Shown here in pieces: positions 1-64,000 of a DNA stretch of 64,000 bases (position 1 is the first letter of the stretch; every line of letters begins with the position of its first letter). The position numbers and the translations under genes were made by a program. Origin of the DNA: Rhodopseudomonas julia (GTDB taxonomy: Bacteria; Pseudomonadota; Alphaproteobacteria; Rhizobiales; Afifellaceae); contig NZ_JAUSUK010000001.1 in the NCBI RefSeq assembly GCF_030813515.1, forward strand, positions 372,001 to 436,000, given 5' to 3'. Under the pieces are notes generated by a model that worked only from the letters and a program-made list of their open reading frames with translations, searched no databases and was not told the origin of the DNA.

Positions 1-1920
1 AAGATCGTCGCGGTGGATCCCTATGCGGTCGAACTCGTCGGCCGCTCGCTCGACGACCTTCTCGGCGCCGGCCAGCCACTCACCACGCTCGGCGAGCGTG
101 CGGGCGTTCTTTCCATCCGCCTGCCGGATGGAAGCGACGTGCTTGCAACCGTCCATCATATCGGCGAGGCGACCGGCTCCGTCGCCATCTACCAGCCGCT
201 CTCCGCCGTTTTCGCCAATTGGCGCAGCCGGGTCTCCCGCGAGGCCACCGTCTTCGTCGGCACCTCGATCATCCTGTCGATCCTCGGCTTCGCCTATCAG
301 GCGCAGACGACGCGCGCGGAAGAGGCCGACTATATCTACAGCGAAACGCAGAACCGCGTGCATATGGCGCTGATGCGCGGCCGGTCGGGGCTGTGGGACT
401 GGGATCTGTCGCGCGGGGCGATCTTCTGGTCGCCTTCGATGTACGACATCGTCGGACTTCCCGCGATCAACAACCTCCTTTCCGCCGGAGAAGTGTCGTC
501 GCGCATTCATCCCGAAGACGGCGACCTCATCGAAATGGCGAACGCCCTCATCCAGGCCGAGGGCGCGCAGATCGACCGCGAATTCCGCATGCGCCACGAA
601 TCCGGTCGCTGGATCTGGGTCCGCGTGCGCGGCGAAGTGGTGCGCGATGCCGATGGCCCGCATTGGATCGGCATCGCCGTCGACGTAACGGAATCGAAGC
701 TCGCCGCAGAAGCCTCCCGCACCGCCGACCTCCGCCTGCACGATGCGGTGGAGGCGATTTCGGAAGCTTTCGTCTTGTGGGATGCTTCCAACCGCCTCGT
801 CCTGTGCAATTCCAAGTACCAGGAGCTCTACCAGCTCCCGGACAATCTGGTGCGGCCCGGCACCGCTTATGCCGATGTCGTGGCAAGCGGACGGCGGCCG
901 CAATTTGCAAGCCTCCTGCCCGCCGCCGAAAGCCCGCAGCTCGGCGGCCGCTCCGTGGAGGCGCGCATCGAGGACGGGCGCTGGCTGCAGATCAACGAGC
1001 GACGCACCAAGGATGGCGGCTTCGTCTCTGTCGGCACCGACATCACCGCCTTGAAGCAGCATGAAGCGCAACTTCTGGAAAACGAGCGCAAACTGACGGC
1101 CACCGTCGCCGATCTCCGGGGCTCGCGCCAGCAGCTCGAGAAGCAGGCGCAGCAGCTCGTCGAGCTCGCCGAAAAATACGCCCTGGAGAAGGAGCACGCC
1201 GAGGAGCTCTCCCGCGTGAAGTCGGAATTCATGGCCAATGTCAGCCACGAGCTCAGAACGCCGCTCAACGCCATCATCGGCTTTTCCGAAATGATGCAAT
1301 CGGGCGCCTTTGGTCCGCTCGGCAACGAGAAATACGAAGAGTATTGCGCCGATATCCGCGATTCCGGCGGCTATCTTCTCAGCGTCATCTCCGACATTCT
1401 CGACATGGCGCGCCTGGAATCGGGACGCATCTCGCTTGATCCGAGCGAGGTCGATCTGTTCGAACTCGCCGAAGAGGTCGTCGCAAGCCTCAGCAAGGAA
1501 GCCGCCGAAAGCAACATCGACATCCGCCTGGACGTGGAGAAGGACTTCCGGCTCGATGCCGACCGTAAGGCTTTGCGTCAGGCCCTGCTCGCCGTCGTGT
1601 CCAACGGCGTGAAATTCACTCCCACCGACGGCAAAGTGAAGATCAGCGCCCGCAGGCGCGGCGGCGAAGCGCTGATTGCGGTGGAAGACACCGGCATCGG
1701 CATTCCCAAAAAGGCTCTCGAGCGGCTCGGCCGGCCCTTCGAACAGGTGGCCCGCCAGATGACGCGCGACCACAAGGGTTCAGGTCTCGGCCTCGCCATC
1801 ACCCAGTCGATCGTGCAGTTGCACGGCGGCGCGATGCGCATCGATTCCTCCGAGGGCGTCGGCACCCGCGTCACGCTTTCTCTGCCGCTGCACCAGCAGC
1901 AGACCGCCAACGCCGCCTGA
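1..1920 (+). CDS. pleC: PAS-domain sensor histidine kinase, PleC-like (5' end outside window)
   Basis: Membrane histidine kinase of the alphaproteobacterial cell-cycle/polarity type. The frame is open to the first base, so the gene is truncated by the window edge. Visible in order: one membrane segment about 80 residues in, two PAS regions (about 130-235 and 245-345), a coiled coil, the H-box (VSHELRTPLNAIIGFSEMM), an N-box with SNGVKFTP, then DTGIGIP and GSGLGLAI ATP-binding boxes. The link to PleC rests on my recollection of Sinorhizobium gene order (degP1, regulator, kinase, glnE, pleC), which this window reproduces. Kinase: certain. PleC orthology: probable. Confidence 0.8.
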   Translation, partial: KIVAVDPYAVELVGRSLDDLLGAGQPLTTLGERAGVLSIRLPDGSDVLATVHHIGEATGSVAIYQPLSAVFANWRSRVSREATVFVGTSIILSILGFAYQAQTTRAEEADYIYSETQNRVHMALMRGRSGLWDWDLSRGAIFWSPSMYDIVGLPAINNLLSAGEVSSRIHPEDGDLIEMANALIQAEGAQIDREFRMRHESGRWIWVRVRGEVVRDADGPHWIGIAVDVTESKLAAEASRTADLRLHDAVEAISEAFVLWDASNRLVLCNSKYQELYQLPDNLVRPGTAYADVVASGRRPQFASLLPAAESPQLGGRSVEARIEDGRWLQINERRTKDGGFVSVGTDITALKQHEAQLLENERKLTATVADLRGSRQQLEKQAQQLVELAEKYALEKEHAEELSRVKSEFMANVSHELRTPLNAIIGFSEMMQSGAFGPLGNEKYEEYCADIRDSGGYLLSVISDILDMARLESGRISLDPSEVDLFELAEEVVASLSKEAAESNIDIRLDVEKDFRLDADRKALRQALLAVVSNGVKFTPTDGKVKISARRRGGEALIAVEDTGIGIPKKALERLGRPFEQVARQMTRDHKGSGLGLAITQSIVQLHGGAMRIDSSEGVGTRVTLSLPLHQQQTANAA

Positions 1921-2038
1921 GACAAAAAGGCGCCCGCCAGCCCGCGACGTTCCGCCCGCCGATCAAGGCTTAATCCTGCGGCCGCGATCCTTATATGCAA
2001 GTTGCATCATGTGATCCCCGCAACAGCAAGGCAGGCCG

Positions 2039-2953
2039 TTGGAATTTCACCATTTGCGCAGCCTCGTCGGCGTTGCCGAGACCGGCTCGATCTCACGCGC
2101 GGCAGAGCATCTCGCCACCAGCCAGCCGGCCGTCAGCGCGCATATCAAGCAGCTCGAGGAAGAGCTGGGCTTTGCCCTCTTCGAACGCTCCTCGCAGGGC
2201 ATGCGGCTCACCGCGGCAGGGGCCGAAATGCTGGTGCGGGCGCGGGCCGTTCTCAAAGCGCGAGCCGAATTCCTGGATCACGGCCGCTCGCTCGGGGGCA
2301 CTCTCAAGGGCGTCATCAGCCTCGGCATCTCGCCCTGCGCCTGCGAGCACCGTCTGGCGGGCCTCATCGCCGGCATGGCGCTGGCGCATCCGCTCACCCG
2401 GCTCGATATTTGCGAAGCCTCCTCGACGGATATCCTGGAACGCATCCGCTCCGGAGAGCTTCTGGCGGGCTGCGTTTCCACCGAGCCCGATCTCGAAGCC
2501 GGGCTTGCCGCGGTGGAGATCGACACGATCGTGGTGCGTGCTGCGATCCCGAGCACCTGGGAGGAGCGGCTCACGGGCGCCGACAGCCAGGCGCTCTCCG
2601 AAATTCCCTGGCTTCTGCCGCCCCCCGGCACCCAGTGCCGCAGGCTCGCCGAAGCGATCCTGCGCCAGCGTGACATCCATCCGCAGGCGATCGCCGGCAC
2701 GGTTCCAGAAAAGACGGCGCGCGAACTCATTGCGGGCGGCATGGCCGGCGGCTTTCTCCACATCTCCGCCTGCTCGGCGGAAACGCCCGGCATCTCCTGG
2801 CTGTCCGATATGGAAGGCCGGGCGGCGCAGCGCCTCGTCTATGCGGACCGCAAACCCCAGAACGCGCTTCTCACAGGACTTCTCGACGTCGCACGCAGCG
2901 CTTTGCCTCAGCCTTCGAGGGTACCCTCGCAAAAGCTGAGTATGCCCCTCTGA
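2039..2953 (+). CDS. LysR-family transcriptional regulator
   Basis: A 304-residue LysR regulator. The N-terminal winged helix-turn-helix is typical (FHHLRSLVGVAETGSISRAA, then SQPAVSAHIKQLEEELG and LFERS). The rest fits the periplasmic-binding-like effector domain. The best start is TTG at 2039, placed to give the usual 3-4 residues before the helix-turn-helix; an AAGGCAGG-like ribosome site lies just upstream. Its target is unknown. The neighbours are a kinase on the left and a Rieske gene on the right, both on the same strand, with gaps of 118 and 161 bp, so it is probably transcribed alone. Confidence 0.85.
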   Translation: MEFHHLRSLVGVAETGSISRAAEHLATSQPAVSAHIKQLEEELGFALFERSSQGMRLTAAGAEMLVRARAVLKARAEFLDHGRSLGGTLKGVISLGISPCACEHRLAGLIAGMALAHPLTRLDICEASSTDILERIRSGELLAGCVSTEPDLEAGLAAVEIDTIVVRAAIPSTWEERLTGADSQALSEIPWLLPPPGTQCRRLAEAILRQRDIHPQAIAGTVPEKTARELIAGGMAGGFLHISACSAETPGISWLSDMEGRAAQRLVYADRKPQNALLTGLLDVARSALPQPSRVPSQKLSMPL

Positions 2954-3114
2954 TATTACTATTTCTGCGTTCGTCAGCACTCACCTACATTGAGTTTGCC
3001 GGACCATCGGATGGCTTGCGGCGGCGGCTGTACCGACACGACCTCGTCCCCACACCGTCGTTGACACGCTCTCCGAAGGGCCGGCGTCCTTTTTATCGGC
3101 AAGGGAGCATTTCC

Positions 3115-3684
3115 ATGACCGCAGCTGTAACGAGCGGAGGCGGCGAGCCTACGCGACGCGACTTCATCGTCGTCGCGACCGGCGCCATGACGGTCGCGGC
3201 TGTCGGCGGCCTCGCCTGGCCGTTCATCGACCAAATGAACCCCGACAGTTCGGCGCTGGCGCTGGGCTCCATCCAGGTCGACGTATCTGGCATGGAAGTC
3301 GGCCAGTCGATCACCGTCATGTGGCGCGGCAAGCCGGTCTTCATCCGCTACCGCACTCCGGAAGAGGTGGCGGCTGCGCGCGACACACCGCTTTCGGACC
3401 TGAAAGATCCGGTGGCACGCAATGAAAATCTCGAAGCCGGAGCACCGGCGACGATGGAAAACCGCAGTCCAGCGGGCCGCGAAGAATTCCTCGTGATGAT
3501 CGGCATCTGCACCCATCTCGGCTGCGTGCCGACCGGTGAAGCGGGCGAATTCGGCGGCTGGTTCTGTGCCTGCCACGGCTCCGTCTACGACACGGCGGGC
3601 CGTATCCGCCACGGACCGGCGCCGCGGAACATGGATATCCCGATCAACAGTTTCGTCGACGACGCGACGATCAAGATCGGCTGA
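3115..3684 (+). CDS. petA: Ubiquinol-cytochrome c reductase Rieske iron-sulfur subunit
   Basis: Rieske subunit of the cytochrome bc1 complex, 189 residues. It begins with a twin-arginine signal anchor (TRRDFIVVATGAM) followed by one hydrophobic helix. Box I CTHLGC (C132, H134, C137) and box II CACHGS (C151, C153, H154) carry all four cluster ligands (C132, H134, C151, H154) and the disulfide pair. ATG 3115, after AAGGGAGC, is preferred to an in-frame upstream extension that lacks family features. Oddly, cytochrome b and c1 genes do not follow; the next gene is convergent glnE. Confidence 0.9.
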   Translation: MTAAVTSGGGEPTRRDFIVVATGAMTVAAVGGLAWPFIDQMNPDSSALALGSIQVDVSGMEVGQSITVMWRGKPVFIRYRTPEEVAAARDTPLSDLKDPVARNENLEAGAPATMENRSPAGREEFLVMIGICTHLGCVPTGEAGEFGGWFCACHGSVYDTAGRIRHGPAPRNMDIPINSFVDDATIKIG

Positions 3685-3698
3685 CGGCTTTCGTCTTG

Positions 3699-3734
3699 GG
3701 CGGCGCTCCACCCCCCGGTGCCGCCTGCTTTTTT
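3699..3734 (+). terminator. Intrinsic terminator after petA
   Basis: A GGCGGC/GCCGCC stem (3699-3704 with 3720-3725) is followed by TGC and six T (3729-3734), 15 bp after the petA stop. It isolates petA from convergent glnE and supports a monocistronic petA. Confidence 0.6.
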
Positions 3735-3751
3735 CCGGTCAGGCCTCGCTT

Positions 3752-6733
3752 TCAGGCGCCGTCGCCCTCGTCGGACGCCTGAGAGCGCTCCTGGCGCAAA
3801 AGCCCGTCGAAGATCTTGTGCACCTCGGCCTGCGCCCGATCGAGACGGGCAACCAGCCCATCGAAATCGGCAATCACCTGGCTCGGCGGCAGATCGCCTG
3901 CCTCTGCGACGATCTCCGCCTGCGTGGCGAGCCTCAAAAGCAGACGCTTCGTGCCCTCAGCCGTCGCCTCCGGATCACGTGCCGCATCCTCGCCGATGAG
4001 CCGAAGCCCCTGAAGCAAAGCCGCCTGCAGACACGAGGCCTTCGCCAGCACCTTCCAATCCCCCTCGCCCTCCTCTTCGGCCGCGCTTTCGAAGACGCGG
4101 TAGGGTGGTGCCGATTGCGCTGCGACGCGCCCGGCAAGGATCAGATACTGCGCCAGGAATTCCAGCGCCGTCAGTCCGCCCGGCACCGTCTTCATCTGCC
4201 AGCGTGAGGTGCCACCTTTGGCCGCCTGCACACGGTCATACATGGAGGCGATATCGGCCTTGAGCTTTGTCTCCTCGCGCGGCGTCTTGAGCACATCGGA
4301 GATCACCGTCTCGACGCGCGTCCCGAGATCGCCTTCGGCAAAAATGCAGCGCGCCCGGCACAGCGCCATATGCTCCCACGTCCAGGCCTCCTCGCGCTGA
4401 TAGCGTTCAAAGCCTGAAAACGGCGTCGCCAGCGGACCGGCACGCCCCGACGGGCGCAAGCGCAGATCCACTTCGTAGGCGGCACCTTCCGCCGTCTGCG
4501 CGGAGAGCGCCGTCACGAAGCGCTGCGTCAGCCGCGTGTAATACTGGCTCGGCGCAAGCGGCTTCTCGCCGTCCGATTCCTTCGCCTCCGGGGCGAAATC
4601 ATAAACGACGATGAGGTCGAGATCGGAGGTCGCCGTCATCTCGCGGCTGCCGAGACGGCCCATGGCGAGAAGCGCCACATCGCCCCCCGGCACCTCTCCA
4701 TGGCGGCGGGCAAATTCCCGCCGCGTTGCCACGAACAGCTCCTCAATCACGGTCTCGGCGAGATCGGCGAAGGCACTGCCAGCCTCCGGCGCATCCATCG
4801 CGCCTGCGAGCACCTTGACGCCGATCAGAAAGCGCATCTCGCGCGCAAAGATCCGCGCGCGATCGAGCCGGTCCTCGTAGCTTCGCGCATCGGCGAGGCT
4901 CGTGCGAAGCTGCGCGTCGAGCACCTTGCGACTGATCGGCTCCGCCAGCAATTCCGGGTCAGTCAGAATGTCGATGACATGCGGCCGCTTGGCGAGCGTT
5001 TCCGCCAGCATCGGCGAGGCGCCGAGCACCAGCGCCAAAAGCTCGAGCAGGCCCGGATTGGCGGCGAGCAGGGAAAACAGGGGCACACCCGCCGGCAATT
5101 TGCGCACCACCGCATCGAAGGAGCGGAAAGCAGCGTCCGGGTCCGGCGTCTCAGCAAGGGCGGCCAGAAGGGCCGGCGTAAATTCCGTCAGACGTTCGCG
5201 CGCCGTCGTGGAGCGCGTCGCCTGATAGCGGCCGAAATGCCAGGCGCGCACCGTTTCCGTCACGTTGGCCGGCTGGCGGAAACCGAGCTGCGACAGGGTT
5301 TCGAGCGTGCCCGGATCGTCGTCGCCGCCGGTGAAGACGAGATTGCCGAGTTCGGTCGACAGCGGCGCCGCCTCCTCGAAAAGCTCCTGATAGCGCGCGG
5401 CGACGGCGTTGAGATGTTTCAGAAGCTCCGTCTCGAAATCCTCAAGCTCGGCAAAGCCGCAGAGCCTGGCGATGCGCTGAAGCCCTTCTTTTTCTTGCGG
5501 CAGGGTCTGCGTCTGCTCGTCGCGCACCATCTGCAGCCGATGCTCGACGCCGCGCAAAAACACATAGGCGCGGTCGAGCTCGGCCGCTTCCTCGCCGGTG
5601 ACCCAGCCCTTTTCGGCGAGTTTTGCGAGCACGTCGCGTGTGCGCAGGCCGCGCAGATCGGCGTCACGGCCCCCGGCGATCAATTGCTGTGTCTGGGCGA
5701 AAAGCTCGATATCGCGAATGCCGCCCCGCCCGCGCTTCAGATCGTGGCCGGCGACCCGCACCTTGGCGTGGCCGCGATGGATATGCACCTGCCGCTTGAT
5801 CGAATGGATGTCGGCGATCGCGGCAAAGTCGAGATGCTTGCGCCAGATATAGGGGCCGAGTTCGCGCAGAAAGTCCTCGCCCACCTTCCTGTCGCCGGCG
5901 GCCGGCCGGGCCTTGATGAGCGCGGCGCGCTCCCAGTTCTGGCCCATGCTTTCGTAATAGGAGAGCGCACCCGGGATCGACAGCGCGACGGGCGTTGCCC
6001 CCGGATCGGGACGAAGCCTGAGGTCGACACGGAAGACATAGCCGTCGGCGGTCCGCTCCTGCAGGAGCGAGACGAGCCGGCGCACGATCCTGACCCAGAA
6101 CACGGAGCGCTCGACGCCCTCCGCCAGCCCCGGCGTCTGCGGGTCGAAGAGCACGATCAGATCGATATCGGAGGAATAATTGAGCTCGTGCGCGCCCTGC
6201 TTGCCCATGGCGAGCACGACGAGGCCGCAATCGCGCGGCCCGCCCCCCTGCCATTTGCCCTGCCTTTCGGCCTCGCGCAGAAGAAAGGCGAGCGCGGTGT
6301 CGATCGCCTGATCGGCGAAATCGGACAAAGCGCCGACGACGCCTTCAAGCTCCAGAGCACCGCCGAGATCGGCAAGGCCCAGCGTCAGTGCGACCTTCTG
6401 CTTCGCCTGACGCAGCGCCGCCATCAGCGCCTTCTCATCCGCCGGCTCCAGATCGGCGAGAGCGGCCGTCGTCGCCTGAAGCAAAGCCTCGGGCGCCGTC
6501 TCGATGATCTCGGCGAGCCTGTCGATATCCTTCGCCGCCAGATCGAGGAGATAGGGACAATCCCCGAGGCTCGTCCCCAGGAAGGCTTTCAGCGCGTCAT
6601 CGGCGAGGAGCGCCTGAAGCGCCGCCTCTTTCTCCTGGCGTCCGGCGGCATGGGCGAGGCGCTCAAGCGCCTTTTCCGCCTCCGGAGACGGCGGCAGCGG
6701 CTTGATCCTTTGCCTCAGAGCTTTTTGCGTCAT
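3752..6733 (-). CDS. glnE: Bifunctional glutamine synthetase adenylyltransferase/deadenylyltransferase
   Basis: GlnE adds AMP to, or removes it from, glutamine synthetase in response to PII and glutamine. The protein is 993 residues, normal for the family. Both nucleotidyltransferase domains are present with their Asp motifs: YSSDIDLIVLFD in the N-terminal half and TATSDLDLIVVYD in the C-terminal half. Each is followed by arginine-rich substrate segments (RVDLRLRPDPG and EVDLRLRPSGRAG). I start at MTQKAL (6733), because the longer upstream frame only overlaps more of the kinase gene; even so the two genes overlap by 71 bp, implying translational coupling. Confidence 0.95.
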   Translation of the reverse strand: MTQKALRQRIKPLPPSPEAEKALERLAHAAGRQEKEAALQALLADDALKAFLGTSLGDCPYLLDLAAKDIDRLAEIIETAPEALLQATTAALADLEPADEKALMAALRQAKQKVALTLGLADLGGALELEGVVGALSDFADQAIDTALAFLLREAERQGKWQGGGPRDCGLVVLAMGKQGAHELNYSSDIDLIVLFDPQTPGLAEGVERSVFWVRIVRRLVSLLQERTADGYVFRVDLRLRPDPGATPVALSIPGALSYYESMGQNWERAALIKARPAAGDRKVGEDFLRELGPYIWRKHLDFAAIADIHSIKRQVHIHRGHAKVRVAGHDLKRGRGGIRDIELFAQTQQLIAGGRDADLRGLRTRDVLAKLAEKGWVTGEEAAELDRAYVFLRGVEHRLQMVRDEQTQTLPQEKEGLQRIARLCGFAELEDFETELLKHLNAVAARYQELFEEAAPLSTELGNLVFTGGDDDPGTLETLSQLGFRQPANVTETVRAWHFGRYQATRSTTARERLTEFTPALLAALAETPDPDAAFRSFDAVVRKLPAGVPLFSLLAANPGLLELLALVLGASPMLAETLAKRPHVIDILTDPELLAEPISRKVLDAQLRTSLADARSYEDRLDRARIFAREMRFLIGVKVLAGAMDAPEAGSAFADLAETVIEELFVATRREFARRHGEVPGGDVALLAMGRLGSREMTATSDLDLIVVYDFAPEAKESDGEKPLAPSQYYTRLTQRFVTALSAQTAEGAAYEVDLRLRPSGRAGPLATPFSGFERYQREEAWTWEHMALCRARCIFAEGDLGTRVETVISDVLKTPREETKLKADIASMYDRVQAAKGGTSRWQMKTVPGGLTALEFLAQYLILAGRVAAQSAPPYRVFESAAEEEGEGDWKVLAKASCLQAALLQGLRLIGEDAARDPEATAEGTKRLLLRLATQAEIVAEAGDLPPSQVIADFDGLVARLDRAQAEVHKIFDGLLRQERSQASDEGDGA

Positions 6734-8153
6734 CGGTGAGCGCTCTTTCGTTGGGCAGGGCCAGGACAGCTCTAAGGCCTGGCGCGGCATCTTCCAACCT
6801 CAGCTCGCCATGATGCAGTTTGGTCACGGCCGCAACGAGGGCGAGGCCCAGGCCGAAGCCCGGGCGCGTGCGGCTCTCGTCGAGACGCACGAAGCGCTCG
6901 ATGACGCGCGGCCGATCGGCTTCGGGAATGCCCGGCCCGTTGTCCGCGACGGAAAGCTCGACGCCCTCCTTCCCGCGCTTCAGGCCGATCGACACATGCG
7001 CATCCTCCACCACCTCGCCGGCATGTTTGATGGCGTTGTCGACGAGGTTTGCGAGCGCCTGGCTCAGAAGCTCGCGATTGCCGTAGAGCATCACCGGCTC
7101 CTCCGGCAGATCCGCGCTGAGCGAAACGCCCGCATCTTCAGCGAGAGGCTCATAAAGCTCCACCACGTCGGCGACGACGGCGCTGCCATCGATCTCGCCG
7201 AAGGCAAGCCCCGACGAACCTGCCTCGGTGCGCGCGATCATCAGCAACGCATCGAAGGTTCGGATCAGCTGGTCGGCGTCTTCGAGCGTCGTCACCAGCG
7301 CCTCGCGGCCGCCGTCGTCTGGATGCGCCAGCGCCGTCTCGACGCGGTTGCGCATGCGCGTCAGCGGCGTCTTGAGGTCATGGGCGATATTGTCGGAAAC
7401 CTGCTTCAGCCCGACCATCAAGGCCTCAATGCGCGCCAGCATGGTGTTGAGGCTGAGCGCCAGGCGGTCGAATTCGTCGCCCGTCCCCGTCACTTCCAAG
7501 CGCCCCGACAAATCGCCAGTCATGATCTGACGGCTCGTTGCCGAAATGGAATCTATGCGTTTCAGGACGCGTCGCGACACGAACAGCCAGCTTGCGAGCC
7601 CCAGCACGACCATGAGCCCGACGGTCAGGATCAGCGCCTGGCGGATGATCGCCACGAAACGCTGGCGCTCGCCGATGTCGCGACCGACGAGAAGCCGGAA
7701 ACCGCCGGGCAACGCGAAGACGCGCACCAGCGCCACATGGTCGGCGCTCGTATCCTCTTCCAGCCGCCGATAGGGAATCGGATGCAGATCGGAATCGGGG
7801 TGCAACAGCACTTCCGGCGGCACGGCGGCGACATTGCCCACGATGATGTCGCCGTCCGGATCGGTGACGAGATAGAGGCTCGCGCCAGGCTGGCGGCTGT
7901 GCCGGTCGATGATGCGGGCGACACGGCTCAGTCCGCCGACTTCGTATTGACGGGCGAGCTCGCGCGTTTCCTGATCCACCGCCTCGGCGAGCTGCGTCGT
8001 CAACAGCTGCGTCGTGTTCTTGGCGATGTAGAAGATGAGGAAGGCGGCAAAGATCGTGAAGACGGCGAGATAGACGGCGGCGAGCTTGAAAGCCGTGGTG
8101 CGCAAGAGGCGCAGCCGGCCGCCGGCCTTGCCCGCGGGAGACCGCTTAGCCAT
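6663..8153 (-). CDS. HAMP-domain sensor histidine kinase
   Basis: A 496-residue two-component kinase. It has a short basic N-terminus, membrane helix 1 (about 24-46), a periplasmic sensor of about 120 residues, membrane helix 2 (about 170-190) and HAMP. The H-box is degenerate-looking but complete (DNIAHDLKTPLTRMRNRVE), then NLVDNAIKH, DNGPGIP and GFGLGLALV. It overlaps the response regulator by 8 bp and glnE by 71 bp. Gene order corresponds, from memory, to the SMc02366/SMc02367 pair next to degP1 in Sinorhizobium. The signal is unknown; the degP neighbour suggests envelope stress. Confidence 0.92.
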   Translation of the reverse strand: MAKRSPAGKAGGRLRLLRTTAFKLAAVYLAVFTIFAAFLIFYIAKNTTQLLTTQLAEAVDQETRELARQYEVGGLSRVARIIDRHSRQPGASLYLVTDPDGDIIVGNVAAVPPEVLLHPDSDLHPIPYRRLEEDTSADHVALVRVFALPGGFRLLVGRDIGERQRFVAIIRQALILTVGLMVVLGLASWLFVSRRVLKRIDSISATSRQIMTGDLSGRLEVTGTGDEFDRLALSLNTMLARIEALMVGLKQVSDNIAHDLKTPLTRMRNRVETALAHPDDGGREALVTTLEDADQLIRTFDALLMIARTEAGSSGLAFGEIDGSAVVADVVELYEPLAEDAGVSLSADLPEEPVMLYGNRELLSQALANLVDNAIKHAGEVVEDAHVSIGLKRGKEGVELSVADNGPGIPEADRPRVIERFVRLDESRTRPGFGLGLALVAAVTKLHHGELRLEDAAPGLRAVLALPNERALTDDAKSSEAKDQAAAAVSGGGKGA

Positions 8154-8823
8154 CGTCGCGGATGACGTAGCCGGCGCCGCGCACGGTGTGCAGGAGCTGC
8201 TTTTCGAAGTTCTTGTCGATCTTGCCGCGCAGGCGCGACATGTGCACGTCGATCACGTTGGTCTGCGGATCGAAGTGATAATCCCAGACATTCTCCAAGA
8301 GCATGGTGCGGGTGACGACCGTGCCGGCGTTCTTCATCAGATATTCCAGAAGCCGGAATTCGCGCGGCTGCAGGAGGATCGTCTCGCCGCCACGGGTCAC
8401 GCTGCGCGCCAGACGGTCGAGCTCGAGATCGGCGACACGGTAGCGGGTTTCCGCCTCGTTCGGCGTGTTGCGCCGCGCCAGCACCTCGATACGCGCCAGA
8501 AGCTCTGAAAACGCGTAGGGCTTGGCAAGGTAATCGTCGCCTCCGGAGCGCAATCCCTTCACCCTGTCGTCGACCTGGCCGAGCGCCGAAAGGATCAGCA
8601 CCGGCGTGCGGTTTTCCTCCTCGCGCAGCTCCGAAATCACCGAGAGCCCGTCGCGTTTCGGCAGCATCCGGTCGACCACGAGCACGTCGTAATTCTCGTG
8701 CGAGGCCATGGCATAGCCTTCATCGCCGTCGCTTGCATGGTCGGCGACATGGCCGGCCTCGCTCAGCGCCTTGACGAGATAGGCGGCCGTTTCCTGATCG
8801 TCTTCGATGACGAGAATACGCAT
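8146..8823 (-). CDS. OmpR/PhoB-type response regulator
   Basis: A 225-residue regulator. The receiver domain has acidic residues EDD near the N-terminus, phosphoacceptor Asp in VLVVDRMLP, the Thr/Ser in ILSALG and Lys in YLAKPYAFSELLAR. It is followed by a winged-helix DNA-binding domain ending in RLRGKIDKNFEKQLLHTVRG. I chose ATG 8823 because it places the receiver strand at the start (MRILVIEDD); an upstream in-frame extension is low-complexity. It is translated just ahead of its kinase partner with an 8-bp overlap. Confidence 0.93.
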   Translation of the reverse strand: MRILVIEDDQETAAYLVKALSEAGHVADHASDGDEGYAMASHENYDVLVVDRMLPKRDGLSVISELREEENRTPVLILSALGQVDDRVKGLRSGGDDYLAKPYAFSELLARIEVLARRNTPNEAETRYRVADLELDRLARSVTRGGETILLQPREFRLLEYLMKNAGTVVTRTMLLENVWDYHFDPQTNVIDVHMSRLRGKIDKNFEKQLLHTVRGAGYVIRDDG

Positions 8824-8977
8824 GAGAGGGAGCTTCCTTTCCGTCTCCTGGATGGAGCTGAGACGCGAAACGGCGGATCGCTCAGCGATCCGCCGCTCCG
8901 GACGGCCGGCGGTGGGGGCGACTTTAACCGCCTGAAGGCCGTTTCTGAAGTCGGAGCCGGGGCCCCGCCTCGTTTCG

Positions 8978-10513
8978 TCAGCCTTGCTCGTCCATCGGCA
9001 AAGCAACGAAGCGCGAATTGCCGTTGCGCTCCACCTGCATGAGCACGGCCTTCCGGCCCTGGCCCTTCACGGCAGCGATCTGGTTTTCGAGATCGGAGCC
9101 GTTGCGCACGGCCTTGCCGCCGGCACGCACGATCACGTCGCCTTCCTCGAAGCCCTTCTGATCGGCCGGCGAGCCGCTGTCGACGCCGATGACGACGACG
9201 CCGTCGCCGTCCTGGCTCGGTTCGACCGCGAGACCGAGGCCTTCAAGGCTCGTCGGCGCGGCCTGTTCGCCGCTGTCTTGGGTATCGGCTGACGCCGTCT
9301 GCTTGCCGAGCTTGCCGAGTTCCACCTCGATCTTGCGTTCGCGGCCGTCGCGCAGAACCGTCAGCTCAACCTTGGTGTCAGGATCGTAAGCGGCGATCAT
9401 GCGGGCGAGTTCACGCGGGCCTTCGACCTTGTTGCCGTCGACTTGCGTGATGACATCACCGGCCTGGATGCCGGCCTGTTTCGCCGGACCGCCATCCTGC
9501 GGGTCCGCGACGAGCGCGCCCTCGGTGGAGGAGACGCCGAGGCCTTCGGCGATGTCTTCCGTCACCGGCTGGATCTGCACGCCGAGCCAGCCACGCGTCA
9601 CCGCACCGTCCTTGCGCAGCTCGGAAACGACATCGGTCACGACACTCGCCGGAATGGCGAAAGCGATGCCGACATTGCCGCCGGAGGGCGAGAAGATCGC
9701 TGTGTTCACGCCGACGACCTCACCCTTCATGTTGAAGGTCGGGCCACCGGAATTGCCGCGGTTCACCGGCGCATCGATCTGGATGAAATCGTCGTAGGGG
9801 CCGGCGCCGATGTCACGTCCGTCGGCGGAGACGATGCCCGCCGTCACGGTGCCGCCAAGCCCGAACGGATTGCCGACAGCCACGACCCACTGGCCGATCT
9901 TCGGCGCATCCTTGGAAAGGTTCACATAGGTGTAATCGTTGCCGTCGACCTTGAGGAGGGCGAGGTCTGTGCGTTCATCGACACCCACGACCTTGGCCGG
10001 GAGTTCCTTGCCGTCCTCCATGACGACGGTCACTTCGGAGCCATCCTCGACAACATGGTCGTTGGTGACGATGTAACCGTCCTGCGAAATGAAGAAGCCG
10101 GAACCCTGGCTCATGCCAAAGCGCGGATGATTGCGATGGTGGGGGCTGCGTCCGCGATCGTTGTTGTCGAAATCGAAACCACGCGGGCCGAAGCGCTTGA
10201 AGAATTCATTCAAGGGATTGTCATCGGGCAGGTCCGGCATGGAAAAGCCACGACCATCGCTTTGGAAGGTCACGGGATTGACTTCCGATTTCACCCGCAC
10301 GCTCACGACGGCGGGCTTCACCTTCTCCACGAGACCGGTGAAATCGGCCGGGCCTTGGTTTTGCACCTGCACCTGTTCGGCGCGGACCGGCTGCGTGTCG
10401 GACAGGATGGCGCCTGAGGCAGCCACACCCGCTACGCCAAGCGTCACAGCGCTGGCGAGAAGCGCATTCCGGAACTTTCCAAGTGTCGAAACGCGGTTCT
10501 TGTTGTTCGTCAT
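8978..10513 (-). CDS. degP: Do/HtrA-family periplasmic serine protease
   Basis: Periplasmic quality-control protease and chaperone, 511 residues. It has an Sec signal peptide (about 1-45), a trypsin-like domain with triad H153 (TNDHVV), D183 (ERTDLALLKV) and S255 (RGNSGGPTF), then two PDZ domains. A His/Asp/Arg-rich loop lies at about 110-135. ATG 10513 is chosen because it directly precedes the signal peptide. The neighbouring kinase/regulator pair probably responds to envelope stress together with it. The 5' leader carries a strong hairpin (separate entry). Confidence 0.95.
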   Translation of the reverse strand: MTNNKNRVSTLGKFRNALLASAVTLGVAGVAASGAILSDTQPVRAEQVQVQNQGPADFTGLVEKVKPAVVSVRVKSEVNPVTFQSDGRGFSMPDLPDDNPLNEFFKRFGPRGFDFDNNDRGRSPHHRNHPRFGMSQGSGFFISQDGYIVTNDHVVEDGSEVTVVMEDGKELPAKVVGVDERTDLALLKVDGNDYTYVNLSKDAPKIGQWVVAVGNPFGLGGTVTAGIVSADGRDIGAGPYDDFIQIDAPVNRGNSGGPTFNMKGEVVGVNTAIFSPSGGNVGIAFAIPASVVTDVVSELRKDGAVTRGWLGVQIQPVTEDIAEGLGVSSTEGALVADPQDGGPAKQAGIQAGDVITQVDGNKVEGPRELARMIAAYDPDTKVELTVLRDGRERKIEVELGKLGKQTASADTQDSGEQAAPTSLEGLGLAVEPSQDGDGVVVIGVDSGSPADQKGFEEGDVIVRAGGKAVRNGSDLENQIAAVKGQGRKAVLMQVERNGNSRFVALPMDEQG

Positions 10514-10543
10514 ATTGCTCGTTCTCCAGGGCGTTAACTCGTT

Positions 10544-10575
10544 GTCCGCTCCGCGGGGGGGCGCGCGGAGCGGAC
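10544..10575 (-). promoter_or_regulatory. 12-bp perfect inverted repeat in the degP leader
   Basis: GTCCGCTCCGCG and its exact complement are separated by 8 bases, 31 bp upstream of the degP start. No T-run follows on either side, so it is not an intrinsic terminator. In the degP transcript it would form a very stable hairpin ahead of the ribosome site. A role in mRNA stability or translation is inference only. Confidence 0.5.
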
Positions 10576-10754
10576 TGGAGGCCGCAGCAGGGGACAGGGG
10601 CAATGAGGTCCTGCTGCACGCTGAGAGATAGGTTAGCTCGGCTTACCGCGCAGTGACCCTGGAATTAAAACTTGGTAATCCGGAGCAGATCGGCGCGAGG
10701 GTCTCGATGGCTGCCTCCGCATTGCGCGCCCGCCGCACGCACGGATCTTCGCGC

Positions 10755-11192
10755 TCACGGCGCGCGCCGTGTCTCGCCAAATGTCCAGCCACGGTTGAGC
10801 GCGAAAACCACGATCGGCACGACACCGACCATGAACGGCAGCACCCAGAGATAGGACAGCGCCATCGCCTCGACGATGATGAAGATCGCCAGGCTGTTGA
10901 GGGCAAAGCCGATCAGGCTGACGACGGCGAATTTGAGAAAACTCGCCCAGCTCCGGCGCGTCGCGCCGAAGGTCCAGCGGTAATTGCCGAGATAGGAGAC
11001 GATGACGGCGCAGGCGAAGGCGAGCGTGTTGGCGAGCATCGGCTCAGCACGGAACACCTCGATGAAGATGACGAAAAGAACACTGTGAAAGGCCGTCGCC
11101 AGCCCGCCGACGATGCCGAATTTCAGATATTGGACGGCCGTCAGCGGCAGGCGCGCGACAAGCGCGTCGAGGCGCGGCTGCAGCCTCTTCAC
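10755..11192 (-). CDS. GtrA-family membrane protein
   Basis: A 145-residue protein with four predicted membrane helices and the family start QYLKFGIVGGLATAFHSVLF. GtrA proteins are the proposed flippases for undecaprenyl-linked sugars in O-antigen or glycan decoration. It lies 16 bp after a large GT-C-like gene and a GtrB-like transferase, the classic GtrA/GtrB/GT-C arrangement. Confidence 0.88.
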   Translation of the reverse strand: MKRLQPRLDALVARLPLTAVQYLKFGIVGGLATAFHSVLFVIFIEVFRAEPMLANTLAFACAVIVSYLGNYRWTFGATRRSWASFLKFAVVSLIGFALNSLAIFIIVEAMALSYLWVLPFMVGVVPIVVFALNRGWTFGETRRAP

Positions 11193-11208
11193 GCGCCCCT
11201 CCCCACCA

Positions 11209-13308
11209 TCACCGCCGCGGGCCTTCGAAGCGAGGATCGATCCAGGCCGCGGTTTTGCCGTCGGCCCTCGGCGGAAAGATCAGCGTCACCGGACCCGTCC
11301 CCGCGGGCATGGGGATCGTTTCGGCCGCCGCCCCGGCGGCAAGGCGCATCCGTGTCACCTTCTCGCCCCGCATGAGCTCCACATCCGCCTCCCGAGCGCA
11401 ATCGGCACAATCCAGGAGCGCGGTCGTGAAGACCCAGTCGTCGGCCACCGCCAGACGATGCGAAATTCGCCCCTTTGTCTCCAAGACCAGTCTCGCGTCC
11501 GTTTCCCCGTCGCCATCGTCGTGGCCATCGATCGCCCGAAAGCCGACCCGGCCGCCATTTTCCTGCGCAAGCTGACGGTATCGGTCCATCAGACGCATCG
11601 TCGGACGGACCTCATCGCGCGGCAGCCGGAGCTCGAGGAGGCTTCCCTCTCGGTTGAAACGCGCGGTGCGGTAATTGGAGGCGATATAATCGGCCAGCGG
11701 ATAAAGCACGGGCCTGGCCCGCAGCATCTGGCCGACATCCTGCACGATCACATCGGCCGGGGCGATTTCGAGATCGCTGATGACGCCGGCGACCTCTGCG
11801 GCCGTCGTCTGCGGCTCGAGATAGGTGAGCCGCGTCGCGTGCTCGGGCGCGAAGGCATAATAGATCGGCCGGATCGGATAGCTGAAGATGCGCTTGGGCC
11901 GACGCGCATCCAGGAACGCCGCAACACCTTTCAGTTCCTGGTACTGGTCCGGACGAAACTGAACGCCGCCGATGAGGGGGCGCGACGGCACCGAGTAAAA
12001 AAGCGCATCCGTGCCGAAGCGGAACGCGGCCGTCGAATTCGGATAGAAAACCGCAACCATCGCGCCCAATCCGAGCGCCCCGGCGACGAGATTGGTCAGG
12101 GCCGAGGCTGCGCCTCGCGGCTCATTCGCGGGCGAGCCTTGCATCCACGCGCCGAGACACAAAAGCGGCGGCGCCAGAAGCAGAACCATGGACGAAGTCC
12201 AGATCGCGGCCGCGAAGAGTGTGAGGGTCGCAAGGACGACGACACCCGCCTCGATCAGACGCCGGGACGAACGCACATCGATCGCGCGAGCCACCTCCCC
12301 CCGCCTCGCCCAGATCATGGCGATGGCGATCGGCGTCAGAACGACGAGTTCGGAGATCGAAAAGACGAGATGGAGATAATCGGAACGCCCGAGGGCGGAG
12401 ACCAACCGCAGGATCGCGTAGCTCAAGAACGCGATTGCGGCGGGCTCGGCGAAGACGCCGCTTAAAACGAACAGAGCTCCGATCAGCGCGATCTCGAGGA
12501 AGAAGACGTAATAGACGAAATTCTCAATCGCGAAGGGCGGGAACGGCAGATCCATCCCGGCGGGCTGGATGAAGAGCGCGTAGATCGACGTGTAATAGAG
12601 ATATTCCCCGACGGGCATGCCCTGCAGCGCCAGCGCTCCAATGCCTCCCGCCACGACCACGAAACTGCTGCCGGCGATCCACACAAGGCGCACGAGCCGT
12701 TCTCTAAATGGCTCTTTGCGTGCGGCGAGCTCGACCCAAAAAATCACCCAGGCAAGCAGGATGAAGACTTCCTGGCCGACCCAATAATTGAGGCCGAGGA
12801 GCAAGCCGGCTGCGAGGCTCCAGGCACGGTCGCCGCGCAGTCTGGTTCCTCCCATTGTCACGAGATAGGCGGCGAGCGCCAGCGCCGGCACGGCCGTGCG
12901 CAGCTGAAAGATCGGCGTCAGGAAGAGGAAGGTTGCGGCAACGAAAACCGCGATGGCGAAGGAGGCGCGCCCGAGAAGGGCGCGCGTGGCGGCAAGGGTC
13001 AGAGCGAAACTCGCCGCAATCTGGAACAGATAGGGTTCCAGCAGAATCGAAAACGACGTGGCACGAAAGGTCTCGCCGAAAAGCCGCTGCCCCAGCGCCA
13101 GATAATAATAAGAGCCCGGCGTGCGGAAATGGATGAAGTCGCGAATGAAGACTTCGCCGTGGTTGATCCAGCGTGCGAAATTGTGAAACAGCGCCTGATC
13201 GCCGAATTGGAACGAATAGATCGATTTGGCCCAGGCGAAGGCGACGCCCACCGACAGGATGCAGGCGAGAAGGAAAAGCGCCGCCGGGACGCGGGCCCGA
13301 GCCGTCAC
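11209..13308 (-). CDS. Polytopic membrane protein, probable GT-C-fold glycosyltransferase
   Basis: A 699-residue protein with about ten hydrophobic helices through residue 440 and a C-terminal soluble part. The N-terminal helix is followed by a periplasmic loop with FGDQALFHNFARWINHGEVF. An acidic residue in this first loop is typical of GT-C enzymes that use polyprenyl-phosphate sugars. I see no named family signature, so the function is inferred from fold and context: GtrB-like gene upstream (4-bp overlap) and GtrA-like gene downstream. It would transfer the flipped sugar onto a surface glycan. Confidence 0.65.
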   Translation of the reverse strand: MTARARVPAALFLLACILSVGVAFAWAKSIYSFQFGDQALFHNFARWINHGEVFIRDFIHFRTPGSYYYLALGQRLFGETFRATSFSILLEPYLFQIAASFALTLAATRALLGRASFAIAVFVAATFLFLTPIFQLRTAVPALALAAYLVTMGGTRLRGDRAWSLAAGLLLGLNYWVGQEVFILLAWVIFWVELAARKEPFRERLVRLVWIAGSSFVVVAGGIGALALQGMPVGEYLYYTSIYALFIQPAGMDLPFPPFAIENFVYYVFFLEIALIGALFVLSGVFAEPAAIAFLSYAILRLVSALGRSDYLHLVFSISELVVLTPIAIAMIWARRGEVARAIDVRSSRRLIEAGVVVLATLTLFAAAIWTSSMVLLLAPPLLCLGAWMQGSPANEPRGAASALTNLVAGALGLGAMVAVFYPNSTAAFRFGTDALFYSVPSRPLIGGVQFRPDQYQELKGVAAFLDARRPKRIFSYPIRPIYYAFAPEHATRLTYLEPQTTAAEVAGVISDLEIAPADVIVQDVGQMLRARPVLYPLADYIASNYRTARFNREGSLLELRLPRDEVRPTMRLMDRYRQLAQENGGRVGFRAIDGHDDGDGETDARLVLETKGRISHRLAVADDWVFTTALLDCADCAREADVELMRGEKVTRMRLAAGAAAETIPMPAGTGPVTLIFPPRADGKTAAWIDPRFEGPRR

Positions 13309-14300
13309 GCCTCGACCTCGCTCGGCCGCGTCGCCTCATCAGCATCCGGCAGGGCGTCAGGCTGGGCGTGCGGTTCGTGGATCTTGCGGACGATGTAGAG
13401 CGGGCGCTGCTTTGCTTCGATGAAGATGCGCGAGAGATATTCGCCGATCGCCCCGAGGCTCAGCATGGTGAGACCGTTGAAGAACATGATGGCGACGATC
13501 AGGGACGGATAGCCCGGCACGTCGCGGCCGAAGAGCATCGTGCGCACGATGACGACGATGGCATAGACGATCGCAAGACCCGCGATCGCCCCTCCAAGAT
13601 AGCTCCAGATGCGCAACGGGACGGAGCTGAACGAGGTGATGCCGTCGAGAGCGAAGTTCCACAACCGCCAGTATTTCCACTTGGTCTCGCCGGCGAAGCG
13701 TGCCTCGCGCGAATATTCGATGCAGGTCTGGCGGAACCCGACCCAGGCGAACAGCCCCTTGTTGAAACGGCTGCGCTCCGGCAGCGCACAGATGGCATCG
13801 ACCACCTTCCGGTCCATGAGGCGAAAATCGCCGACATTCGGCGGGATCTCGATTTCCGACAGCTTGTTCGCCGACCAATAGAACAGACCCGCCGTCCATC
13901 TCTTCATCGGCGTATCGGTCTGGCGCTCGGAGCGCACGGCGTTGACGACCTCGTAGCCCTCGCGCCACTTCTCCAGCATTCGGCCAATGAGCTCAGGCGG
14001 GTCCTGCAGATCGGCATCGAGCGGCACGACGCATTCGCCCCGCGACGCATCGAGGCCTGCGGTCAGCGCCGCCTCCTTGCCGAAATTGCGCGAGAGATCG
14101 ATCACCCGCAGATAGGGCGCCTTCTTCTGTCGCTCGATCAGGGCGGCGAGGGTCCGGTCACGGCTGCCGTCGTCGACGCAGATGATTTCGTAGGAGATGC
14201 CAAGCTCGGCCATCACGGCTTCGAGACGTTGAAAGAGGCCGTCCAGGCACTCTTCCTCGTTGTGCATCGGGATGACGAGACTGAGGCAGGGCTTGGTCAT
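13305..14300 (-). CDS. GtrB-like family 2 glycosyltransferase
   Basis: A 331-residue inner-membrane glycosyltransferase that would load a sugar onto undecaprenyl phosphate. The GT-A domain has LSLVIPMHNEE, the nucleotide-binding VDDGSRDRT, and the metal-site DADLQDPPE. Two C-terminal membrane helices lie at about 235-300 (IWSYLGGAIAGLAIVYAIVV and the following helix). The start MTKPCL (14300) is chosen over an 11-residue extension because it precedes the first strand. It overlaps the GT-C-like gene by ATGA. Confidence 0.9.
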   Translation of the reverse strand: MTKPCLSLVIPMHNEEECLDGLFQRLEAVMAELGISYEIICVDDGSRDRTLAALIERQKKAPYLRVIDLSRNFGKEAALTAGLDASRGECVVPLDADLQDPPELIGRMLEKWREGYEVVNAVRSERQTDTPMKRWTAGLFYWSANKLSEIEIPPNVGDFRLMDRKVVDAICALPERSRFNKGLFAWVGFRQTCIEYSREARFAGETKWKYWRLWNFALDGITSFSSVPLRIWSYLGGAIAGLAIVYAIVVIVRTMLFGRDVPGYPSLIVAIMFFNGLTMLSLGAIGEYLSRIFIEAKQRPLYIVRKIHEPHAQPDALPDADEATRPSEVEA

Positions 14301-14514
14301 AAGGGGCCGTCTGAGGCTGGCGAAACACGGCAATCGATCGCTCTTCTGATCGATCCGCCCTCGTCCGGCAAGGCGCTGGCCGCGCTTGTGACGGCTGAGG
14401 TCGCAAGCCGGGAGTTTTCAAGCCGGCCTGCGTCCGGCAGGCCACACTTGCCGCGGAGCAAGCACTGCCCGCGGGCATCGTGCCCTCGCCCAGACGATGA
14501 AGGGTGCGGCGGCC

Positions 14515-15015
14515 CTAGTACTTCTTCAAAATATCGGCGAGCGCCCGCTCCTCGGAGGCGGAAAGTTTCGATTCCGACAAGACGCGTGTGCCGCGGAAAC
14601 GCATGAAGAGCGCGATGCCGCCGATCAGAAGCACGATCACCGGCGCCCCCCACAAGAGCAGGTTCTTCCAGTCGAGGACCGGCCTCAGCAGCACGAACTC
14701 GCCATAGCGATCGACCAGAAATTTCTTCACCTCTTCGTCGGTGTCGCCGGCCTTGATGCGCTCGCGCACGAGCAGGCGCAGATCCTTGGCGAGGTCGGCA
14801 TTGGAATCGTCGATCGATTCGTTCTGGCAGACGAGGCAGCGCAGATGTTCTGAGAGGTCGCGCGCGCGCGCCTCGAGCTTCGGATCCTTCAGCATCTCGT
14901 CCGGCTCGACCGCCCAGGCCTGCGAGACGAGGTCGAAGCCGCCGCCACTCCGCAGTGCCCCTCCTGCGGGAAGCAACAGCGCCACGACGGCCAGCGCGAT
15001 CAGAAAGCGTTTCAC
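14515..15015 (-). CDS. ccmH: Cytochrome c maturation protein CcmH/CycL
   Basis: Membrane-anchored thiol protein that presents apocytochrome c for haem ligation, 166 residues. It has a signal peptide, then the redox motif LRCLVCQNES with the CxxC pair, and a C-terminal membrane helix (LLLWGAPVIVLLIGGIALF). The start is GTG 15015, preceded by a strong AGGAGG and overlapping the ccmF stop as GTGA. The longer ATG frame has no family similarity. Confidence 0.95.
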   Translation of the reverse strand: MKRFLIALAVVALLLPAGGALRSGGGFDLVSQAWAVEPDEMLKDPKLEARARDLSEHLRCLVCQNESIDDSNADLAKDLRLLVRERIKAGDTDEEVKKFLVDRYGEFVLLRPVLDWKNLLLWGAPVIVLLIGGIALFMRFRGTRVLSESKLSASEERALADILKKY

Positions 15016-17015
15016 GCCTTTGCCTCCTGCAGACGCTTGGCGCGTGCCGGTTTGGCGACGCCCACGCGAAAGCGCCTGTCGGACAGAGACACCGTCCCTC
15101 CGATCGCCATCAAGACCGCGCCCAGCCAAATGAAGGTGACGAGCGGCTTGAAATAGGCGCGCACGGTGAGCGAGCCGTCATCGTGCTGATCGCCGATCGA
15201 CACGTAAAGCTGCGAGAACCAGAAGGTCTTGATCGCCGCTTCCGTGGTCGACATCTGACGGGTGGAATAGAAGCGCTTCGCCGGCGCCATGGCGAGAAGC
15301 GCCTCGCCGTCGCGTGACACGACAAAGCGGTAGAGTTCCTCGCGGTAATTGTTCTCCGTATGCGGCACGTAGTCCTGATAGGTCAGCGTGTAACCGCCGG
15401 TTTCCAGCGATTCGCCGGGCTTCACGGAGATGATCGTCTCCGTCTGATAGGTGGTCGTGGCGACGATGCCGATCACCGTCACGCCGAGCCCGGCATGGGC
15501 GAGCGCCGTCGCAAAGGCCGTCCGCGGCATGCCCGTAAAGCGCGCCCAGGAGGTCTTCAGCGGCATCCGCCCGATGCCGGAGCGGTCGATGATCTCATTG
15601 GCAGCGCCGGCGATCAGCCAGATGCCGAGGCCGATCCCGACAGGCGCAAGCGGATGCTGCACGCCCTCGATGATCAAGGTCGCCACCACGGCGACGAAGG
15701 CAAGCACCATGGCGAAAAGCAGGCGCTGTGCTGCGGCGAATAGATCGCCGCGCTTCCAGGCGAGCATCGGCCCGAAGGGGACGGCCAGAAGCAGCGGCAC
15801 CATCAGGGGCGCGAAGGTGATGTTGTAGAACGGCGCGCCGACGGAAATCTTGTCCTTGGTGAGGGCTTCCAGCACGAGCGGATAAAGCGTTCCGGCGAAG
15901 ACCGTCGCCGTTGCCGCCACCAGGAAGAGGTTGTTGTAGAGAAGCGCGCCCTCACGGCTGATCGGTGCAAACAGGCCGCCCTGTTTCAGCTCCGGCGCCC
16001 GCCAGGCGAAAAGCGCCAGCGACCCGCCGATGAACAGAACCAGGATCGCCAGGATGAAGACGCCGCGCGTCGGGTCCGTGGCGAAGGCGTGCACGGAGGT
16101 CAGCACGCCCGAGCGCACCAGGAAGGTGCCGAGCAGCGACAGCGAGAAGGTGAGGATCGCCAGCAGGATCGTCCAGATCTTGAGCGCGCCCCGCTTCTCC
16201 ATGACGATCGCCGAATGCAGAAGAGCGGTTCCCGCCAGCCACGGCATGAAGGAGGCGTTTTCGACGGGGTCCCAGAACCACCAGCCACCCCAGCCGAGCT
16301 CGTAATAGGCCCAGTAGGAGCCCATGGCGATGCCGAGCGTCAGGAAGATCCAGGCCATCAGCGTCCAGGGCCGCACCCAGCGCGCCCAGGCCGCATCGAC
16401 ACGGCCTTCGATCAGCGCGGCAGCGGCGAACGAAAAGACGATCGAGAAGCCGACATAGCCGAGATAGAGAAGCGGCGGATGGATGGCGAGGCCGACATCC
16501 TGCAGGATCGGGTTGAGATCGCGCCCCTCGCCCGGCGCCGGCGTCAGGCGCAGGAACGGGTTCGACGTGGTCAGGATGAAGAGGAGGAAAGCGGTCGCGA
16601 CCCAGCCCTGCACGGCGAGCACGCGCGCCTTCAAGCTGACCGGCAGATTGCCGCCGAAGGCCGCCACCAGCGCCCCGAAGAGCGACAGGATCAGCACCCA
16701 CAGCATCATGGAGCCTTCGTGGTTGCCCCAGACGCCGGAAATCTTGAACAGAAGCGGCTTCGCCGAGTGCGAGTTCTCCCAGACATTCGCCACGGAGAAA
16801 TCGGAATTCACATAGGCGACGGTGAGCGCGCCAAAGGCAAAGGCCACATAAAGAAAGCCGATGAGGGTCGAGACGGTGCCCACCCGCATCAGCCGGTTGT
16901 CGCGCGCCGCGGCTCCCCAAAGAGGCACCGTCGACTGGATGAGCGACAGCGCCAGCGCCAGAACGAGGGCGTAATGGCCGAGCTCAGCGATCGAAAAACC
17001 AGACATCCAGGACAT
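15012..17015 (-). CDS. ccmF: Haem lyase subunit CcmF/CycK
   Basis: A 667-residue polytopic membrane protein that ligates haem to apocytochrome c together with CcmH. The WWD signature is present (GWGGWWFWDPVENASFMPWL) with the flanking PPLLYLGYVGFS segment. The start at 17015 overlaps the ccmE stop (TGATG); an 11-residue upstream extension into ccmE is less likely. It is part of ccmI-E-F-H. Confidence 0.96.
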   Translation of the reverse strand: MSWMSGFSIAELGHYALVLALALSLIQSTVPLWGAAARDNRLMRVGTVSTLIGFLYVAFAFGALTVAYVNSDFSVANVWENSHSAKPLLFKISGVWGNHEGSMMLWVLILSLFGALVAAFGGNLPVSLKARVLAVQGWVATAFLLFILTTSNPFLRLTPAPGEGRDLNPILQDVGLAIHPPLLYLGYVGFSIVFSFAAAALIEGRVDAAWARWVRPWTLMAWIFLTLGIAMGSYWAYYELGWGGWWFWDPVENASFMPWLAGTALLHSAIVMEKRGALKIWTILLAILTFSLSLLGTFLVRSGVLTSVHAFATDPTRGVFILAILVLFIGGSLALFAWRAPELKQGGLFAPISREGALLYNNLFLVAATATVFAGTLYPLVLEALTKDKISVGAPFYNITFAPLMVPLLLAVPFGPMLAWKRGDLFAAAQRLLFAMVLAFVAVVATLIIEGVQHPLAPVGIGLGIWLIAGAANEIIDRSGIGRMPLKTSWARFTGMPRTAFATALAHAGLGVTVIGIVATTTYQTETIISVKPGESLETGGYTLTYQDYVPHTENNYREELYRFVVSRDGEALLAMAPAKRFYSTRQMSTTEAAIKTFWFSQLYVSIGDQHDDGSLTVRAYFKPLVTFIWLGAVLMAIGGTVSLSDRRFRVGVAKPARAKRLQEAKA

Positions 17016-17467
17016 CACTGCGTCGCTGTCTCTTGGTTGTGCTTCCACAGACCCTGCGATTTCAGGGAATCGGCCACCTCACGGGGCATATAATTCTCGT
17101 CGTGCTTGGCCAGCACGCTGTCGGCATGGAAGCTGCCGTCGGGCTCCATCCGCCCTTCGGCGACGACGCCCTGCCCTTCGCGGAACAGATCCGGCAGGAT
17201 GCCGCGATACATGACCGGCACGACCTTGGCCGTATCGGTGATGGAGAAGAAGACTTCGCCGTCCTTTTCGCGCTTCACCGAACCTTCGGCGACGAGACCT
17301 CCAAGCCGGATGCGCGCCCCTGGGGCGACCTGCTTTTCGGCCAGTTCGCTCGGCGCGTAGAAAAAGACGATCTGGTCGTTGAGCGCATAGGCCACCAGGC
17401 CGACGGCGCTCGCAAGCACCAATCCGGCTCCGGCAATGAGCGACAAACGGCGTTGCTTGCGGGTCAT
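17015..17467 (-). CDS. ccmE: Cytochrome c maturation haem chaperone CcmE/CycJ
   Basis: A 150-residue periplasmic haem chaperone anchored by an N-terminal helix ([22 protein letters not shown]). It has an OB-fold body and the haem-binding motif [11 protein letters not shown], in which the His forms the covalent haem bond. It overlaps ccmI by 4 bp and touches ccmF by 1 bp, so the operon is translationally coupled. Confidence 0.96.
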
Positions 17468-18717
17468 TGCGTCATCTCCTCCATGCCCGGGAGACGCAGG
17501 TCCTGGGCGAGCTGAGCGATTTCGCGCCGCTTCTCCGTGTCGGAGACCGACGCAAGGGCCGTGCGAGCGGCCTCGGCGGCGTCTTCACGCCGCCCAAGCA
17601 CGGCATAGGAACGGACAAGCTGCAGCCAGCCATCCGCATCGTCCGGCTTTTTCTCGAGTCGATCGGCCAGATTGTCGACCATGCCCTCGATCATCGCCAT
17701 GCGATCTTCAGGAGCCATGGCGCCGGCGGCGTCCATTTCCTCCTGGCTCGGCCCACGCGTGGGCGTCGCAGCCGGCGGTACGCCGGCATCGGCCTGCGCA
17801 CTCGGCGCATTCTCGCGCAGCGGTCCAAGCGCCGGCTTTTTCGGTTTGGCAAAGAGCGCGGCGGCCGTGTCCTTCTCGGCCCGTTCGATGCGCGCCACCG
17901 TCTCTTCGATCGCCGGCCGCCAGGCGGCATCGGCCGGCGCGTCGTCAAGAAGCGCGTGCAAGGCGGTCGTCGCGCCCTCGTTGTCGCCTTCCTGCTCCAT
18001 CGCGAGAGCCAGATAAAAACGTGCCTTGGCCGTATCGCTGTCGAGCTCAGCACCCGATTCGGCAGAGGCCTCGAATGCCTCGCGCGCTTCGTCGGTGACG
18101 ATGCCGCCGGAGGCCATGACGAGCGCTTCGCCGAGCGCCGTCTGCCTGGCCGGCGTGGAGCCGCCCAGGCGGATGACGTTGCGATAGGCACGGGCGGCAT
18201 CGACCGGACGGCCGAGACGCGAATAAACCGGCGCCAGAACCTCCCAGCCGCGGACATCATCGGGATTGCGCGCCAGATGGTCTTCCACACGTCCGACGAG
18301 GAGTGAAATGTTCTTGCTGTCCGGCGCATCGCCGAGACGCGCCTGCAACGGCTCGTCGGGAAGGCCCGGAGAGCCCTGCGCCAGATAAAGCCCGAGGCCC
18401 AGGAGCGGGATACCGACGAGCGCTAAGGCAGCCGTCGCCGCGCGCCGGAAACCGCCACCCGCAGACGCCGTCCGCGCCGCTTCGCGGCGGTCCGCAGCGA
18501 TCAGCCGGCGGCCGATCTCGGCCCTTGCCGCTTCGGCCTCTTCACCACCGATCCGTCCAGCCTCGCGATCGCGCTCGAGCTCATCGAGCTGACGGCGGTA
18601 AACTGCCGCGTCATAGTTTTCGCGCGAATCGACGGGCTTTCCCTCCCGCAGGAGAGGAAGAACCACGGCCAGAACAGCTATGACCGTGAAGATTGCAATC
18701 GCCAACCAGAGAAGCAT
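17464..18717 (-). CDS. ccmI: Cytochrome c maturation apocytochrome chaperone CcmI/CycH
   Basis: First gene of the ccm operon, 417 residues. Membrane helix 1 is at the N-terminus ([20 protein letters not shown]), followed by a cytoplasmic loop with [18 protein letters not shown], a second helix near 90-110 and a periplasmic TPR domain ([20 protein letters not shown] and later repeats). It delivers apocytochrome to CcmFH. Residues 285-330 are a Pro/Ala-rich insert. Confidence 0.92.
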
Positions 18718-18836
18718 GAGATCTCAAGCTCTTATCTTGGGCTAGATGTACCCGTCCAAAGTCAGGGTCACAATGCGACGAACACGCTTTCGTCTAGATA
18801 GGATGCCCAAGAACCTCGCGGCAGGTCACTTTTATC

Positions 18837-18859
18837 GGCCGCGGCACAAGACCGCGGCC
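18837..18859. terminator. Perfect 8-bp hairpin after the lipoprotein gene
   Basis: GGCCGCGG and CCGCGGCC flank a 7-base loop. It lies 27 bp downstream of the lipoprotein stop and upstream of ccmI. There is no clear T-run on the minus strand, so it may be a factor-dependent terminator or only a stability element. Confidence 0.35.
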
Positions 18860-18885
18860 TGTCGTCAAATCGAGATCTGCCGCGC

Positions 18886-19362
18886 TCAGCTCACCGGGCG
18901 CCAGGTGCCATCCGGCTGGCGGCACGCTGTGCCGCGGGCCACTTGCGGCGAGCCTTCGATGTAGATCGTATGCGCATAGTCGCGGCAATCGACGGAATTG
19001 ATCTGGTAGGTCTGTCCCGGAACAATCTCGCCACGGTAATTGCCCGTGCTCGCCTGCCACTGGACGGGGCGGCCCGGCGCGCCGTATTCGAGCGCCTGAT
19101 ATTCGGCCGCAAGTGCCTGCTGACGGGCCTGTTGGTCCATATTGGCGCCGACGCGGTTACCGATCAGGCCGCCGGCGAGCGCGCCGATCGCGGTTGCCGC
19201 AACGCGGCCCGAGCCATGGCCGATCTGGTTGCCGAGAACGCCACCGACGACGGCACCGCCGAGGGTACCGATGCCTTCGCGCTGCCCCATTCCCCCGGGC
19301 TCGGTCTGGCAAGCGGTGAGAAACAGAGCACCAATTGCGGCACTCGTCACTGCAAGTCTCAT
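18886..19362 (-). CDS. Glycine-zipper outer-membrane lipoprotein
   Basis: A 158-residue lipoprotein resembling the Rickettsia 17-kDa surface antigen family. The lipobox is LFLTAC. A glycine-zipper stretch follows (GTLGGAVVGGVLGNQIGHGS, then AIGALAGGLIGNRVG). The C-terminal domain has VQWQAS, an extracellular-type YRGEIVPG and two Cys. I start at MRLAVTS (19362), the only start giving a correct lipoprotein signal. The role is probably envelope integrity; the specific function is unknown. Confidence 0.82.
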   Translation of the reverse strand: MRLAVTSAAIGALFLTACQTEPGGMGQREGIGTLGGAVVGGVLGNQIGHGSGRVAATAIGALAGGLIGNRVGANMDQQARQQALAAEYQALEYGAPGRPVQWQASTGNYRGEIVPGQTYQINSVDCRDYAHTIYIEGSPQVARGTACRQPDGTWRPVS

Positions 19363-19489
19363 TGAACAATCCTCTCGAAAAAACCCCTCGGCCAATCCAT
19401 GGCAGATCGAGCGAACCGGTTCCAGAGCAGGATGGCAAAATTGCGGTCGGAGGCCTCTTCACCTTTCACGGAGCAGAGCTTCTGACAGC

Positions 19490-20932
19490 CTATCCGTCCT
19501 TTTCCGCCACCGGCAGGTCGAGCACAGCCTTCAGGCCCCCTTCGGGCGCCGCCTCCAATGTCAGGGAGCCGCCATAGATGCGGGCGAGCTCTTCCACGAT
19601 CGACAGGCCGAGACCCGAGCCCGGCTTCGTCTCGTCGAGCCGCATGCCGCGGGCCAGCACTTTCTTGCGCTCGTCTGGCGCAAGCCCCGGCCCGTCATCG
19701 ACGATCATGAGCCGCGCGCGCCGCGCATTGCCGTCTCCGGAGGGCAGACACGAGAGCGTCACCTTGGACTCAGCCCATTTGCAGGCATTGTCGAGAAGGT
19801 TTCCGACCATCTCTTCGAGATCCTGCTTCTCGCCGCGGAAGGCGAGCGTTGCCGGACAATGCACGCTGATCTTCAGCGGACGGTCGCGGCCATGCACCTT
19901 CTGCATGACCCGCGCCAGGGCTTCCACGACGGGCGCCACCGGAGTCATGGCGCCGATGACGTTCGTCTGCGCGGCGATGCGGGCGCGGTCGAGATGATGG
20001 CCGATCTGGCCGCGCATCACCTCCACCTGGCGGCCGACGCGCTCGGCAAGCTCGCCCTCGCCCGCCTCCGCCTCGTTCTGCAGGATGGCAAGCGGGGTCT
20101 TCAGCGCATGCGCAAGATTGCCGACATGGCGGCGGGCCCGTTCCACGATCTCGCGATTGGAGAGGATGAGCGCATCGAGATCTTCGGCAAGCGGCGCGAT
20201 CTCGTCCGGCCATTGGCCGCCGAGGCTGACGCGTTCGCCCTGTCTGACCTCCTGCAGCGCTGCGCGCACGTCGCGCAGAGGCCTCAATCCGAAGCGGATC
20301 AGGACGGCCGCGCCGATCGCAAGGAGCAGTCCGAAGATGCCAAGCGTGATCGCCACGATGGTGGTGAATCTGGAAATATCACGTGCCACGCCGCGGGCAT
20401 CGCCGGCCACCAGCACCGCAAGCCGCTTGCCGTCCGGTTTGGTGATCTGGCGTTCCACGGCTCTGAGGCCGCGGCCCCCCGGCCCATCGAAAGACAGGCG
20501 GCGCGGCCGCCCGTCCGGGTCGGGCAGATCGGCGACGGCGAGATGATCGCCGAAGAGCGACGGCGAAGCCGTCAGAACCGCGCCGGTCTCCATGTCGCGG
20601 ATCTGCCAGTACCAGCCCGATTGCGGCAGGGAAAAGCGCGGCTCGCCGAGCGCGACTTGAGTTTCGTTCGGCCCCTCGCCCGAGGCGACGACGGCGCCGA
20701 CGAGCGCCTTGTGCAGCGCCACCAGGCGGAAATCGAAACTCCGTTGCAGGCTGTCGCGGAAAAGCGAAATGAAGAGAATGGCGGCGAGAAGCAGCGCGAC
20801 CGTCGTACCGGCCGCCGCGATGATGGCGAGCCGCAGACTGAGCGAGCCCTGTCCCTTGGCGTGCCCCCCGGCTTGTCCCCTGGGTTTGCCAAAGCCGAGC
20901 CCCCAGCTTCGTGGATGCAGCCGCTCAAGCAT
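19490..20932 (-). CDS. feuQ: FeuQ-like sensor histidine kinase
   Basis: A 480-residue kinase with two membrane helices (about 36-58 and 185-205) around a periplasmic sensor of about 125 residues. HAMP is followed by the H-box HVGNLAHALKTPLAILQNEAE, then NLLDNACKWA, VDDGPGLAPDE and GSGLGLSIV. The PhoQ-like H-box and position beside ccmI match FeuQ of rhizobia, where FeuPQ was described upstream of cycHJKL (from memory). The family responds to low osmolarity or envelope state and controls cyclic glucan export in Sinorhizobium. It overlaps feuP by 8 bp. Confidence 0.85.
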   Translation of the reverse strand: MLERLHPRSWGLGFGKPRGQAGGHAKGQGSLSLRLAIIAAAGTTVALLLAAILFISLFRDSLQRSFDFRLVALHKALVGAVVASGEGPNETQVALGEPRFSLPQSGWYWQIRDMETGAVLTASPSLFGDHLAVADLPDPDGRPRRLSFDGPGGRGLRAVERQITKPDGKRLAVLVAGDARGVARDISRFTTIVAITLGIFGLLLAIGAAVLIRFGLRPLRDVRAALQEVRQGERVSLGGQWPDEIAPLAEDLDALILSNREIVERARRHVGNLAHALKTPLAILQNEAEAGEGELAERVGRQVEVMRGQIGHHLDRARIAAQTNVIGAMTPVAPVVEALARVMQKVHGRDRPLKISVHCPATLAFRGEKQDLEEMVGNLLDNACKWAESKVTLSCLPSGDGNARRARLMIVDDGPGLAPDERKKVLARGMRLDETKPGSGLGLSIVEELARIYGGSLTLEAAPEGGLKAVLDLPVAEKDG

Positions 20933-21611
20933 CGGCGCCGTCGGTCTCGCCTCCCGGCGGGTCGATGCGGTAGCCGAGCCCGCGCACCGTCTCGATCAGA
21001 TCGATGCCGAGCTTCTTTCTGAGACGCCCGACGAAAACTTCGATCGTGTTGGAATCACGGTCGAAATCCTGATCGTAAAGATGCTCCGTCAGCTCCGTGC
21101 GCGAGATCGTCTTGCCGCGATGGTGCATCAAATATTCGAGCACCTTGTATTCGTGCGAGGTGAGCTTCACCGGATTGCCGTCGACCGTCACGCGGCTCGC
21201 CCTCAGATCGAGGCGAACGGGCCCGGCGGTGAGGTCGTTGGAGGCATGGCCGGCGGCGCGCCGCACGAGCGCACGCACACGCGCCAGAACCTCCTCCATA
21301 TGGAAGGGTTTTGCGACATAATCGTCGGCGCCGGCGTCGATCCCCTGCACCTTGTCGGACCAGCGGTCGCGCGCCGTCAGAATGAGGACGGGCATGGTGC
21401 GCCCCTCGCGGCGCCAGGCTTCCAGAACCGACAGCCCATCCATCTGCGGCAGGCCGAGATCGAGAATCACGGCGTCGTAGGGCTCCGTCTCGCCGAGAAA
21501 ATGGCCGTCCTCACCGTCGAGCGCGGCATCGACCGCATAACCCTGCTCGGTGAGCGCGCTCACCATCTGACGGTTCAGATTCTCGTCGTCCTCGACGACC
21601 AAAATGCGCAT
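20925..21611 (-). CDS. feuP: FeuP-like OmpR-family response regulator
   Basis: A 228-residue response regulator. The receiver has EDDEN, phosphoacceptor Asp in AVILDLGLPQMDGLSVLE, LTARD and YVAKPFHMEEVLAR. The winged-helix C-terminal domain ends in NTIEVFVGRLRKKLG and TVRGLGYRID. It is cotranscribed with the overlapping kinase, and the small FeuN-like gene lies 140 bp upstream on the same strand. Confidence 0.88.
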   Translation of the reverse strand: MRILVVEDDENLNRQMVSALTEQGYAVDAALDGEDGHFLGETEPYDAVILDLGLPQMDGLSVLEAWRREGRTMPVLILTARDRWSDKVQGIDAGADDYVAKPFHMEEVLARVRALVRRAAGHASNDLTAGPVRLDLRASRVTVDGNPVKLTSHEYKVLEYLMHHRGKTISRTELTEHLYDQDFDRDSNTIEVFVGRLRKKLGIDLIETVRGLGYRIDPPGGETDGADA

Positions 21612-21751
21612 GAGAGCCTTCGCCTTTCGTCTCTGCTCGGGATTTGTCGCCCGCTATCGACCGCCTCTTTTGACCGGCCTTTTTCGCCGGCCCGTGTTCT
21701 CCGGCCCGTCTTCATCGGCCACGATTCGTCTTCGAAAGCCTATCTCTTTGC

Positions 21752-22027
21752 CTAACGCGCCGGAATGTTGACGCGCTGAAGCCTTCCGTCCGGACCGAGC
21801 ACGGAGGCCTGATAGACATAGCCGCCGCCCGCCTCGCACAATTTGACGTCGACGACCTCGCCGGAAATGCCGGCGCGCCTCAGCGCCTGCGACAACGGCA
21901 CGGCCTGGCCGGACGCCACCACCTGACGCGCCTCACCGGGGCCAAGACAGGCAGCAGCCGCCTCCCCGGCCACCAGGAGCGACAGGAGAAGGGCGAAGAC
22001 CGACAGGAAGGGGCGCAACATCATCAT
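21752..22027 (-). CDS. feuN: FeuN-like small periplasmic protein
   Basis: A 91-residue secreted protein with signal peptide (PFLSVFALLLSLLVAGEAAA) and a compact C-terminal domain (LRRAGISGEVVDVKLCEAGG, then VYQASVLGPDGRLQRVNIPA), two Cys, PepSY-like in pattern. In Sinorhizobium, FeuN is a small periplasmic protein encoded just upstream of feuP that restrains FeuQ. Size, location and export agree. Three consecutive ATG codons make the exact start uncertain by two residues. Confidence 0.72.
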   Translation of the reverse strand: MMMLRPFLSVFALLLSLLVAGEAAAACLGPGEARQVVASGQAVPLSQALRRAGISGEVVDVKLCEAGGGYVYQASVLGPDGRLQRVNIPAR

Positions 22028-22096
22028 GCCTGTCTCATAGCACGAGCGGCTGAATGCGGGCTGAATGGGGAGGTGAGTTTCGGGAAAGATCCAGCC

Positions 22097-22549
22097 CTAT
22101 GCGGCCTCTGGAAATGAGATATCGAAGGCAAGTGGTACGCCGATCGCCTCGAAAGCCGCCTCGAGCTGGTCGAGCTGTGATTTGTGATCCAGACGAAACA
22201 GTCGGTCCACCTGCTCACGGTGCCAGCCGAGCCTTCTTGAAAGCTCCGCACGGGTCACGCCCTTGGATTTGGAGAGCATATACAGCAGCGCCTTGAGAAA
22301 GATCAGCGCCGGTAACTGCACAGAATGACCATGCCCGCACGGTTCGTGGCGCGGTGCGGGAATCGCCTCTCCATCTGCAATACGCGCGGCGATCGCTTCT
22401 TCGATGGCCTTCAGGCCGTTCTGGCAGGCTTCTTCCTTCGTCTCGCCGAAAGTCGTGATCTCGGGAAATTCGGGTACCGAGACGAGCCAGCTCAAAGTCC
22501 CGTCTTCGGCTTCGTCCATTTCGATGACGATTTCGTAATACATCGGCAC
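22097..22549 (-). CDS. hicB: HicB-family antitoxin
   Basis: A 150-residue antitoxin. The N-terminal partial RNase H fold has YYEIVIEMDEAEDG, WLVSVPEFPEITTFGETKEEA and KAIEEAIAARI. The C-terminal helix-turn-helix (KSKGVTRAELSRRLGWHREQ) should bind the operator palindromes upstream of hicA. It starts 1 bp after the hicA stop, as in most hicAB operons. The start may be the second ATG, two codons in. Confidence 0.9.
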   Translation of the reverse strand: MPMYYEIVIEMDEAEDGTLSWLVSVPEFPEITTFGETKEEACQNGLKAIEEAIAARIADGEAIPAPRHEPCGHGHSVQLPALIFLKALLYMLSKSKGVTRAELSRRLGWHREQVDRLFRLDHKSQLDQLEAAFEAIGVPLAFDISFPEAA

Positions 22550-22550
22550 G

Positions 22551-22739
22551 TCACTTTATCCCGAGGTCCTTGAGGATGCGGGCGACGAGGCCCTTTCCGA
22601 GTTCTTTGCTCGAGCCATGGATCGGAATGACCGCCTTGCGGCTGCCGCGCCGAACAGTCTGATGCCCGCTGCCGCCTCTATGAGTCTCGAACTTGCAGCC
22701 ATGGTCTTTCAAGAGCTTGCGGAGTTCAGCAGAGTTCAT
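22551..22739 (-). CDS. hicA: HicA-family mRNA interferase toxin
   Basis: A 62-residue dsRBD-like toxin that cleaves mRNA independently of ribosomes. It shows the family pattern ELRKLLKDHGCKFETHRGGS, GHQTV with the catalytic His (H26), AVIPIHG and LGKGLVARILKDLGI. It is first in the operon, ahead of hicB. Confidence 0.92.
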   Translation of the reverse strand: MNSAELRKLLKDHGCKFETHRGGSGHQTVRRGSRKAVIPIHGSSKELGKGLVARILKDLGIK

Positions 22740-22755
22740 CGGAACATATCGCCCG

Positions 22756-22788
22756 CCACACCACTGTGGAAGTCCACACGAGTGTGGA
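22756..22788 (-). promoter_or_regulatory. Paired palindromes, probable hicAB operator
   Basis: Two adjacent palindromes share the CCACA/TGTGG half-site: CCACA-4-TGTGG (22756-22769) and TCCACAC-2-GTGTGGA (22773-22788). They lie 17-49 bp upstream of the hicA start, the right place for autorepression by the HicB helix-turn-helix. Confidence 0.6.
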
Positions 22789-22856
22789 AGGGGCGATTGC
22801 CTATTTCAAGCTGATTGTGTGCAGCTCCCGGATGCAAACATTCGAGAGTCTCCGCA

Positions 22857-22930
22857 TCCCCTCACACATTCGGCCGGTCCTTCCTAAAATAGCTGACGAC
22901 CAACGACAGCGCCACGGCCGGAGCAACGCC
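22857..22930 (-). pseudogene. Remnant of the 3' end of the small membrane (holin-like) gene
   Basis: The minus strand reads APAVALSLVVSYFRKDRPNV followed by TGA GGGG. This mirrors the end of the intact gene at 23624 (APALALIVGYFVKDRPNA, TGA GGGG). About 58 bp align with roughly ten mismatches. The rest of the gene is absent. The parDE module lies between the two copies. Confidence 0.65.
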
Positions 22931-22986
22931 GCCGTTGACAAAAACTGTGGCGCCCCGATCTTTAGATCGTCGATTGGAGACCCGCG

Positions 22987-23253
22987 ATGACGACTGTGAC
23001 CGTCAACTTGCGCCCCGACCTTGCCGACTTCCTAGAGGGCGAAGTGGCGAAGGGCGGCTACACCTCGTCGAGTGACGTCGTGCAGGACGCGCTGTTGTTG
23101 CTGCAGCACGAGAAGGCCGCAGAGGAAGAAAAACTCGTCATCCTGAGACGGGAAATCGCACGCGGACTTGAAGAGGCCGAGGCCGGCCGTTTCTCCAAGA
23201 AAACGGTCGATGACATCCTGTCGGACATACTCGCAGGCAACACGAGTGGATGA
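22987..23253 (+). CDS. parD: ParD-like ribbon-helix-helix antitoxin
   Basis: An 88-residue antitoxin. It has an N-terminal ribbon-helix-helix (TVTVNLRPDLADFLEGEVAK, GYTSSSDVVQDALLLL) and a C-terminal toxin-binding helix. RBS GGAGA lies 7 bp before the ATG. It overlaps the toxin gene by 4 bp (ATGA), a normal antitoxin-first operon. Confidence 0.88.
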   Translation: MTTVTVNLRPDLADFLEGEVAKGGYTSSSDVVQDALLLLQHEKAAEEEKLVILRREIARGLEEAEAGRFSKKTVDDILSDILAGNTSG

Positions 23254-23612
23254 ACTACGAGCTTACGCTTCTTGCTGAGAACGACGTCCAAGCCATTCTC
23301 CAGGAAACGCTGACGCTCTTCGGGCCAAAACAAACCGAAGCTTACGCAGGCATTATCAGGAAGGGGATTGAGCGCATCGCCGAAGATCCCGTTGGGCCTG
23401 GCACTCTCGATCGTTCAGATGTGGCGAAAGACGTCCGCTTCTTCCACCTCGCCCTTGCAGCGGGTCGGCGCCACGGCGCCGCACATTGCCTCTATTTCAA
23501 GGTCGGGGCTCTCTCCGACGGGTCAACCGGCACCATCATCTTGCGAGTGCTGCACGAAAGGATGGCGCCCCGACATCACCTCGCGATCGGCAACCTGCCC
23601 TCCAATGACTGA
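23250..23612 (+). CDS. parE: ParE/RelE-superfamily toxin
   Basis: A 120-residue RelE-fold toxin (YELTLLAENDVQAILQETLT, FGPKQTEAYAGIIRKGIERI, then VRFFHLA and ILRVLHERM). ParE toxins inhibit gyrase. It runs longer at the C-terminus than most ParE proteins. The family assignment is by pattern and by coupling to parD. Confidence 0.82.
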   Translation: MNYELTLLAENDVQAILQETLTLFGPKQTEAYAGIIRKGIERIAEDPVGPGTLDRSDVAKDVRFFHLALAAGRRHGAAHCLYFKVGALSDGSTGTIILRVLHERMAPRHHLAIGNLPSND

Positions 23613-23623
23613 CGTGTTCCCCC

Positions 23624-23824
23624 TCACGCATTCGGCCGGTCCTTCACGAAATAGCCGACGATCAGCGCCAGCGCCGGGGCGAGCGGGGCCCAGATCTCCG
23701 GATCGGCAAATTCGGGAAAATGCCGCGCCACGAGAAGCTGCGCGAGATTGGCGAGCGAGGCGGCAAACGTCGCCGCGGTCAGCTTGTTGGTCGGCAGGAG
23801 CGTCGGCTGAGTGACGGTGGTCAT
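23624..23824 (-). CDS. Small single-helix membrane protein, holin-like
   Basis: A 66-residue protein with one hydrophobic helix near the C-terminus (WAPLAPALALIVGYFV) and a charged end KDRPNA. ATG 23824 follows GGAGG and overlaps the GH19 stop by ATGA, so it is coupled to the muralytic gene and is a candidate holin or spanin-like partner. I recognise no named family. Its 3' end is partly duplicated at 22857-22930. Confidence 0.6.
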   Translation of the reverse strand: MTTVTQPTLLPTNKLTAATFAASLANLAQLLVARHFPEFADPEIWAPLAPALALIVGYFVKDRPNA

Positions 23825-24639
23825 GAGATTTTTCCTCCAGACAGAAAAATGGCCGCTGCGAGAGCGGCCAGAACGCAAAGCGTGAGAAAGATCAGGCCCC
23901 AGGGCGGGGCCACGCGGTCCGCCTGAAGCGCGGGCCGCATCGCGGCGCCAGCCTTCAGCAACGGCATTTCCGAGAGCGCAACATGCAGTTCGCGAAGCGT
24001 CTTCGCTCCGGCGATATCATCAAGGGTGAGGCCGCGCGCGGCCTGGAAGCGTTTCACCGCCCCCTTCGTCAGCTCCTGGCCGAGGAGGACGAGCGCGGCG
24101 CGCACATAAAGGCGCCGCCGGTCGGCGAGGCCGTTGAGCCCGCCATTGACCGCCCGCGTCAGGCCGATCAGATCGCCGGCTGCCGCGAACCGGCCGAGAT
24201 CGCGGCTCTCCCAGTACCAGAGCGCCGACACGAAGGCCCATGGAAAGGCCGCCAGACCGTCCGGTTCGGCTGAAAAATCCGGCGCATCGGCAAAACGCTC
24301 TTTCGCCCAGGCCGCAAAGGCCACCACATTCGCCCGTCCCGTCACCTGGATGAGCCCGCGGCCGCGGTAGCGATAGCCGTCGCCGTCCGCCTCCGGCGTG
24401 TTGCCGAGATCGGTGCGCGTGTCGTAGCGCCGCTGCGCCGCCGTCGGCCCCCAAATCTCTTCCAGATAGCGGAAACGCCCGCTCTCATGGCCGACCTGCG
24501 CCAGAAACGCGGCGAGCATCTCCGGCCGGTCGAGCCCGAAAGCCTTGCCGTGACGGGCAAGCCCCTCGGCCACGCCTTCCAGAATGCCGGCGCGCGCCCT
24601 CGCGCCCGCAATCGTCCGCAGGTCCTTGACGGCGATCAT
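23821..24639 (-). CDS. GH19-type endolysin with C-terminal membrane helix
   Basis: A 272-residue lysozyme/chitinase-like muralytic enzyme. The family 19 core is visible: AAFLAQVGHESGRFRYLEEI with the catalytic Glu, then YRYRGRGLIQVTGRANVVAF, and TRAVNGGLNGLADRRRLY. The C-terminus adds a membrane helix (PWGLIFLTLCVLAALAAAIF), so the enzyme may be held in the inner membrane. It follows gp15 by about 50 bp and is probably the lysis enzyme for GTA release. Confidence 0.85.
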   Translation of the reverse strand: MIAVKDLRTIAGARARAGILEGVAEGLARHGKAFGLDRPEMLAAFLAQVGHESGRFRYLEEIWGPTAAQRRYDTRTDLGNTPEADGDGYRYRGRGLIQVTGRANVVAFAAWAKERFADAPDFSAEPDGLAAFPWAFVSALWYWESRDLGRFAAAGDLIGLTRAVNGGLNGLADRRRLYVRAALVLLGQELTKGAVKRFQAARGLTLDDIAGAKTLRELHVALSEMPLLKAGAAMRPALQADRVAPPWGLIFLTLCVLAALAAAIFLSGGKIS

Positions 24640-24690
24640 GCCGCTCTCCCTCTCTGTATTTGAAAAGCCTTGTCTCGGCGCCGCCGCCCG

Positions 24691-27600
24691 TCAGAGGCGA
24701 AGCGTCGCCTCGGCCGCAAAGCCCGGGCCGATCGTCTCCGAGAGCTGTGCGACACGCACGGACAGCACCTCCGGCAAAGCCCCGAAATCGGCGAGCTGGT
24801 CGGCGGCGGCATAGGCAAAGCTCGCGCTCCCCGTCTCCGCTTCCCGGCGCACGGTGCCACCATCCAGGATCTCGACGCGGTAGGCTTCGCGTGTCTCGTT
24901 GAGCGGCACCTCGGCGAGCGCCCAGCTGTCGCCGCCAAAGCGCGTGCGCCGGGTCCAGGACAGCGCCACATCGCCCGTCGCGGAAACGCGCCTTGCCCGC
25001 AGATGCACCGGGCTCGCAGGTCTTAGCCCCCGCCCCTCGGGCGTGACGGCGATCTCGACGAAACTCGCCGCCGCATGGCTTTCGGCGATCGGCCCGATGC
25101 GCAGGCGCTGTTCCCGCCCGATCGCGTCGAGCCCCATCGGCAAAACGGCGACGGCGTCGTTCAACAGCACGAAAGCATTGCCGGCACGGGCACCTGCCGC
25201 CATCGCGGTCTCGCTGCCGCCCTGCCCCCGCAACAGGAGAGAAAGACGATAGCGGCGCGTTGCGATCAGCTCGGCCGTGGCGAATTGCAGAATTTCCCAG
25301 CTGCCATCATCGGCTTTGACCGCCGCGAGATTGCCGCCCGCCAGCACATCGATCTCCGGCAGCGAGGCGAGCGCCCCGCCATAGAGCATCACCTCCGGCG
25401 CATTGGCACGGTCGAAGCGGCCGAGCGGGCCGGGCCTCAGAGCCGTCGCGAGCCGGCCGCAGGTGGCCCGGGTCGCAATCGTCGAGAGAAAGGAAAAACC
25501 ACCCCCTGCCTCGCCCCGATAGACGGCGAGCGTGCCCGGCCATGGCTCGGCGAAGGCGGCGAGCCGCGGCTGATGCGCCTTCTCGCCATCGGCCGGCGCC
25601 GGTAGCTCCATCGCATGCACAAGCGGCGGCCCATAGGCCGGCGGCGTGACGATCCCCGGCGGGGTCGGCGTCGCCGGCACCATCGCCTTGCGCCGCAGCG
25701 TCACCCGCCGCGCCTCCACCTCACGTGCCTCGCCATCGGCAATCCGCGTCACCAAAAACGTGTCGGAGCGCCCCTCCAGCGTGAGCCGTATCGCATCGCC
25801 CGCATCGAGCGCAGAAAAACTCGGCGGCAACACGAAGGAAATCTCCTCGCGCCCCCGCCAAAGATCGGCGAGCATCGCCTCGGCGAGCGTTTCGGCCTCC
25901 GCGTCACGCGCCACGATCGGCAGATCGAGCGTCAGAACGCGGCGGCTTCGTCCCGCAAGCCGGCGCGAATGCGCCGCCGCCATGCGGTAATCGTTGTCGG
26001 GAGACAGCGTGCGCAGCGCCACTTCCGCGGCAAGCTCCGTCTCCTGCGCCCGTTTTCGCGTCGTCAGCGGCGCGTCGGTCGCGTCGATCAGCAAAGTGTC
26101 CGACAGGCTCGCATCGAGCGGCCGCGCCCTCCCGCGGAAGCGGATCTTGGTGCCGGCGTCGGCCGCATCGACTCCATAGGCGGACAGAAGCGGTTCCAGC
26201 GTCGCGCGCGCCGAGGTCCGATCGCTGACGACAAACCCCTCCACGAGCCCGTGCACATCGGCGACCTCGGCCGCATCAAAGCCATGATCCGACAGCACCG
26301 CCTCGATCAGCCGGGCGAGGTCCATGGCGCCCAGCCGTCCGTTGAGCCAATGCCCGAACCGCCAGTTCGGCGCATCGCCCCAGACATCCTCAAGGGCCGG
26401 AAACCACGGATAGGGCCGCGCATCCCAGGTCCACAGCGTCAGATGCGCCGGATCGACCATCAGGAAGCCGTTCGGTCCGTCCCGGTTCATCCCCGCATAC
26501 TCGCCGTGGCTCGGGTCATAGGCGGACAAAAGCGCCTCGATCGTGCGGCGCTGGATCAGATCATCGCGCTCGCCGGCGGAAAAATGCGGCAGCGCGCCTT
26601 CCGAGGATTTCGGATCGTAGAAAACGTTCGGCTGGTTCGCGCCCTTGTCGACGGCCGGACAGCCGAATTCGGTGAACCAGATCGGTTTCGAAAACGGCAC
26701 CCACGGCGTCGGCGTCGCCTGTTCCATGCCGCCGGGCCGGTCGTAATGCCGGTTTTTCCACCAGCTCTCGATGTCCTTGAAGCGAAACACCCAGGGCTTT
26801 CCCGCCGTCCCGTCGGTGACCCTGCTGCGCCGCTGCGCCTTCCGGTCCTCGTCGGAGGCGTAATACCAGTCGAAACCTTCGCCGGCGGCGAGGTTCTTGC
26901 GCAGGTAATCGCAGCGGTGGATCGACCTCCCCGCAGCCTCGTCGGCGTGGCCCGGCTCGTCGCGCCAGTCGGCAAGCGGCCAGTAAATGTCGATGCCGAC
27001 GAAATCGGCCTCCGCCCAGAACGGGTCGAGATGGAAGAAGACGTCGCCGGAGCCATCCGCCGGCTGATGACCGAAATATTCCGACCAGTCGGCCGCATAG
27101 GAGATTTTCGTCGCCGGCCCCAGCACCTGACGGCATTCACCGCGCAGCACGCGCAGCGCCTCGACGAAGGGATAGCGGTTCCCCTGCCCGCGGATCTGGC
27201 TCAGCGCCACCATTTCCGAGCCGACGAGAAACGCGTCGACCCCGCCCGCCGCCTTCGCCAGATGGGCATTGTGCAGGATGAAGCGGCGATAGCGCCATTC
27301 CGTGGGCCCGGAATAAAAAACACCCCCGGCGCCCACCGAAAACTGGCCGAGCGACGCCTCGCCCAGAAAATCCGTGATCTCGCCTGCCGCCGCCGCGCTC
27401 TTGTCGGGCGAACCGGCCCGCCCCGGCGCCACGGTGAGCGTGATGCGCCCACGCCAGGGATAGGGCGGCTGCCCCGCCTCGCCGCTGCGCGGATCGGGAA
27501 GCTCGTTGTCTTCCGCGACATCCATCAGCACGAAGGGCAGAAGCGCCACCTTCAGGCCGCGCGCGGTCAACTCGCGGATCGCCCGGATGACCGTCTCATC

Positions 27601-28584
27601 GCTCGGCGTGCCGCCATAGGCCGCGCGGCCGTCGATATAGGAGACGACCTCCGCCTCGCCGCGCGTGAGCCCCGCCACCGACCAGTCGCCGCCGGAGATC
27701 CGCTTATGGGCATCGTCGACCATCGGCTGGATCAGACATTCGGGCGCCCGCAGATCGTTGCCAAACCAGGCGACAACCAGCGTCACCCATTCAAGCCGTG
27801 GGCAGAGATCCATGAGCTCGTCGAGCGAGGTCTCGAAATCCGCCTCCTCGCGGCGGGCAAACGTGTTCGCGGTGGCATAGGTGCCTGGATCGCCCTCGCT
27901 GAGACGAAGCGCGGTGTCGTAGACGAACTCGCCCGCCCCCGGGATCACGCAAACGGCGCGGATATCCTTTTCGATGCTGCCGACCGGCCGCAAAATCTCG
28001 AAGGAGAGCTGCGGAATGCGGTTGCCGAATTCTGCAAGCGCCAGGCGCTCGAAGACGACATAGGCGGTGCCGCGATAGGCGGGTGGGTCGATCTCATGCG
28101 CGGCAATCAAAGGATCGGGCAACTGATCCTCGCTGCCCTTATAGATGCGCAAGGTGACGAGTGAGGGATCGAGCGGCTTTCCGTCCGCCCAGATCCTGCC
28201 GATATGCGCCACCTCGCCTTCGCACAGCGCCACGGCAAAATTGGCGAAGTAGCTGTAGGTGGTCGTCGTCACCTTGCTGCCGCCGCCCTTGCCACCCGCG
28301 CGCTGCGTGTCGGTCGTCGCGACTTCTTCGAAATCCGTCGCCCAGATCACCTGGCCGGCCAGACGCACGCGGCCATAGACGCGCGGGATCGGGGCACCTT
28401 CGGTCGAACTCTGCACGGTCAGGTCGGAAAGCCGCGCGCCCTCCGCCTTGCGCTCGGTGGAAAATACGCTGCGGTCGATCGCATAGCCCGCGAGCGCGCC
28501 GAGCGCGCGTCCGGCGATCGCTCCGACCCCGCCGAAAAGACCGCCAAGGCTCGCGCCCGCCGCGCTCAACAGAAGCGTCGCCAT
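24691..28584 (-). CDS. GTA gp15-like baseplate/host-specificity protein
   Basis: A 1297-residue tail-tip protein, close to the usual size of RcGTA gp15. It begins with a glycine-rich hydrophobic segment (ASLGGLFGGVGAIAGRALGA). A TIM-barrel hydrolase-like region at about 400-700 carries LRGECRQVLG, SYAADWSEYFG, FVGIDIYWPLADW and KPIWFTEFGCPAVDKG. Downstream are the megatron and fibre-binding parts. It forms the baseplate with gp12-gp14. It overlaps gp14 by a single base. Confidence 0.92.
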   Translation of the reverse strand: MATLLLSAAGASLGGLFGGVGAIAGRALGALAGYAIDRSVFSTERKAEGARLSDLTVQSSTEGAPIPRVYGRVRLAGQVIWATDFEEVATTDTQRAGGKGGGSKVTTTTYSYFANFAVALCEGEVAHIGRIWADGKPLDPSLVTLRIYKGSEDQLPDPLIAAHEIDPPAYRGTAYVVFERLALAEFGNRIPQLSFEILRPVGSIEKDIRAVCVIPGAGEFVYDTALRLSEGDPGTYATANTFARREEADFETSLDELMDLCPRLEWVTLVVAWFGNDLRAPECLIQPMVDDAHKRISGGDWSVAGLTRGEAEVVSYIDGRAAYGGTPSDETVIRAIRELTARGLKVALLPFVLMDVAEDNELPDPRSGEAGQPPYPWRGRITLTVAPGRAGSPDKSAAAAGEITDFLGEASLGQFSVGAGGVFYSGPTEWRYRRFILHNAHLAKAAGGVDAFLVGSEMVALSQIRGQGNRYPFVEALRVLRGECRQVLGPATKISYAADWSEYFGHQPADGSGDVFFHLDPFWAEADFVGIDIYWPLADWRDEPGHADEAAGRSIHRCDYLRKNLAAGEGFDWYYASDEDRKAQRRSRVTDGTAGKPWVFRFKDIESWWKNRHYDRPGGMEQATPTPWVPFSKPIWFTEFGCPAVDKGANQPNVFYDPKSSEGALPHFSAGERDDLIQRRTIEALLSAYDPSHGEYAGMNRDGPNGFLMVDPAHLTLWTWDARPYPWFPALEDVWGDAPNWRFGHWLNGRLGAMDLARLIEAVLSDHGFDAAEVADVHGLVEGFVVSDRTSARATLEPLLSAYGVDAADAGTKIRFRGRARPLDASLSDTLLIDATDAPLTTRKRAQETELAAEVALRTLSPDNDYRMAAAHSRRLAGRSRRVLTLDLPIVARDAEAETLAEAMLADLWRGREEISFVLPPSFSALDAGDAIRLTLEGRSDTFLVTRIADGEAREVEARRVTLRRKAMVPATPTPPGIVTPPAYGPPLVHAMELPAPADGEKAHQPRLAAFAEPWPGTLAVYRGEAGGGFSFLSTIATRATCGRLATALRPGPLGRFDRANAPEVMLYGGALASLPEIDVLAGGNLAAVKADDGSWEILQFATAELIATRRYRLSLLLRGQGGSETAMAAGARAGNAFVLLNDAVAVLPMGLDAIGREQRLRIGPIAESHAAASFVEIAVTPEGRGLRPASPVHLRARRVSATGDVALSWTRRTRFGGDSWALAEVPLNETREAYRVEILDGGTVRREAETGSASFAYAAADQLADFGALPEVLSVRVAQLSETIGPGFAAEATLRL

Positions 28585-29042
28585 CAGCCCTTCTCCGCAT
28601 CGTTGTCGTCGAGGTTCGGAAACGCAAAGGCATAGGCGATGCGCCGCCGCCAGGCCGCGACCAGCGCCACTTCGGCCACCGCCGCCCCTTCATGCGCGTG
28701 GATCATCGTCGTCTCGCCGGTAAGGATCGCGGCATGCTTTGCCGGAAGCCCCCTTCGCCAGCGGAAGAGGAGCACATCGCCGGCCCGCGCCGCTGAAATC
28801 TCGATTTCGCAGAGATGCCGGCGCGCGGCGTCCCTCAGCGTTTCTTCGCCCCGCGCCTCCGCCCAGTCGGGCGTATAGGCGGGCGGCGTCTCCGCCTCCG
28901 CACCATAAAGATCGCGCCAGACGCCACGCACGAGGCCGAGGCAATCGGCACCGACGCCGCGCAGGGCGGCCTGATGGCGATAGGGTGTGCCGATCCAGCG
29001 CCTTGCCGCGCCCAAGATCGCCGCACGCGTCACCTTTTCCAT
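28584..29042 (-). CDS. GTA gp14-like NlpC/P60 peptidase
   Basis: A 152-residue tail-associated cell-wall peptidase of the NlpC/P60 family. Catalytic Cys34 lies in GVGADCLGLVRG and His103 in PAKHAAILTG, with a following His in MIHAHEG. It opens peptidoglycan during DNA delivery in RcGTA-type particles. It sits between the hub (gp13) and baseplate (gp15) genes. Confidence 0.92.
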   Translation of the reverse strand: MEKVTRAAILGAARRWIGTPYRHQAALRGVGADCLGLVRGVWRDLYGAEAETPPAYTPDWAEARGEETLRDAARRHLCEIEISAARAGDVLLFRWRRGLPAKHAAILTGETTMIHAHEGAAVAEVALVAAWRRRIAYAFAFPNLDDNDAEKG

Positions 29043-29067
29043 GCGCTGGCCCTTGCTCGTTCGGTCC

Positions 29068-29979
29068 TCATTCGTTTGGGCCCGGGCGCCCGATGAAGGG
29101 CGTCGTCGTGCTGACCTCGCCGCCGCTTGCCACCGACCAGACGAAATCGTTGCCCGGCATGTGCGGAAAGCCGCGGAAATTGAGCGTGTTGGCGAAGCGT
29201 TCGCGGCAGGTCGCCAGCCGCTTGTCGCAGCCGGGCGTCACCGCAACCCGGTCGCCGACGGCGATTTCCCGCTCCATCTTCTGCCAGAGCGTCAGGCGGT
29301 GCGCCGTCCCCTCGACAGAGTGGCGCGCCACTTCGATGGCACGACCCTGATTGGCCCCGGAGAGAAACGTCAGAAGCCCCCGCGCCAGGCTGCCATCCCG
29401 CACCCCATCTTCCGCACCGAGCTCGCCGGCCTCGATCCAGCCCACCCCATCCGTCGCGGTCACGACCGCCTCGACGCGCAGGGCCGCAAGATCGACGCGG
29501 CAACGGCTGTCGCCGAGATCGGCGTCGCAGAGATGCGCAAAGAGCCGGCCGCTCTCCTGGTCGAGCGCGTGCGCGAGCCCGCGCAGTTCGGCCTTGAAGG
29601 CATGGTCCTCGCGCGTCACCTCGCCGATCGAGGCGATCCGCATCAGATGGCGCATATCGGGCGCCGCCCAGTTGACGAGCCACATCTCGACGCGGGCATT
29701 GTCATAGAGCCCGGCGAGAAGATCCTCCTCCGACAGCCTGTCCGAACTCAGCGCCCCGGCGACGTCGAGGCCGCCGACTTCAAGCCCCGCATGGGCGACG
29801 CCACCCGACGCCGTCAGCCCGTTCTGCGGCTCGTAGGTGACACCGCCGAAGACGAGTCTCCGGTCGTGATCGGTGAAACCGAGCCTCACCCCGTCGGCGC
29901 GGATCAGTGTCCAGCAGGCGCAAAGGCTCGTGACGCCCGCTTCAAGATGCGCCGTCAGCGCAGCGGAAAAATCCTTCAC
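29068..29979 (-). CDS. GTA gp13-like tail hub protein (DUF2163)
   Basis: A 303-residue hub protein. Four Cys occur in two pairs, C151/C160 (HLCDADLGDSRC) and C251/C258 (PGCDKRLATC). This fits the iron-sulfur cluster known for hub proteins of the lambda gpL type and, as I recall, for RcGTA. It overlaps gp12 by ATGA. Confidence 0.9.
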   Translation of the reverse strand: MKDFSAALTAHLEAGVTSLCACWTLIRADGVRLGFTDHDRRLVFGGVTYEPQNGLTASGGVAHAGLEVGGLDVAGALSSDRLSEEDLLAGLYDNARVEMWLVNWAAPDMRHLMRIASIGEVTREDHAFKAELRGLAHALDQESGRLFAHLCDADLGDSRCRVDLAALRVEAVVTATDGVGWIEAGELGAEDGVRDGSLARGLLTFLSGANQGRAIEVARHSVEGTAHRLTLWQKMEREIAVGDRVAVTPGCDKRLATCRERFANTLNFRGFPHMPGNDFVWSVASGGEVSTTTPFIGRPGPNE

Positions 29980-30617
29980 GGCTTGATCTCCACGATCGGA
30001 ACGGAGGGCGCTTCGCCGGCCTCGAAGGCGGCGAGGTCGATGTCGAGGCGGTCGCTGTCGAAGCGCACCGGAACGTCGAAGAGAAAGCCGGCGGTGACCG
30101 CCGCTCCCGCCGCTGGCACATGGCCGGAGGAAAAGGCGATGCGCCCGGTGGTGGGATCTGCGGAAAACGCGCCCACCGCCGTCTCCACCCCGCCGACGCC
30201 AACGCGGATCGTGCCCTCAACCGGCTTTTCGATCTCCCGCAGCCAGGGGGCGAGCCCGTCGCCGTAGCGTTTGACGAGGAGAAATTCCGCCGTTGTGCCG
30301 TCGCCCGTGCCGATGCGCTGATCGAAGGGGCCGGGCTCGGCCGGCACCGGCGCGGAGGAAAAATCACTGCGGTCGCGGAAGCGAAAGCCATAGAGCCGGC
30401 CGCGCCGTTCTTCGAAGAAGGCAATGAGCCGTTCCATATCGGCGCGCGAGCGCACGCCCGAGCCGACATTGTAGCGGCGCCTGGAATCCGCCCAGCGCTG
30501 GTTGCGCTCCTCACGCCCGGAGGCGAGCGTCACCACCTCGGTGCGCCGCTCCGGTCCGCCGGACGAGCCGAAAGCGAGCGCCAGCGGAAACGAAATCTCG
30601 TTAAAGCCCGCGGACAT
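29976..30617 (-). CDS. GTA gp12-like distal tail protein (TIGR02217/DUF2460)
   Basis: A 213-residue distal tail protein. The family start FNEISFPLALAFGSSGGPER and the motif RRRYNVGSGVRSRADMERLI, FFEERRGRLYGFRFRD are clear. It starts 6 bp after the gp11 stop and is coupled to gp13 by a 4-bp overlap. Confidence 0.92.
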   Translation of the reverse strand: MSAGFNEISFPLALAFGSSGGPERRTEVVTLASGREERNQRWADSRRRYNVGSGVRSRADMERLIAFFEERRGRLYGFRFRDRSDFSSAPVPAEPGPFDQRIGTGDGTTAEFLLVKRYGDGLAPWLREIEKPVEGTIRVGVGGVETAVGAFSADPTTGRIAFSSGHVPAAGAAVTAGFLFDVPVRFDSDRLDIDLAAFEAGEAPSVPIVEIKP

Positions 30618-30623
30618 GACGGC

Positions 30624-31229
30624 TCACAGCCCCCGCCGGCCGCGCGACACGGCACGCGCCAGCATCGCCGTCATTTCGGCTTCAGACCGGCGGAAGCTCG
30701 CCGCATCTTGCGTCGTCACGTTGAAGGTGACGTGGACCGGCTGCGCCCCAGCACCCGCGGCCGCAACGCCGAGCCTTCCGTCGGCGCCGCGCCGCAAAGG
30801 CAGGATCGCCTCCGCCCCCGCCTCGCCCATCAGGCCGATGCCGCTGCCCGTCTGAAAATAGCTCGGCGCGGCGACGACCCCGCCCGAAGCAAAGGGCGTG
30901 ACCTTGCCGCCCGCAAACACCCCGCCCTTGGCGAAACCGCCCACAAACGAGCCACCAAGAAGCGAGCCGAACACAGAAGTAAGCGCGCCAGACAGCCCGC
31001 CGGCGATCGGCGAGAGCGCGGCAGTGAGCGCGCGCCCCGACAGGCCGAGCGCCAGGCTCTTCAAGACACTGTCGAAGCGCCTTCCCTCCACCGCTGCCTG
31101 ACGGAAGGCGCTCGTCATGGAGCGCCCGAACCCGTCCGCCAGATGCTGAAGGTCGCCGAGCGTCGCCGAAAGCGCCGTAGCACTTCCGGAGAGCTCGTCC
31201 GAGCCGAAATCGAAATCGTCTGCCATCAT
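30624..31229 (-). CDS. GTA gp11-like tail tape measure protein
   Basis: A 201-residue tape measure protein; the short length fits the short GTA tail. An N-terminal helical part (ATALSATLGDLQHLADGFGR) is followed by a Gly-rich hydrophobic segment (GGLSGALTSVFGSLLGGSFV), GVFAGGKVTPFASGGVV, and GLMGEAGAEAILPL. Two adjacent ATG codons are possible starts. It follows gp10.1 by a few bases. Confidence 0.9.
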   Translation of the reverse strand: MMADDFDFGSDELSGSATALSATLGDLQHLADGFGRSMTSAFRQAAVEGRRFDSVLKSLALGLSGRALTAALSPIAGGLSGALTSVFGSLLGGSFVGGFAKGGVFAGGKVTPFASGGVVAAPSYFQTGSGIGLMGEAGAEAILPLRRGADGRLGVAAAGAGAQPVHVTFNVTTQDAASFRRSEAEMTAMLARAVSRGRRGL

Positions 31230-31232
31230 GTC

Positions 31233-31484
31233 CTACCGATCGGGAAAGCGCGCTATCAGCTGCGCGAGCTCCCCCGCTGTGAGTGGGGTCTTGCCTGCGC
31301 CGAACAAAGCCGAGCGGCAGGCCGAAAACTCGCGCGGCGTCATCGCCCAGAAATCGCGTGGAGAAAGCCGCAGAACGGCGAGGCCAAAGGCGATCGCCTC
31401 CTGCCAGGGAAAGGCCTTCGCGGCCTCTCTCGTGCCGCCTTTCCTGCCGCCTTTCCTGCCGTCTGCGGCTAAAGAGGGTTTTTT
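31233..31484 (-). CDS. gp10.1 (rcc01693-like) tail-assembly ORF without a start codon, -1 frame of gp10
   Basis: The frame encodes FPWQEAIAFGLAVLRLSPRD, FWAMTPREFSACRSALFGAG and LAQLIARFPDR, the pattern of the small rcc01693 family that sits between gp10 and gp11 in RcGTA-type clusters. I read every codon from 31484 to the conserved FPW and found no ATG, GTG, TTG or CTG. The ORF is exactly in the -1 frame of gp10 and begins at a slippery heptamer seven codons before it would otherwise need one. Expression as a gp10-gp10.1 fusion of about 200 residues is inferred. It is the likely counterpart of the lambda gpG/gpGT tail chaperone pair. Confidence 0.75.
   Translation of the reverse strand, partial: KKPSLAADGRKGGRKGGTREAAKAFPWQEAIAFGLAVLRLSPRDFWAMTPREFSACRSALFGAGKTPLTAGELAQLIARFPDR
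31408..31484 (-). promoter_or_regulatory. Programmed -1 frameshift signal at the gp10 end
   Basis: The heptamer A AAA AAC (31484-31478) is in the correct gp10 phase (GCA AAA AAC), two codons before the gp10 stop. Eight bases later comes a GCCG-CAGA-CGGC hairpin (31469-31458). Further on, GGAAAGGC (31456-31449 or 31444-31437) can pair with GCCTTTCC (31415-31408). Heptamer, spacing and structure match known bacterial and phage frameshift sites. Confidence 0.7.
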
Positions 31485-31834
31485 GCGGTTCCGCCCGGAG
31501 CGTCGGAACCGCCGTCGTCCATCTGCGGAGCCCCGAAAGTCGCCCGCAAAAGCTCCGCGGCGATCTTTGCAAATCCCGCCGCCCCCCCGTCAGCGCGCAG
31601 CACCGCCACCTCGTCGTCTGTGATCGCCTCGCCGGCGCCCCTCAGACCCGCCCCCAGTATCCGGATGAGATCGCGGGCCGACAGCCGGCCCGTCTCGAAG
31701 CGCGCGGCGAGCGCCACCAGATCCTCGGCCTTGAAGGCGGCTTCGAGCTCGGCCAGGGCACCGAGCGTCAAACAGAGCCTGCGCGTCTCGCCGCCGAGCA
31801 CCGCATCGATCTCGCCGCGATGGGAATTCGCCAT
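31469..31834 (-). CDS. GTA gp10-like tail assembly protein
   Basis: A 121-residue protein of the GTA gp10 family (NSHRGEIDAVLGGETRRLCL, LGALAELEAAFKAEDLVALA, RFETGRLSARDLIRILGAGL, ITDDEVAVL). Its C-terminus GTAKNPL is encoded over the slippery heptamer. Termination gives this short form; -1 slippage would extend it into gp10.1. RBS CGGAGGCGGAG precedes the ATG. It follows gp9 by 12 bp. Confidence 0.88.
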   Translation of the reverse strand: MANSHRGEIDAVLGGETRRLCLTLGALAELEAAFKAEDLVALAARFETGRLSARDLIRILGAGLRGAGEAITDDEVAVLRADGGAAGFAKIAAELLRATFGAPQMDDGGSDAPGGTAKNPL

Positions 31835-31846
31835 CTCCGCCTCCGC

Positions 31847-32254
31847 TCACAACGCCGCAAAGGCGAGTTCACCGGCGGATTCCAGCGCCAGATCGTAGGC
31901 GACCTCGCCGTCATGCTCGCCGGAATACTCAAGCCCCGTCACCTGAAACGGGCCCGTCACCGTGCCGAAATCCGGGATCACCACCTGCCAGGCGACGATC
32001 GTGCCGGCAAAGAAGATCTCGCGGATCGTCGCGTCGCTCGCCTGGTCGCGAAACACGCCGGAGCCCGAAAGCCCGGCCCGTTTCACGCCCGCGCCCTCCA
32101 GAAGCTCGCGCCAGCGCCCGGCGGAATCGGTGTTGGTGATGTCGACGCTCGCCTGGTTGAACGAAATCCGCCTGGCGCGGAGCCCGGCGACAGTCACGAA
32201 TTGTCCGTCCCGCTCCAGTTTCAGGAGCAGGTCCTTGCCTTTCTGGGCACTCAT
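31847..32254 (-). CDS. GTA gp9-like major tail protein
   Basis: A 135-residue tail tube protein: MSAQKGKDLLLKLERDGQFV, VAGLRARRISFNQASVDITN, SGSGVFRDQASDATIREIFF. I start at MSAQKG (32254), after GGGAGA, not at the 14-residue upstream extension. It heads the gp9-gp15 block; the next gene upstream (SDR) is divergent, so this block needs its own promoter in 32255-32418. Confidence 0.9.
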   Translation of the reverse strand: MSAQKGKDLLLKLERDGQFVTVAGLRARRISFNQASVDITNTDSAGRWRELLEGAGVKRAGLSGSGVFRDQASDATIREIFFAGTIVAWQVVIPDFGTVTGPFQVTGLEYSGEHDGEVAYDLALESAGELAFAAL

Positions 32255-32333
32255 GATGGGTTCTCCCGCTGATTTCAGGCAGACGTTTCGGAGCACCGCC
32301 CGGGGGAGGCCGGCGAAGAAGCTTCGCTCAAGC

Positions 32334-32362
32334 GGACAAGCAATTGACAGGATCAGGCAAGC
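32334..32362. promoter_or_regulatory. Two RRRCAAGC octamers upstream of gp9
   Basis: GGACAAGC (32334-32341) and AGGCAAGC (32355-32362) are direct repeats 21 bp apart, two helical turns, in the 164-bp divergent region between gp9 and the SDR gene. Similar octamers cluster upstream of gp1. They may be a shared regulator site; unproven. Confidence 0.35.
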
Positions 32363-32418
32363 CGCCGCCCGAATGAGACCCTATCTCCCGGTCTCGTCCC
32401 AAACGGAGTTCTCGCCCC

Positions 32419-33420
32419 ATGCCCAGTTCCCAGGCCCCGATCGGCTCCCGTTTCGGTGCCGCCTCCACCGCTGAAGAGGTCGTTTCCGGCATCAATCTCT
32501 CCGGCAAAACAGCGATTGTCACCGGCGGCTATGCCGGCATCGGCCTTGAGACGGTGCGCGTGCTTGCCGGCGCCGGTGCCGAAGTCATCGTCCCGGTGCG
32601 CGATCAGGCAAAGGCCGAGCACGCCCTCGCCGGTCTTGCGCGCGTCTCCTCGGCGCCGATGGACCTCATGGACCCCGCCTCCGTCGATGCCTTCGCCGAG
32701 ACCTTTCTTGCCTCCGGCCGGGCACTCGACATTCTCGTCAACAATGCCGGCGTCATGGCCCCGCCTTTGGCGCGCGATGCGCGCGGCTACGAATCCGAGT
32801 TCTCCACCAACCATCTCGGGCATTTCCAGCTGACGGCGCGGCTCTGGCCAGCCCTGAAGGCAGCCGGCGCGGCCGGCGGCGCACGCGTCGTGGAGCTCTC
32901 CTCGCGCGGCCACCGCTTCTCGCCCGTCGTGTTCGACGACGTCAATTTCGAGCGGCGCGACTACGACCCCTGGCTCGGCTACGGCCAGTCGAAGACGGCC
33001 AACATCCTCTTTGCGCTGGAGCTCGACCGGCGCGGCGAAAGCCACGGCGTGCGCGCCTTCTCGCTGCATCCGGGCGGCATCGTCGCGACCGATCTCGGCC
33101 GCCATCTCGATCCGTCGAGGCTGCGCGATATGGGCGCCATCGACGAGAACGGTGAACCGGTCATCGATCCGGCCCGCTCGCTGAAGACGATCCCGCAGGG
33201 GGCGGCGACCTCGGTCTGGTGTGCCGTCAGCCCGGATCTCGACGGCATGGGCGGCGTCTATTGCGATGATTGCGACATCGCCCCGATCGCGCCGGAAACC
33301 GCCGAAGACCCTGCAGACCCCGCGACGCGTCTGACGACCGGCGTGCGCGCCTATGCCGTCGATCCGGAAGCCGCGAAACGCCTGTGGACCCTCAGCCAGC
33401 ACCTCACCGGCCTCACCTGA
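32419..33420 (+). CDS. SDR-family NAD(P)-dependent oxidoreductase
   Basis: A 333-residue short-chain dehydrogenase. The Rossmann motif is TGGYAGIG, the core motif NNAGVMAPP, catalytic Ser region VELSSRGHRF and the catalytic YxxxK YGQSK. The C-terminal LHPGGIVATDLGRHL is typical of the retinol-dehydrogenase-like subgroup. It is encoded against the direction of the GTA genes and is not a GTA component. The substrate is unknown. Confidence 0.88.
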   Translation: MPSSQAPIGSRFGAASTAEEVVSGINLSGKTAIVTGGYAGIGLETVRVLAGAGAEVIVPVRDQAKAEHALAGLARVSSAPMDLMDPASVDAFAETFLASGRALDILVNNAGVMAPPLARDARGYESEFSTNHLGHFQLTARLWPALKAAGAAGGARVVELSSRGHRFSPVVFDDVNFERRDYDPWLGYGQSKTANILFALELDRRGESHGVRAFSLHPGGIVATDLGRHLDPSRLRDMGAIDENGEPVIDPARSLKTIPQGAATSVWCAVSPDLDGMGGVYCDDCDIAPIAPETAEDPADPATRLTTGVRAYAVDPEAAKRLWTLSQHLTGLT

Positions 33421-33597
33421 GAGGCCGACTGAGCCCAGGCTTCGGCCGGGCTTGCCTTGGCCGGTTACAAGATGTCTCTTTGTGACGGCGTCTTCTCGTT
33501 TCGCCGGTGCCAGCCATCCAGCCACGGCGTGATCGCCCATGTGCGGCTCTTCGGAGCAAAGCCCCGCCAAAGCCTCTGCCGCGCCCGGCCAATCGCC

Positions 33598-34200
33598 TCA
33601 CGCAGCGTCCGCACATCCAGCTGATGGCCCTGGCCGATTGGATGTGTGGCCATCGCTCAAGCGCACGCCGTCAGGACCTGAGAAGAACTTTTCAATCATC
33701 TCTACGAGGCGCATCAGGATCGGATAGCGGGCGGAGCGGACAACCGTCACGCTCATCTTGCGATCGAAACCAGCATTCCCAAGGAGTATAGCGGCCAGAC
33801 CGGCGCGAAACGCACCTTCGGCGTTCTCGTAAAGGTCGCTACGATGCCGCCTCAACTGATCCATCGCCGTGGTGAGGCCGCCTTTTGCCCGCGGCCTCAG
33901 ATCCTCTTTCAGGGTGCTCTGCAAAACGAGCTGATAGATTTCGTGGCCGGCGTCCTGTTCCGTCACCGCGCGCGCAACATCGTACAGCGCCCGCTTGACC
34001 TCTTCCGGTGCCGCAGGGTCGGAGAGCACGCTTTCAGCCATATCGTAAAAGTCTTCGCTCGCCTCTCGCGCGAGATCGAGAACGTCTGCCCGTTGCTCCA
34101 GCCGCCAGACTCTCCAGTAGGCAGCCACGATAAGGGCGACCAGAAGCGGCAACCAGATTCCAACGTCCCGGAACAACGCTTCTCCGATCATCTCAGTCAT
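33598..34200 (-). CDS. Unknown membrane-anchored protein
   Basis: A 200-residue protein with one N-terminal membrane helix (GIWLPLLVALIVAAYWRVWR) and a long charged helical cytoplasmic part (REASEDFYDMAESVLSDPAA, PEEVKRALYDVARAVTEQDA). Start MTEMIG (34200) overlaps the upstream gene by 8 bp. The longer frame reads through that gene and is not plausible. I recognise no family. Base composition looks less GC-rich than the flanking GTA genes. Confidence 0.65.
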   Translation of the reverse strand: MTEMIGEALFRDVGIWLPLLVALIVAAYWRVWRLEQRADVLDLAREASEDFYDMAESVLSDPAAPEEVKRALYDVARAVTEQDAGHEIYQLVLQSTLKEDLRPRAKGGLTTAMDQLRRHRSDLYENAEGAFRAGLAAILLGNAGFDRKMSVTVVRSARYPILMRLVEMIEKFFSGPDGVRLSDGHTSNRPGPSAGCADAA

Positions 34201-34558
34201 TGTCTCGACTCTCTGTCTCGGATGAAGACTTGCCTCCTTTGAAGCGAAAGCGTGCCTGCTTCTCGGAGTATTTCTCCAAAAGCTTAACGCCGCGCTCTTG
34301 CCTGAGTTGCAACAGGCGGCGCGCGGCCTCGCGCTCGCGAAGGTAGGCGTTGACCAATTTATTGACAAGCCAGCCCAGCAGGAGAAGCGTCGCGACATAC
34401 GCGACGGCCTTTTCGTCGGCGCCGAGAGACATCGCTCCAAAAGCACCAACCGCGAGAACGACGAAGACGAGAGTATCTCTTCCGAGCCGGCTACCAAACT
34501 CAGCCAGGGCATGCGCAAGGTGGGCAAGTGTCCCGATTTCTTTCGGCTTCCGTGCCAT
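34193..34558 (-). CDS. Unknown small membrane protein
   Basis: A 121-residue protein with two adjacent hydrophobic helices (DTLVFVVLAVGAFGAMSLGA and AVAYVATLLLLGWLVNKLVN) and a basic C-terminal tail (RRLLQLRQERGVKLLEKYSE). ATG 34558 follows AGGG; longer starts at 34570 or 34603 are possible. It is coupled to the next unknown membrane gene, and the pair sits between gp8 and gp9. No family is recognised. Confidence 0.62.
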   Translation of the reverse strand: MARKPKEIGTLAHLAHALAEFGSRLGRDTLVFVVLAVGAFGAMSLGADEKAVAYVATLLLLGWLVNKLVNAYLREREAARRLLQLRQERGVKLLEKYSEKQARFRFKGGKSSSETESRDND

Positions 34559-34695
34559 GCGACCCTGCATACTTCTCGTTGCATACAGAGTTACATGATC
34601 CATTCAGTCCCGGTGAATGACCCACATCGCCACAGACGCCATCGCAAGAACTGCTCCATGAAGGCTTGATCTTTCAACACGTCTATATCCCACCC

Positions 34696-35112
34696 TCACG
34701 CCTCCTCCACCACCGCGCGAAATTTCAGCACCGCCCGCCGGCCGCTCGCCTCGCCGGCGCCGCTCGTCTTCATCTGGACGAAGCGGCAGCCGACGAGCGT
34801 GAAGCCGGCGAGCGCGAAATCGGCGTCATGCAGCAAATCGCGCAAAGCCGCGGCAAGCCCGAGCGTCTCGCGGCGGCCGCGACCGCGCGAAAAGGCGACG
34901 AGCGAAAAGATAATCTCGACGAGCTTCGTCTCCGCACCGCTGCCGGCGGCCACGGGCGTCACCTCCATCTCGCCGAGATGCACGTAAGGCGCGCTCATAT
35001 TCCGCGGCACATGATCGAAGACCTTGTCGGCGCCGATCAGGGCGGTCAGCGCCGCATCGCCCGCAAGCCGTTCATAGATCGCCCGCTGCAGGGCCTCTTC
35101 GGCGCCCATCAC
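34696..35112 (-). CDS. GTA gp8-like tail terminator protein (DUF3168)
   Basis: A 138-residue DUF3168 protein: EEALQRAIYERLAGDAALTA, GADKVFDHVPRNMSAPYVHL, GEMEV, then VEIIFSLVAFSRGRG and LVGCRFVQMKT. The tail-terminator role follows from family knowledge. It overlaps gp7 by 4 bp and ends the gp6-gp7-gp8 block before the unknown membrane pair. Confidence 0.9.
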   Translation of the reverse strand: MMGAEEALQRAIYERLAGDAALTALIGADKVFDHVPRNMSAPYVHLGEMEVTPVAAGSGAETKLVEIIFSLVAFSRGRGRRETLGLAAALRDLLHDADFALAGFTLVGCRFVQMKTSGAGEASGRRAVLKFRAVVEEA

Positions 35113-35486
35113 ACCTCCTCCACGGCTTCGATGCGGGTAAAGCGGCCGCTCGCGTCGGGATCGTGGCAGATGACGCAGAGAAAACCCCGCGCGCCGAGCC
35201 GCAGCCGGTCGCCGGCCAGAAGCCCCACCTCGCGCCGCACGAAAATCTCATGTGTCACCTCGCCGACCCGTCCTTCGCCGAGCGCCACCTCGCGGGCCGT
35301 TCCGGGTCGGAGATCGGCCCAGACATGCCCGATCGGCAGATAGGTGGCAGTTTCGCCGCCGAGCCCGTCGGGCGCGGTTACCGGCCGTTCCCAGACCATG
35401 CGCTGGGAGAGCCGGCCCGGCCTGGTCACAGGTCGCGTCACAGCTCGCATTCCGGACCGCATCCCCGTCCGGCGCGCCGCGCTCAT
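35109..35486 (-). CDS. GTA gp7-like head closure protein
   Basis: A 125-residue head closure protein: GRLSQRMVWERPVTAPDGLG, WADLRPGTAREVALGEGRVG, HEIFVRREVGLLAGDRLRLG, and CVICHDPDASGRFTRIEAVEE. The start at 35486 overlaps the gp6 stop (ATGA). A much longer open frame upstream is a shadow over gp6. The first 25 residues are a repetitive Arg/Thr/Pro extension. Confidence 0.88.
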   Translation of the reverse strand: MSAARRTGMRSGMRAVTRPVTRPGRLSQRMVWERPVTAPDGLGGETATYLPIGHVWADLRPGTAREVALGEGRVGEVTHEIFVRREVGLLAGDRLRLGARGFLCVICHDPDASGRFTRIEAVEEV

Positions 35487-36037
35487 GCCGGCACCAGTTC
35501 GCGAAATGGCGCGATCAGCCGCTCGTAGCCCGCCGGCAGCGCGCCCGGCCCATCCGCTTCGAGTGCTGCGCCGCGATGCTCGTACCAATGGGCGGCGCGC
35601 AACAGGATCGCCTGGCGCAAGGGCGCCGGCACCTCGGCTGCACTCTCGCCGAAACCCGCGGTGACGTCGATCTGAAGCCGGATCATGCCCCAAAGCCTCG
35701 TGTCGAGCCGGAGCTCGTCCGCCGCGCCCCCAAGCGAAATCTCGTCCTCTTCGAGGAGCCTTTCGCCTGAAGCCGTCATGAGCCGCGCCCGATCCACCGA
35801 CAGGAGCGGGCGGATCGGCAGGCGCAGACGTCCGCCTTGCGGCCGTTCCGTCAGGACCAGCCGCCATGCTTGGGCGATCAGAACTTTTCGGAGATCGCCT
35901 TCGAGCGCCACGCGCGCGGCAACAAGATAAGCGGAGATGAGCTCGTCTTCGGCCTCGTGCTCGACGCGCAGATGCGCCTTCGCCTCGGCGAGCGACACGG
36001 GCTCCACCTCCGGCCCTTCCAGAAGAATGCGTTGCAT
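35483..36037 (-). CDS. GTA gp6-like head-tail connector
   Basis: A 184-residue connector protein: VEPVSLAEAKAHLRVEHEAE, DELISAYLVAARVALEGDLR, VTAGFGESAAEVPAPLRQAI and HWYEHRGAALE. It is the first gene after the post-capsid terminator, and its translation is coupled to gp7. Confidence 0.9.
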   Translation of the reverse strand: MQRILLEGPEVEPVSLAEAKAHLRVEHEAEDELISAYLVAARVALEGDLRKVLIAQAWRLVLTERPQGGRLRLPIRPLLSVDRARLMTASGERLLEEDEISLGGAADELRLDTRLWGMIRLQIDVTAGFGESAAEVPAPLRQAILLRAAHWYEHRGAALEADGPGALPAGYERLIAPFRELVPA

Positions 36038-36051
36038 ATGTCACCTTGGGG

Positions 36052-36084
36052 AAAAAAGGAGCGGCCTGCCCGAAGGCAGGCCGC
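36052..36084 (-). terminator. Intrinsic terminator between capsid gp5 and gp6
   Basis: On the minus strand a perfect 10-bp GC stem (GCGGCCTGCC with its complement, 36084-36061) closes on a TTCG tetraloop and is followed by TCC and six T (36057-36052). It is oriented to stop transcripts leaving the capsid gene, 97 bp after the gp5 stop and 14 bp before the gp6 start codon. Confidence 0.75.
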
Positions 36085-36181
36085 AGGCCGGGGCCCCGTC
36101 GGAGGATGGGGGTGCAGGAGCGGGACCCCGGATCACATGAGGGCAGCACCCTCAGGTCGGTGACGACCCTTCTTCGCACGC

Positions 36182-37507
36182 CTAGCTTGCGCTAAACTTG
36201 ACAAGTTTGATCGCTTCGAAATTGAGGACGCCGCCGCCGACCCGTTTCGTGGTGTAAAAAAGCACGTAGGGCTTGGCCGAATAGGGATCGCGCAGGATGC
36301 GGATGCCCTGGCGATCGACGATCAGATAGCCGCGCGAAAAATCACCGAAGGCGATCGACAGAGAGCCTGCGGCGATGTCGGGCATGTCTTCGGCTTCCAC
36401 GACCGGGAAATTCATGATCGTGGCGCGGCTGCCGAGACCCGCCGGCGGCGCCCAGACATAATTGCCGTCGGCGTCCTTCAATTTTCGAACCGCCGCCTCG
36501 GTGCGCCGGTTCATGACGAAATGGGCGTTCTGGCGATAGCCGGCCTTCAGCGCATAGACGAGGTCGATGAGAAGATCGCTCGGCATGTCGGCGGGAAAGC
36601 CGCCTGACACCCCGGTCGAAAGCGTGCCGAGCTTGCCCCATTCCCAGGCGCTTTCGGCGACATTCGGCACGGCGAGAAATCCCGTCGGTTTCTTGTTGCC
36701 GTCACCATTGACGAAGGCCGCGCTCTCTTGTTCAGCAAAGGCCTGATCGACCTCGCCGGCCAGCCAGGCGGAGAGATCGACGATCGCATCGTCGAGAAGC
36801 GCGCCCGTCGCCGCGGGCATCGCATAAAGCTCCATCACCGGATATTCGAGCGCGTCGAGAACCGGCGTATCCGTCTCCGGCCGCGCCTCGCTCTCTCCGA
36901 CCCATCCGGTCGCCGGCCCGCTCACCGCGAACGGCTTTTTGTAGAGGCTGCCCGACACGGTGATCGTGCTCGCGATGGCACGGATCGGCGACACCTCGAC
37001 AAGCCTGCGGCCGATCTCCGCTTCCGTCTCGTCCGGCACCAGATAGCCGCCATCGGCGCCATCGGAGGTGCCGATCGCCATCGCCTTTCGCTCGAGCCGT
37101 GCAAGAGCCGCGGTCTCGCCCGCCCGCAGGTAGCGGGAGAAGGCAGCGCCATGGCCAGAGAGATCGGCGCCGGCGCGTTCCAGACGCGGCTCCGCCCCGG
37201 TGCCGCCGGAAAGCCGAGGCCGCCGCCCCTCGATCGTCAGGCGTTCGATCGCCCTTTCCTGCCGGTCGAGCACGTCGTTGAGGCGCGCCACCTTCTCTTC
37301 GGTGACGACATCGGGGGCAAGGCGCCGCTCGATCTCGCCGAGCCGCTCGTCATTGGCTTCCTTGAAGGCCTCGAAGGCGTTCATGAACTCGTCGAAGGCG
37401 GCGCCCACTTCAGGCGTCGGCCCCGCCTTGGTCTCGGCGAGGGGATCGCCATGCATCTTGTTTTCCAGCGCCGGGCGCAGCTCGGCCGTTCGGGCAGACA
37501 TCGTCAT
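36182..37507 (-). CDS. GTA gp5-like HK97-fold major capsid protein
   Basis: A 441-residue capsid protein. The N-terminal delta domain is a charged coiled coil (about 30-95, e.g. EFMNAFEAFKEANDERLGEI). The mature part begins around residue 135, with TSDGADGGYLVPDETEAEIG, then SAWEWGKL, MPDIAAGSLSIAFGDFSRGY and the capsid C-terminus LFYTTKRVGGGVLNFEAIK. The gp4 protease, encoded 23 bp upstream, should remove the delta domain. Confidence 0.95.
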   Translation of the reverse strand: MTMSARTAELRPALENKMHGDPLAETKAGPTPEVGAAFDEFMNAFEAFKEANDERLGEIERRLAPDVVTEEKVARLNDVLDRQERAIERLTIEGRRPRLSGGTGAEPRLERAGADLSGHGAAFSRYLRAGETAALARLERKAMAIGTSDGADGGYLVPDETEAEIGRRLVEVSPIRAIASTITVSGSLYKKPFAVSGPATGWVGESEARPETDTPVLDALEYPVMELYAMPAATGALLDDAIVDLSAWLAGEVDQAFAEQESAAFVNGDGNKKPTGFLAVPNVAESAWEWGKLGTLSTGVSGGFPADMPSDLLIDLVYALKAGYRQNAHFVMNRRTEAAVRKLKDADGNYVWAPPAGLGSRATIMNFPVVEAEDMPDIAAGSLSIAFGDFSRGYLIVDRQGIRILRDPYSAKPYVLFYTTKRVGGGVLNFEAIKLVKFSAS

Positions 37508-37530
37508 TTCGTCCTCTTGGTTTCGCGTGT

Positions 37531-38157
37531 TCAGGAAAAGGCCGGTCTTCCGCCGGCAATCCGGGCAGCTTTCGGCCCAACAGCTTTCGGTCCAGCAGCT
37601 TTCGGCCGGGCAGGTGTCAGGCGCCGCGCGGCGTCCAAAAACCTTGCGGAAAGCCCCGCCTCGCTTGTCTTGACGGAGACGATGCGTGCCTCCGTCAGCA
37701 TCGGAAAGGTGACGATCGAGACCTCCCAGAGATCGATCTCGTAGAGACGCCGGATGCCGGCCCGCCGGTCCTTGCGCCCGCGCAGCGTGCGGTAGCCGAT
37801 CGACAGCCCGTCGAGCCCGCCCGCCTTCAGCAGCGCATGCACCTCGCGTGCCCGCGCCACGTCGAGCGTCAGCCGTCCGCGCACGAAAAGCCCGCGCCGA
37901 TCCTCGGCAATCTCCTCCCAGACGCCGATCGGCTCGGCCGGATCGTGCTGGAAGAGCATGCGGATGCCGGCCGCCCCGCGCGCCTTCAAAGAACTCGCGA
38001 AGGCGCCCGGCATGACCATGTCGCCGGCCATGTCGCGCCGGCCGAAAAGGCTCGCATAGCCGGAGAAGCGCCCATCGGCGCCGATCTCCTGCAGGCTTTC
38101 CCGCAAGGCCGCGGTGGCGGGGAGGATGTCCGGCCCGTGCCGGGCGAGCGCCCTCAT
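37531..38157 (-). CDS. GTA gp4-like HK97 prohead protease
   Basis: A 208-residue prohead protease. Motifs: FSGYASLFGRRDMAGDMVMP, GAFASSL, IRMLFQHDPAEPIGVWEEIA with the catalytic His, and LDGLSIGYRT with the catalytic Ser. The start MRALARHG (38157) overlaps the upstream small ORF by ATGA. The C-terminal tail carries a short repeat (RPKAAGPKAVGPKAARIAGG). Confidence 0.92.
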   Translation of the reverse strand: MRALARHGPDILPATAALRESLQEIGADGRFSGYASLFGRRDMAGDMVMPGAFASSLKARGAAGIRMLFQHDPAEPIGVWEEIAEDRRGLFVRGRLTLDVARAREVHALLKAGGLDGLSIGYRTLRGRKDRRAGIRRLYEIDLWEVSIVTFPMLTEARIVSVKTSEAGLSARFLDAARRLTPARPKAAGPKAVGPKAARIAGGRPAFS

Positions 38158-38321
38158 CGCACCACCCGGAAGCGCGGCCTGCCGGTCTCGCCGGCCGCGC
38201 CGTTTCCGTGGCGCGCGAATCTCTGCTCGGCGATCGCCCCCAAAAGCCTGACGGCGAATTCCGAAAAGACGGCGCGATGGTCCGTTCGCGCCGGCAACAG
38301 CGCGTTCCAAAATCTCTTCAT
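38154..38321 (-). CDS. 55-residue GTA-cluster protein upstream of gp4
   Basis: An ORF of 55 codons, MKRFWNALLPARTDHRAVFS to GETGRPRFRVVR, lies between the small membrane ORF and gp4 and ends inside the gp4 start (ATGA). It is basic and has no membrane helix. Tight coupling supports translation. I recognise no family; its position is that of the g3.5 region. Confidence 0.55.
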   Translation of the reverse strand: MKRFWNALLPARTDHRAVFSEFAVRLLGAIAEQRFARHGNGAAGETGRPRFRVVR

Positions 38322-38336
38322 CGTGGCCTCGAAAGT

Positions 38337-38525
38337 TCAGGAATGGTCGCGGAACAGCCGGTTGAGCTGTGCGATCTCCTTGACGAAATCGTTGAACCGC
38401 CGGTTGGAGGCGGCGAGCTCGCGCAGGCTCCAGACGAGAAGCCCGGAGGCGCCCGACGCCCACAGAAACAGCGCCAGATGCGCCAGATCGCCCCGTTCGG
38501 CGAAGGTCTTGGTGAGCTCAGGCAT
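38337..38525 (-). CDS. Small membrane protein at the GTA g3.5 position
   Basis: A 62-residue protein with a hydrophobic helix (HLALFLWASGASGLLVWSLR) and a polar helical tail (FNDFVKEIAQLNRLF). Start MPELTK (38525) follows GAAGGGG; the longer frame is unlikely. RcGTA-like clusters carry a small ORF, g3.5, between portal and protease. Here the portal gene is displaced by a LysR/transporter insertion. Confidence 0.65.
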   Translation of the reverse strand: MPELTKTFAERGDLAHLALFLWASGASGLLVWSLRELAASNRRFNDFVKEIAQLNRLFRDHS

Positions 38526-38583
38526 CGTCACCCCTTCGCTTCCTGTCATGTCCGCCCAGCCGGAGAACCGGCAGGCGCCCGGA

Positions 38584-39465
38584 TCAGCTTGCCGGGTCGG
38601 GCGCGACCGCCGCGTCTTCCAGCCAGGCGATGAAAAGCTGCGCATCGCGGTTCGGCCGACGCGGCCTCAGCGCGACATAGGCCTGCCCCGTCGGAGCAAA
38701 GCCGAAAGGCGCCAGAAGCCGTCCCGCCGCAACATCGTCGCGCACCAGCACTTCGGGCGCGATCGCCACGCCGAGCCCGGCCGTCGCAGCTTCCAGCAAG
38801 AAGTAGAAATGCTCGAAGACGCGCCCGCCCGCCGGCGGCGCCAGATCCATCTCACGGCACCAATCGGCCCAGGCCGCCGGCCGCGTCTTCGTATGGAGCG
38901 CCGGCAGCGCATGAAGCGTCTCCGGCGCATCGAGATCGACGCTCGCGGCACATTTCGGGCTCACCACCGGCCCGGCCGCCTCGGCAAACAGCTCCGTCAC
39001 CTCCGCATCGCCCCAGGGCCCGCGCCCGACGCGGATCGCCACGTCGAAACGATGGCGGGAGAAATCCACCGGCCCGTATTCACCGGTCAGCCGCACCTCG
39101 ATCTTCGGATGCGCCGTCTGGAAATCGACGAGCCGCGGGATCAGCCAGCGCATGGCGAGCGTGCCCGTGCAGGAGACGTCGAGAAACCGGCTCTCGCTCT
39201 GCATGGCGCGCGCGACCGCCACCTCGATGCCGTCGAAGGCCTCGGTCAAGGCCGGTTCGAGCTCCAGCGCCGTCTGCGTCGGCACCAGCTTGTTGCGCGG
39301 CCCCTCGAACAGCGGAACCTCAAGGATCTCCTCCAAAAGCCGCACCTGGCGGCTGACGGCGCCATGCGTCACGCCGAGCTCGTCGGCGGCAAGCCGCATC
39401 TGACCATGCCGCATCGTCGCCTCGAAGGCACGCAGGGCATTGAGCGGAAGAGCACCGCGCTTCAT
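38584..39465 (-). CDS. GcvA-like LysR-family regulator
   Basis: A 293-residue LysR protein of the GcvA/AmpR-like group: PLNALRAFEATMRHGQMRLA, DELGVTHGAVSRQVRLLEEI, PLFEGPRNKLVPT. Start MKRGALPLN (39465). It is divergent from the DMT transporter gene with a 128-bp shared region, so it probably controls that gene. The pair is foreign to the GTA and separates gp3 from the g3.5 ORFs. Confidence 0.9.
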   Translation of the reverse strand: MKRGALPLNALRAFEATMRHGQMRLAADELGVTHGAVSRQVRLLEEILEVPLFEGPRNKLVPTQTALELEPALTEAFDGIEVAVARAMQSESRFLDVSCTGTLAMRWLIPRLVDFQTAHPKIEVRLTGEYGPVDFSRHRFDVAIRVGRGPWGDAEVTELFAEAAGPVVSPKCAASVDLDAPETLHALPALHTKTRPAAWADWCREMDLAPPAGGRVFEHFYFLLEAATAGLGVAIAPEVLVRDDVAAGRLLAPFGFAPTGQAYVALRPRRPNRDAQLFIAWLEDAAVAPDPAS

Positions 39466-39490
39466 GTGCGTTTTCCTCACACCAAGCGCC

Positions 39491-39506
39491 AAAAATCATC
39501 GTTTTT
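39491..39506. promoter_or_regulatory. Palindrome in the LysR/DMT divergent region
   Basis: AAAAA-TCATCG-TTTTT is an A/T-rich inverted repeat 26 bp from the LysR start, in an otherwise GC-rich region. It is a candidate LysR site. Confidence 0.35.
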
Positions 39507-39593
39507 CCAAGAAAGCGCAATCAGCCAGAAGAGGAAATGACAACATCACGCCGCGCTGCCTACGGCCGCAGACCCCTCTCCTGGAAAGCCTGC

Positions 39594-40433
39594 ATGGACA
39601 ATCACGTCTTCGCCGCGGTCATCCTCGCCGCCCTTCTCCATGCCGGATGGAATTCCGTGGTGAAGGTCGGGCTCGACCGTGTCTCCACGATCCTGCTCCT
39701 CGCCATCGCGCAGGGGGCGATCGCAGCCGTCGCGCTGCCCTTCGTCGACCGGCCGGCGGCGGCCGCCTTCCCGATGATCGCGGCTGCGGCCGCCCTTCAT
39801 GCCGGCTACAAGCTCTTTCTCATCGAAGCCTATGCGCGCGCCGATCTCAGCCAGGCCTATCCGCTCGCCCGCGGCGCCGCGCCGATCTTCGTCACGGTCA
39901 TCTCCGTCCTGTTTCTCGATGCCACCTTTGCGCCGTCCGCTCTGGTCGCCATCGGCGCCATCTCGGCCGGGATTCTCCTGATGGCGGCGAAGGGCTCGAC
40001 CTCCGGCCGCATGGACGGGCATGCCCTCTTCTTCGCCCTCGGCACGGCCGGCTTCACCGCCAGCTACACGCTTCTCGACGGGCTTGGCGCGCGCGTTGCC
40101 GGCACACCGTCCGGCTTCGTCCTGTGGATGGTCATCGGCGATACCGCTCTCCTCACGGCCTTCATCGCCCTGCGGCATGGCCGCGCCGCCTTCGCCGGCC
40201 TCCGGCCCGCCTGGAAAAGCGGCGTCGCCGCCGGGGCGATGTCACTCGGCTCTTATTGGATCGCGGTCTGGGCGTTCACGCAGGCGCCGATCGCGCTCGT
40301 TGCAGCCTTGCGGGAATCGAGCATCCTCTTTGCCGCGCTCATCGCCGCCTTCGTTCTGCGCGAACCCGTCAGCCGCTGGCGGTGGATCTCCGCCGCCTGC
40401 ATCGCCTGCGGTCTCGCCCTGATGAAGGCCTGA
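39594..40433 (+). CDS. EamA/DMT-family transporter
   Basis: A 279-residue, ten-helix drug/metabolite transporter. Each half has the EamA repeat: AAVILAALLHAGWNSVVKVG, LIEAYARADLSQAYPLARGA in the first, and FFALGTAGFTASYTLLDGLG, LVAALRESSILFAALIAAFV in the second. Start MDNHVF (39594) places the first helix at the N-terminus. The substrate is unknown. It converges on the portal gene with a 6-bp gap. Confidence 0.88.
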   Translation: MDNHVFAAVILAALLHAGWNSVVKVGLDRVSTILLLAIAQGAIAAVALPFVDRPAAAAFPMIAAAAALHAGYKLFLIEAYARADLSQAYPLARGAAPIFVTVISVLFLDATFAPSALVAIGAISAGILLMAAKGSTSGRMDGHALFFALGTAGFTASYTLLDGLGARVAGTPSGFVLWMVIGDTALLTAFIALRHGRAAFAGLRPAWKSGVAAGAMSLGSYWIAVWAFTQAPIALVAALRESSILFAALIAAFVLREPVSRWRWISAACIACGLALMKA

Positions 40434-40439
40434 AAACCG

Positions 40440-41591
40440 TTACGCCTCGAGCGGCCCGTAGCCCAGCGCCTCGCGCTTTTCGTCGTCGCTCAAAAAGCTC
40501 GCCTCGGACAAGCGCTTCCAGCGCTCCGCCCGGTCGGCGGCGAGCGCATCGATCTGATCGGCGTCATAGGCAAGGCGCAGACGCTCGCCGAAAGACGGCG
40601 CCAGCCAATTGGAGAGCGCACCCGTCATGCGCCCGATCAGTGGCAAGACCGTCTGCCGCCACAGCGCCCGGTTCGCCTCCTGGTAATTGGAATAGGTGTT
40701 GTCGCCGGGAATGCCCAAAAGCATCGGCGGCACGCCGAAGGCGAGCGCGATCTCGCGCGCCGCGGCGTTCTTCGCCTCCAGAAAATCCATGTCCCTCGGC
40801 GACAGACTCATCGCCTGCCAGGAGAGCCCGCCCTCCAACAGAAGCGGCCGTCCGGCATTGGCCGCGCCCTCGAAATTCTCTGTGAGCTCGCCTTTGAGGC
40901 GGGCGAACTGGTCTTCGGACAGGTTCGCCCCTTCCGGCCCCTGATAGACGAGCGCACCGGAAGGCCTCGCGGCATTCTCCAGAAGCGCCTTGTTCCAGGC
41001 CGACGCCTCGTTGTGGAGGTCGAGCGCCTTCTGCGCGGCTTCGAGCGGGGCGAAGCCGTAATAATCGTTGAGCGGATGAAAGAGCGTCAGATGCAGGATC
41101 GGCGACAGCCCCTCCTGCGGCATCTGAAAGCGCAGGCTGCGCCCGGCGACCGTATATTCATACGCCTCCGCCCAGCCCTCGGGCCCGGCAATCACCTTCA
41201 TCCGGTCCGGCCGCAGCGCATAGATTTCACGGATCTCACCGTCTGAGCCCGCCACCGCCTCCAGATAGGCATTGCCGGCGGTCAGGAGATGGCCATAGGC
41301 CGCCTCGAACAGCTCCGCCCCGGCCTCACGCGGATTGGGACGGGCGAGAAGCGCCAAGAGCGGATGCTCGGCGAGCTCTCGCGCGCCCTCATAAAGAAGT
41401 AGCGGCACGGAGGCCGCCGCCTCGGAAATCAACCGCACGGCGCGGTAGACGATAGCATTTTCCATATAGCCCCGCCGGGCGAGCGCCGCGTAATGGCGCG
41501 GCGTCCACACCGGCGCGCCGGTGCGTGCAAAGGCGATCAGCGGTCCCGTGCGCGAGGCTTTCGCCTCCGGCGCTTGTCTCCACCAGCGCAT
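40440..41591 (-). CDS. GTA gp3-like HK97 portal protein
   Basis: A 383-residue portal protein. Features: NAIVYRAVRLISEAAASVPL, LLARPNPREAGAELFEAAYG, NAYLEAVAG, HLTLFHPLNDYYGFAPLEAA, EIALAFGVPPMLLGIPGDNT, YSNYQEANRALWRQTVLPLI. It is isolated from gp2 by the QorB/HxlR insertion and from g3.5/gp4 by the LysR/DMT insertion. The only same-strand neighbour upstream is the quinone-reductase-like gene. Confidence 0.94.
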   Translation of the reverse strand: MRWWRQAPEAKASRTGPLIAFARTGAPVWTPRHYAALARRGYMENAIVYRAVRLISEAAASVPLLLYEGARELAEHPLLALLARPNPREAGAELFEAAYGHLLTAGNAYLEAVAGSDGEIREIYALRPDRMKVIAGPEGWAEAYEYTVAGRSLRFQMPQEGLSPILHLTLFHPLNDYYGFAPLEAAQKALDLHNEASAWNKALLENAARPSGALVYQGPEGANLSEDQFARLKGELTENFEGAANAGRPLLLEGGLSWQAMSLSPRDMDFLEAKNAAAREIALAFGVPPMLLGIPGDNTYSNYQEANRALWRQTVLPLIGRMTGALSNWLAPSFGERLRLAYDADQIDALAADRAERWKRLSEASFLSDDEKREALGYGPLEA

Positions 41592-41696
41592 GCGTGTCTC
41601 CCTTGTTCAAGCGGCCTTCTCGGGATTCGCGGCCGCTCTCGACGCTCCCCTCCCCAGGAAGGAGAGGGGCGGCCCGATCAGGGGAGACCCGCCGGA

Positions 41697-42566
41697 TCAG
41701 CCCTTCAGAGCCGCCTCGATCGTTGCTGCAAAAGGCGTCGTCGGCCGGCCGATCAGCCGGGACAGTTCATGGCGATCGTCGAAGAGATCGCCCTTGGCGG
41801 CCCCGGCGTCGGAATCGGCGAGCATCGCCGCCACGCCTTCCGGCAGGCCGGCGCTCTTGAGCGCTGCGCGATACTCCGCTTCGGGCATGTCGGCATAGGC
41901 GACCGCCTTGCCCGACTGGCGCGAGATTTCGGCGGCAAATTCGGTGAGCGTATAGGCCTCGTCGCCGGCGAGTTCGTAAACTCGGCGCGGCTCAGTGTCA
42001 TCGACCAGCGCGGCAGCCGCCGCTTCCGCATAATCGGCGCGTGCAGCACTTGCGATCCGGCCGCCATCGGCGCTCCCCATCAGGGCGCCATGCTCCAGCG
42101 CCGGCGGGATCGAGGCGGCGTAATTCTCCGTGTACCAGCCGTTGCGCAACAGCGTGACCGCGAGGCCGCTTGCGGCCAGCGCCGCTTCGGTGTCGCGATG
42201 CTCCTCCGCCAGCCCGAGGGTCGAGCGGTCGGCATGCAGGAGGCTCGTATAGGCGATGCGCTCAACACCGGCGCGCTTTGCCGCCTCCACGACATTGCGG
42301 TGCTGGCCCGTGCGGCTTCCGACCGCGTTTGAGGAAATCAGCAACAGCCGCTCCACACCGGCAAAGGCGGCATCGAGCGTCTCCGGGCGCTCGTAATCGC
42401 CTTCACGGATCGTGACGCCCTCAGGGAAAAGCTTCGCGGACCGCGCGGGATCACGCACGATCGCGGCGACGGCCTCGGCGCCGACGCGGCGGACGAGGTC
42501 GGCAATGACGAGGCGGCCGAGCTGGCCGCTCGCGCCGGTGACGGCATAGCGTGGATTGGTGCTCAT
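41697..42566 (-). CDS. NmrA-like NAD(P)H:quinone oxidoreductase (QorB-like)
   Basis: A 289-residue NmrA/SDR protein: AVTGASGQLGRLVIADLVRR (Rossmann), VRDPARS, ERLLLISSNAVGSRTGQHRN, IAYTSLLHAD, LRNGWYTENY. This resembles E. coli QorB (YtfG), which reduces quinones with NADPH. It is divergent from an HxlR regulator, as qorB is from qorR in other bacteria. Confidence 0.85.
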   Translation of the reverse strand: MSTNPRYAVTGASGQLGRLVIADLVRRVGAEAVAAIVRDPARSAKLFPEGVTIREGDYERPETLDAAFAGVERLLLISSNAVGSRTGQHRNVVEAAKRAGVERIAYTSLLHADRSTLGLAEEHRDTEAALAASGLAVTLLRNGWYTENYAASIPPALEHGALMGSADGGRIASAARADYAEAAAAALVDDTEPRRVYELAGDEAYTLTEFAAEISRQSGKAVAYADMPEAEYRAALKSAGLPEGVAAMLADSDAGAAKGDLFDDRHELSRLIGRPTTPFAATIEAALKG

Positions 42567-42596
42567 CGGAATTCTCCGGTCTCTTTTGTTGACATA

Positions 42597-42611
42597 GTCT
42601 CATTTAGAGAC
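42597..42611. promoter_or_regulatory. Inverted repeat operator between QorB-like gene and HxlR
   Basis: GTCTC-ATTTA-GAGAC is a perfect 5-bp inverted repeat in the 103-bp divergent region, just downstream of a plus-strand TTGACA (42589-42594). HxlR regulators bind such sites; it probably controls both genes. Confidence 0.5.
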
Positions 42612-42669
42612 CTTATAGCCACCGGAGAAGACGGCACTTTCCCGTCACCAGGTTACCGACAAGCCCCTT

Positions 42670-43092
42670 ATGGAGGTCGAGATGGCGCAAGAGCTGGAGC
42701 CGCACCGCGCGCTCGGTGAAAAATTCGAAAGCTGGATCAAGTTCGATTTCGATGCGACGCGCTGCCCGGTGCGCAACCTCCTCGACCATATCGGCGACCG
42801 CTGGTCGATCCTCATTCTCTCAGCGCTCGCCGGCGGGCCAAAACGCTTCAGCGCGCTCGCCCGCGCCGTGCCGGACATCTCCAAGCGCATGCTCACGCAG
42901 ACACTACGCCGGCTGCAATCCGACGGCTTCATCGACCGCGACGTCCAGCCGACCGTGCCGCCGCAGGTCACCTATTCGCTCACCCCCCTCGGCAAAAGCC
43001 TCGCCGGCCCGCTGCTTGGCCTCATCGAATGGGCGGAAACCAATTTCGCCTCCGTCGTGGAAGCGCGCGCAAAAATGGCCGAGGCGGCGTAA
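42670..43092 (+). CDS. HxlR-family transcriptional regulator
   Basis: A 140-residue winged-helix regulator: [75 protein letters not shown]. Cys32 next to the first helix is at the position used for redox sensing in QorR/YodB-type members. The start may instead be MAQELE (42682). It probably represses the divergent quinone reductase gene. Confidence 0.9.
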
Positions 43093-43158
43093 CGACCTCC
43101 GCCCCATCGGAATCGCGTTCTTCGAAAACCGGTCTGTCGGCACGGCCGCGCGGTACGC

Positions 43159-43255
43159 ACCCCACCTCCCCCTTGTGGGGAGGTCGACGCGCCATCAGGA
43201 GCGGCGGGTGGGGGTCGCTGACCTCGATCCAATCACGGCAATGCCGGTTTCCTTG
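43159..43255 (+). repeat. Palindromic intergenic repeat, copy 1
   Basis: CCCCACCTCCCCCTTGTGGG starts a unit continuing GGAGGTCGACGCGCC, CGGCGGGTGGGGGTC, ACCTCGATCCAATCACGG. The beginning and middle can pair (CCCCACC with GGTGGGG type arms). The same unit recurs at 43438. The end carries AATGCCGGTTTCCTTGG, repeated 45 bp later. Confidence 0.7.
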
Positions 43256-43274
43256 GCCAACCCGAAGTCTATCC

Positions 43275-43340
43275 GATCATGGCAATGCCGGTTTCCTTGG
43301 TCGACCCCCACCCCTAACCCTCCCCACAAGGGGGAGGGGG
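43275..43340 (-). repeat. Partial inverted copy of the same repeat
   Basis: AATGCCGGTTTCCTTGG is followed by GGTCGACCCCCACCCCTAAC and CCTCCCCACAAGGGGGAGGG. The CTCCCCACAAGGGGGAGG core is the reverse complement of the core in copies 1 and 3. Confidence 0.6.
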
Positions 43341-43437
43341 ACGGCCGTGCCCACTCTGAAATCTGTGCCCGCTCTCAAATCCAGGAACGCAGATCCATTC
43401 CCGGCGCCCATTTCTCCAGCAAGGCCGCGCCGCACGC

Positions 43438-43535
43438 TCCCACCTCCCCCTTTGTGGGGAGGTCGACGCGCCGCCAGGCGCGGCGGGTGGGGGCGCGGAC
43501 GTCGATCCAATCACGGCGACGGCGGTTTCTTCATC
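43438..43535 (+). repeat. Palindromic intergenic repeat, copy 3
   Basis: CCCACCTCCCCCTTTGTGGG, GGAGGTCGACGCGCC, CGGCGGGTGGGGGCG and GTCGATCCAATCACGG repeat the layout of copy 1 with a few changes. The three copies fill the 472-bp gap between HxlR and gp2. Confidence 0.7.
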
Positions 43536-43564
43536 GCCCCAGCGGGGAAGACGACTATGCCCCC

Positions 43565-44899
43565 TCAAATCCGCCGCACCCGCGCCTCGCCGCCGCCGGT
43601 CAGCATCAGCTCGGTCAGCGCCCAGACGAGCGCGTCGACCCGGTCCGGGGAGCGCCCCGAGGAGAGCCCTCCGAGGCCGAAATCGGCCATTTCGTCTTCA
43701 AGCTCCGGCAGCGTGCCGACATGGCGGATGCGCCCCTGCTCGTAGAGGGCGGCGACCGGCTCGGCGCGCACCACTTTGCCGCGGCTCGCATGGACGAGGC
43801 GCACGGCGACGCCCGGATCGGCCTGGCGGATGACGGCGGCCACCATGTCGCCGCCCTGGTTCGCCTCCGCCACCAGCCGGTCGGCGGAGAGCGCGTGAAA
43901 GAGATCGACGGCCCGCCCCGCCCAGCCGGCGGGCGAGAGCCCCTGCGCCGTCTTGTCGGCGAGCACATAGCCAAACCCGTCCGCCCCGCGGCCGGCCGCC
44001 ACGATCCCGCAGGCATCGGCCTCGCGCCCCGAAGAGGCCGGCGGATCGACGGCGACGACCACGCGGATCAATTCCGGCGCCGCATCGACGCGCCCCGCCT
44101 CGATATCGGCACGCTTGAAGAGCGCATCCGGCCGGTCGGAAATCAATTCCGCATCAAGCTCCTGACGTCCGAGCCTCGTGCCGCGATAGCGCCCGACGAC
44201 GGCCTCCAGAAAACCCGGCGCCAGATTGGCGGCGTTCATCGCCGTCGTCGCCTTGGTCACGGCCGTGCGCGGCGCCGCCAGAAGCCGTTTGACGAGCGGC
44301 ACATTGCGCGGCGTCGTCGTCACGAGCTGGCGCGGATTGATCCCGAGCCGCAGCCCGAATTGCAGCATGTCGAAGGTCGCCTCGGCATAGGTCCATTTGG
44401 CGAGCTCGTCGCACCAGGCGGCGTGAAACTGCGGCCCGCGCAGGCTTTCGGGGTCCTGCGAGGAGAACATCAGCGCCTGCGCCCCGTTCGGCCACAGGAG
44501 CCTGCGCCGCGTCGTCGAAAAGCTCGGCCGTTCGCTCGGCCGGTGCAGCCCCAAAAGCCCCGACGGCCCCTCCACCATGACGTCGCGCACATCGGCGAGC
44601 GTCTCGCCGACGAGCGCGATGCGCTCCAGCGGTTCGCGGGCAAACGGGCGCTGACCGAGCGCCAGCCCTTTTACCCATTCCGCCCCGGCGCGCGTCTTGC
44701 CGGCGCCGCGGCCGCCGAGATAGAGCCAGACCGTCCAGTCGCCCTCGGGCGGCAGCTGATCGGGCCGGGCCCAAAGCCGCCAGTCGAGAAGCCGGGCGAG
44801 CTCGTCTGAACTCCTCTCCGACATAGCCGCGTCGAGATCCTCGGCGCCGAGAAGCGCGTGCCATTCGGCGCGCAGGCCCGGCGGGCATTTTGGGCGCAT
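43565..44899 (-). CDS. GTA gp2-like large terminase (TerL)
   Basis: A 444-residue packaging motor and headful nuclease. Walker A is LGGRGAGKTRAGAEW (about 62-69), the Walker B/acidic site FHAAWCDELAKW (D164, E165), coupling motif TTTPRNVP, and the RNase H-like nuclease begins VVVAVDPPASSG (D285) and continues through VAEANQGGDMV. ATG 44899 has a strong GGGGAGG site; a second ATG at 44824 has a poorer one. Confidence 0.95.
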   Translation of the reverse strand: MRPKCPPGLRAEWHALLGAEDLDAAMSERSSDELARLLDWRLWARPDQLPPEGDWTVWLYLGGRGAGKTRAGAEWVKGLALGQRPFAREPLERIALVGETLADVRDVMVEGPSGLLGLHRPSERPSFSTTRRRLLWPNGAQALMFSSQDPESLRGPQFHAAWCDELAKWTYAEATFDMLQFGLRLGINPRQLVTTTPRNVPLVKRLLAAPRTAVTKATTAMNAANLAPGFLEAVVGRYRGTRLGRQELDAELISDRPDALFKRADIEAGRVDAAPELIRVVVAVDPPASSGREADACGIVAAGRGADGFGYVLADKTAQGLSPAGWAGRAVDLFHALSADRLVAEANQGGDMVAAVIRQADPGVAVRLVHASRGKVVRAEPVAALYEQGRIRHVGTLPELEDEMADFGLGGLSSGRSPDRVDALVWALTELMLTGGGEARVRRI

Positions 44900-44965
44900 C
44901 GCCGCCTCCCCGGCGGCCAGGCCACCTTGTCGTGTTGTCGCGACGCGCAGGGGTCCCGCGCGGCA

Positions 44966-45583
44966 TCACCGCCGCTCGGCGCGCTTCTTCAACGACACGA
45001 TCCGCCGCGAGAGCTCGGCGCGCAGCCAGTCCTGATCGTCCGTTTCGCTCGGCGCTTTTTCGCCGCCCTTGCGCGCCAGCGCCTCGGCCCGGTCCAGCAT
45101 GCGCGCCGCCTCCGACAAGAGCCGCACATCCTTTTCGTCCACCTCGCCCTCCCTGGAGAACCGCGCTTCCAGCCGCCCGAGCTCGGCATCGACGAGCCGG
45201 AGAAGCCGTTCGACCCGTCCTGGCAGCCGCTCCGGCGTTTTCGAGCGCGATGCGCCCCGCGCCCCTGCCTTGCGCCCATCCCCCCGCGCACCGGCCCCGC
45301 CCGCCGACGAAGCCGCAGCATCGCCGCGCCCGCGGGGCGCAGATTTCGTCGATCCCTCGGCGGACCCGGCCTCGCTCTCGGCCTTCGCCCGCCCCTCACG
45401 CTCCGCCGCGCGTCGGCGGCCGATCGCAGCCAAATCGCTAGAGCGCGGCGTCCAGCCCTCGCGCCGGCGGCGCTCGGCGATCGCCCCGGCACTCACATGA
45501 AAGCGCCGGCGGATGGCGGACAGCGGCTCCGCGCCCGCCTCATAGGCGGCACGGATCGCGGCCCAGTCAGCTTCCTCGGCCAA
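44966..45583 (-). CDS. GTA gp1-like small terminase (TerS)
   Basis: First gene of the GTA cluster, about 205 residues. The N-terminal helix-turn-helix is WAAIRAAYEAGAEPLSAIRR and FHVSAGAIAERRRREGW. A long low-complexity Ala/Gly/Arg linker (about 55-110) leads to a C-terminal helical region (RLLRLVDAELGRLEARFSRE, DVRLLSEAARMLDRAEALAR). I choose TTG 45583, which follows GGAGGGG; the open frame runs further upstream to 45895 but has no protein-like character. Confidence 0.75.
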   Translation of the reverse strand: MAEEADWAAIRAAYEAGAEPLSAIRRRFHVSAGAIAERRRREGWTPRSSDLAAIGRRRAAEREGRAKAESEAGSAEGSTKSAPRGRGDAAASSAGGAGARGDGRKAGARGASRSKTPERLPGRVERLLRLVDAELGRLEARFSREGEVDEKDVRLLSEAARMLDRAEALARKGGEKAPSETDDQDWLRAELSRRIVSLKKRAERR

Positions 45584-45691
45584 AACCCCTCCGCATCTGA
45601 ACGTATTGAAAGCCCTGCCCGAAGGCGGGATCGGCTCGTCACGCCGCCGCCCTTCGCACCCGCCGACCATGAGCGAGCGACCGAGCACGCC

Positions 45692-45780
45692 CGGACAAGC
45701 CCTTAAAAAGAAATGCGATCGGACAAGCGTGCAAGAGCGACCGGGCAAGCGGGCAAGCGGGCAAGCCGACGAGAACAAGC
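45692..45780. repeat. RRRCAAGC iteron-like repeats in the GTA leader
   Basis: GGACAAGC occurs at 45692 and 45721, GGGCAAGC three times in tandem (45743-45766), and GAACAAGC at 45773. All lie in the 5' leader of gp1, between the predicted promoter and the TTG start. They may bind a GTA regulator or act in RNA; function unproven. Confidence 0.5.
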
Positions 45781-45885
45781 GCACTCCCCGGCCCCGCCTC
45801 ACCGGCGCCGCGCAAACCCCAAAAATCTCGGAAAACGATCGGCTCCAGAACCGTGCGTCAGCCGCACATCTCCGACCGTGCCTGA

Positions 45886-45914
45886 ACCCTAGCAAAGCAC
45901 CGTACGGCGGTCAA
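45886..45914 (-). promoter_or_regulatory. Predicted promoter of the GTA gp1-gp2 block
   Basis: On the minus strand TTGACC (45914-45909) and TAGGGT (45891-45886) are separated by exactly 17 bp. Transcription would start near 45879, giving a leader of about 295 nt before gp1. The interval 45584-45938 holds this promoter and the octamer repeats and no other gene that I can see. Confidence 0.45.
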
Positions 45915-45938
45915 GGAATTTTTTCCTATCGCCAAATA

Positions 45939-46472
45939 TCAGAAGCCAGGTTGGGCTCTGTCCTGGTTGTCATCGTCCAAAGCCGCCACGTGCCGCAGGA
46001 TCGTCGTGACCGCCATTTCCGGCGTGCCGGTGTTCTCGACGACCTTGCCCAGATGAGAAAGATTGCGTTCGATCGCGCGGTAGGTCTCCACGACGCGCGC
46101 GCCCAGACGGTTCCGTCCCTCGCGCGTCGCCTCCCGCTCGAGGACGGTTTCGATCGGTGCCCATATCGTGAAGAGGTGAACGCGCGTCCCCTGCGGGACG
46201 TGCTTCTTGAACTTCTGCACGTTCTCGGCCGTCTGAAAGATGTAATCGAACAGGACCTGCGAGGCTCCCATCGCCAGATAGGCGGTCGCGAGCGCTGCCC
46301 CCGCGCGGTAGGTCGAGCCAGGGCCAAGGAAGGTCGCCACGTCGTCAGGCGCAAAGGAACGCAGCGCGTCTCCGGAGATGGCGATCGTCCCCGGACGCGC
46401 CTGCGCCAAAAGCCCGGTCACCGTCGTCTTGCCGACACCCGCAGGACCATTGATCAGCAGAATGTGCGGCAT
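45939..46472 (-). CDS. P-loop NTPase, small-molecule-kinase-like
   Basis: A 177-residue nucleotide-binding protein. Walker A is GPAGVGKTT (9-17); the lid-like region has EREATREGRNRLGARVVETY. It resembles gluconate/shikimate-kinase-like or zeta-toxin-like AAA_33 proteins. Substrate and role are unknown. It lies just upstream of the GTA promoter on the same strand but looks chromosomal. Confidence 0.7.
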   Translation of the reverse strand: MPHILLINGPAGVGKTTVTGLLAQARPGTIAISGDALRSFAPDDVATFLGPGSTYRAGAALATAYLAMGASQVLFDYIFQTAENVQKFKKHVPQGTRVHLFTIWAPIETVLEREATREGRNRLGARVVETYRAIERNLSHLGKVVENTGTPEMAVTTILRHVAALDDDNQDRAQPGF

Positions 46473-46524
46473 TCGAGAACCCTATTCGATTCCCACACCG
46501 CCGGCTGCGGGGAACGTCGCCCCC

Positions 46525-48648
46525 TCACGCCCGCCGCACCGCCTCTTCAGCAGCATCCCATTCGGCGATGAATTCCGGCACGCCGTCGGCCGGCATCGGC
46601 CGGCCGAAATAATAGCCCTGGCCATAGCGGCAGCCGGCGCGGTGTAGGAAGGCGGCTTCGGCCGCCGTCTCCACGCCTTCCGCCACGATGTGATAGCCGA
46701 GCTCGCTGCCAAGGCCGATGAGCGCGCGCACGATGGCGCGGTCGCCGGGTGAAGAGGTCAGATCCTTCACAAAACTGCGGTCGATCTTGAGCACGCCGAC
46801 CGGCAGGCTCTTCAAATGCGTCAGGGAGGAAAAGCCGGTGCCGAAATCATCGAGCGCGACGCCGATCCCCGCCGCCCGCAGCGTCTGCAAATGCGCACGG
46901 ATCGCCCGGTTGTCCTCGTCGATGACGCTCGTCTCCGTCACCTCGAGAACGATATCGCCCGGCGACAGCCCCGTCTCGGCCAGGGCGCCGAGCAAGTTTG
47001 GGGCAAAATCCTCCTGCTGCAGATCGGCGGCCGTCACATTGTAGCCGATACGGCCGAAATTGATGCCGGCGCTCCGCCAGGCTTTCAGGTCGCCGACGAT
47101 TTCCTTCAGCATGTACTCGCCGAGCTCGACCGACAGCGCCTTGTCCTTGAACACCGGCATCAACTGGCCGGCCGGAATGATCCCCTTTTCCGGGTGGCGC
47201 CAGCGCATCAACGCCTCGAATCCCGACAATTGGTTCGACGAAAACTCCACGAGCGGCTGATAGAACGCCTCGACCTCGCCGCGGGCGAGCCCTTCGCGGA
47301 AATCGCGCAGAAGCCGGAAGCGGTTCTGCGCCTCGTTCAGCAATTGCGGCTCGTAGCGCTCGATCGTGCATCGCCGGCCGCGCTTCGCCTCGTAGAGGGC
47401 AAGATCCGCGTGGCGCAAAAGGTCATCGGCCGTCGCCCCATCATGCGGAAAGACGGCAATGCCGGCGCTCAAACTATAGGTGATCGAATGGCCGAAATCG
47501 CTGCGGCGCACGAGAGGCTGCAAGCGGCGGCGCAGCGTCGCTTCGGCTTCAGCCGCCGTTGCCGCGCTCGTCAAAAGCGCAAATTCGTCTCCGCCGGAGC
47601 GCGCCGTCAGGTCGCCGGCATCGGCCGTTTCCCGCAGCCAGTCTGCGACTTCGCGCAAGACCTCGTCGCCAATGTCGTGCCCGAAGAAATCGTTGATGTC
47701 CTTGAAGGCATCGAGATCGAAGATGCACAACGCCGCCTCGCGCTTGCGCGCTCCGAGCTTCTTCAAGATCTCCGCGAGTTCCATACGGAAAGCATTGCGG
47801 TTGCCGAGCCCGGTCAGGGGATCGCTCACCGCCAGACGCTGCCTCTCCTCTTCGCGGCGCTTTTCGCTCGTGACGTCCTGGATCGTGCCGAAAACCCCGA
47901 TCGGGCGCCCCTCGCGTCGCTCGCATTCGCCGATCACCCGCACGAAGCGCTCCTCTCCGCGCGTCGATAGGAACGGCACCGTCAGATCGAAGGCATGCTC
48001 GCCGCCCATCGCCTCGTCGATTGCCGCGCGCATCACCTTCGCCACATCACCCGGAAAGGCGTTGAGGGCCTCCTTGAGCGCCACCTCGGCGCCGACGGGA
48101 ATGTCGTAGAGGCGGTAGATCTGTTCCGACCATGTCAGCACGTTTTTCTCGGCGTCGTAGCGCCAGGCCCCGATATTGGCCATGCGCTCCACATGGTCGA
48201 AGAGAACGTTGAGGATGCGCTGCTCGCGGCCGAGTTCCGCCAGCCGCTCCTGGTCGCGCACCAGCTCGGTGACCTCGCGGGCAATACCGTGATAGCCGCA
48301 AAAGCGGCCGCGCCGGTCGAAGGCGGGGGTGCCGCTCGTCTCGAAGCAGCGCCTGCCGCCCGTATCGTTGAATTCGTAGCGCAGGCCGACGAAAGGCAGA
48401 CGTCTTTCAAGCTCGTGGCGATGCCGGCGCGCCATCGCGTCGCTCATGCCGGCCGGAATCACCTCATAGCGAGACATTCCGACGAACTCTCCCGCTGGGA
48501 GCGAGGTGATCCGCTCGAAATTCGCCGAGAGATATGTGATTTGGAGGTTCTCGTCCGTCGCCCATGCCCAAAATTCGGCACAGTTCAGAACGTCATCCAA
48601 GGCTTTCTGCAGCATCGCGGAAAAGGGTCTTCTCGGACTGGGCATCAT
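46525..48648 (-). CDS. PAS-PAS-GGDEF-EAL cyclic-di-GMP protein
   Basis: A 707-residue c-di-GMP turnover protein with no membrane helix. PAS 1 (about 20-130) and PAS 2 (about 150-270) precede a GGDEF domain with intact ARSGGDEFALL; the inhibitory RxxD is absent. The EAL domain has GFEALMRWRHPEKG, VTETSVID, LDDFGTGFSSLTHLKSLPVG and AEGVETAAE, so both activities look possible. The start is one of two ATG codons at 48648/48645; upstream residues lack domain character. Confidence 0.9.
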   Translation of the reverse strand: MMPSPRRPFSAMLQKALDDVLNCAEFWAWATDENLQITYLSANFERITSLPAGEFVGMSRYEVIPAGMSDAMARRHRHELERRLPFVGLRYEFNDTGGRRCFETSGTPAFDRRGRFCGYHGIAREVTELVRDQERLAELGREQRILNVLFDHVERMANIGAWRYDAEKNVLTWSEQIYRLYDIPVGAEVALKEALNAFPGDVAKVMRAAIDEAMGGEHAFDLTVPFLSTRGEERFVRVIGECERREGRPIGVFGTIQDVTSEKRREEERQRLAVSDPLTGLGNRNAFRMELAEILKKLGARKREAALCIFDLDAFKDINDFFGHDIGDEVLREVADWLRETADAGDLTARSGGDEFALLTSAATAAEAEATLRRRLQPLVRRSDFGHSITYSLSAGIAVFPHDGATADDLLRHADLALYEAKRGRRCTIERYEPQLLNEAQNRFRLLRDFREGLARGEVEAFYQPLVEFSSNQLSGFEALMRWRHPEKGIIPAGQLMPVFKDKALSVELGEYMLKEIVGDLKAWRSAGINFGRIGYNVTAADLQQEDFAPNLLGALAETGLSPGDIVLEVTETSVIDEDNRAIRAHLQTLRAAGIGVALDDFGTGFSSLTHLKSLPVGVLKIDRSFVKDLTSSPGDRAIVRALIGLGSELGYHIVAEGVETAAEAAFLHRAGCRYGQGYYFGRPMPADGVPEFIAEWDAAEEAVRRA

Positions 48649-48762
48649 TTCGGCGCCTACGCTTTCATCAATCCGGTTCTCAATTGGTGAACGCCGTTGC
48701 GTCAGGTTTAATCTTCTCGGCCAATTTCTCCTTTTACGCGAAAAAATTGTCGTACGCATCCC

Positions 48763-49800
48763 TCAAGCGAGTTTCGTTTCGGCTGCTGCAAGCGAAGGCC
48801 GCGGCAGGTCGAAAGCCCGCGCCAGAAGATCGAGGCTTGCCACCCTGGCCTTCGGATCCCAGACATTCGTGGTCACCATCACCTCGTCGGCGTCGCAGGC
48901 GGCGGCACGCGCTTCGATCTCGCGCCGGACCTTTTCCGGCGTGCCGGTGATGGCGATCCTCCGGTATGCCTCCACGGTGGCGCGGTCCTGCGGCTTATAG
49001 CTGTAATCGGCGGCCTCTTGCGGGCTCGACAGCTTGCGCAGCCCGCCCTGGCGCAGCCGCAGCCAGGCAAGCTCCATCGACCCTGCGAGATAGGCCGCCT
49101 CCTCCTCGCTCGGCGCGCAGATGGCGGCGAGGCAGAGGAGCGTCCTCGGCGTCGGAAAATCGTCCGAGGGTTTGAAGGCATGGCGGTAGGCCTGAAAGGC
49201 CGGAGCTGCCGGTGCTGGCGAAAAATGCCCGGCAAAGGCATAGCCGAAACCGTTGAGGCCTGAGAATTCCGCGCTCGCGCCCGACGAGCCGAGAAGCCAG
49301 ATCGGCGGCAGCGACACCTCGCCCGGCACCACTTCGATCGCCTGATAGGGATGCCCTTCCGGAAAACCGCCCGTCTCGAAGGCGATCAATTCGGCCATTT
49401 GCTGGGCGAACTGGCCGCCGTCGACCGCCCTCAGCGCCGACAGCGTGCGGCTGTCGCTGCCGCCCGCCCGTCCGATGCCGAGATCGATGCGATCGGGATA
49501 AAGCGCTTCCAGCGTCCGGTAGGTCTCCACCACGCGCAAGGGCACGTGGTTCGGCAGCATCACCCCGCCGGAGCCGACGCGAATGCGCGTCGTGCGCTCC
49601 GCCGCATGGCCGATCAGGACTTCCGGCGAGGCGGAGGCGATGTTGGGAATGCCGTGGTGTTCGGCATACCACAGGCGGTGATAGCCCAAGCGGTCGGCGG
49701 CCTCGGCAAAGGTCGCGGTGGCACGCAGCGCGTCGGCTGCGCTCGTCCCCTCTGGCACGGGCGCCAGATCGAGGACGGAAAGCATCAAATTGTCTGACAT
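48763..49800 (-). CDS. LLM-class flavin-dependent oxidoreductase
   Basis: A 345-residue luciferase-like monooxygenase: LSVLDLAPVPEGTSAADALR, LGYHRLWYAEHHGIPNIASA, SPEVLIGHAAERTTRIRVGS, GGVMLPNHVPLRVVETYRTL, DLGIGRAGGSD, PPIWLLGSSGASAEFSGLNG. Start MSDNLML (49800). The substrate is unknown; alkane-sulfonate-like or other flavin-dependent oxygenation is possible. Confidence 0.9.
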   Translation of the reverse strand: MSDNLMLSVLDLAPVPEGTSAADALRATATFAEAADRLGYHRLWYAEHHGIPNIASASPEVLIGHAAERTTRIRVGSGGVMLPNHVPLRVVETYRTLEALYPDRIDLGIGRAGGSDSRTLSALRAVDGGQFAQQMAELIAFETGGFPEGHPYQAIEVVPGEVSLPPIWLLGSSGASAEFSGLNGFGYAFAGHFSPAPAAPAFQAYRHAFKPSDDFPTPRTLLCLAAICAPSEEEAAYLAGSMELAWLRLRQGGLRKLSSPQEAADYSYKPQDRATVEAYRRIAITGTPEKVRREIEARAAACDADEVMVTTNVWDPKARVASLDLLARAFDLPRPSLAAAETKLA

Positions 49801-49917
49801 TCCGGAGGAGATGGAAGCCCGGCGCGCCCGGTCAAGCGTCAGCGGCCTCAAGCGGCCGCGAGACGGCCCCTTTTCAACTCAAGACAGAAAAGACAGGCAC
49901 GATACACCCGCAGAGCA

Positions 49918-50379
49918 TTACCTCGCCGGCGTCTCGACAGGCCATTCGACAAGAAAATCTTCCCATTCGTCCACCGGCACGTGCCTTTCCGAGACCGTGC
50001 GGCCGCGCGTCGAAATCCCCGCCTCGTGCACCGTGTCGCGCGAGCCGGAGACGAGATGGTGCCACCAATAGAGATCGCGCCCTTCCGCGACCAGGCGATA
50101 GGCGCAGGACGGCGGCAGCCAGGAAATCTCGCGCACCGCCTCGGGCGACAACGGCAGGCAGTCGGGCACGGTTTCGATGCGGTTCTCATAATCGCGGCAG
50201 CGACAGGCGTCTTCGTCGTAGAGACGGCAGGCGACATTCGTCCACGAGATCTCGCCCGTGTCGTAATCCTGAAGCTTGTTGAGGCAGCAGCGGCCGCAGC
50301 CGTCGCACAGCGCCTCCCACTCCGCATCACTCAGTTCTTCGAGCGCCTTTTGACGCCAGAACGGCTCTTTTTCGAGCAT
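49918..50379 (-). CDS. YcgN-family cysteine-cluster protein (UPF0260)
   Basis: A 153-residue protein: [86 protein letters not shown]. Seven or more conserved Cys suggest a metal-binding zinc/iron cluster. The function of the family is not known. Start MLEKEP (50379) or a few codons earlier. It is divergent from the PBP gene. Confidence 0.9.
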
Positions 50380-50515
50380 TCCTGCTCCTGTGACCATCGC
50401 GCACCGCTTCCTCGCCGAACGGCGGCAAGACCCTGCCGCCACTTATCAAAGACCCAAATCGTGCTAGAACCGTGCCTGACAAGGCTCGCGGCCGAGCCGT
50501 TTGTGAAAACACCCA

Positions 50516-52663
50516 ATGCGCGATCCGTTTACACCGAAGAAGAAGCTGCCGCACTGGCTGCGTGCGCTGGAGATCGATTCCGCGATCGACACCTTCTTCT
50601 TCGAGCTCGGGCAAAGCTCCGGCATGGCCTGGGAGCGCATCATTCTGTTCTTTCGCCGCTTCCATGCCACCGGCTGGAAGCGGCCCGTCTTCGAGATCCT
50701 GTCGGAAAGCGTCACGCTCGGCTGCGCCGGCCTCATCGTCATGCTGGCGCTCGCCATCCCCGCCTTCGACGCGGTCAAGCGCGACTGGCGCGCTCAGTCC
50801 GATTATTCCGTCACCATGCTCGATCGCTACGGCAACGAGATCGGCAAGCGTGGCGTCCTGCAGGAGGTGCAGTTCTCCCTCGACCAATTGCCCGACCATC
50901 TCATCCAGGCCGTGCTTGCGACCGAAGACCGGCGCTTCTTCGAGCATTTCGGCATCGATGTCATCGGCACCTTGCGCGCACTTGTGGAAAATGCCCGCGC
51001 CGGCGGCGTCGTCCAGGGCGGCTCGTCGATCACCCAGCAGCTCGCCAAGAACGTCTTCCTTTCCAACGAGCGCACGCTCGATCGCAAGATCAAGGAAGCC
51101 TTCCTCGCTCTCTGGCTGGAAGCCAATCTGACGAAGCGCGAGATCCTGAAGCTTTATCTCGACCGCGCCTATATGGGCGGCGGCGCTTTCGGCGTCGGGG
51201 CGGCGGCGGAATTCTATTTCGGCAAGCCCGTCACCGATCTCCGGCTCGAGGAATCGGCGATGCTCGCCGGCCTCTTCAAGGCGCCGACACGCTATGCGCC
51301 GCATATCAACCTGCCGGCGGCGCGCGGGCGCGCCAACGAGGTTTTGACCAATATGGTCCAGGCCGGCTTCATGACCGAGGGCCAGGTGATCAGCGCCAGG
51401 CGTCATCCGGCGACGCCGGTGTCGCGCGAGGCGACGCCTTCGCCGGATTATTTCCTCGACTGGGTGTTTGAGGAGGTGAAGCGCCTCGCTCCTCCCGGCC
51501 AGCGCAATCTCATCGTGCGCACGACGATCGACATGCGCCTGCAGCGCGCGGCCGAGCTTGCGGTGGAATCTTCGTTGCGGGAATCTGGCGACGCCTATGG
51601 CGTCAAACAGGCGGCGCTCGTCTCCATGGATCTGTCTGGCGCCGTGCGCGCCATGGTGGGCGGCCGCGATTACGGCGCCTCCACCTTCAACCGTGCCACC
51701 AATGCGCAGCGCCAGCCGGGCTCCTCCTTCAAGCCCTACACCTATGCCGCCGCGCTTGAACGCGGTTACACGCCCGACAGCGTCATCCTCGACGCGCCGG
51801 TCTCCATCGGCAATTGGTCGCCGCAGAACTATTCGCGCCGTTACCGCGGCCGCATCACCTTGATGCAGGGCCTCACCCATTCCATCAACACCATCCCGGT
51901 GCGCCTTTCGATTGCCTTCGGACGCCAGCCGATCGCGGAAATGGCGGAGCGTCTCGGCGTCCAGACGCCGATCCGCGTCACCCGCTCCCTGCCGCTCGGT
52001 ACGTCGGAGGTGACGGTGCTCGATCAGGCGACGGGTTATGCGGCCTTCGCCTCCGGCGGCTTTCGCGCCCGCCCGCACGGCGTCGCGCGCATCCTCACCC
52101 CCGACGGCGAGGTCGTCTACGATTTCAACCGCGCCAACGGACCGCCCAAGCGGGTCCTGTCGGAAGAGGTCGCGCTCGGCATGGTCAAGATGATGCACAG
52201 CGTCGCCGAGCACGGGACCGGCCGCCGCGCCCTCATTCCGGGCGTCTCCGTCGCCGGCAAGACCGGCACCACGCAGGCTTATCGCGACGCCTGGTTCGTC
52301 GGCTATACGGGCGATTTCTCCACCGCCGTCTGGCTCGGCAACGACAATTTCAAGAGCACCAACCGTCTCACCGGCGGCACGCTGCCCGCCATGACCTGGC
52401 AGAAATACATGCGCGTCGCAGAAGCCAATATCGAGCATCGTCCGCTTCCGGGCATCCCGCTGCCGCCGCCTGCGGAAGACGAGGTGCCGGTCGCAGAGGG
52501 CCTGCCGGAAGGCAGCGAACTTCTGGGATCGGGGCGCCTCGCCCCGCCGACGGAAGACATTCTCGACCGTCTGGAAGAGCGCGCCAAAACCGCCGAGATC
52601 GCAGCCCCCGCCTTGAAGCGCGAGGCTTCCGCCGCCGCTGCGGGCGGCACGGCCACCCGCTAG
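50516..52663 (+). CDS. Class A penicillin-binding protein (PBP1A type)
   Basis: A bifunctional peptidoglycan glycosyltransferase/transpeptidase, 715 residues. A membrane helix (about 66-86) precedes the GT51 domain with catalytic Glu137 (ATEDRRFFEHFG) and GGSSITQQLAKN. The transpeptidase has SSFK (S403-K406), SIN (456-458) and KTGTT (582-586). The N-terminus is unusually long (about 65 residues before the helix), and the C-terminus is a Glu/Pro/Ala-rich tail. Confidence 0.93.
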   Translation: MRDPFTPKKKLPHWLRALEIDSAIDTFFFELGQSSGMAWERIILFFRRFHATGWKRPVFEILSESVTLGCAGLIVMLALAIPAFDAVKRDWRAQSDYSVTMLDRYGNEIGKRGVLQEVQFSLDQLPDHLIQAVLATEDRRFFEHFGIDVIGTLRALVENARAGGVVQGGSSITQQLAKNVFLSNERTLDRKIKEAFLALWLEANLTKREILKLYLDRAYMGGGAFGVGAAAEFYFGKPVTDLRLEESAMLAGLFKAPTRYAPHINLPAARGRANEVLTNMVQAGFMTEGQVISARRHPATPVSREATPSPDYFLDWVFEEVKRLAPPGQRNLIVRTTIDMRLQRAAELAVESSLRESGDAYGVKQAALVSMDLSGAVRAMVGGRDYGASTFNRATNAQRQPGSSFKPYTYAAALERGYTPDSVILDAPVSIGNWSPQNYSRRYRGRITLMQGLTHSINTIPVRLSIAFGRQPIAEMAERLGVQTPIRVTRSLPLGTSEVTVLDQATGYAAFASGGFRARPHGVARILTPDGEVVYDFNRANGPPKRVLSEEVALGMVKMMHSVAEHGTGRRALIPGVSVAGKTGTTQAYRDAWFVGYTGDFSTAVWLGNDNFKSTNRLTGGTLPAMTWQKYMRVAEANIEHRPLPGIPLPPPAEDEVPVAEGLPEGSELLGSGRLAPPTEDILDRLEERAKTAEIAAPALKREASAAAAGGTATR

Positions 52664-52673
52664 GTCGACTGCC

Positions 52674-53249
52674 TTGCGCGTCCTCGTCATCATTCTCGGC
52701 GTCGCCATCGCCTTCGTCCTCGGCGTGGGCAGCGCCTTTTTGAGCCTTCGCGACCTCACCCCGATCGACACGATCGAAAGCGGCGCCTGGAAGGGCTGGC
52801 CGCGCGCCGGCACGGCGGATGAGGACCCCTATTCGCGCGCCCGCCTGGCACGCACCGGCGAGCTTGCGCTCGGGCCGAGCGAAGGCCTGAAGCTCCTTGC
52901 CCGCTCCGATGACAGCGGCAGCGATCTCAACGGCGCCTGCAGCTATGAGATTTCCGGCCAGATGCCGGCGGCCCGGCTTTGGACGATCGCTGTGGAAACC
53001 GCCGCGGGCGGACATCTGCCTCCGGCGGAGCGTGGCGGCCGGGCGCTCGGAAGCGACGAAATCGTGCGCAAGGCGGACGGCACCTTCACCATCACGCTGG
53101 CGCCCTCGCCGCAGCCGGGCAATTGGCTCTCTTCCGAAGGCGCCGGGCAGATCCGCCTCGCCGCCCGCCTCTATGACACCACGGCCCGCACCGTGACGGC
53201 ACTCACGCAATTCACCGTTCCGGCCATCACCGCGAAGGGCTGCCGATGA
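52674..53249 (+). CDS. DUF1214-domain membrane-anchored protein
   Basis: A 191-residue protein with a signal anchor (VLVIILGVAIAFVLGVGSAF) and a periplasmic DUF1214 domain (RARLARTGELALGPSEGLKL, GACSYEISGQMPAARLWTIA, TLAPSPQPGNWLS). TTG 52674 is preferred because it opens directly into the anchor. It overlaps the DUF1254 gene by 4 bp and lies 10 bp after the PBP stop, so it is probably cotranscribed. Confidence 0.82.
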   Translation: MRVLVIILGVAIAFVLGVGSAFLSLRDLTPIDTIESGAWKGWPRAGTADEDPYSRARLARTGELALGPSEGLKLLARSDDSGSDLNGACSYEISGQMPAARLWTIAVETAAGGHLPPAERGGRALGSDEIVRKADGTFTITLAPSPQPGNWLSSEGAGQIRLAARLYDTTARTVTALTQFTVPAITAKGCR

Positions 53250-53857
53250 TCTACGAGGAGCGCATCGGCCGCCGCCGACGTCTCATCCCGGTCGGCTTCT
53301 TCGGCGGTCTTCTCGCCTGGCTGCTCGCCATTTTCCTGCTCGCCGCCTCGATCCATATCGTGGTGATTTTCCTGGTGCCGCGGCTTGCCTCGAGCGACGG
53401 CTGGTCGAAGCTTGCCGCCGTCACGACGGAAGATGGCTTCACGCTCCTGCCGCCCGACGGCAAAGGGCCGGCGATCGCCGGGCTCGATCCGCTCTTCGTG
53501 CACGGCGCCTGCCGCATCTCGCTTGAAGATGCGCCGGCGTCTCTGTCGTTTTCAGGGCCGAACAGCTTCTGGTCGCTGGCGCTCTATCAGCGGCGCGGCA
53601 CCGTCCTCTTTTCCGTCAACGACCGCACGGCGATCGACGGACAGCTCGACATGTTGATCGTCGATCCGATCCAGAATGCTCAGTTGAAGGAAAGCACGTC
53701 CGCAGCGCTCGATGAAACCATCGTCGTGGAAGCGGCACAGCCCGATCTCATCGCGCTCGTGCGTTTCTACGCACCGACCCCGCGCGAGCGCCAGGTCGCG
53801 ATCGAGCATCTTCAGGCGGCGGAATGCCTGCCGGCCTCGCTTGAGCCGGCCGGCTGA
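53246..53857 (+). CDS. DUF1254-domain membrane protein
   Basis: A 203-residue protein with an N-terminal membrane helix (FFGGLLAWLLAIFLLAASIH) and an extracytoplasmic domain (DPLFVHGACRISLEDAPASL, FWSLALYQRRGTVLFSVNDR). DUF1214 and DUF1254 proteins are commonly paired, as here. Function is unknown; envelope location is clear. Confidence 0.82.
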   Translation: MIYEERIGRRRRLIPVGFFGGLLAWLLAIFLLAASIHIVVIFLVPRLASSDGWSKLAAVTTEDGFTLLPPDGKGPAIAGLDPLFVHGACRISLEDAPASLSFSGPNSFWSLALYQRRGTVLFSVNDRTAIDGQLDMLIVDPIQNAQLKESTSAALDETIVVEAAQPDLIALVRFYAPTPRERQVAIEHLQAAECLPASLEPAG

Positions 53858-53881
53858 AACGCAGGCGCCACCACAAATATC

Positions 53882-54073
53882 TTAGCTTGCGCGGCGCTTC
53901 TTCGGCTTCGACGCCGCCCGCGCCCGACGCGAAAGCGCGACACTGCCCGGCTCGTCGCGGTATTCCACCCTCACCCCGGTGAACATCAAAATCTGGCACG
54001 GGCCGTTATGCGCAGACCTGCGCACTGGGCTCTCGCTCAACGTCGGAAAGTTCAGGATTTCGGCCATATCCAC
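53882..54073 (-). CDS. Small hypothetical protein
   Basis: A 63-residue protein, AEILNFPTLSESPVRRSAHN, then CQILMFTGVRVEYRDEPGSV and a Lys/Arg-rich end. It is basic with no membrane helix. No family is recognised; the regular codon use and isolated position support a real gene. The start may be either of two Met codons. Confidence 0.55.
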   Translation of the reverse strand: MDMAEILNFPTLSESPVRRSAHNGPCQILMFTGVRVEYRDEPGSVALSRRARAASKPKKRRAS

Positions 54074-54163
54074 CTCCTCAGAAGGGCCGTCCGTTGATCC
54101 GGCGAACCCACTGTCGCCGCAGTATGGTTAACAACTGCTGAACGGGGATAAAGCGATTCTGGG

Positions 54164-54535
54164 TTATGGCCGCCCCGACGAAGCGTCGCTGTCTGCCACC
54201 GCGACGAAGGAACGCCCCTCCCGATCCTCGATCTCCACCACCCATAAGTCAGGATCGAAACGGCTTTCGCTCACCAACCTTTCCTCAATCTTGCCGCGTT
54301 CGCCTTCGCGCACAAGTGGTGTGAAGAAGCGATCGGCCGGCATCTCCATCTCATCCATAAAAAAGCTTTGAGGTGCAGGGCCATAGAGATCGACACGGCC
54401 GTCCAAACGATCGACGATGATAAAAAGCGTACCCGCTTCGAGCGCACCCTTGCGCGCCACGGTAGCAAAGGCGCCCGTGGCCGACACTCGGCGAATCAAC
54501 GCCTGGACGAAGATGTCGGTGCGCAGCCTCACCAT
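54164..54535 (-). CDS. DUF1491-family protein
   Basis: A 123-residue protein: RTDIFVQALIRRVSATGAFA, GALEAGTLFIIVDRLDGRVD, LYGPAPQS, ESRFDPDLWVVEIEDREGRS. This matches the alphaproteobacterial DUF1491 family. It precedes the peptidoglycan-binding gene on the downstream side of the same strand. Function unknown. Confidence 0.85.
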   Translation of the reverse strand: MVRLRTDIFVQALIRRVSATGAFATVARKGALEAGTLFIIVDRLDGRVDLYGPAPQSFFMDEMEMPADRFFTPLVREGERGKIEERLVSESRFDPDLWVVEIEDREGRSFVAVADSDASSGRP

Positions 54536-54592
54536 GGCCGTGAGGGTCCAGCTTCGCAGCCGGCCCGAAACCGGATGATTGGAAACACGGGC

Positions 54593-55240
54593 TTACGGAT
54601 TGTCCGGCATGGCGCCGATCGCGGCCAGCCGGTCGAGCGTCTCGCGGTCGATCTCGCCGTTCACCTGCAGTCCCTGATCGAGCTGGAAGCGTCTCAGAGC
54701 CTCGGTCGTTTCGTGACCCTTGAGGCCGTCGGCGGTCACTGGACCATAGGCCGTGTCGGCGAGTGCCTGCTGCACGGCGAATACCACAGGGTCGGGTGCC
54801 GGGCCGGATGCTGGGCGTTGCGACGACGAGGCCGCCGATGCGTCCTGCGAAGACACCGCGTCTTGCGCCACAGCGGCCTGCGGGCGTTCGCGCGGCACGA
54901 CAAGGCCCGTGCGGATGATCATTTCAAGGTCGCCCTTCTCCCCCGCCTCGAGCGTTGGGGCGGGCCCGGCGTCGCGCGTCGCGAAGAGTGGATCGGGATG
55001 ACGGCCATGTTGAAGGACGAGAGCATTGACGATCGCCGCCACGGCCAAAAGCCCGAGTGCGGCGGCCGGAGCATGACGCAGGACGAAGCCAAGCCGGGTC
55101 CGCTCGCCGAGGGCTGACGTCGCCCTCGTCGCTGCCGGCTTCGCCGGCGCGGACTTGTCGCTCCGCGCCTGTCGCTTCCGGCGCTCGCCTGTAGCCCGGC
55201 TCGTGGTCCGGGACATCGGTCGATCCGCTTCGGAGGCCAT
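54593..55240 (-). CDS. Peptidoglycan-binding-domain membrane protein
   Basis: A 215-residue protein: basic N-terminus, one membrane helix (APAAALGLLAVAAIVNALVL), a low-complexity periplasmic linker (SSQDASAASSSQRPA), and a C-terminal PG_binding_1 domain (VQQALADTAYGPVTADGLKG, TTEALRRFQLDQGLQVNGEI, DRETLDRLAAIG). Start MASEAD (55240), MSRTT (55216) or an upstream GTG; the exact start is uncertain. It lies 57 bp upstream of the DUF1491 gene. Confidence 0.82.
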   Translation of the reverse strand: MASEADRPMSRTTSRATGERRKRQARSDKSAPAKPAATRATSALGERTRLGFVLRHAPAAALGLLAVAAIVNALVLQHGRHPDPLFATRDAGPAPTLEAGEKGDLEMIIRTGLVVPRERPQAAVAQDAVSSQDASAASSSQRPASGPAPDPVVFAVQQALADTAYGPVTADGLKGHETTEALRRFQLDQGLQVNGEIDRETLDRLAAIGAMPDNP

Positions 55241-55551
55241 CACACTCACACACCAACCCCATCGTCGACCGGCCTCCTTCAGACCGGCTTGTCGTGCCTC
55301 AACTTCGCCGCTTTGGCTTAAGGAAACTTGAACTCTGTCAAACCGCGGCCGGCGGTCGCGCCGCTCGCCCGCACAAAGCATGTATTAACCACCGCAACAA
55401 GCTTTCGGGAACGGGCCGGCGGAATAGCCCCTTAGTGCCTGGAATGAGCCGGATTTGCGTCGAATTGTAGATATCGAATGAACGCGATTTTGGAGCCTTC
55501 ATGGTTCCTTCGCGACGCTGGATCGGAAGAATCCGCAAACAGGGTAAGGTT

Positions 55552-56082
55552 ATGTTTTTGTTCCGATCAATCTTCTGGTTGACGGCACTGATCTTGGTTC
55601 TGCCTCCGTCGCCCGATGGCGGCCCGCCGCCCCGCGTCACCCTTTTGGAATCCGCCCTCGCCTTCCAGGTTCTCGCCAAGGATGTGAGCGGCGTGTGCGA
55701 CCGGCATCCGGAGGCCTGCGCCACGAGCCGCGAGACCTTCACCCTTCTCAGCCGCAAGATCGCCACCGGACGCGACATGGCCTCCGCCGCCCTCTCCGCC
55801 AGCACCGGTGGCAACGATGACGGCGACGTCGATCACGGCAGCCTGAACGCAAGCGACCTTTCCGTCCCCTGGAGTGGCCGGGGCGCGCCCCCGATCGAAG
55901 CGATCCCGACGAGCGCGAGCCTGCCCGTGTCGCAGCCGCCAGAGGACGCCATCGAGGCTCAAGCCAAAGAAACAAGCGACGCGCGGCTCGACAGCACGCA
56001 AACCGCGTCGAGCGACGATGGCTCAAAGAGCGCCAGGCGCATAGACATCGCCCTGCCGCAGCCCCGTCCGCGGCTTCTCTAG
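55552..56082 (+). CDS. DUF5330-family exported protein
   Basis: A 176-residue protein starting MFLFRSIFWLTALILVLPPS, a signal anchor, followed by ESALAFQVLAKDVSGVCDRH, PEACATSRETFTLLSRKIAT with a conserved Cys pair, then a Ser/Ala/Gln-rich C-terminal half. ATG 55552, after AGGGTAAGG, is preferred to ATG 55501. The 311 bp upstream (55241-55551) is a divergent promoter region in which I see no other gene. Confidence 0.8.
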   Translation: MFLFRSIFWLTALILVLPPSPDGGPPPRVTLLESALAFQVLAKDVSGVCDRHPEACATSRETFTLLSRKIATGRDMASAALSASTGGNDDGDVDHGSLNASDLSVPWSGRGAPPIEAIPTSASLPVSQPPEDAIEAQAKETSDARLDSTQTASSDDGSKSARRIDIALPQPRPRLL

Positions 56083-56149
56083 CGCGCACCCACCACGCAG
56101 CCGGAGCGCCCATCGCCACCGGCGGGCCTCCTATGCCGCGCCCGCGTTC

Positions 56150-56608
56150 TCACGGCAGAATCGGATATTCCGAGCTCGCCTTCTCCGTCGAGACCACGAT
56201 AGAGGTTCGGAACTTGCGGACATTGGCATCGGCGAAGAAGAGCCGGTGCGTCAGGGCCTCGTAATCCGCCATATCGCGCGCGACGGCGATCATCACGAAA
56301 TCCATTTCGCCAGCGATGCAATAGAGATGCAGAACCTGCGGTTCCGCGCGCGCCTTGCGCTTGAAGGCGTCGATCTGGTCGAGCCGGTCGCGCTCCAGGT
56401 CGACCAGAATCACGGCGGTCACACCGAGACCGAGCTTCTGCCGATCGAGCAACGCCACCTCGCTTTGGATCACGCCGTCCTCGCGTAACGCCTTCAATCG
56501 CCGCTGCACCGATGCGTTCGAAAGCCCCGCCCGGTCGGCCAATTCGGCGATCGGCAGACGGGCATTGCGCTGGAGTTCGACAAGCAGCGCACGATCCTTG
56601 TCATCCAT
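56150..56608 (-). CDS. Lrp/AsnC-family transcriptional regulator
   Basis: A 152-residue regulator: DKDRALLVELQRNARLPIAE, LADRAGLSNASVQRRLKALR (helix-turn-helix), then the RAM domain with VILVDLERDRLDQI and VLHLYCIAGEMDFVMIAVAR. It is divergent from azlCD, which it probably controls in response to an amino acid. Confidence 0.92.
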   Translation of the reverse strand: MDDKDRALLVELQRNARLPIAELADRAGLSNASVQRRLKALREDGVIQSEVALLDRQKLGLGVTAVILVDLERDRLDQIDAFKRKARAEPQVLHLYCIAGEMDFVMIAVARDMADYEALTHRLFFADANVRKFRTSIVVSTEKASSEYPILP

Positions 56609-56621
56609 GATCTTTTTCTAT

Positions 56622-56636
56622 CAGAATATTTTCGAT
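56622..56636. promoter_or_regulatory. A/T-rich Lrp-like site upstream of azlC
   Basis: CAGAATATTTTCGAT in the 101-bp divergent region matches most of the Lrp consensus (YAGHAWATTWTDCTR) at the left half. It lies 14 bp upstream of the Lrp start codon. Confidence 0.35.
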
Positions 56637-56709
56637 TGCGATCCAATCATATCACATGATGCGCAATATGCTCGTTCATCGTCTCGCCGGCACCGGATAA
56701 ACCGATGGC

Positions 56710-57390
56710 ATGAAACGAGGCATGCTATCCATCCTACCACTTGCCGTCGGCGCCGCACTTTACGGCCTCGCCTTCGGGGTCCTGGCGGCTCAGGCGGGTT
56801 TTCCCTGGTGGGGCGTCGGGCTCATGAGTGCCGGCGTTCATGCGGGATCGTCGCAGATCGTCGCTGTCGACCAGTTCTCCGCGGGAAGCGGGTTGGTCGG
56901 CGCGATCGTGGCGGGCGCGATCATGAACCTGCGCTATCTCGGCATCACGGCTTCGCTCGCCGGCATCCTGGCCCGCCTGCCGCCATGGCGGCGTCTCCTC
57001 GCCCTGCACCTCACCTCCGATGAGAACTGGGCGCTCACCATCTCGGAGCGCGGCAAGGATCCGAGCATCGGCGCACCCTTCCTCCTCGGGGCGGGCAGCG
57101 TCATGTTCGTCACCTGGTTCGCATCGACGGCGATCGGCGCCCAGATCGGCGCCGTACTGCCCGACCTCGACGCGGCGGGTCTCGGCTTCGCCTTCACCGC
57201 AGCCTTCATTGCGATGGCCCGGAGCATGGCACCCCGACGCATCGCCGCGTTCCTTCCCTGGGGCGTCACCTTCGCACTGGCGATCGGCCTCAATTCGGCG
57301 GAGATTTCGCGGGCACCGGCGATCCTTGCCGCGTCTCTCGCGGGCCTCGCTCTCGCGGCGCTGCTGCGGACATACGGGAGGCGCGCGTGA
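56710..57390 (+). CDS. azlC: AzlC-family branched-chain amino acid exporter subunit
   Basis: A 226-residue integral membrane protein. AzlC signatures: AVGAALYGLAFGVLAAQAGF, GVHAGSSQIVAVDQF, AIMNLRYLGITASLAGIL, LTSDENWALTI, and the C-terminal helices. It forms an amino acid exporter with AzlD, whose gene overlaps by 4 bp. Confidence 0.9.
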   Translation: MKRGMLSILPLAVGAALYGLAFGVLAAQAGFPWWGVGLMSAGVHAGSSQIVAVDQFSAGSGLVGAIVAGAIMNLRYLGITASLAGILARLPPWRRLLALHLTSDENWALTISERGKDPSIGAPFLLGAGSVMFVTWFASTAIGAQIGAVLPDLDAAGLGFAFTAAFIAMARSMAPRRIAAFLPWGVTFALAIGLNSAEISRAPAILAASLAGLALAALLRTYGRRA

Positions 57391-57683
57391 GCCTTTCACA
57401 ATGGCTGTTGATCGCCGGGCTCGCGGTCGCCACCTTCGCGACGCGCCTTCTCGGGTTCCTCGCGGGCGACCGTCTGCGTCAATCCCGCTTTGCTTTCGTT
57501 CTGGATGATCTGCCGGGCCTGATCGTCGTCGCTCTCGTGGCGTCTTCCCTGGCCGGCACAGAGCCGAAGACCTGGATCGCCGCGGCGCTGGCGGTTGCCA
57601 TCGCCTGGGTTTCCAACAACGTCGTCGTCACGATGGGTGGCGGTCTGGCGGCCTATGTGGCGCTCGGCCTCTTCATCGGCTGA
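57387..57683 (+). CDS. azlD: AzlD-family transporter subunit
   Basis: A 98-residue protein with about four helices (LIAGLAVATFATRLLGFLAG, FVLDDLPGLIVVALVASSLA, TWIAAALAVAIAWVSNNVVV). Partner of AzlC, translationally coupled (ATGA overlap). Confidence 0.9.
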   Translation: MSLSQWLLIAGLAVATFATRLLGFLAGDRLRQSRFAFVLDDLPGLIVVALVASSLAGTEPKTWIAAALAVAIAWVSNNVVVTMGGGLAAYVALGLFIG

Positions 57684-57783
57684 AGCATGCGGCGTCGGCC
57701 AGCCAATGCGGCTCAGACAACCGCCTTCGTTCAGCGGCGCGCAACCACACGCGGCCGGGCGGCGAAAGCCCGTTCGGCGAAGC

Positions 57784-58167
57784 TCAGTCGGCCGTGCAAT
57801 CGATGAGGCGCAGATGCGAGCCTGCGGCCGGCTTGCCGATGGTCGAGGCGAGATCGCGTGCCACCTGCCGCTCCTGGCGGACGGGCGCGCGCGCATCGAT
57901 ATACTGCGTGAGGACTTCGCCGTTCAAAGGCTCGTCGAACATGACGCCGGCGAGCTTGCCGCGCTGCCAGACGAGCTTCGCGGAAGCGGTGCCGCAATTG
58001 GGCATCGGCAGGCGTACGGTCGCGGGCAGAACGGCCCGGCTCACCAACTCGATGCAGGCGCCGGTCGGGCTGATGTTGCGCACCTGGCAATTGGCATAAA
58101 GCCGATGCGACATGACGGTCGACCGTTTGTCCAAATGGTGACGTCTGAGGGCGCGCTGGTCTTGCAT
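57784..58167 (-). CDS. PilZ-domain protein
   Basis: A 127-residue PilZ protein. The c-di-GMP motifs are RRHHLDKR (R-rich box) and NISPTGACIEL (NxSxxG), with LVWQRGKLAGVMFDEPLNGE downstream. It probably binds c-di-GMP. The 271 bp between it and sufE hold only a divergent promoter region, as far as I see. Confidence 0.85.
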   Translation of the reverse strand: MQDQRALRRHHLDKRSTVMSHRLYANCQVRNISPTGACIELVSRAVLPATVRLPMPNCGTASAKLVWQRGKLAGVMFDEPLNGEVLTQYIDARAPVRQERQVARDLASTIGKPAAGSHLRLIDCTAD

Positions 58168-58438
58168 GGGTCTCGCTCGGGCAAAACGTAAAACTTAGCT
58201 TCAACAATAAGCCAAAACTTCACAAAGCGGTAATCATGTTTTGGATTGCCGTTAACGTGGCCCCTTCGCGCCACCAGGACCCGCAGATCAGGGCCCGCGC
58301 ATCAAGGCCGCATCCGGCCTTCGGTGCTTGTGCCCCGGCCTCATATGCCTATTTTGCCTTGCAACACTTATTACGACGCCCGGCGACGCTCCCGGGGGGG
58401 ATGCCCCCGGCGGACACGAAAGAACGCGACAGGCCTTC

Positions 58439-58858
58439 ATGAGCATTCAATCCATCATCGACGATTTCGCTTTCCTCGACGAATGGGAGGATCGCTACCG
58501 TTACGTGATCGAGCTCGGGCGCGCTTTGCCGGAAATGCCGGCCGAGGAGCGCACGGAGGCCACCAAAGTGCGCGGCTGTGCAAGCCAGGTCTGGCTGGTC
58601 AGCGAAGATGCCGTGAACGACGGCAAGGCCGTGATCGTCTTCCGCGGCGACAGCGACGCGCATATCGTACGTGGTCTCATCGCCATCGTGCTTTCGCTTT
58701 ATTCCGGCAAGACACCCGAAGAGATCCTGAAGACGGATGCCGAAGCCGTCTTCGCGCGCATCGGCCTGCGCGAGCATCTGACGGCGCAACGCTCAAACGG
58801 CCTCTCCGCCATGCTGCAGCGCATTCAACGCGACGCGGAAAGCCGGCTCGCGAAATAG
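58439..58858 (+). CDS. sufE: SufE-family cysteine desulfurase activator
   Basis: A 139-residue sulfur acceptor for SufS in Fe-S cluster assembly: IIDDFAFLDEWEDRYRYVIE, LGRALPEMP, KVRGCASQVWLV with the acceptor Cys47, and VFARIGLREHLTAQRSNGLS. Start ATG 58439; the in-frame extension upstream is Gly/Pro/Ala-rich and not conserved in type. Confidence 0.93.
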   Translation: MSIQSIIDDFAFLDEWEDRYRYVIELGRALPEMPAEERTEATKVRGCASQVWLVSEDAVNDGKAVIVFRGDSDAHIVRGLIAIVLSLYSGKTPEEILKTDAEAVFARIGLREHLTAQRSNGLSAMLQRIQRDAESRLAK

Positions 58859-58913
58859 CCCGTCGGCGCCCCGCTCACGTCTCGCGTCTCCTCGCTCGCC
58901 GTCTGCTCTCCGC

Positions 58914-59732
58914 TCAATCGCCGATCGTCGGCCGATAGCCCTCGGCGCCCCAATGGCGCATGGCGACGCGCGCTTTGCCTTCGGCCGTCTCTTCGATGCC
59001 GTAATGGCGGGCGAGCGCCTGTAGCGCGAGTTTCAGGACGAGTTTCGCCGACCTTGCCGGATAGCCGCGCTCGCGCTCCACGCTCGACAGACCTTTGAGG
59101 AAACAGGCGACATCGAGGAGAACGCCCGCGAGTTCGGGACCGACCGCCTCCATGGCGGCATGAAAGCGGGCCCGTGCGGCGATCGCCGTCTCCGTCAGAT
59201 CGGCCTGACCACCCCGCTGGCGGGAGCCTTTCGGGGCTTTGAGGTCGGCCTGCCAATTGGCGGTGATGCGCGGCTGCAGGCTCGCACGCTCGAAATCGCG
59301 GCGGAGCCGTTCCGCCGCGGCGACCAGTGGGGCCCCGAGATAGGGAGAGCCATCCTCCCCGCCCCTGCGGGCGAGAAGACCGATCGGGCTCTCGTCGAGA
59401 TCGGTGAGCGGCGCCGGCGCCGAAGGTGAGCCGCCCTTCTGCCGCTCCAGGCATTTGTGCTGCGCCAGAAAAGCGGGCTCGTCGGCCTTCGTGCGACGCA
59501 GCCATGCCGCCGCCTCTTCGCTTGCAACAAGCCCGCGCTCTCCGGCCTCGCAGAGGAGGCCAGCCGCCAGAAGCTTCTTGACGAGGGCTGCCGGGACCTC
59601 GCGCCGCCGGCCGGGTGTCCCGTCGCAGAAAAAGGTCGCCGCGTCTGCCTCCACAAGCCGCGCATCCGCATGCGCCAGCAGCGCCTCGATCAGGCTTTCG
59701 AGCGCGCCGCCCCGCCTTCGGCCGCGGCTCAT
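58914..59732 (-). CDS. DUF6456-domain protein
   Basis: A 272-residue protein of a rhizobial family: ESLIEALLAHADARLVEADA, VKKLLAAGLLCEAGERGLVA near the N-terminus, a middle DLDESPIGLLARR, and the C-terminal domain GVLLDVACFLKGLSSVERER, GYPARSAKLVLKLALQALAR, HYG. No function is known. It overlaps the DnaA-domain-like gene by ATGA, so the pair is one operon. Confidence 0.78.
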   Translation of the reverse strand: MSRGRRRGGALESLIEALLAHADARLVEADAATFFCDGTPGRRREVPAALVKKLLAAGLLCEAGERGLVASEEAAAWLRRTKADEPAFLAQHKCLERQKGGSPSAPAPLTDLDESPIGLLARRGGEDGSPYLGAPLVAAAERLRRDFERASLQPRITANWQADLKAPKGSRQRGGQADLTETAIAARARFHAAMEAVGPELAGVLLDVACFLKGLSSVERERGYPARSAKLVLKLALQALARHYGIEETAEGKARVAMRHWGAEGYRPTIGD

Positions 59733-60151
59733 CCCGCATCCTCCCCGAAGACGCTCATCCAGCGTTTCAGCGCATATTCCAGGCATTCCATCACCTGATC
59801 GAACACGGGCTCGTCGCGCCTCTCCTCGATCATCCGGCAGCCATGGGCGACGGTGGTGCGGTCGCGGCCGAAATGCGCGCCGACCTCGGTCAGCGTCAGG
59901 CCGGAGCCCACATGGACGAGATACATCGCCGCCTGCCGCGTCTGCGCGACCCGGGCGACCCCTCTTCGGGGGTTGCGGAGCTCGCCCCGCTCGACCCGGA
60001 AGACCGCGCCGAGCGCTCCCTCGGCAAAGCGGCAGACGGACATGTCCCTGGCCGTCCCCACATGGGTGGCGACACCGCGACCGGCTTCGCTCCGATACGG
60101 CCCGAACCCAGCCTGCGGCCGGCGCAAAGCGTGAAAAAGTTGGTTTTGCAT
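59729..60151 (-). CDS. DnaA domain IV-like DNA-binding protein
   Basis: A 140-residue protein whose C-terminal half looks like DnaA domain IV: AQTRQAAMYLVHVGSGLTLT, EVGAHFGRDRTTVAHGCRMI. No AAA+ ATPase domain is present, so it is not DnaA. It may bind DnaA-box-like DNA and act as a regulator. The first 60 residues are basic and featureless. It is coupled to the DUF6456 gene. Confidence 0.75.
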   Translation of the reverse strand: MQNQLFHALRRPQAGFGPYRSEAGRGVATHVGTARDMSVCRFAEGALGAVFRVERGELRNPRRGVARVAQTRQAAMYLVHVGSGLTLTEVGAHFGRDRTTVAHGCRMIEERRDEPVFDQVMECLEYALKRWMSVFGEDAG

Positions 60152-60313
60152 GGCCCCTCCTCCAGAATAGGATTTCTTTCCTATATCGCGAAGAGACGCA
60201 ACCGGGGATATGTTTTTCGGTTACCGCACACCTTGTCGCGCAAGAGGCGGCGAACTTATCCCCGGCGCTCCGGGGCCTGCGATCGTACCGCGAAAGCTTC
60301 AGGAGCTCCCGGC

Positions 60314-60691
60314 ATGGTCGATGCGCAATGCTTGTACGATACACAGATTCTCGACGGCACCGAGAGGCCGCAGGGCCGGCAACGACGCGCCGCCTCGGAG
60401 CTTGCCCGTCAGGTCAAAGCCGGTGCCGACACGTATCACCGCGACAACGACTTGCCGCGGTTGATCCATCGTCTTCCGGGAGAACTTGGGAAGAATGAAA
60501 CGGAGCGCGCACACGCCATCGTCGCGCGTCTCAAATGCGCCTTGCGGGCGGAACGCAGGAAAGGCCGGGCCGGCCATTGGAGCTACGATCTCAATCGCCA
60601 CATCGCGCTGAAGACAGCGCTCAAAGTGGAGAGCGACGATCTTGCGCGGCTCTGCAAGGCCCGGACCTTGAAAAGGAAAACGCCGGCGTAA
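60314..60691 (+). CDS. Conserved-looking hypothetical protein
   Basis: A 125-residue hydrophilic protein: RQRRAASELARQVKAGADTY, HRDNDLPRLIHRLPGELGKN, YDLNRHIALKTALKVESDDL. No family is recognised. Its last codons overlap the first of the two tandem hairpins that end mucR transcription. The ATG at 60314 is the first sensible start in this frame; the longer upstream frame is antisense to the DnaA-like gene. Confidence 0.55.
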   Translation: MVDAQCLYDTQILDGTERPQGRQRRAASELARQVKAGADTYHRDNDLPRLIHRLPGELGKNETERAHAIVARLKCALRAERRKGRAGHWSYDLNRHIALKTALKVESDDLARLCKARTLKRKTPA

Positions 60692-60700
60692 GAGCCGGCG
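60681..60700 (-). terminator. Intrinsic terminator, distal of two
   Basis: CGCCGGC and GCCGGCG flank a 6-base loop; the minus-strand exit is GTTTTCC (60680-60674). It overlaps the 3' end of the plus-strand hypothetical gene. Near-identical to the next hairpin, 36 bp away. Confidence 0.55.
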
Positions 60701-60716
60701 CCCAGGAAAAGCAAAA

Positions 60717-60736
60717 CGCCGGCGTGAGAGCCGGCG
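60717..60736 (-). terminator. Intrinsic terminator of mucR, proximal of two
   Basis: CGCCGGC, loop GTGAGA, GCCGGCG; the minus-strand exit is TTTTGCTTTTCC (60716-60705). It lies 27 bp after the mucR stop. It and the distal copy are tandem repeats. Confidence 0.6.
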
Positions 60737-60763
60737 TCTGACACGTTCGGAAGAAAACGTCGT

Positions 60764-61177
60764 TCAGCGGCGGCCGCGCTTCTGGCCGAGACCCATCTGC
60801 TTGGCAAGCTGCGAACGGGCCTTCGCATAGTTCGGAGCGACCATCGGATAGTCGGCCGGCAGGCCCCACTTCTCGCGATACTCTTCCGGGGACAGGTCGT
60901 AATGCGTGCGCAGGTGACGCTTCAGCGACTTGAACTTCTTTCCGTCTTCCAGACAAATAATGTAGTCCGGATTGATCGAGCGACGGACCGGAACGGCCGG
61001 CTTCTGCGGCTCCGGCTCGGGCTCAGCGCCACCATCGGCGGTCGTCTGCAGCGCCTGATAGATGTTGCCGATCAGACCGGAAATATCGCCAGCCGCAATT
61101 GTGTTGTTGCTCACATAGGCAGATACGATGTCTGCCGTGAGCTCGATCAGGTTGTCGTTCTGGATAGCCTCTGCCAT
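60764..61177 (-). CDS. mucR: MucR/Ros-family zinc-finger transcriptional regulator
   Basis: A 137-residue global regulator of exopolysaccharide, motility and virulence-type traits. The Ros/MucR domain has YIICLEDGKKFKSLKRHLRT, HYDLSPEEYREKWGLPADYP, MVAPNYAKARSQLAKQ with the zinc-ligand Cys and His. N-terminal IELTADIVSAYVSNNTIAAG, GDISGLI mediates oligomerisation. Start MAEAIQN (61177). The 242 bp upstream hold the promoter region; I see no gene there. Confidence 0.93.
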   Translation of the reverse strand: MAEAIQNDNLIELTADIVSAYVSNNTIAAGDISGLIGNIYQALQTTADGGAEPEPEPQKPAVPVRRSINPDYIICLEDGKKFKSLKRHLRTHYDLSPEEYREKWGLPADYPMVAPNYAKARSQLAKQMGLGQKRGRR

Positions 61178-61419
61178 TGAATCCTCGCTATGTGACCTTT
61201 GCAGCAACACACTGCAAGTCATCAAGTGCGCCTTGCTACTGCTGGTGGCGCGGTCTGACAAGAAGAAAAAACCTTACATCACAGCAATCTTAGCGGCGTT
61301 TCACCGCGCGCAACAAGAAGGTGTGAAATTCTGCCAGCACTCGCTCTCACAATCCTGGAAAGATAGGAATTCGCCAACAAAGACCCATCCCGCTTTTACG
61401 GAAGATGGCAGTCTTTGTT

Positions 61420-61785
61420 TCAGCGCTCGCCTTCCGGATCGGAGCGCGTCACCCCTATAGCCCGCGAATAGTCATCGGGTTCCGTCTGCGGGACCGGCTT
61501 TACACCAGTGAGGTAAGCGGCCCGGGCAAGAAGATGCGCGGAAACCGGAGCGGTGAGAAGGAAGAACACCACACCTGCCACGGCCCGAGTGAAGATGTCT
61601 AAATGGGGCGCTTCTAAGGCAAGCGCCAACAACATCAGTCCTGAGCCCAAGGTTCCCGCTTTGCTGGCCGCGTGCATGCGCGTGTAAAGGTCAGGAAATC
61701 GCAAGAGACCGACGCTCGCAACGACTGCGAAAAGCGCGCCGATCACAATCATCACACCGACCAAGACGTCGAGAAAGCCGCTCAT
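61420..61785 (-). CDS. mnhG: Na+/H+ antiporter subunit G
   Basis: A 121-residue subunit of the Mrp/Mnh/Pha antiporter, with three helices: [60 protein letters not shown]. Start MSGFLDV (61785), a 4-bp overlap with the F subunit gene. It is the last gene of the operon. Confidence 0.93.
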
Positions 61786-62114
61786 CGCTGCTTCTCCGAA
61801 TCGGAGCCGTAGCACATTGCTGACTCGCCCCCGAGCACGTCTCCGCAATGCATCACGTAGCGGGCAAACGCCACGGTTGCAAGAAAACCGACGAGCCCAA
61901 GAGCAATTGCAATGTCGATGTAAAGATAGAAACCAGTTTTCACGCCGATCACGGCAATGAAACCGATGCCGACCGAGACCAGCATGTCGAGCGCCAGAAC
62001 GCGGTCCGCAAAGGTCGGCCCACGCACGATCCGAATGGTGATCAGCGCGAACGAAAGCACGAGAAGCGCCAGCGAAATCGCGACACAGATTTCGAGAAAC
62101 TCTGTAGCACTCAT
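61782..62114 (-). CDS. mnhF: Na+/H+ antiporter subunit F
   Basis: A 110-residue, three-helix subunit: [60 protein letters not shown]. It overlaps both neighbours by 4 bp. Confidence 0.93.
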
Positions 62115-62584
62115 CGGAACGCCTCCAGTATTTTTCGCTCAAAGCCTTGTGCGATATCGCGTTTCAGTTGATCCGGATCGGGCACGTCGATGGCATGAAT
62201 GTAAAGCGTGCGCCGATCCTCCGACACGTCGACAGACAAGGTGCCGGGCGTCAGCGTGATGAGATTGGCAAGCAACGTGATCTCGAAGTCGCGATTGACC
62301 CTGAGCGGATAGGCGATCAACCCGGGCGAGATCGGCATCTTCGGCTGCAGCACGATCCAGGTCACCTTGAGCGCCGACATGACCAGTTCGTAGATGAACA
62401 GGAAGAACAGATTGATCACCCTGAGCGAGCGGCCGATATAGCCGCGCGTGCCGATCTGTTCGCGGATCAGCCAAAGCGCGATGGCGCCGAGCACGAAGCC
62501 GAAAAGCAGGTTTGGCAGCGTGAAGCTGCCGGTGATCGAGGCCCAGGCGAGTGCCAGAAGCACGTTGACGGGAAACAGCACCAT
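62111..62584 (-). CDS. mnhE: Na+/H+ antiporter subunit E
   Basis: A 157-residue subunit: [55 protein letters not shown], then the cytoplasmic domain with [20 protein letters not shown] and [15 protein letters not shown]. It touches mnhD by 1 bp. Confidence 0.93.
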
Positions 62585-64000
62585 CAGGAAGCGCCTCCAA
62601 ACACCGCGCGAATATAAAGGGTCGGATCAAGAAGCCCCGCCGCGCCCGCTTCCGCAAGCCGCATCAGGGGTGACGGCCACAGGCCGATGCCGAGGCTCAT
62701 CAAGGTGAGAGCGGCCAGCGACCCGAAGAGCACCAAGCGATCCTCGCGGGCGATCTCGCCGGGCACGCTCTTTTCCGCGCCGTCCGGCGTGCCGGCCGGT
62801 CCGCCGCGCCAGAAGATCTGCGTGAAGGCGCGTCCCGAGGCGAGTGCGTTGAGGAGGCCCGTGCCGAGCACGATGCCGGCAAGCCACCAGCCTCCGTTCA
62901 CCATCGCCGCTTCGGTCACCAGGATCTTGGCCCAGAAGCCGGAGAACGGCGGCAGGGCGGAGACGGAAAAGACGAGGGTCAGCGTCAGGCCAGCAAGCAG
63001 CGGGCTCGCCCCGTAAAGCCCGCCGAGCTTGCGCAGGTCCTGGCTGCCGCCGAGCTGGCCGATGAGCCCGGAGGCGAGATAGAGCGCCGACATGACGATC
63101 ATCGAGTGGAAGGCGTAGAAGATGCCGCCCGCCAGCCCCTCGGCCGTGCCGATCGCAAGCCCCGCCAGGATCACGCCGATGCCGGAGATGACGAGATAGC
63201 CGAGGATGCGCCGGAAATCGGAATGCGCCATCGCGCCGAGAGAGCCGAGAAGCATCGTGCCGATGGCGAGTGCCGTCAGAAAGGTGTCGTAGAGCGCCTC
63301 TTCCGAGGGCATCAGCATGATCAGCGTGCGCAACAGCGCATAGGCGCCGACCTTGGTCAAAAGCCCGGCGAAGACGGCACCCGCCGAAGGAGACGGCGTG
63401 TGATAGGAGGCGGGCAGCCAGAAGGCGACCGGAAACGCCGCCGCCTTCATGCCAAAGCCCAGAATATAAAGCGCCGTGATGGTGTTGATTGGCATTCCGG
63501 GCACGCCTTCGCGCAGCTTGATCGCGATCTCCGCCATGTTGAGCGTGCCGAGCGCGCCGTAGAGATAGCCCGTCGCCGTCAGGAAGAAGGCCGCCGCCAG
63601 AAGGTTGAGCACGGCATAGCGCACGGCGCCGTCGAGCTGCTCCTTGGAATTGCCGAGCACGATGAGGCCGAAGGAGGCGATCAGCATCACCTCGAACCAG
63701 ACATAGAGGTTGAAGATGTCGCCGGTGAGGAAGGCGTTGCACACGCCCGTCATCATCAGCAGCAGAAAGGGATAAAACCCGTAGCGGCTCTCCACGCGCC
63801 GCAGGCCGCGGCTTGCGAAAATGCCGACGACGAGTGCCACCACCGACGACACGAAGGCGAAGGAGGCGCCGAGCGCATCGACGGCGAAGGTGATGCCGAA
63901 GGGCGGCAGCCAGCTGCCCATCGTCATGGTCAGCGGCCCGCCGGTCGCAACGCGCGCCAGAATGCCCGCCGTCGCCACCGTCAGAAACACGAGGCCGACG
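62584..64000 (-). CDS. mnhD: Na+/H+ antiporter subunit D (5' end outside window)
   Basis: Large proton-channel-like subunit related to respiratory complex I NuoN/M. The frame is open to the window edge, so the N-terminus is missing. Visible: FYPFLLLMMTGVCNAFLTGD, IFNLYVWFEVMLIASFGLIV, FPVAFWLPASYHTPSPSAGA, VFAGLLTKVGAYALLR with the key Lys, and LPPFSGFWAKILV. It is upstream of mnhE-F-G; the A, B and C genes should lie to the right. Confidence 0.93.
   Translation of the reverse strand, partial: VGLVFLTVATAGILARVATGGPLTMTMGSWLPPFGITFAVDALGASFAFVSSVVALVVGIFASRGLRRVESRYGFYPFLLLMMTGVCNAFLTGDIFNLYVWFEVMLIASFGLIVLGNSKEQLDGAVRYAVLNLLAAAFFLTATGYLYGALGTLNMAEIAIKLREGVPGMPINTITALYILGFGMKAAAFPVAFWLPASYHTPSPSAGAVFAGLLTKVGAYALLRTLIMLMPSEEALYDTFLTALAIGTMLLGSLGAMAHSDFRRILGYLVISGIGVILAGLAIGTAEGLAGGIFYAFHSMIVMSALYLASGLIGQLGGSQDLRKLGGLYGASPLLAGLTLTLVFSVSALPPFSGFWAKILVTEAAMVNGGWWLAGIVLGTGLLNALASGRAFTQIFWRGGPAGTPDGAEKSVPGEIAREDRLVLFGSLAALTLMSLGIGLWPSPLMRLAEAGAAGLLDPTLYIRAVFGGAS

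Follow-up and report, generated by a model that had tools for sequence, protein, structure and literature searches.

Probable programmed −1 frameshifting between gp10 and gp10.1 in an RcGTA-type gene transfer agent cluster of Rhodopseudomonas julia

Known systems and the gp10/gp10.1 pair

Gene transfer agents (GTAs) are domesticated phages that ship host DNA. The G/GT frameshift of phage lambda was reportedly described by Levin in 1993 and by Xu in 2004. The lambda slippery heptamer is G GGA AAG. A review treats this frameshift in the lambda G/GT tail assembly chaperones and also describes E. coli dnaX, in which an upstream Shine-Dalgarno stimulator is a major feature, ribosomes slip on A AAA AAG, and shifting yields the shorter of the two products (PMC5009743). 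In Caulobacter phage phiCbK, the pre-tape-measure chaperones gp93/gp94 use a −1 shift on AAAAAAC, and GGGAAAC is the corresponding sequence in Colossus, according to the part available of that report (PMC3556154). The RcGTA genes g10 and g10.1 (g10.5) have been named tail chaperone 1 and 2 and treated as separate genes in a paper in which a look-up of the term frameshift gave no match (PMC11409702).

The preliminary description of this DNA knew of no report of such a frameshift in GTA clusters. Likewise, no report of frameshifting in GTA g10/g10.1 was found in the available parts of the literature searched, which mostly excluded subscription papers and is not proof of novelty (PMC8601537, PMC11409702, PMC10299305, PMC7296036, PMC3711429, PMC5009743, PMC10885494, PMC10783043, PMC8718954, PMC12846349, PMC3556154, PMC9765227, PMC9022992, PMC10721106, and PMC10127595).

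The pair studied here resembles lambda G/GT in its position between the tube and tape measure genes and in a putative −1 shift, late in the first gene, that would give a longer fusion. The lambda heptamer also matches 13 of the 83 slip loci examined here. Unlike lambda, the pair belongs to a GTA, its heptamers in the window are A AAA AAC and A AAC CCT, a Shine-Dalgarno-like stimulator is found in the locus set, and many gp10/gp10.1 orthologues use a start codon. The likeness to lambda drawn here is one of position and frame. With phiCbK gp93/gp94 the pair shares an alphaproteobacterial host, a putative −1 shift, and the same gene position, but phiCbK is a true phage, and its genes are likened to GTA gp10/gp10.1 by position and shift. 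RcGTA g10 and g10.1 belong to the same families as the genes described here, PF11836 and TIGR02216 (rcc01693 family). The likeness to dnaX lies in the Shine-Dalgarno stimulator upstream; dnaX, however, also has a downstream stem-loop.

The cluster and its junction

The window, that is, the whole stretch of 64,000 nucleotides that was analysed, carries on its minus strand a head-tail cluster with NF048004 GTA_megatron, TIGR02217-02219, capsid, prohead protease, and terminase. By gene content this cluster can be classed as an RcGTA-type gene transfer agent. Its order includes the gp9 tube protein, gp10 (PF11836), gp10.1 (PF09550, TIGR02216), and the tape measure, with the two small genes gp10 and gp10.1 between the tube gene and the tape measure gene. 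The assignment of the tape measure downstream of gp10.1 is also supported by phrog tape-measure matches. A host-type SDR oxidoreductase gene (32419-33420, plus strand) lies on the opposite strand between gp9 and the GTA head genes, and because it splits gp9 from the latter, the tail half may need its own promoter. The SDR gene also adjoins gp9 in Afifella marina (L003/L154, whose junctions are identical) and in L004. No such gene was found flanking L002, L006, or L007. The features around the junction are as follows:

31847..32296, minus strand: gp9, major tail tube protein, upstream neighbour (PF06199, TIGR02126)
31469..31834, minus strand: gp10, putative tail chaperone 1 (lambda gpG position), 121 aa, PF11836 Phage_TAC_11 with E 2.4e-30, TAG stop at 31471-31469
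31487..31501, minus strand: weak Shine-Dalgarno-like stretch GCTCCGGGCGGAACC 5' of the slip site, scoring 6-8 at spacings 6-13, below the good-match cut of 10
31475..31484, minus strand: slippery stretch AAAAAACCCT, in which A AAA AAC (31484-31478) overlaps A AAC CCT (31481-31475), both in the gp10 phase
31236..31475, minus strand: gp10.1 as it would be translated following a −1 shift, 80 codons, SLAADGRKGG...FPDR, an open −1 frame that lacks its own start codon
31413..31474, minus strand: −1-frame linker that contains a direct repeat of 12 bases and could form a hairpin, which is not conserved
31236..31412, minus strand: conserved gp10.1 domain FPWQEAI...FPDR (lambda T position), PF09550 with E 4.9e-16, TIGR02216 rcc01693 family
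30624..31229, minus strand: gp11, GTA tape measure protein, downstream neighbour, NF058675 RcGTA_tape with E 2.2e-50 and 171.5 bits, under the model cut-off of 220

The 3' codons of gp10 are GCA (31486-31484), AAA, AAC (31480-31478), CCT, CTT, and TAG (31471-31469), and GCAAAAAACCCT was found once in the 64 kb and in 0 of 100 shuffles. These codons agree with the preliminary description, which placed A AAA AAC at the gp10 end in the correct phase. Its choice of A AAA AAC as the heptamer needs revision, however, as the element kept in the family of the window is A AAC CCT (7/7 loci, L001-L007), whereas A AAA AAC occurs in 3/7. A slip on either would yield the identical peptide ..AKNP-SLAA.., and the predicted fusion, about 200 aa in total, joins gp10 residues 1-120 to SLAADGRKGG....

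The gp10.1 open frame spans 31589-31233 on the minus strand, with the PF09550 match at residues 60-118. No ATG, GTG, or TTG occurs in this frame 5' of the domain, as had been claimed, and the first ATG is residue 24 of the 59-residue domain. The second gene thus overlaps gp10 in the −1 frame and has no start codon. The −1 phase at the heptamer, also claimed earlier, was confirmed, but it was rejected as evidence in its own right because orthologues with ATGA overlaps have the same phase. The linker contains a perfect tandem 12-base repeat (GGCAGGAAAGGC twice, 31437-31460, minus strand) and is longer in the window than in L002 and L004.

Survey of related junctions

A total of 201 loci were collected from the genome itself and from relatives found by PF09550, GTDB contigs, and class genomes. 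The order-level search matched 246 of 397 genomes, and 30 loci and 116 places were used, the best by E among the matches listed; as these were ordered by E, weak gp10.1 domains are under-sampled. The class-level search matched 45 of 385 genomes, and 30 loci among the matches listed were used. Profiles of gp10 and gp10.1 built from the loci placed the pair in 199 of 201 (two had no gp10 match), and removal of five identical junctions left 194 distinct gp10/gp10.1 junctions. A junction was called start-less when no ATG, GTG, or TTG was present in the −1 frame between a point 30 nt upstream of the gp10 stop and the start of the domain, and gp10.1 was not in another phase.

Start-less junctions numbered 101, while 42 had an ATG near the gp10 stop, 15 had gp10.1 in another phase, and 36 had a GTG or TTG, a class that is ambiguous since CCT TGA by itself makes TTG. 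An in-phase X XXY YYZ heptamer was present in 86 of the 101 start-less junctions, compared with 9 and 9 in the two other phases. Elsewhere, an in-phase heptamer was found in 2/42 ATG, 0/15 other-phase, and 8/36 GTG/TTG junctions. Aligning the junctions across RcGTA-like clusters, a check proposed in the preliminary description, therefore shows that the heptamer recurs in start-less loci but is not universal, as 93 of the 194 junctions, from other lineages, use a start codon or another phase and do not share the overlapping, start-less arrangement of the window. Clusters with a normal start in a different phase, which had been named as grounds for abandoning the frameshift, do exist; they belong, however, to other lineages and mostly have no heptamer.

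The commonest heptamers in start-less loci were CCCTTTC (40 occurrences), TTTCCCT (28, usually overlapping CCCTTTC), AAACCCT (14), and GGGAAAG (14), followed by CCCTTTG (10), CCCGGGG (5), and AAAAAAC (4). Other lineages thus have C CCT TTC/G or G GGA AAG instead of the A AAC CCT of the window's family. Neither A AAC CCT nor C CCT TTC is known to be a well-tested slip site. Of the 15 start-less loci that lack a heptamer, 13 have only an in-phase C CCT, so that one or the other is present in 99/101. C CCT was in phase in 84/101 start-less, 16/36 GTG/TTG, 2/42 ATG, and 2/15 other-phase junctions. Start-less loci with a main heptamer span 23 of 57 family labels, and in other orders of the class the heptamer was found in 10 of 11 start-less loci.

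A second set came from viral contigs, which were searched with the alignment of gp10. From 586 relatives the best 80 were taken, together with two phage records, and after removal of six duplicates these 82 loci gave 76 new junctions, which come from another source, not another lineage, and were placed with the same profiles. The heptamer was present in 30 of 34 start-less junctions (2 and 1 in the other phases), compared with 2/21 ATG, 0/4 other-phase, and 11/17 GTG/TTG junctions. Both phage records (L232, L233) read CA AAC CCT TGA at the junction. In these records gp10.1 is annotated from an internal ATG (L232:1905-2063, L233:1884-2063), which cuts off the FPW motif, and other start-less loci may be annotated from internal starts in the same way. 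Many of the IMG/VR 'viral' contigs (L234-L313) carry RcGTA-like gp10 and gp10.1, and some may be bacterial GTA clusters.

Controls on the heptamer

Codon shuffles predict a heptamer in 32.0 of the 101 start-less loci, against 87 observed under slightly different bounds. When the PFPW codons were left out, 57 of 100 loci had one, against 26.1 expected. The gp9 end of start-less loci from both sets, compared at equal lengths, had a heptamer in 1/127 cases and the gp10 end in 109/127. With one vote per genus label, the heptamer was found in 42/52 start-less and 2/33 ATG or other-phase votes; with one vote per family label the values were 23/30 and 2/26. Independent contrasts on a tree gave five pairs on supported branches, too few for adequate power, with 3.0 for and 0.1 against (median p 0.25), a result in the same direction that is not significant. 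Shared ancestry is not fully removed by these controls.

In 57 start-less loci gp10 runs into the PFPW of gp10.1, and in 34 of these the PF codons are CCCTTT. Another upstream heptamer is present in 2 of the 34 CCCTTT loci versus 18 of the remaining 23 (4/34 versus 18/23 with wider bounds). Start-less loci with this overlap thus tend to have one slip site per gene. The same comparison in the second set involved 21 versus 2 loci (p 0.17).

Substitution patterns were compared in 31 non-overlapping pairs of relatives. Upstream of the site, third positions of the gp10 frame vary most (.319 vs.186 and.198), and downstream, third positions of the −1 frame vary most (.299 vs.186 and.163), a signal that comes largely from the gp10.1 domain. 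The linker alone has a weak switch in codon pattern (.302/.261/.205, 13 pairs). Between the slip site and the gp10 stop no switch was seen, with.167 at −1-frame third positions versus.243 and.189 (36-37 sites each). The junction peptide is KPS in 12 of 13 loci and KPL in the remaining one, a weak argument because the heptamer alone dictates K, P, and the first base of S.

Stimulatory elements

Stimulatory Shine-Dalgarno sequences lie 9-14 nt from the site for −1 shifts and 3 nt for +1 shifts, as stated in the available part of the review cited above (PMC5009743). Spacing was analysed in 107 slip loci, with the five CCCGGGG loci of the first set left out; these five C CCG GGG sites have no Shine-Dalgarno-like stimulator. 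At spacings of 7 to 19 nt upstream of the slip site the Shine-Dalgarno-like score exceeds that of codon shuffles, and z is highest at 10 and 13 nt (6.7 and 8.5). A good match at 8-15 nt was found in 59% of the 107 loci, versus 31% expected from codon shuffles. In the ATG class, the score peaks 4 and 6 nt before the ATG. An energy measure gave −7.8 vs −5.3 kcal/mol in the first set and −7.7 vs −4.7 in the second.

The preliminary description also pointed to a hairpin and a further pairing after the heptamer. A CCGC..GCGG hairpin does start 8 nt after the heptamer in the window and GGAAAGGC/GCCTTTCC are able to pair, but as a conserved stimulator the downstream hairpin was rejected. Shuffled sequences fold as well as the 78-nt stretch (z −0.19; a 55-nt piece gave −4.3), and the structure is not retained in relatives that have the same site (z +0.4 in L002, +0.7 in L004, and −1.6 in L003). 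No general downstream RNA structure was found in the 83 loci, with a mean z of −0.44 versus −0.35 upstream and −0.27 in ATG/other loci. By site type, the downstream z was −0.97 for AAACCC (13 loci), −0.74 for GGGAAA, and −0.27 for CCCTTT.

Alternative explanations

The gp10.1 gene might be initiated independently of gp10, from a non-standard start near the slip site or by restart at an internal GTG or ATG after gp10. Such a layout is suggested by the first internal ATG, GTG, or TTG of gp10.1, which lies within 4 nt of the gp10 stop in 44/101 start-less loci and in 22/34 of the second set. ATGA-type coupling is used in related lineages, and the two phage records are annotated from an internal start. 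However, restart would lose FPW, and this motif is kept in the −1 frame; its TGG is invariant in the 47 loci of the commonest layout although the T is a third position of the gp10 frame, and in the window a start at the first internal ATG would cost the domain 23 residues. Start-like codons near the site are rare: among 83 loci, the −1 frame between −15 and +3 holds one GTG and five ATC. The Shine-Dalgarno-like peaks are spaced as for a −1 shift rather than at the 4 and 6 nt seen before ATG-class starts. On the retention of FPW and the six start-like codons in 83 loci, independent initiation was rejected as unlikely. The heptamers could instead be coincidences of coding, arising from the gp10.1 PFPW codons or codon use, or the pair could be decaying. 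C CCT TTC does often coincide with the PF codons of gp10.1, and CCCTTT occurs at PF outside the overlap class as well (17/55 first-set and 7/34 second-set loci), but the frequency within the overlap class is higher (34/45 and 21/21). The excess of heptamers also survives the exclusion of PFPW, is absent from gp9 ends, and CCCTTT is kept where the motif became PFRW (7/21 second-set loci). Coincidence or decay is thus very improbable.

A slip by RNA polymerase on the run of six A in the window, giving mRNAs with a missing or extra A, would also bring the two frames together. Six A is short for this type of slippage, for which runs of 9 are given in the available part of the review (PMC5009743), and the orthologue sites A AAC CCT, C CCT TTC, and G GGA AAG have no A run. 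In addition, phase would be irrelevant to a polymerase, and the start-less heptamers are concentrated in one phase. Transcriptional slippage was rejected on these three points and has next to no probability.

A programmed −1 ribosomal frameshift very probably joins gp10 and gp10.1 as a tail assembly chaperone pair of the lambda type, which upholds the central claim of the preliminary description. The in-phase heptamers of start-less junctions, their near absence from ATG junctions, the agreement of the viral-contig set, and the positioned Shine-Dalgarno-like element all argue for it. It appears to be the best reading for the window and for many related alphaproteobacterial GTA clusters, not for all.

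Predicted structures

The gp10 model has a pLDDT of 77.9, but confidence is low over its tail, residues 103 to 119, where the slip site falls. The gp10.1 protein was modelled as a small helical domain. Neither model had a PDB fold match under E 0.001, and the best E of the gp10 profile against PDB sequences was 0.15. Matches of gp10 in BFVD reached a probability of 1.00 with TM of about 0.5-0.65 (1/233 at E <= 0.001), a weak resemblance to proteins whose annotations include both tail assembly chaperone and tail tube. In Pfam, PF11836 is named Phage_TAC_11 yet described as a tail tube protein, GTA-gp10.

Proposed mechanism and significance

Most ribosomes would read gp10 to its TAG and produce the short chaperone. 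In a minority, a backward slip of one base on AAAAAACCCT would carry translation on into gp10.1 and yield the gp10-gp10.1 fusion, about 200 aa long, in small amount. If lambda is a guide, many short gp10 chaperones may coat the tape measure protein gp11, and a few fusions may recruit the tube protein gp9 via the gp10.1 domain. The gene order, the reading frames, the missing start codon, the tie between in-phase heptamers and start-less junctions among relatives, and the positioned Shine-Dalgarno-like element in the locus set are observed; that ribosomes slip here, how often they do so, and what the two products do are inferred. In other lineages, an overlapping start codon couples the same pair instead.

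A GTA would be a new setting for this mechanism, which is known from phages, and other lineages couple the pair by a start codon. If the proposal is true, the widespread GTA gene g10.1 is misannotated wherever the frameshift layout occurs, either in its start or as a gene of its own, GTA producers make an unrecognised fusion protein that is likely needed for tails, and domesticated GTAs keep a phage-type recoding signal. Natural frameshift and start-codon versions would then allow a direct test of whether a covalent fusion is needed for tail assembly or only the ratio of the two proteins.

A broader proposal, which is tentative and taken as a whole rather doubtful, is that alphaproteobacterial GTAs have repeatedly switched the chaperone pair between frameshift fusion and start-stop-overlap coupling, so that the covalent G-T link of lambda would be dispensable, and that at the core of most sites a single proline tRNA slips from CCU to CCC with the aid of a Shine-Dalgarno-like element, not of a hairpin. 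Proline anticodons TGG and CGG were seen among 30 of the 43 tRNA matches scanned. On the best tree, itself weakly supported, there are at least 23 changes of layout. In four loci of one family (L017, L023, L060, and L131; family code f16), the gap from the gp10 stop to the gp10.1 domain is 230-300 nt, unlike most orthologues.
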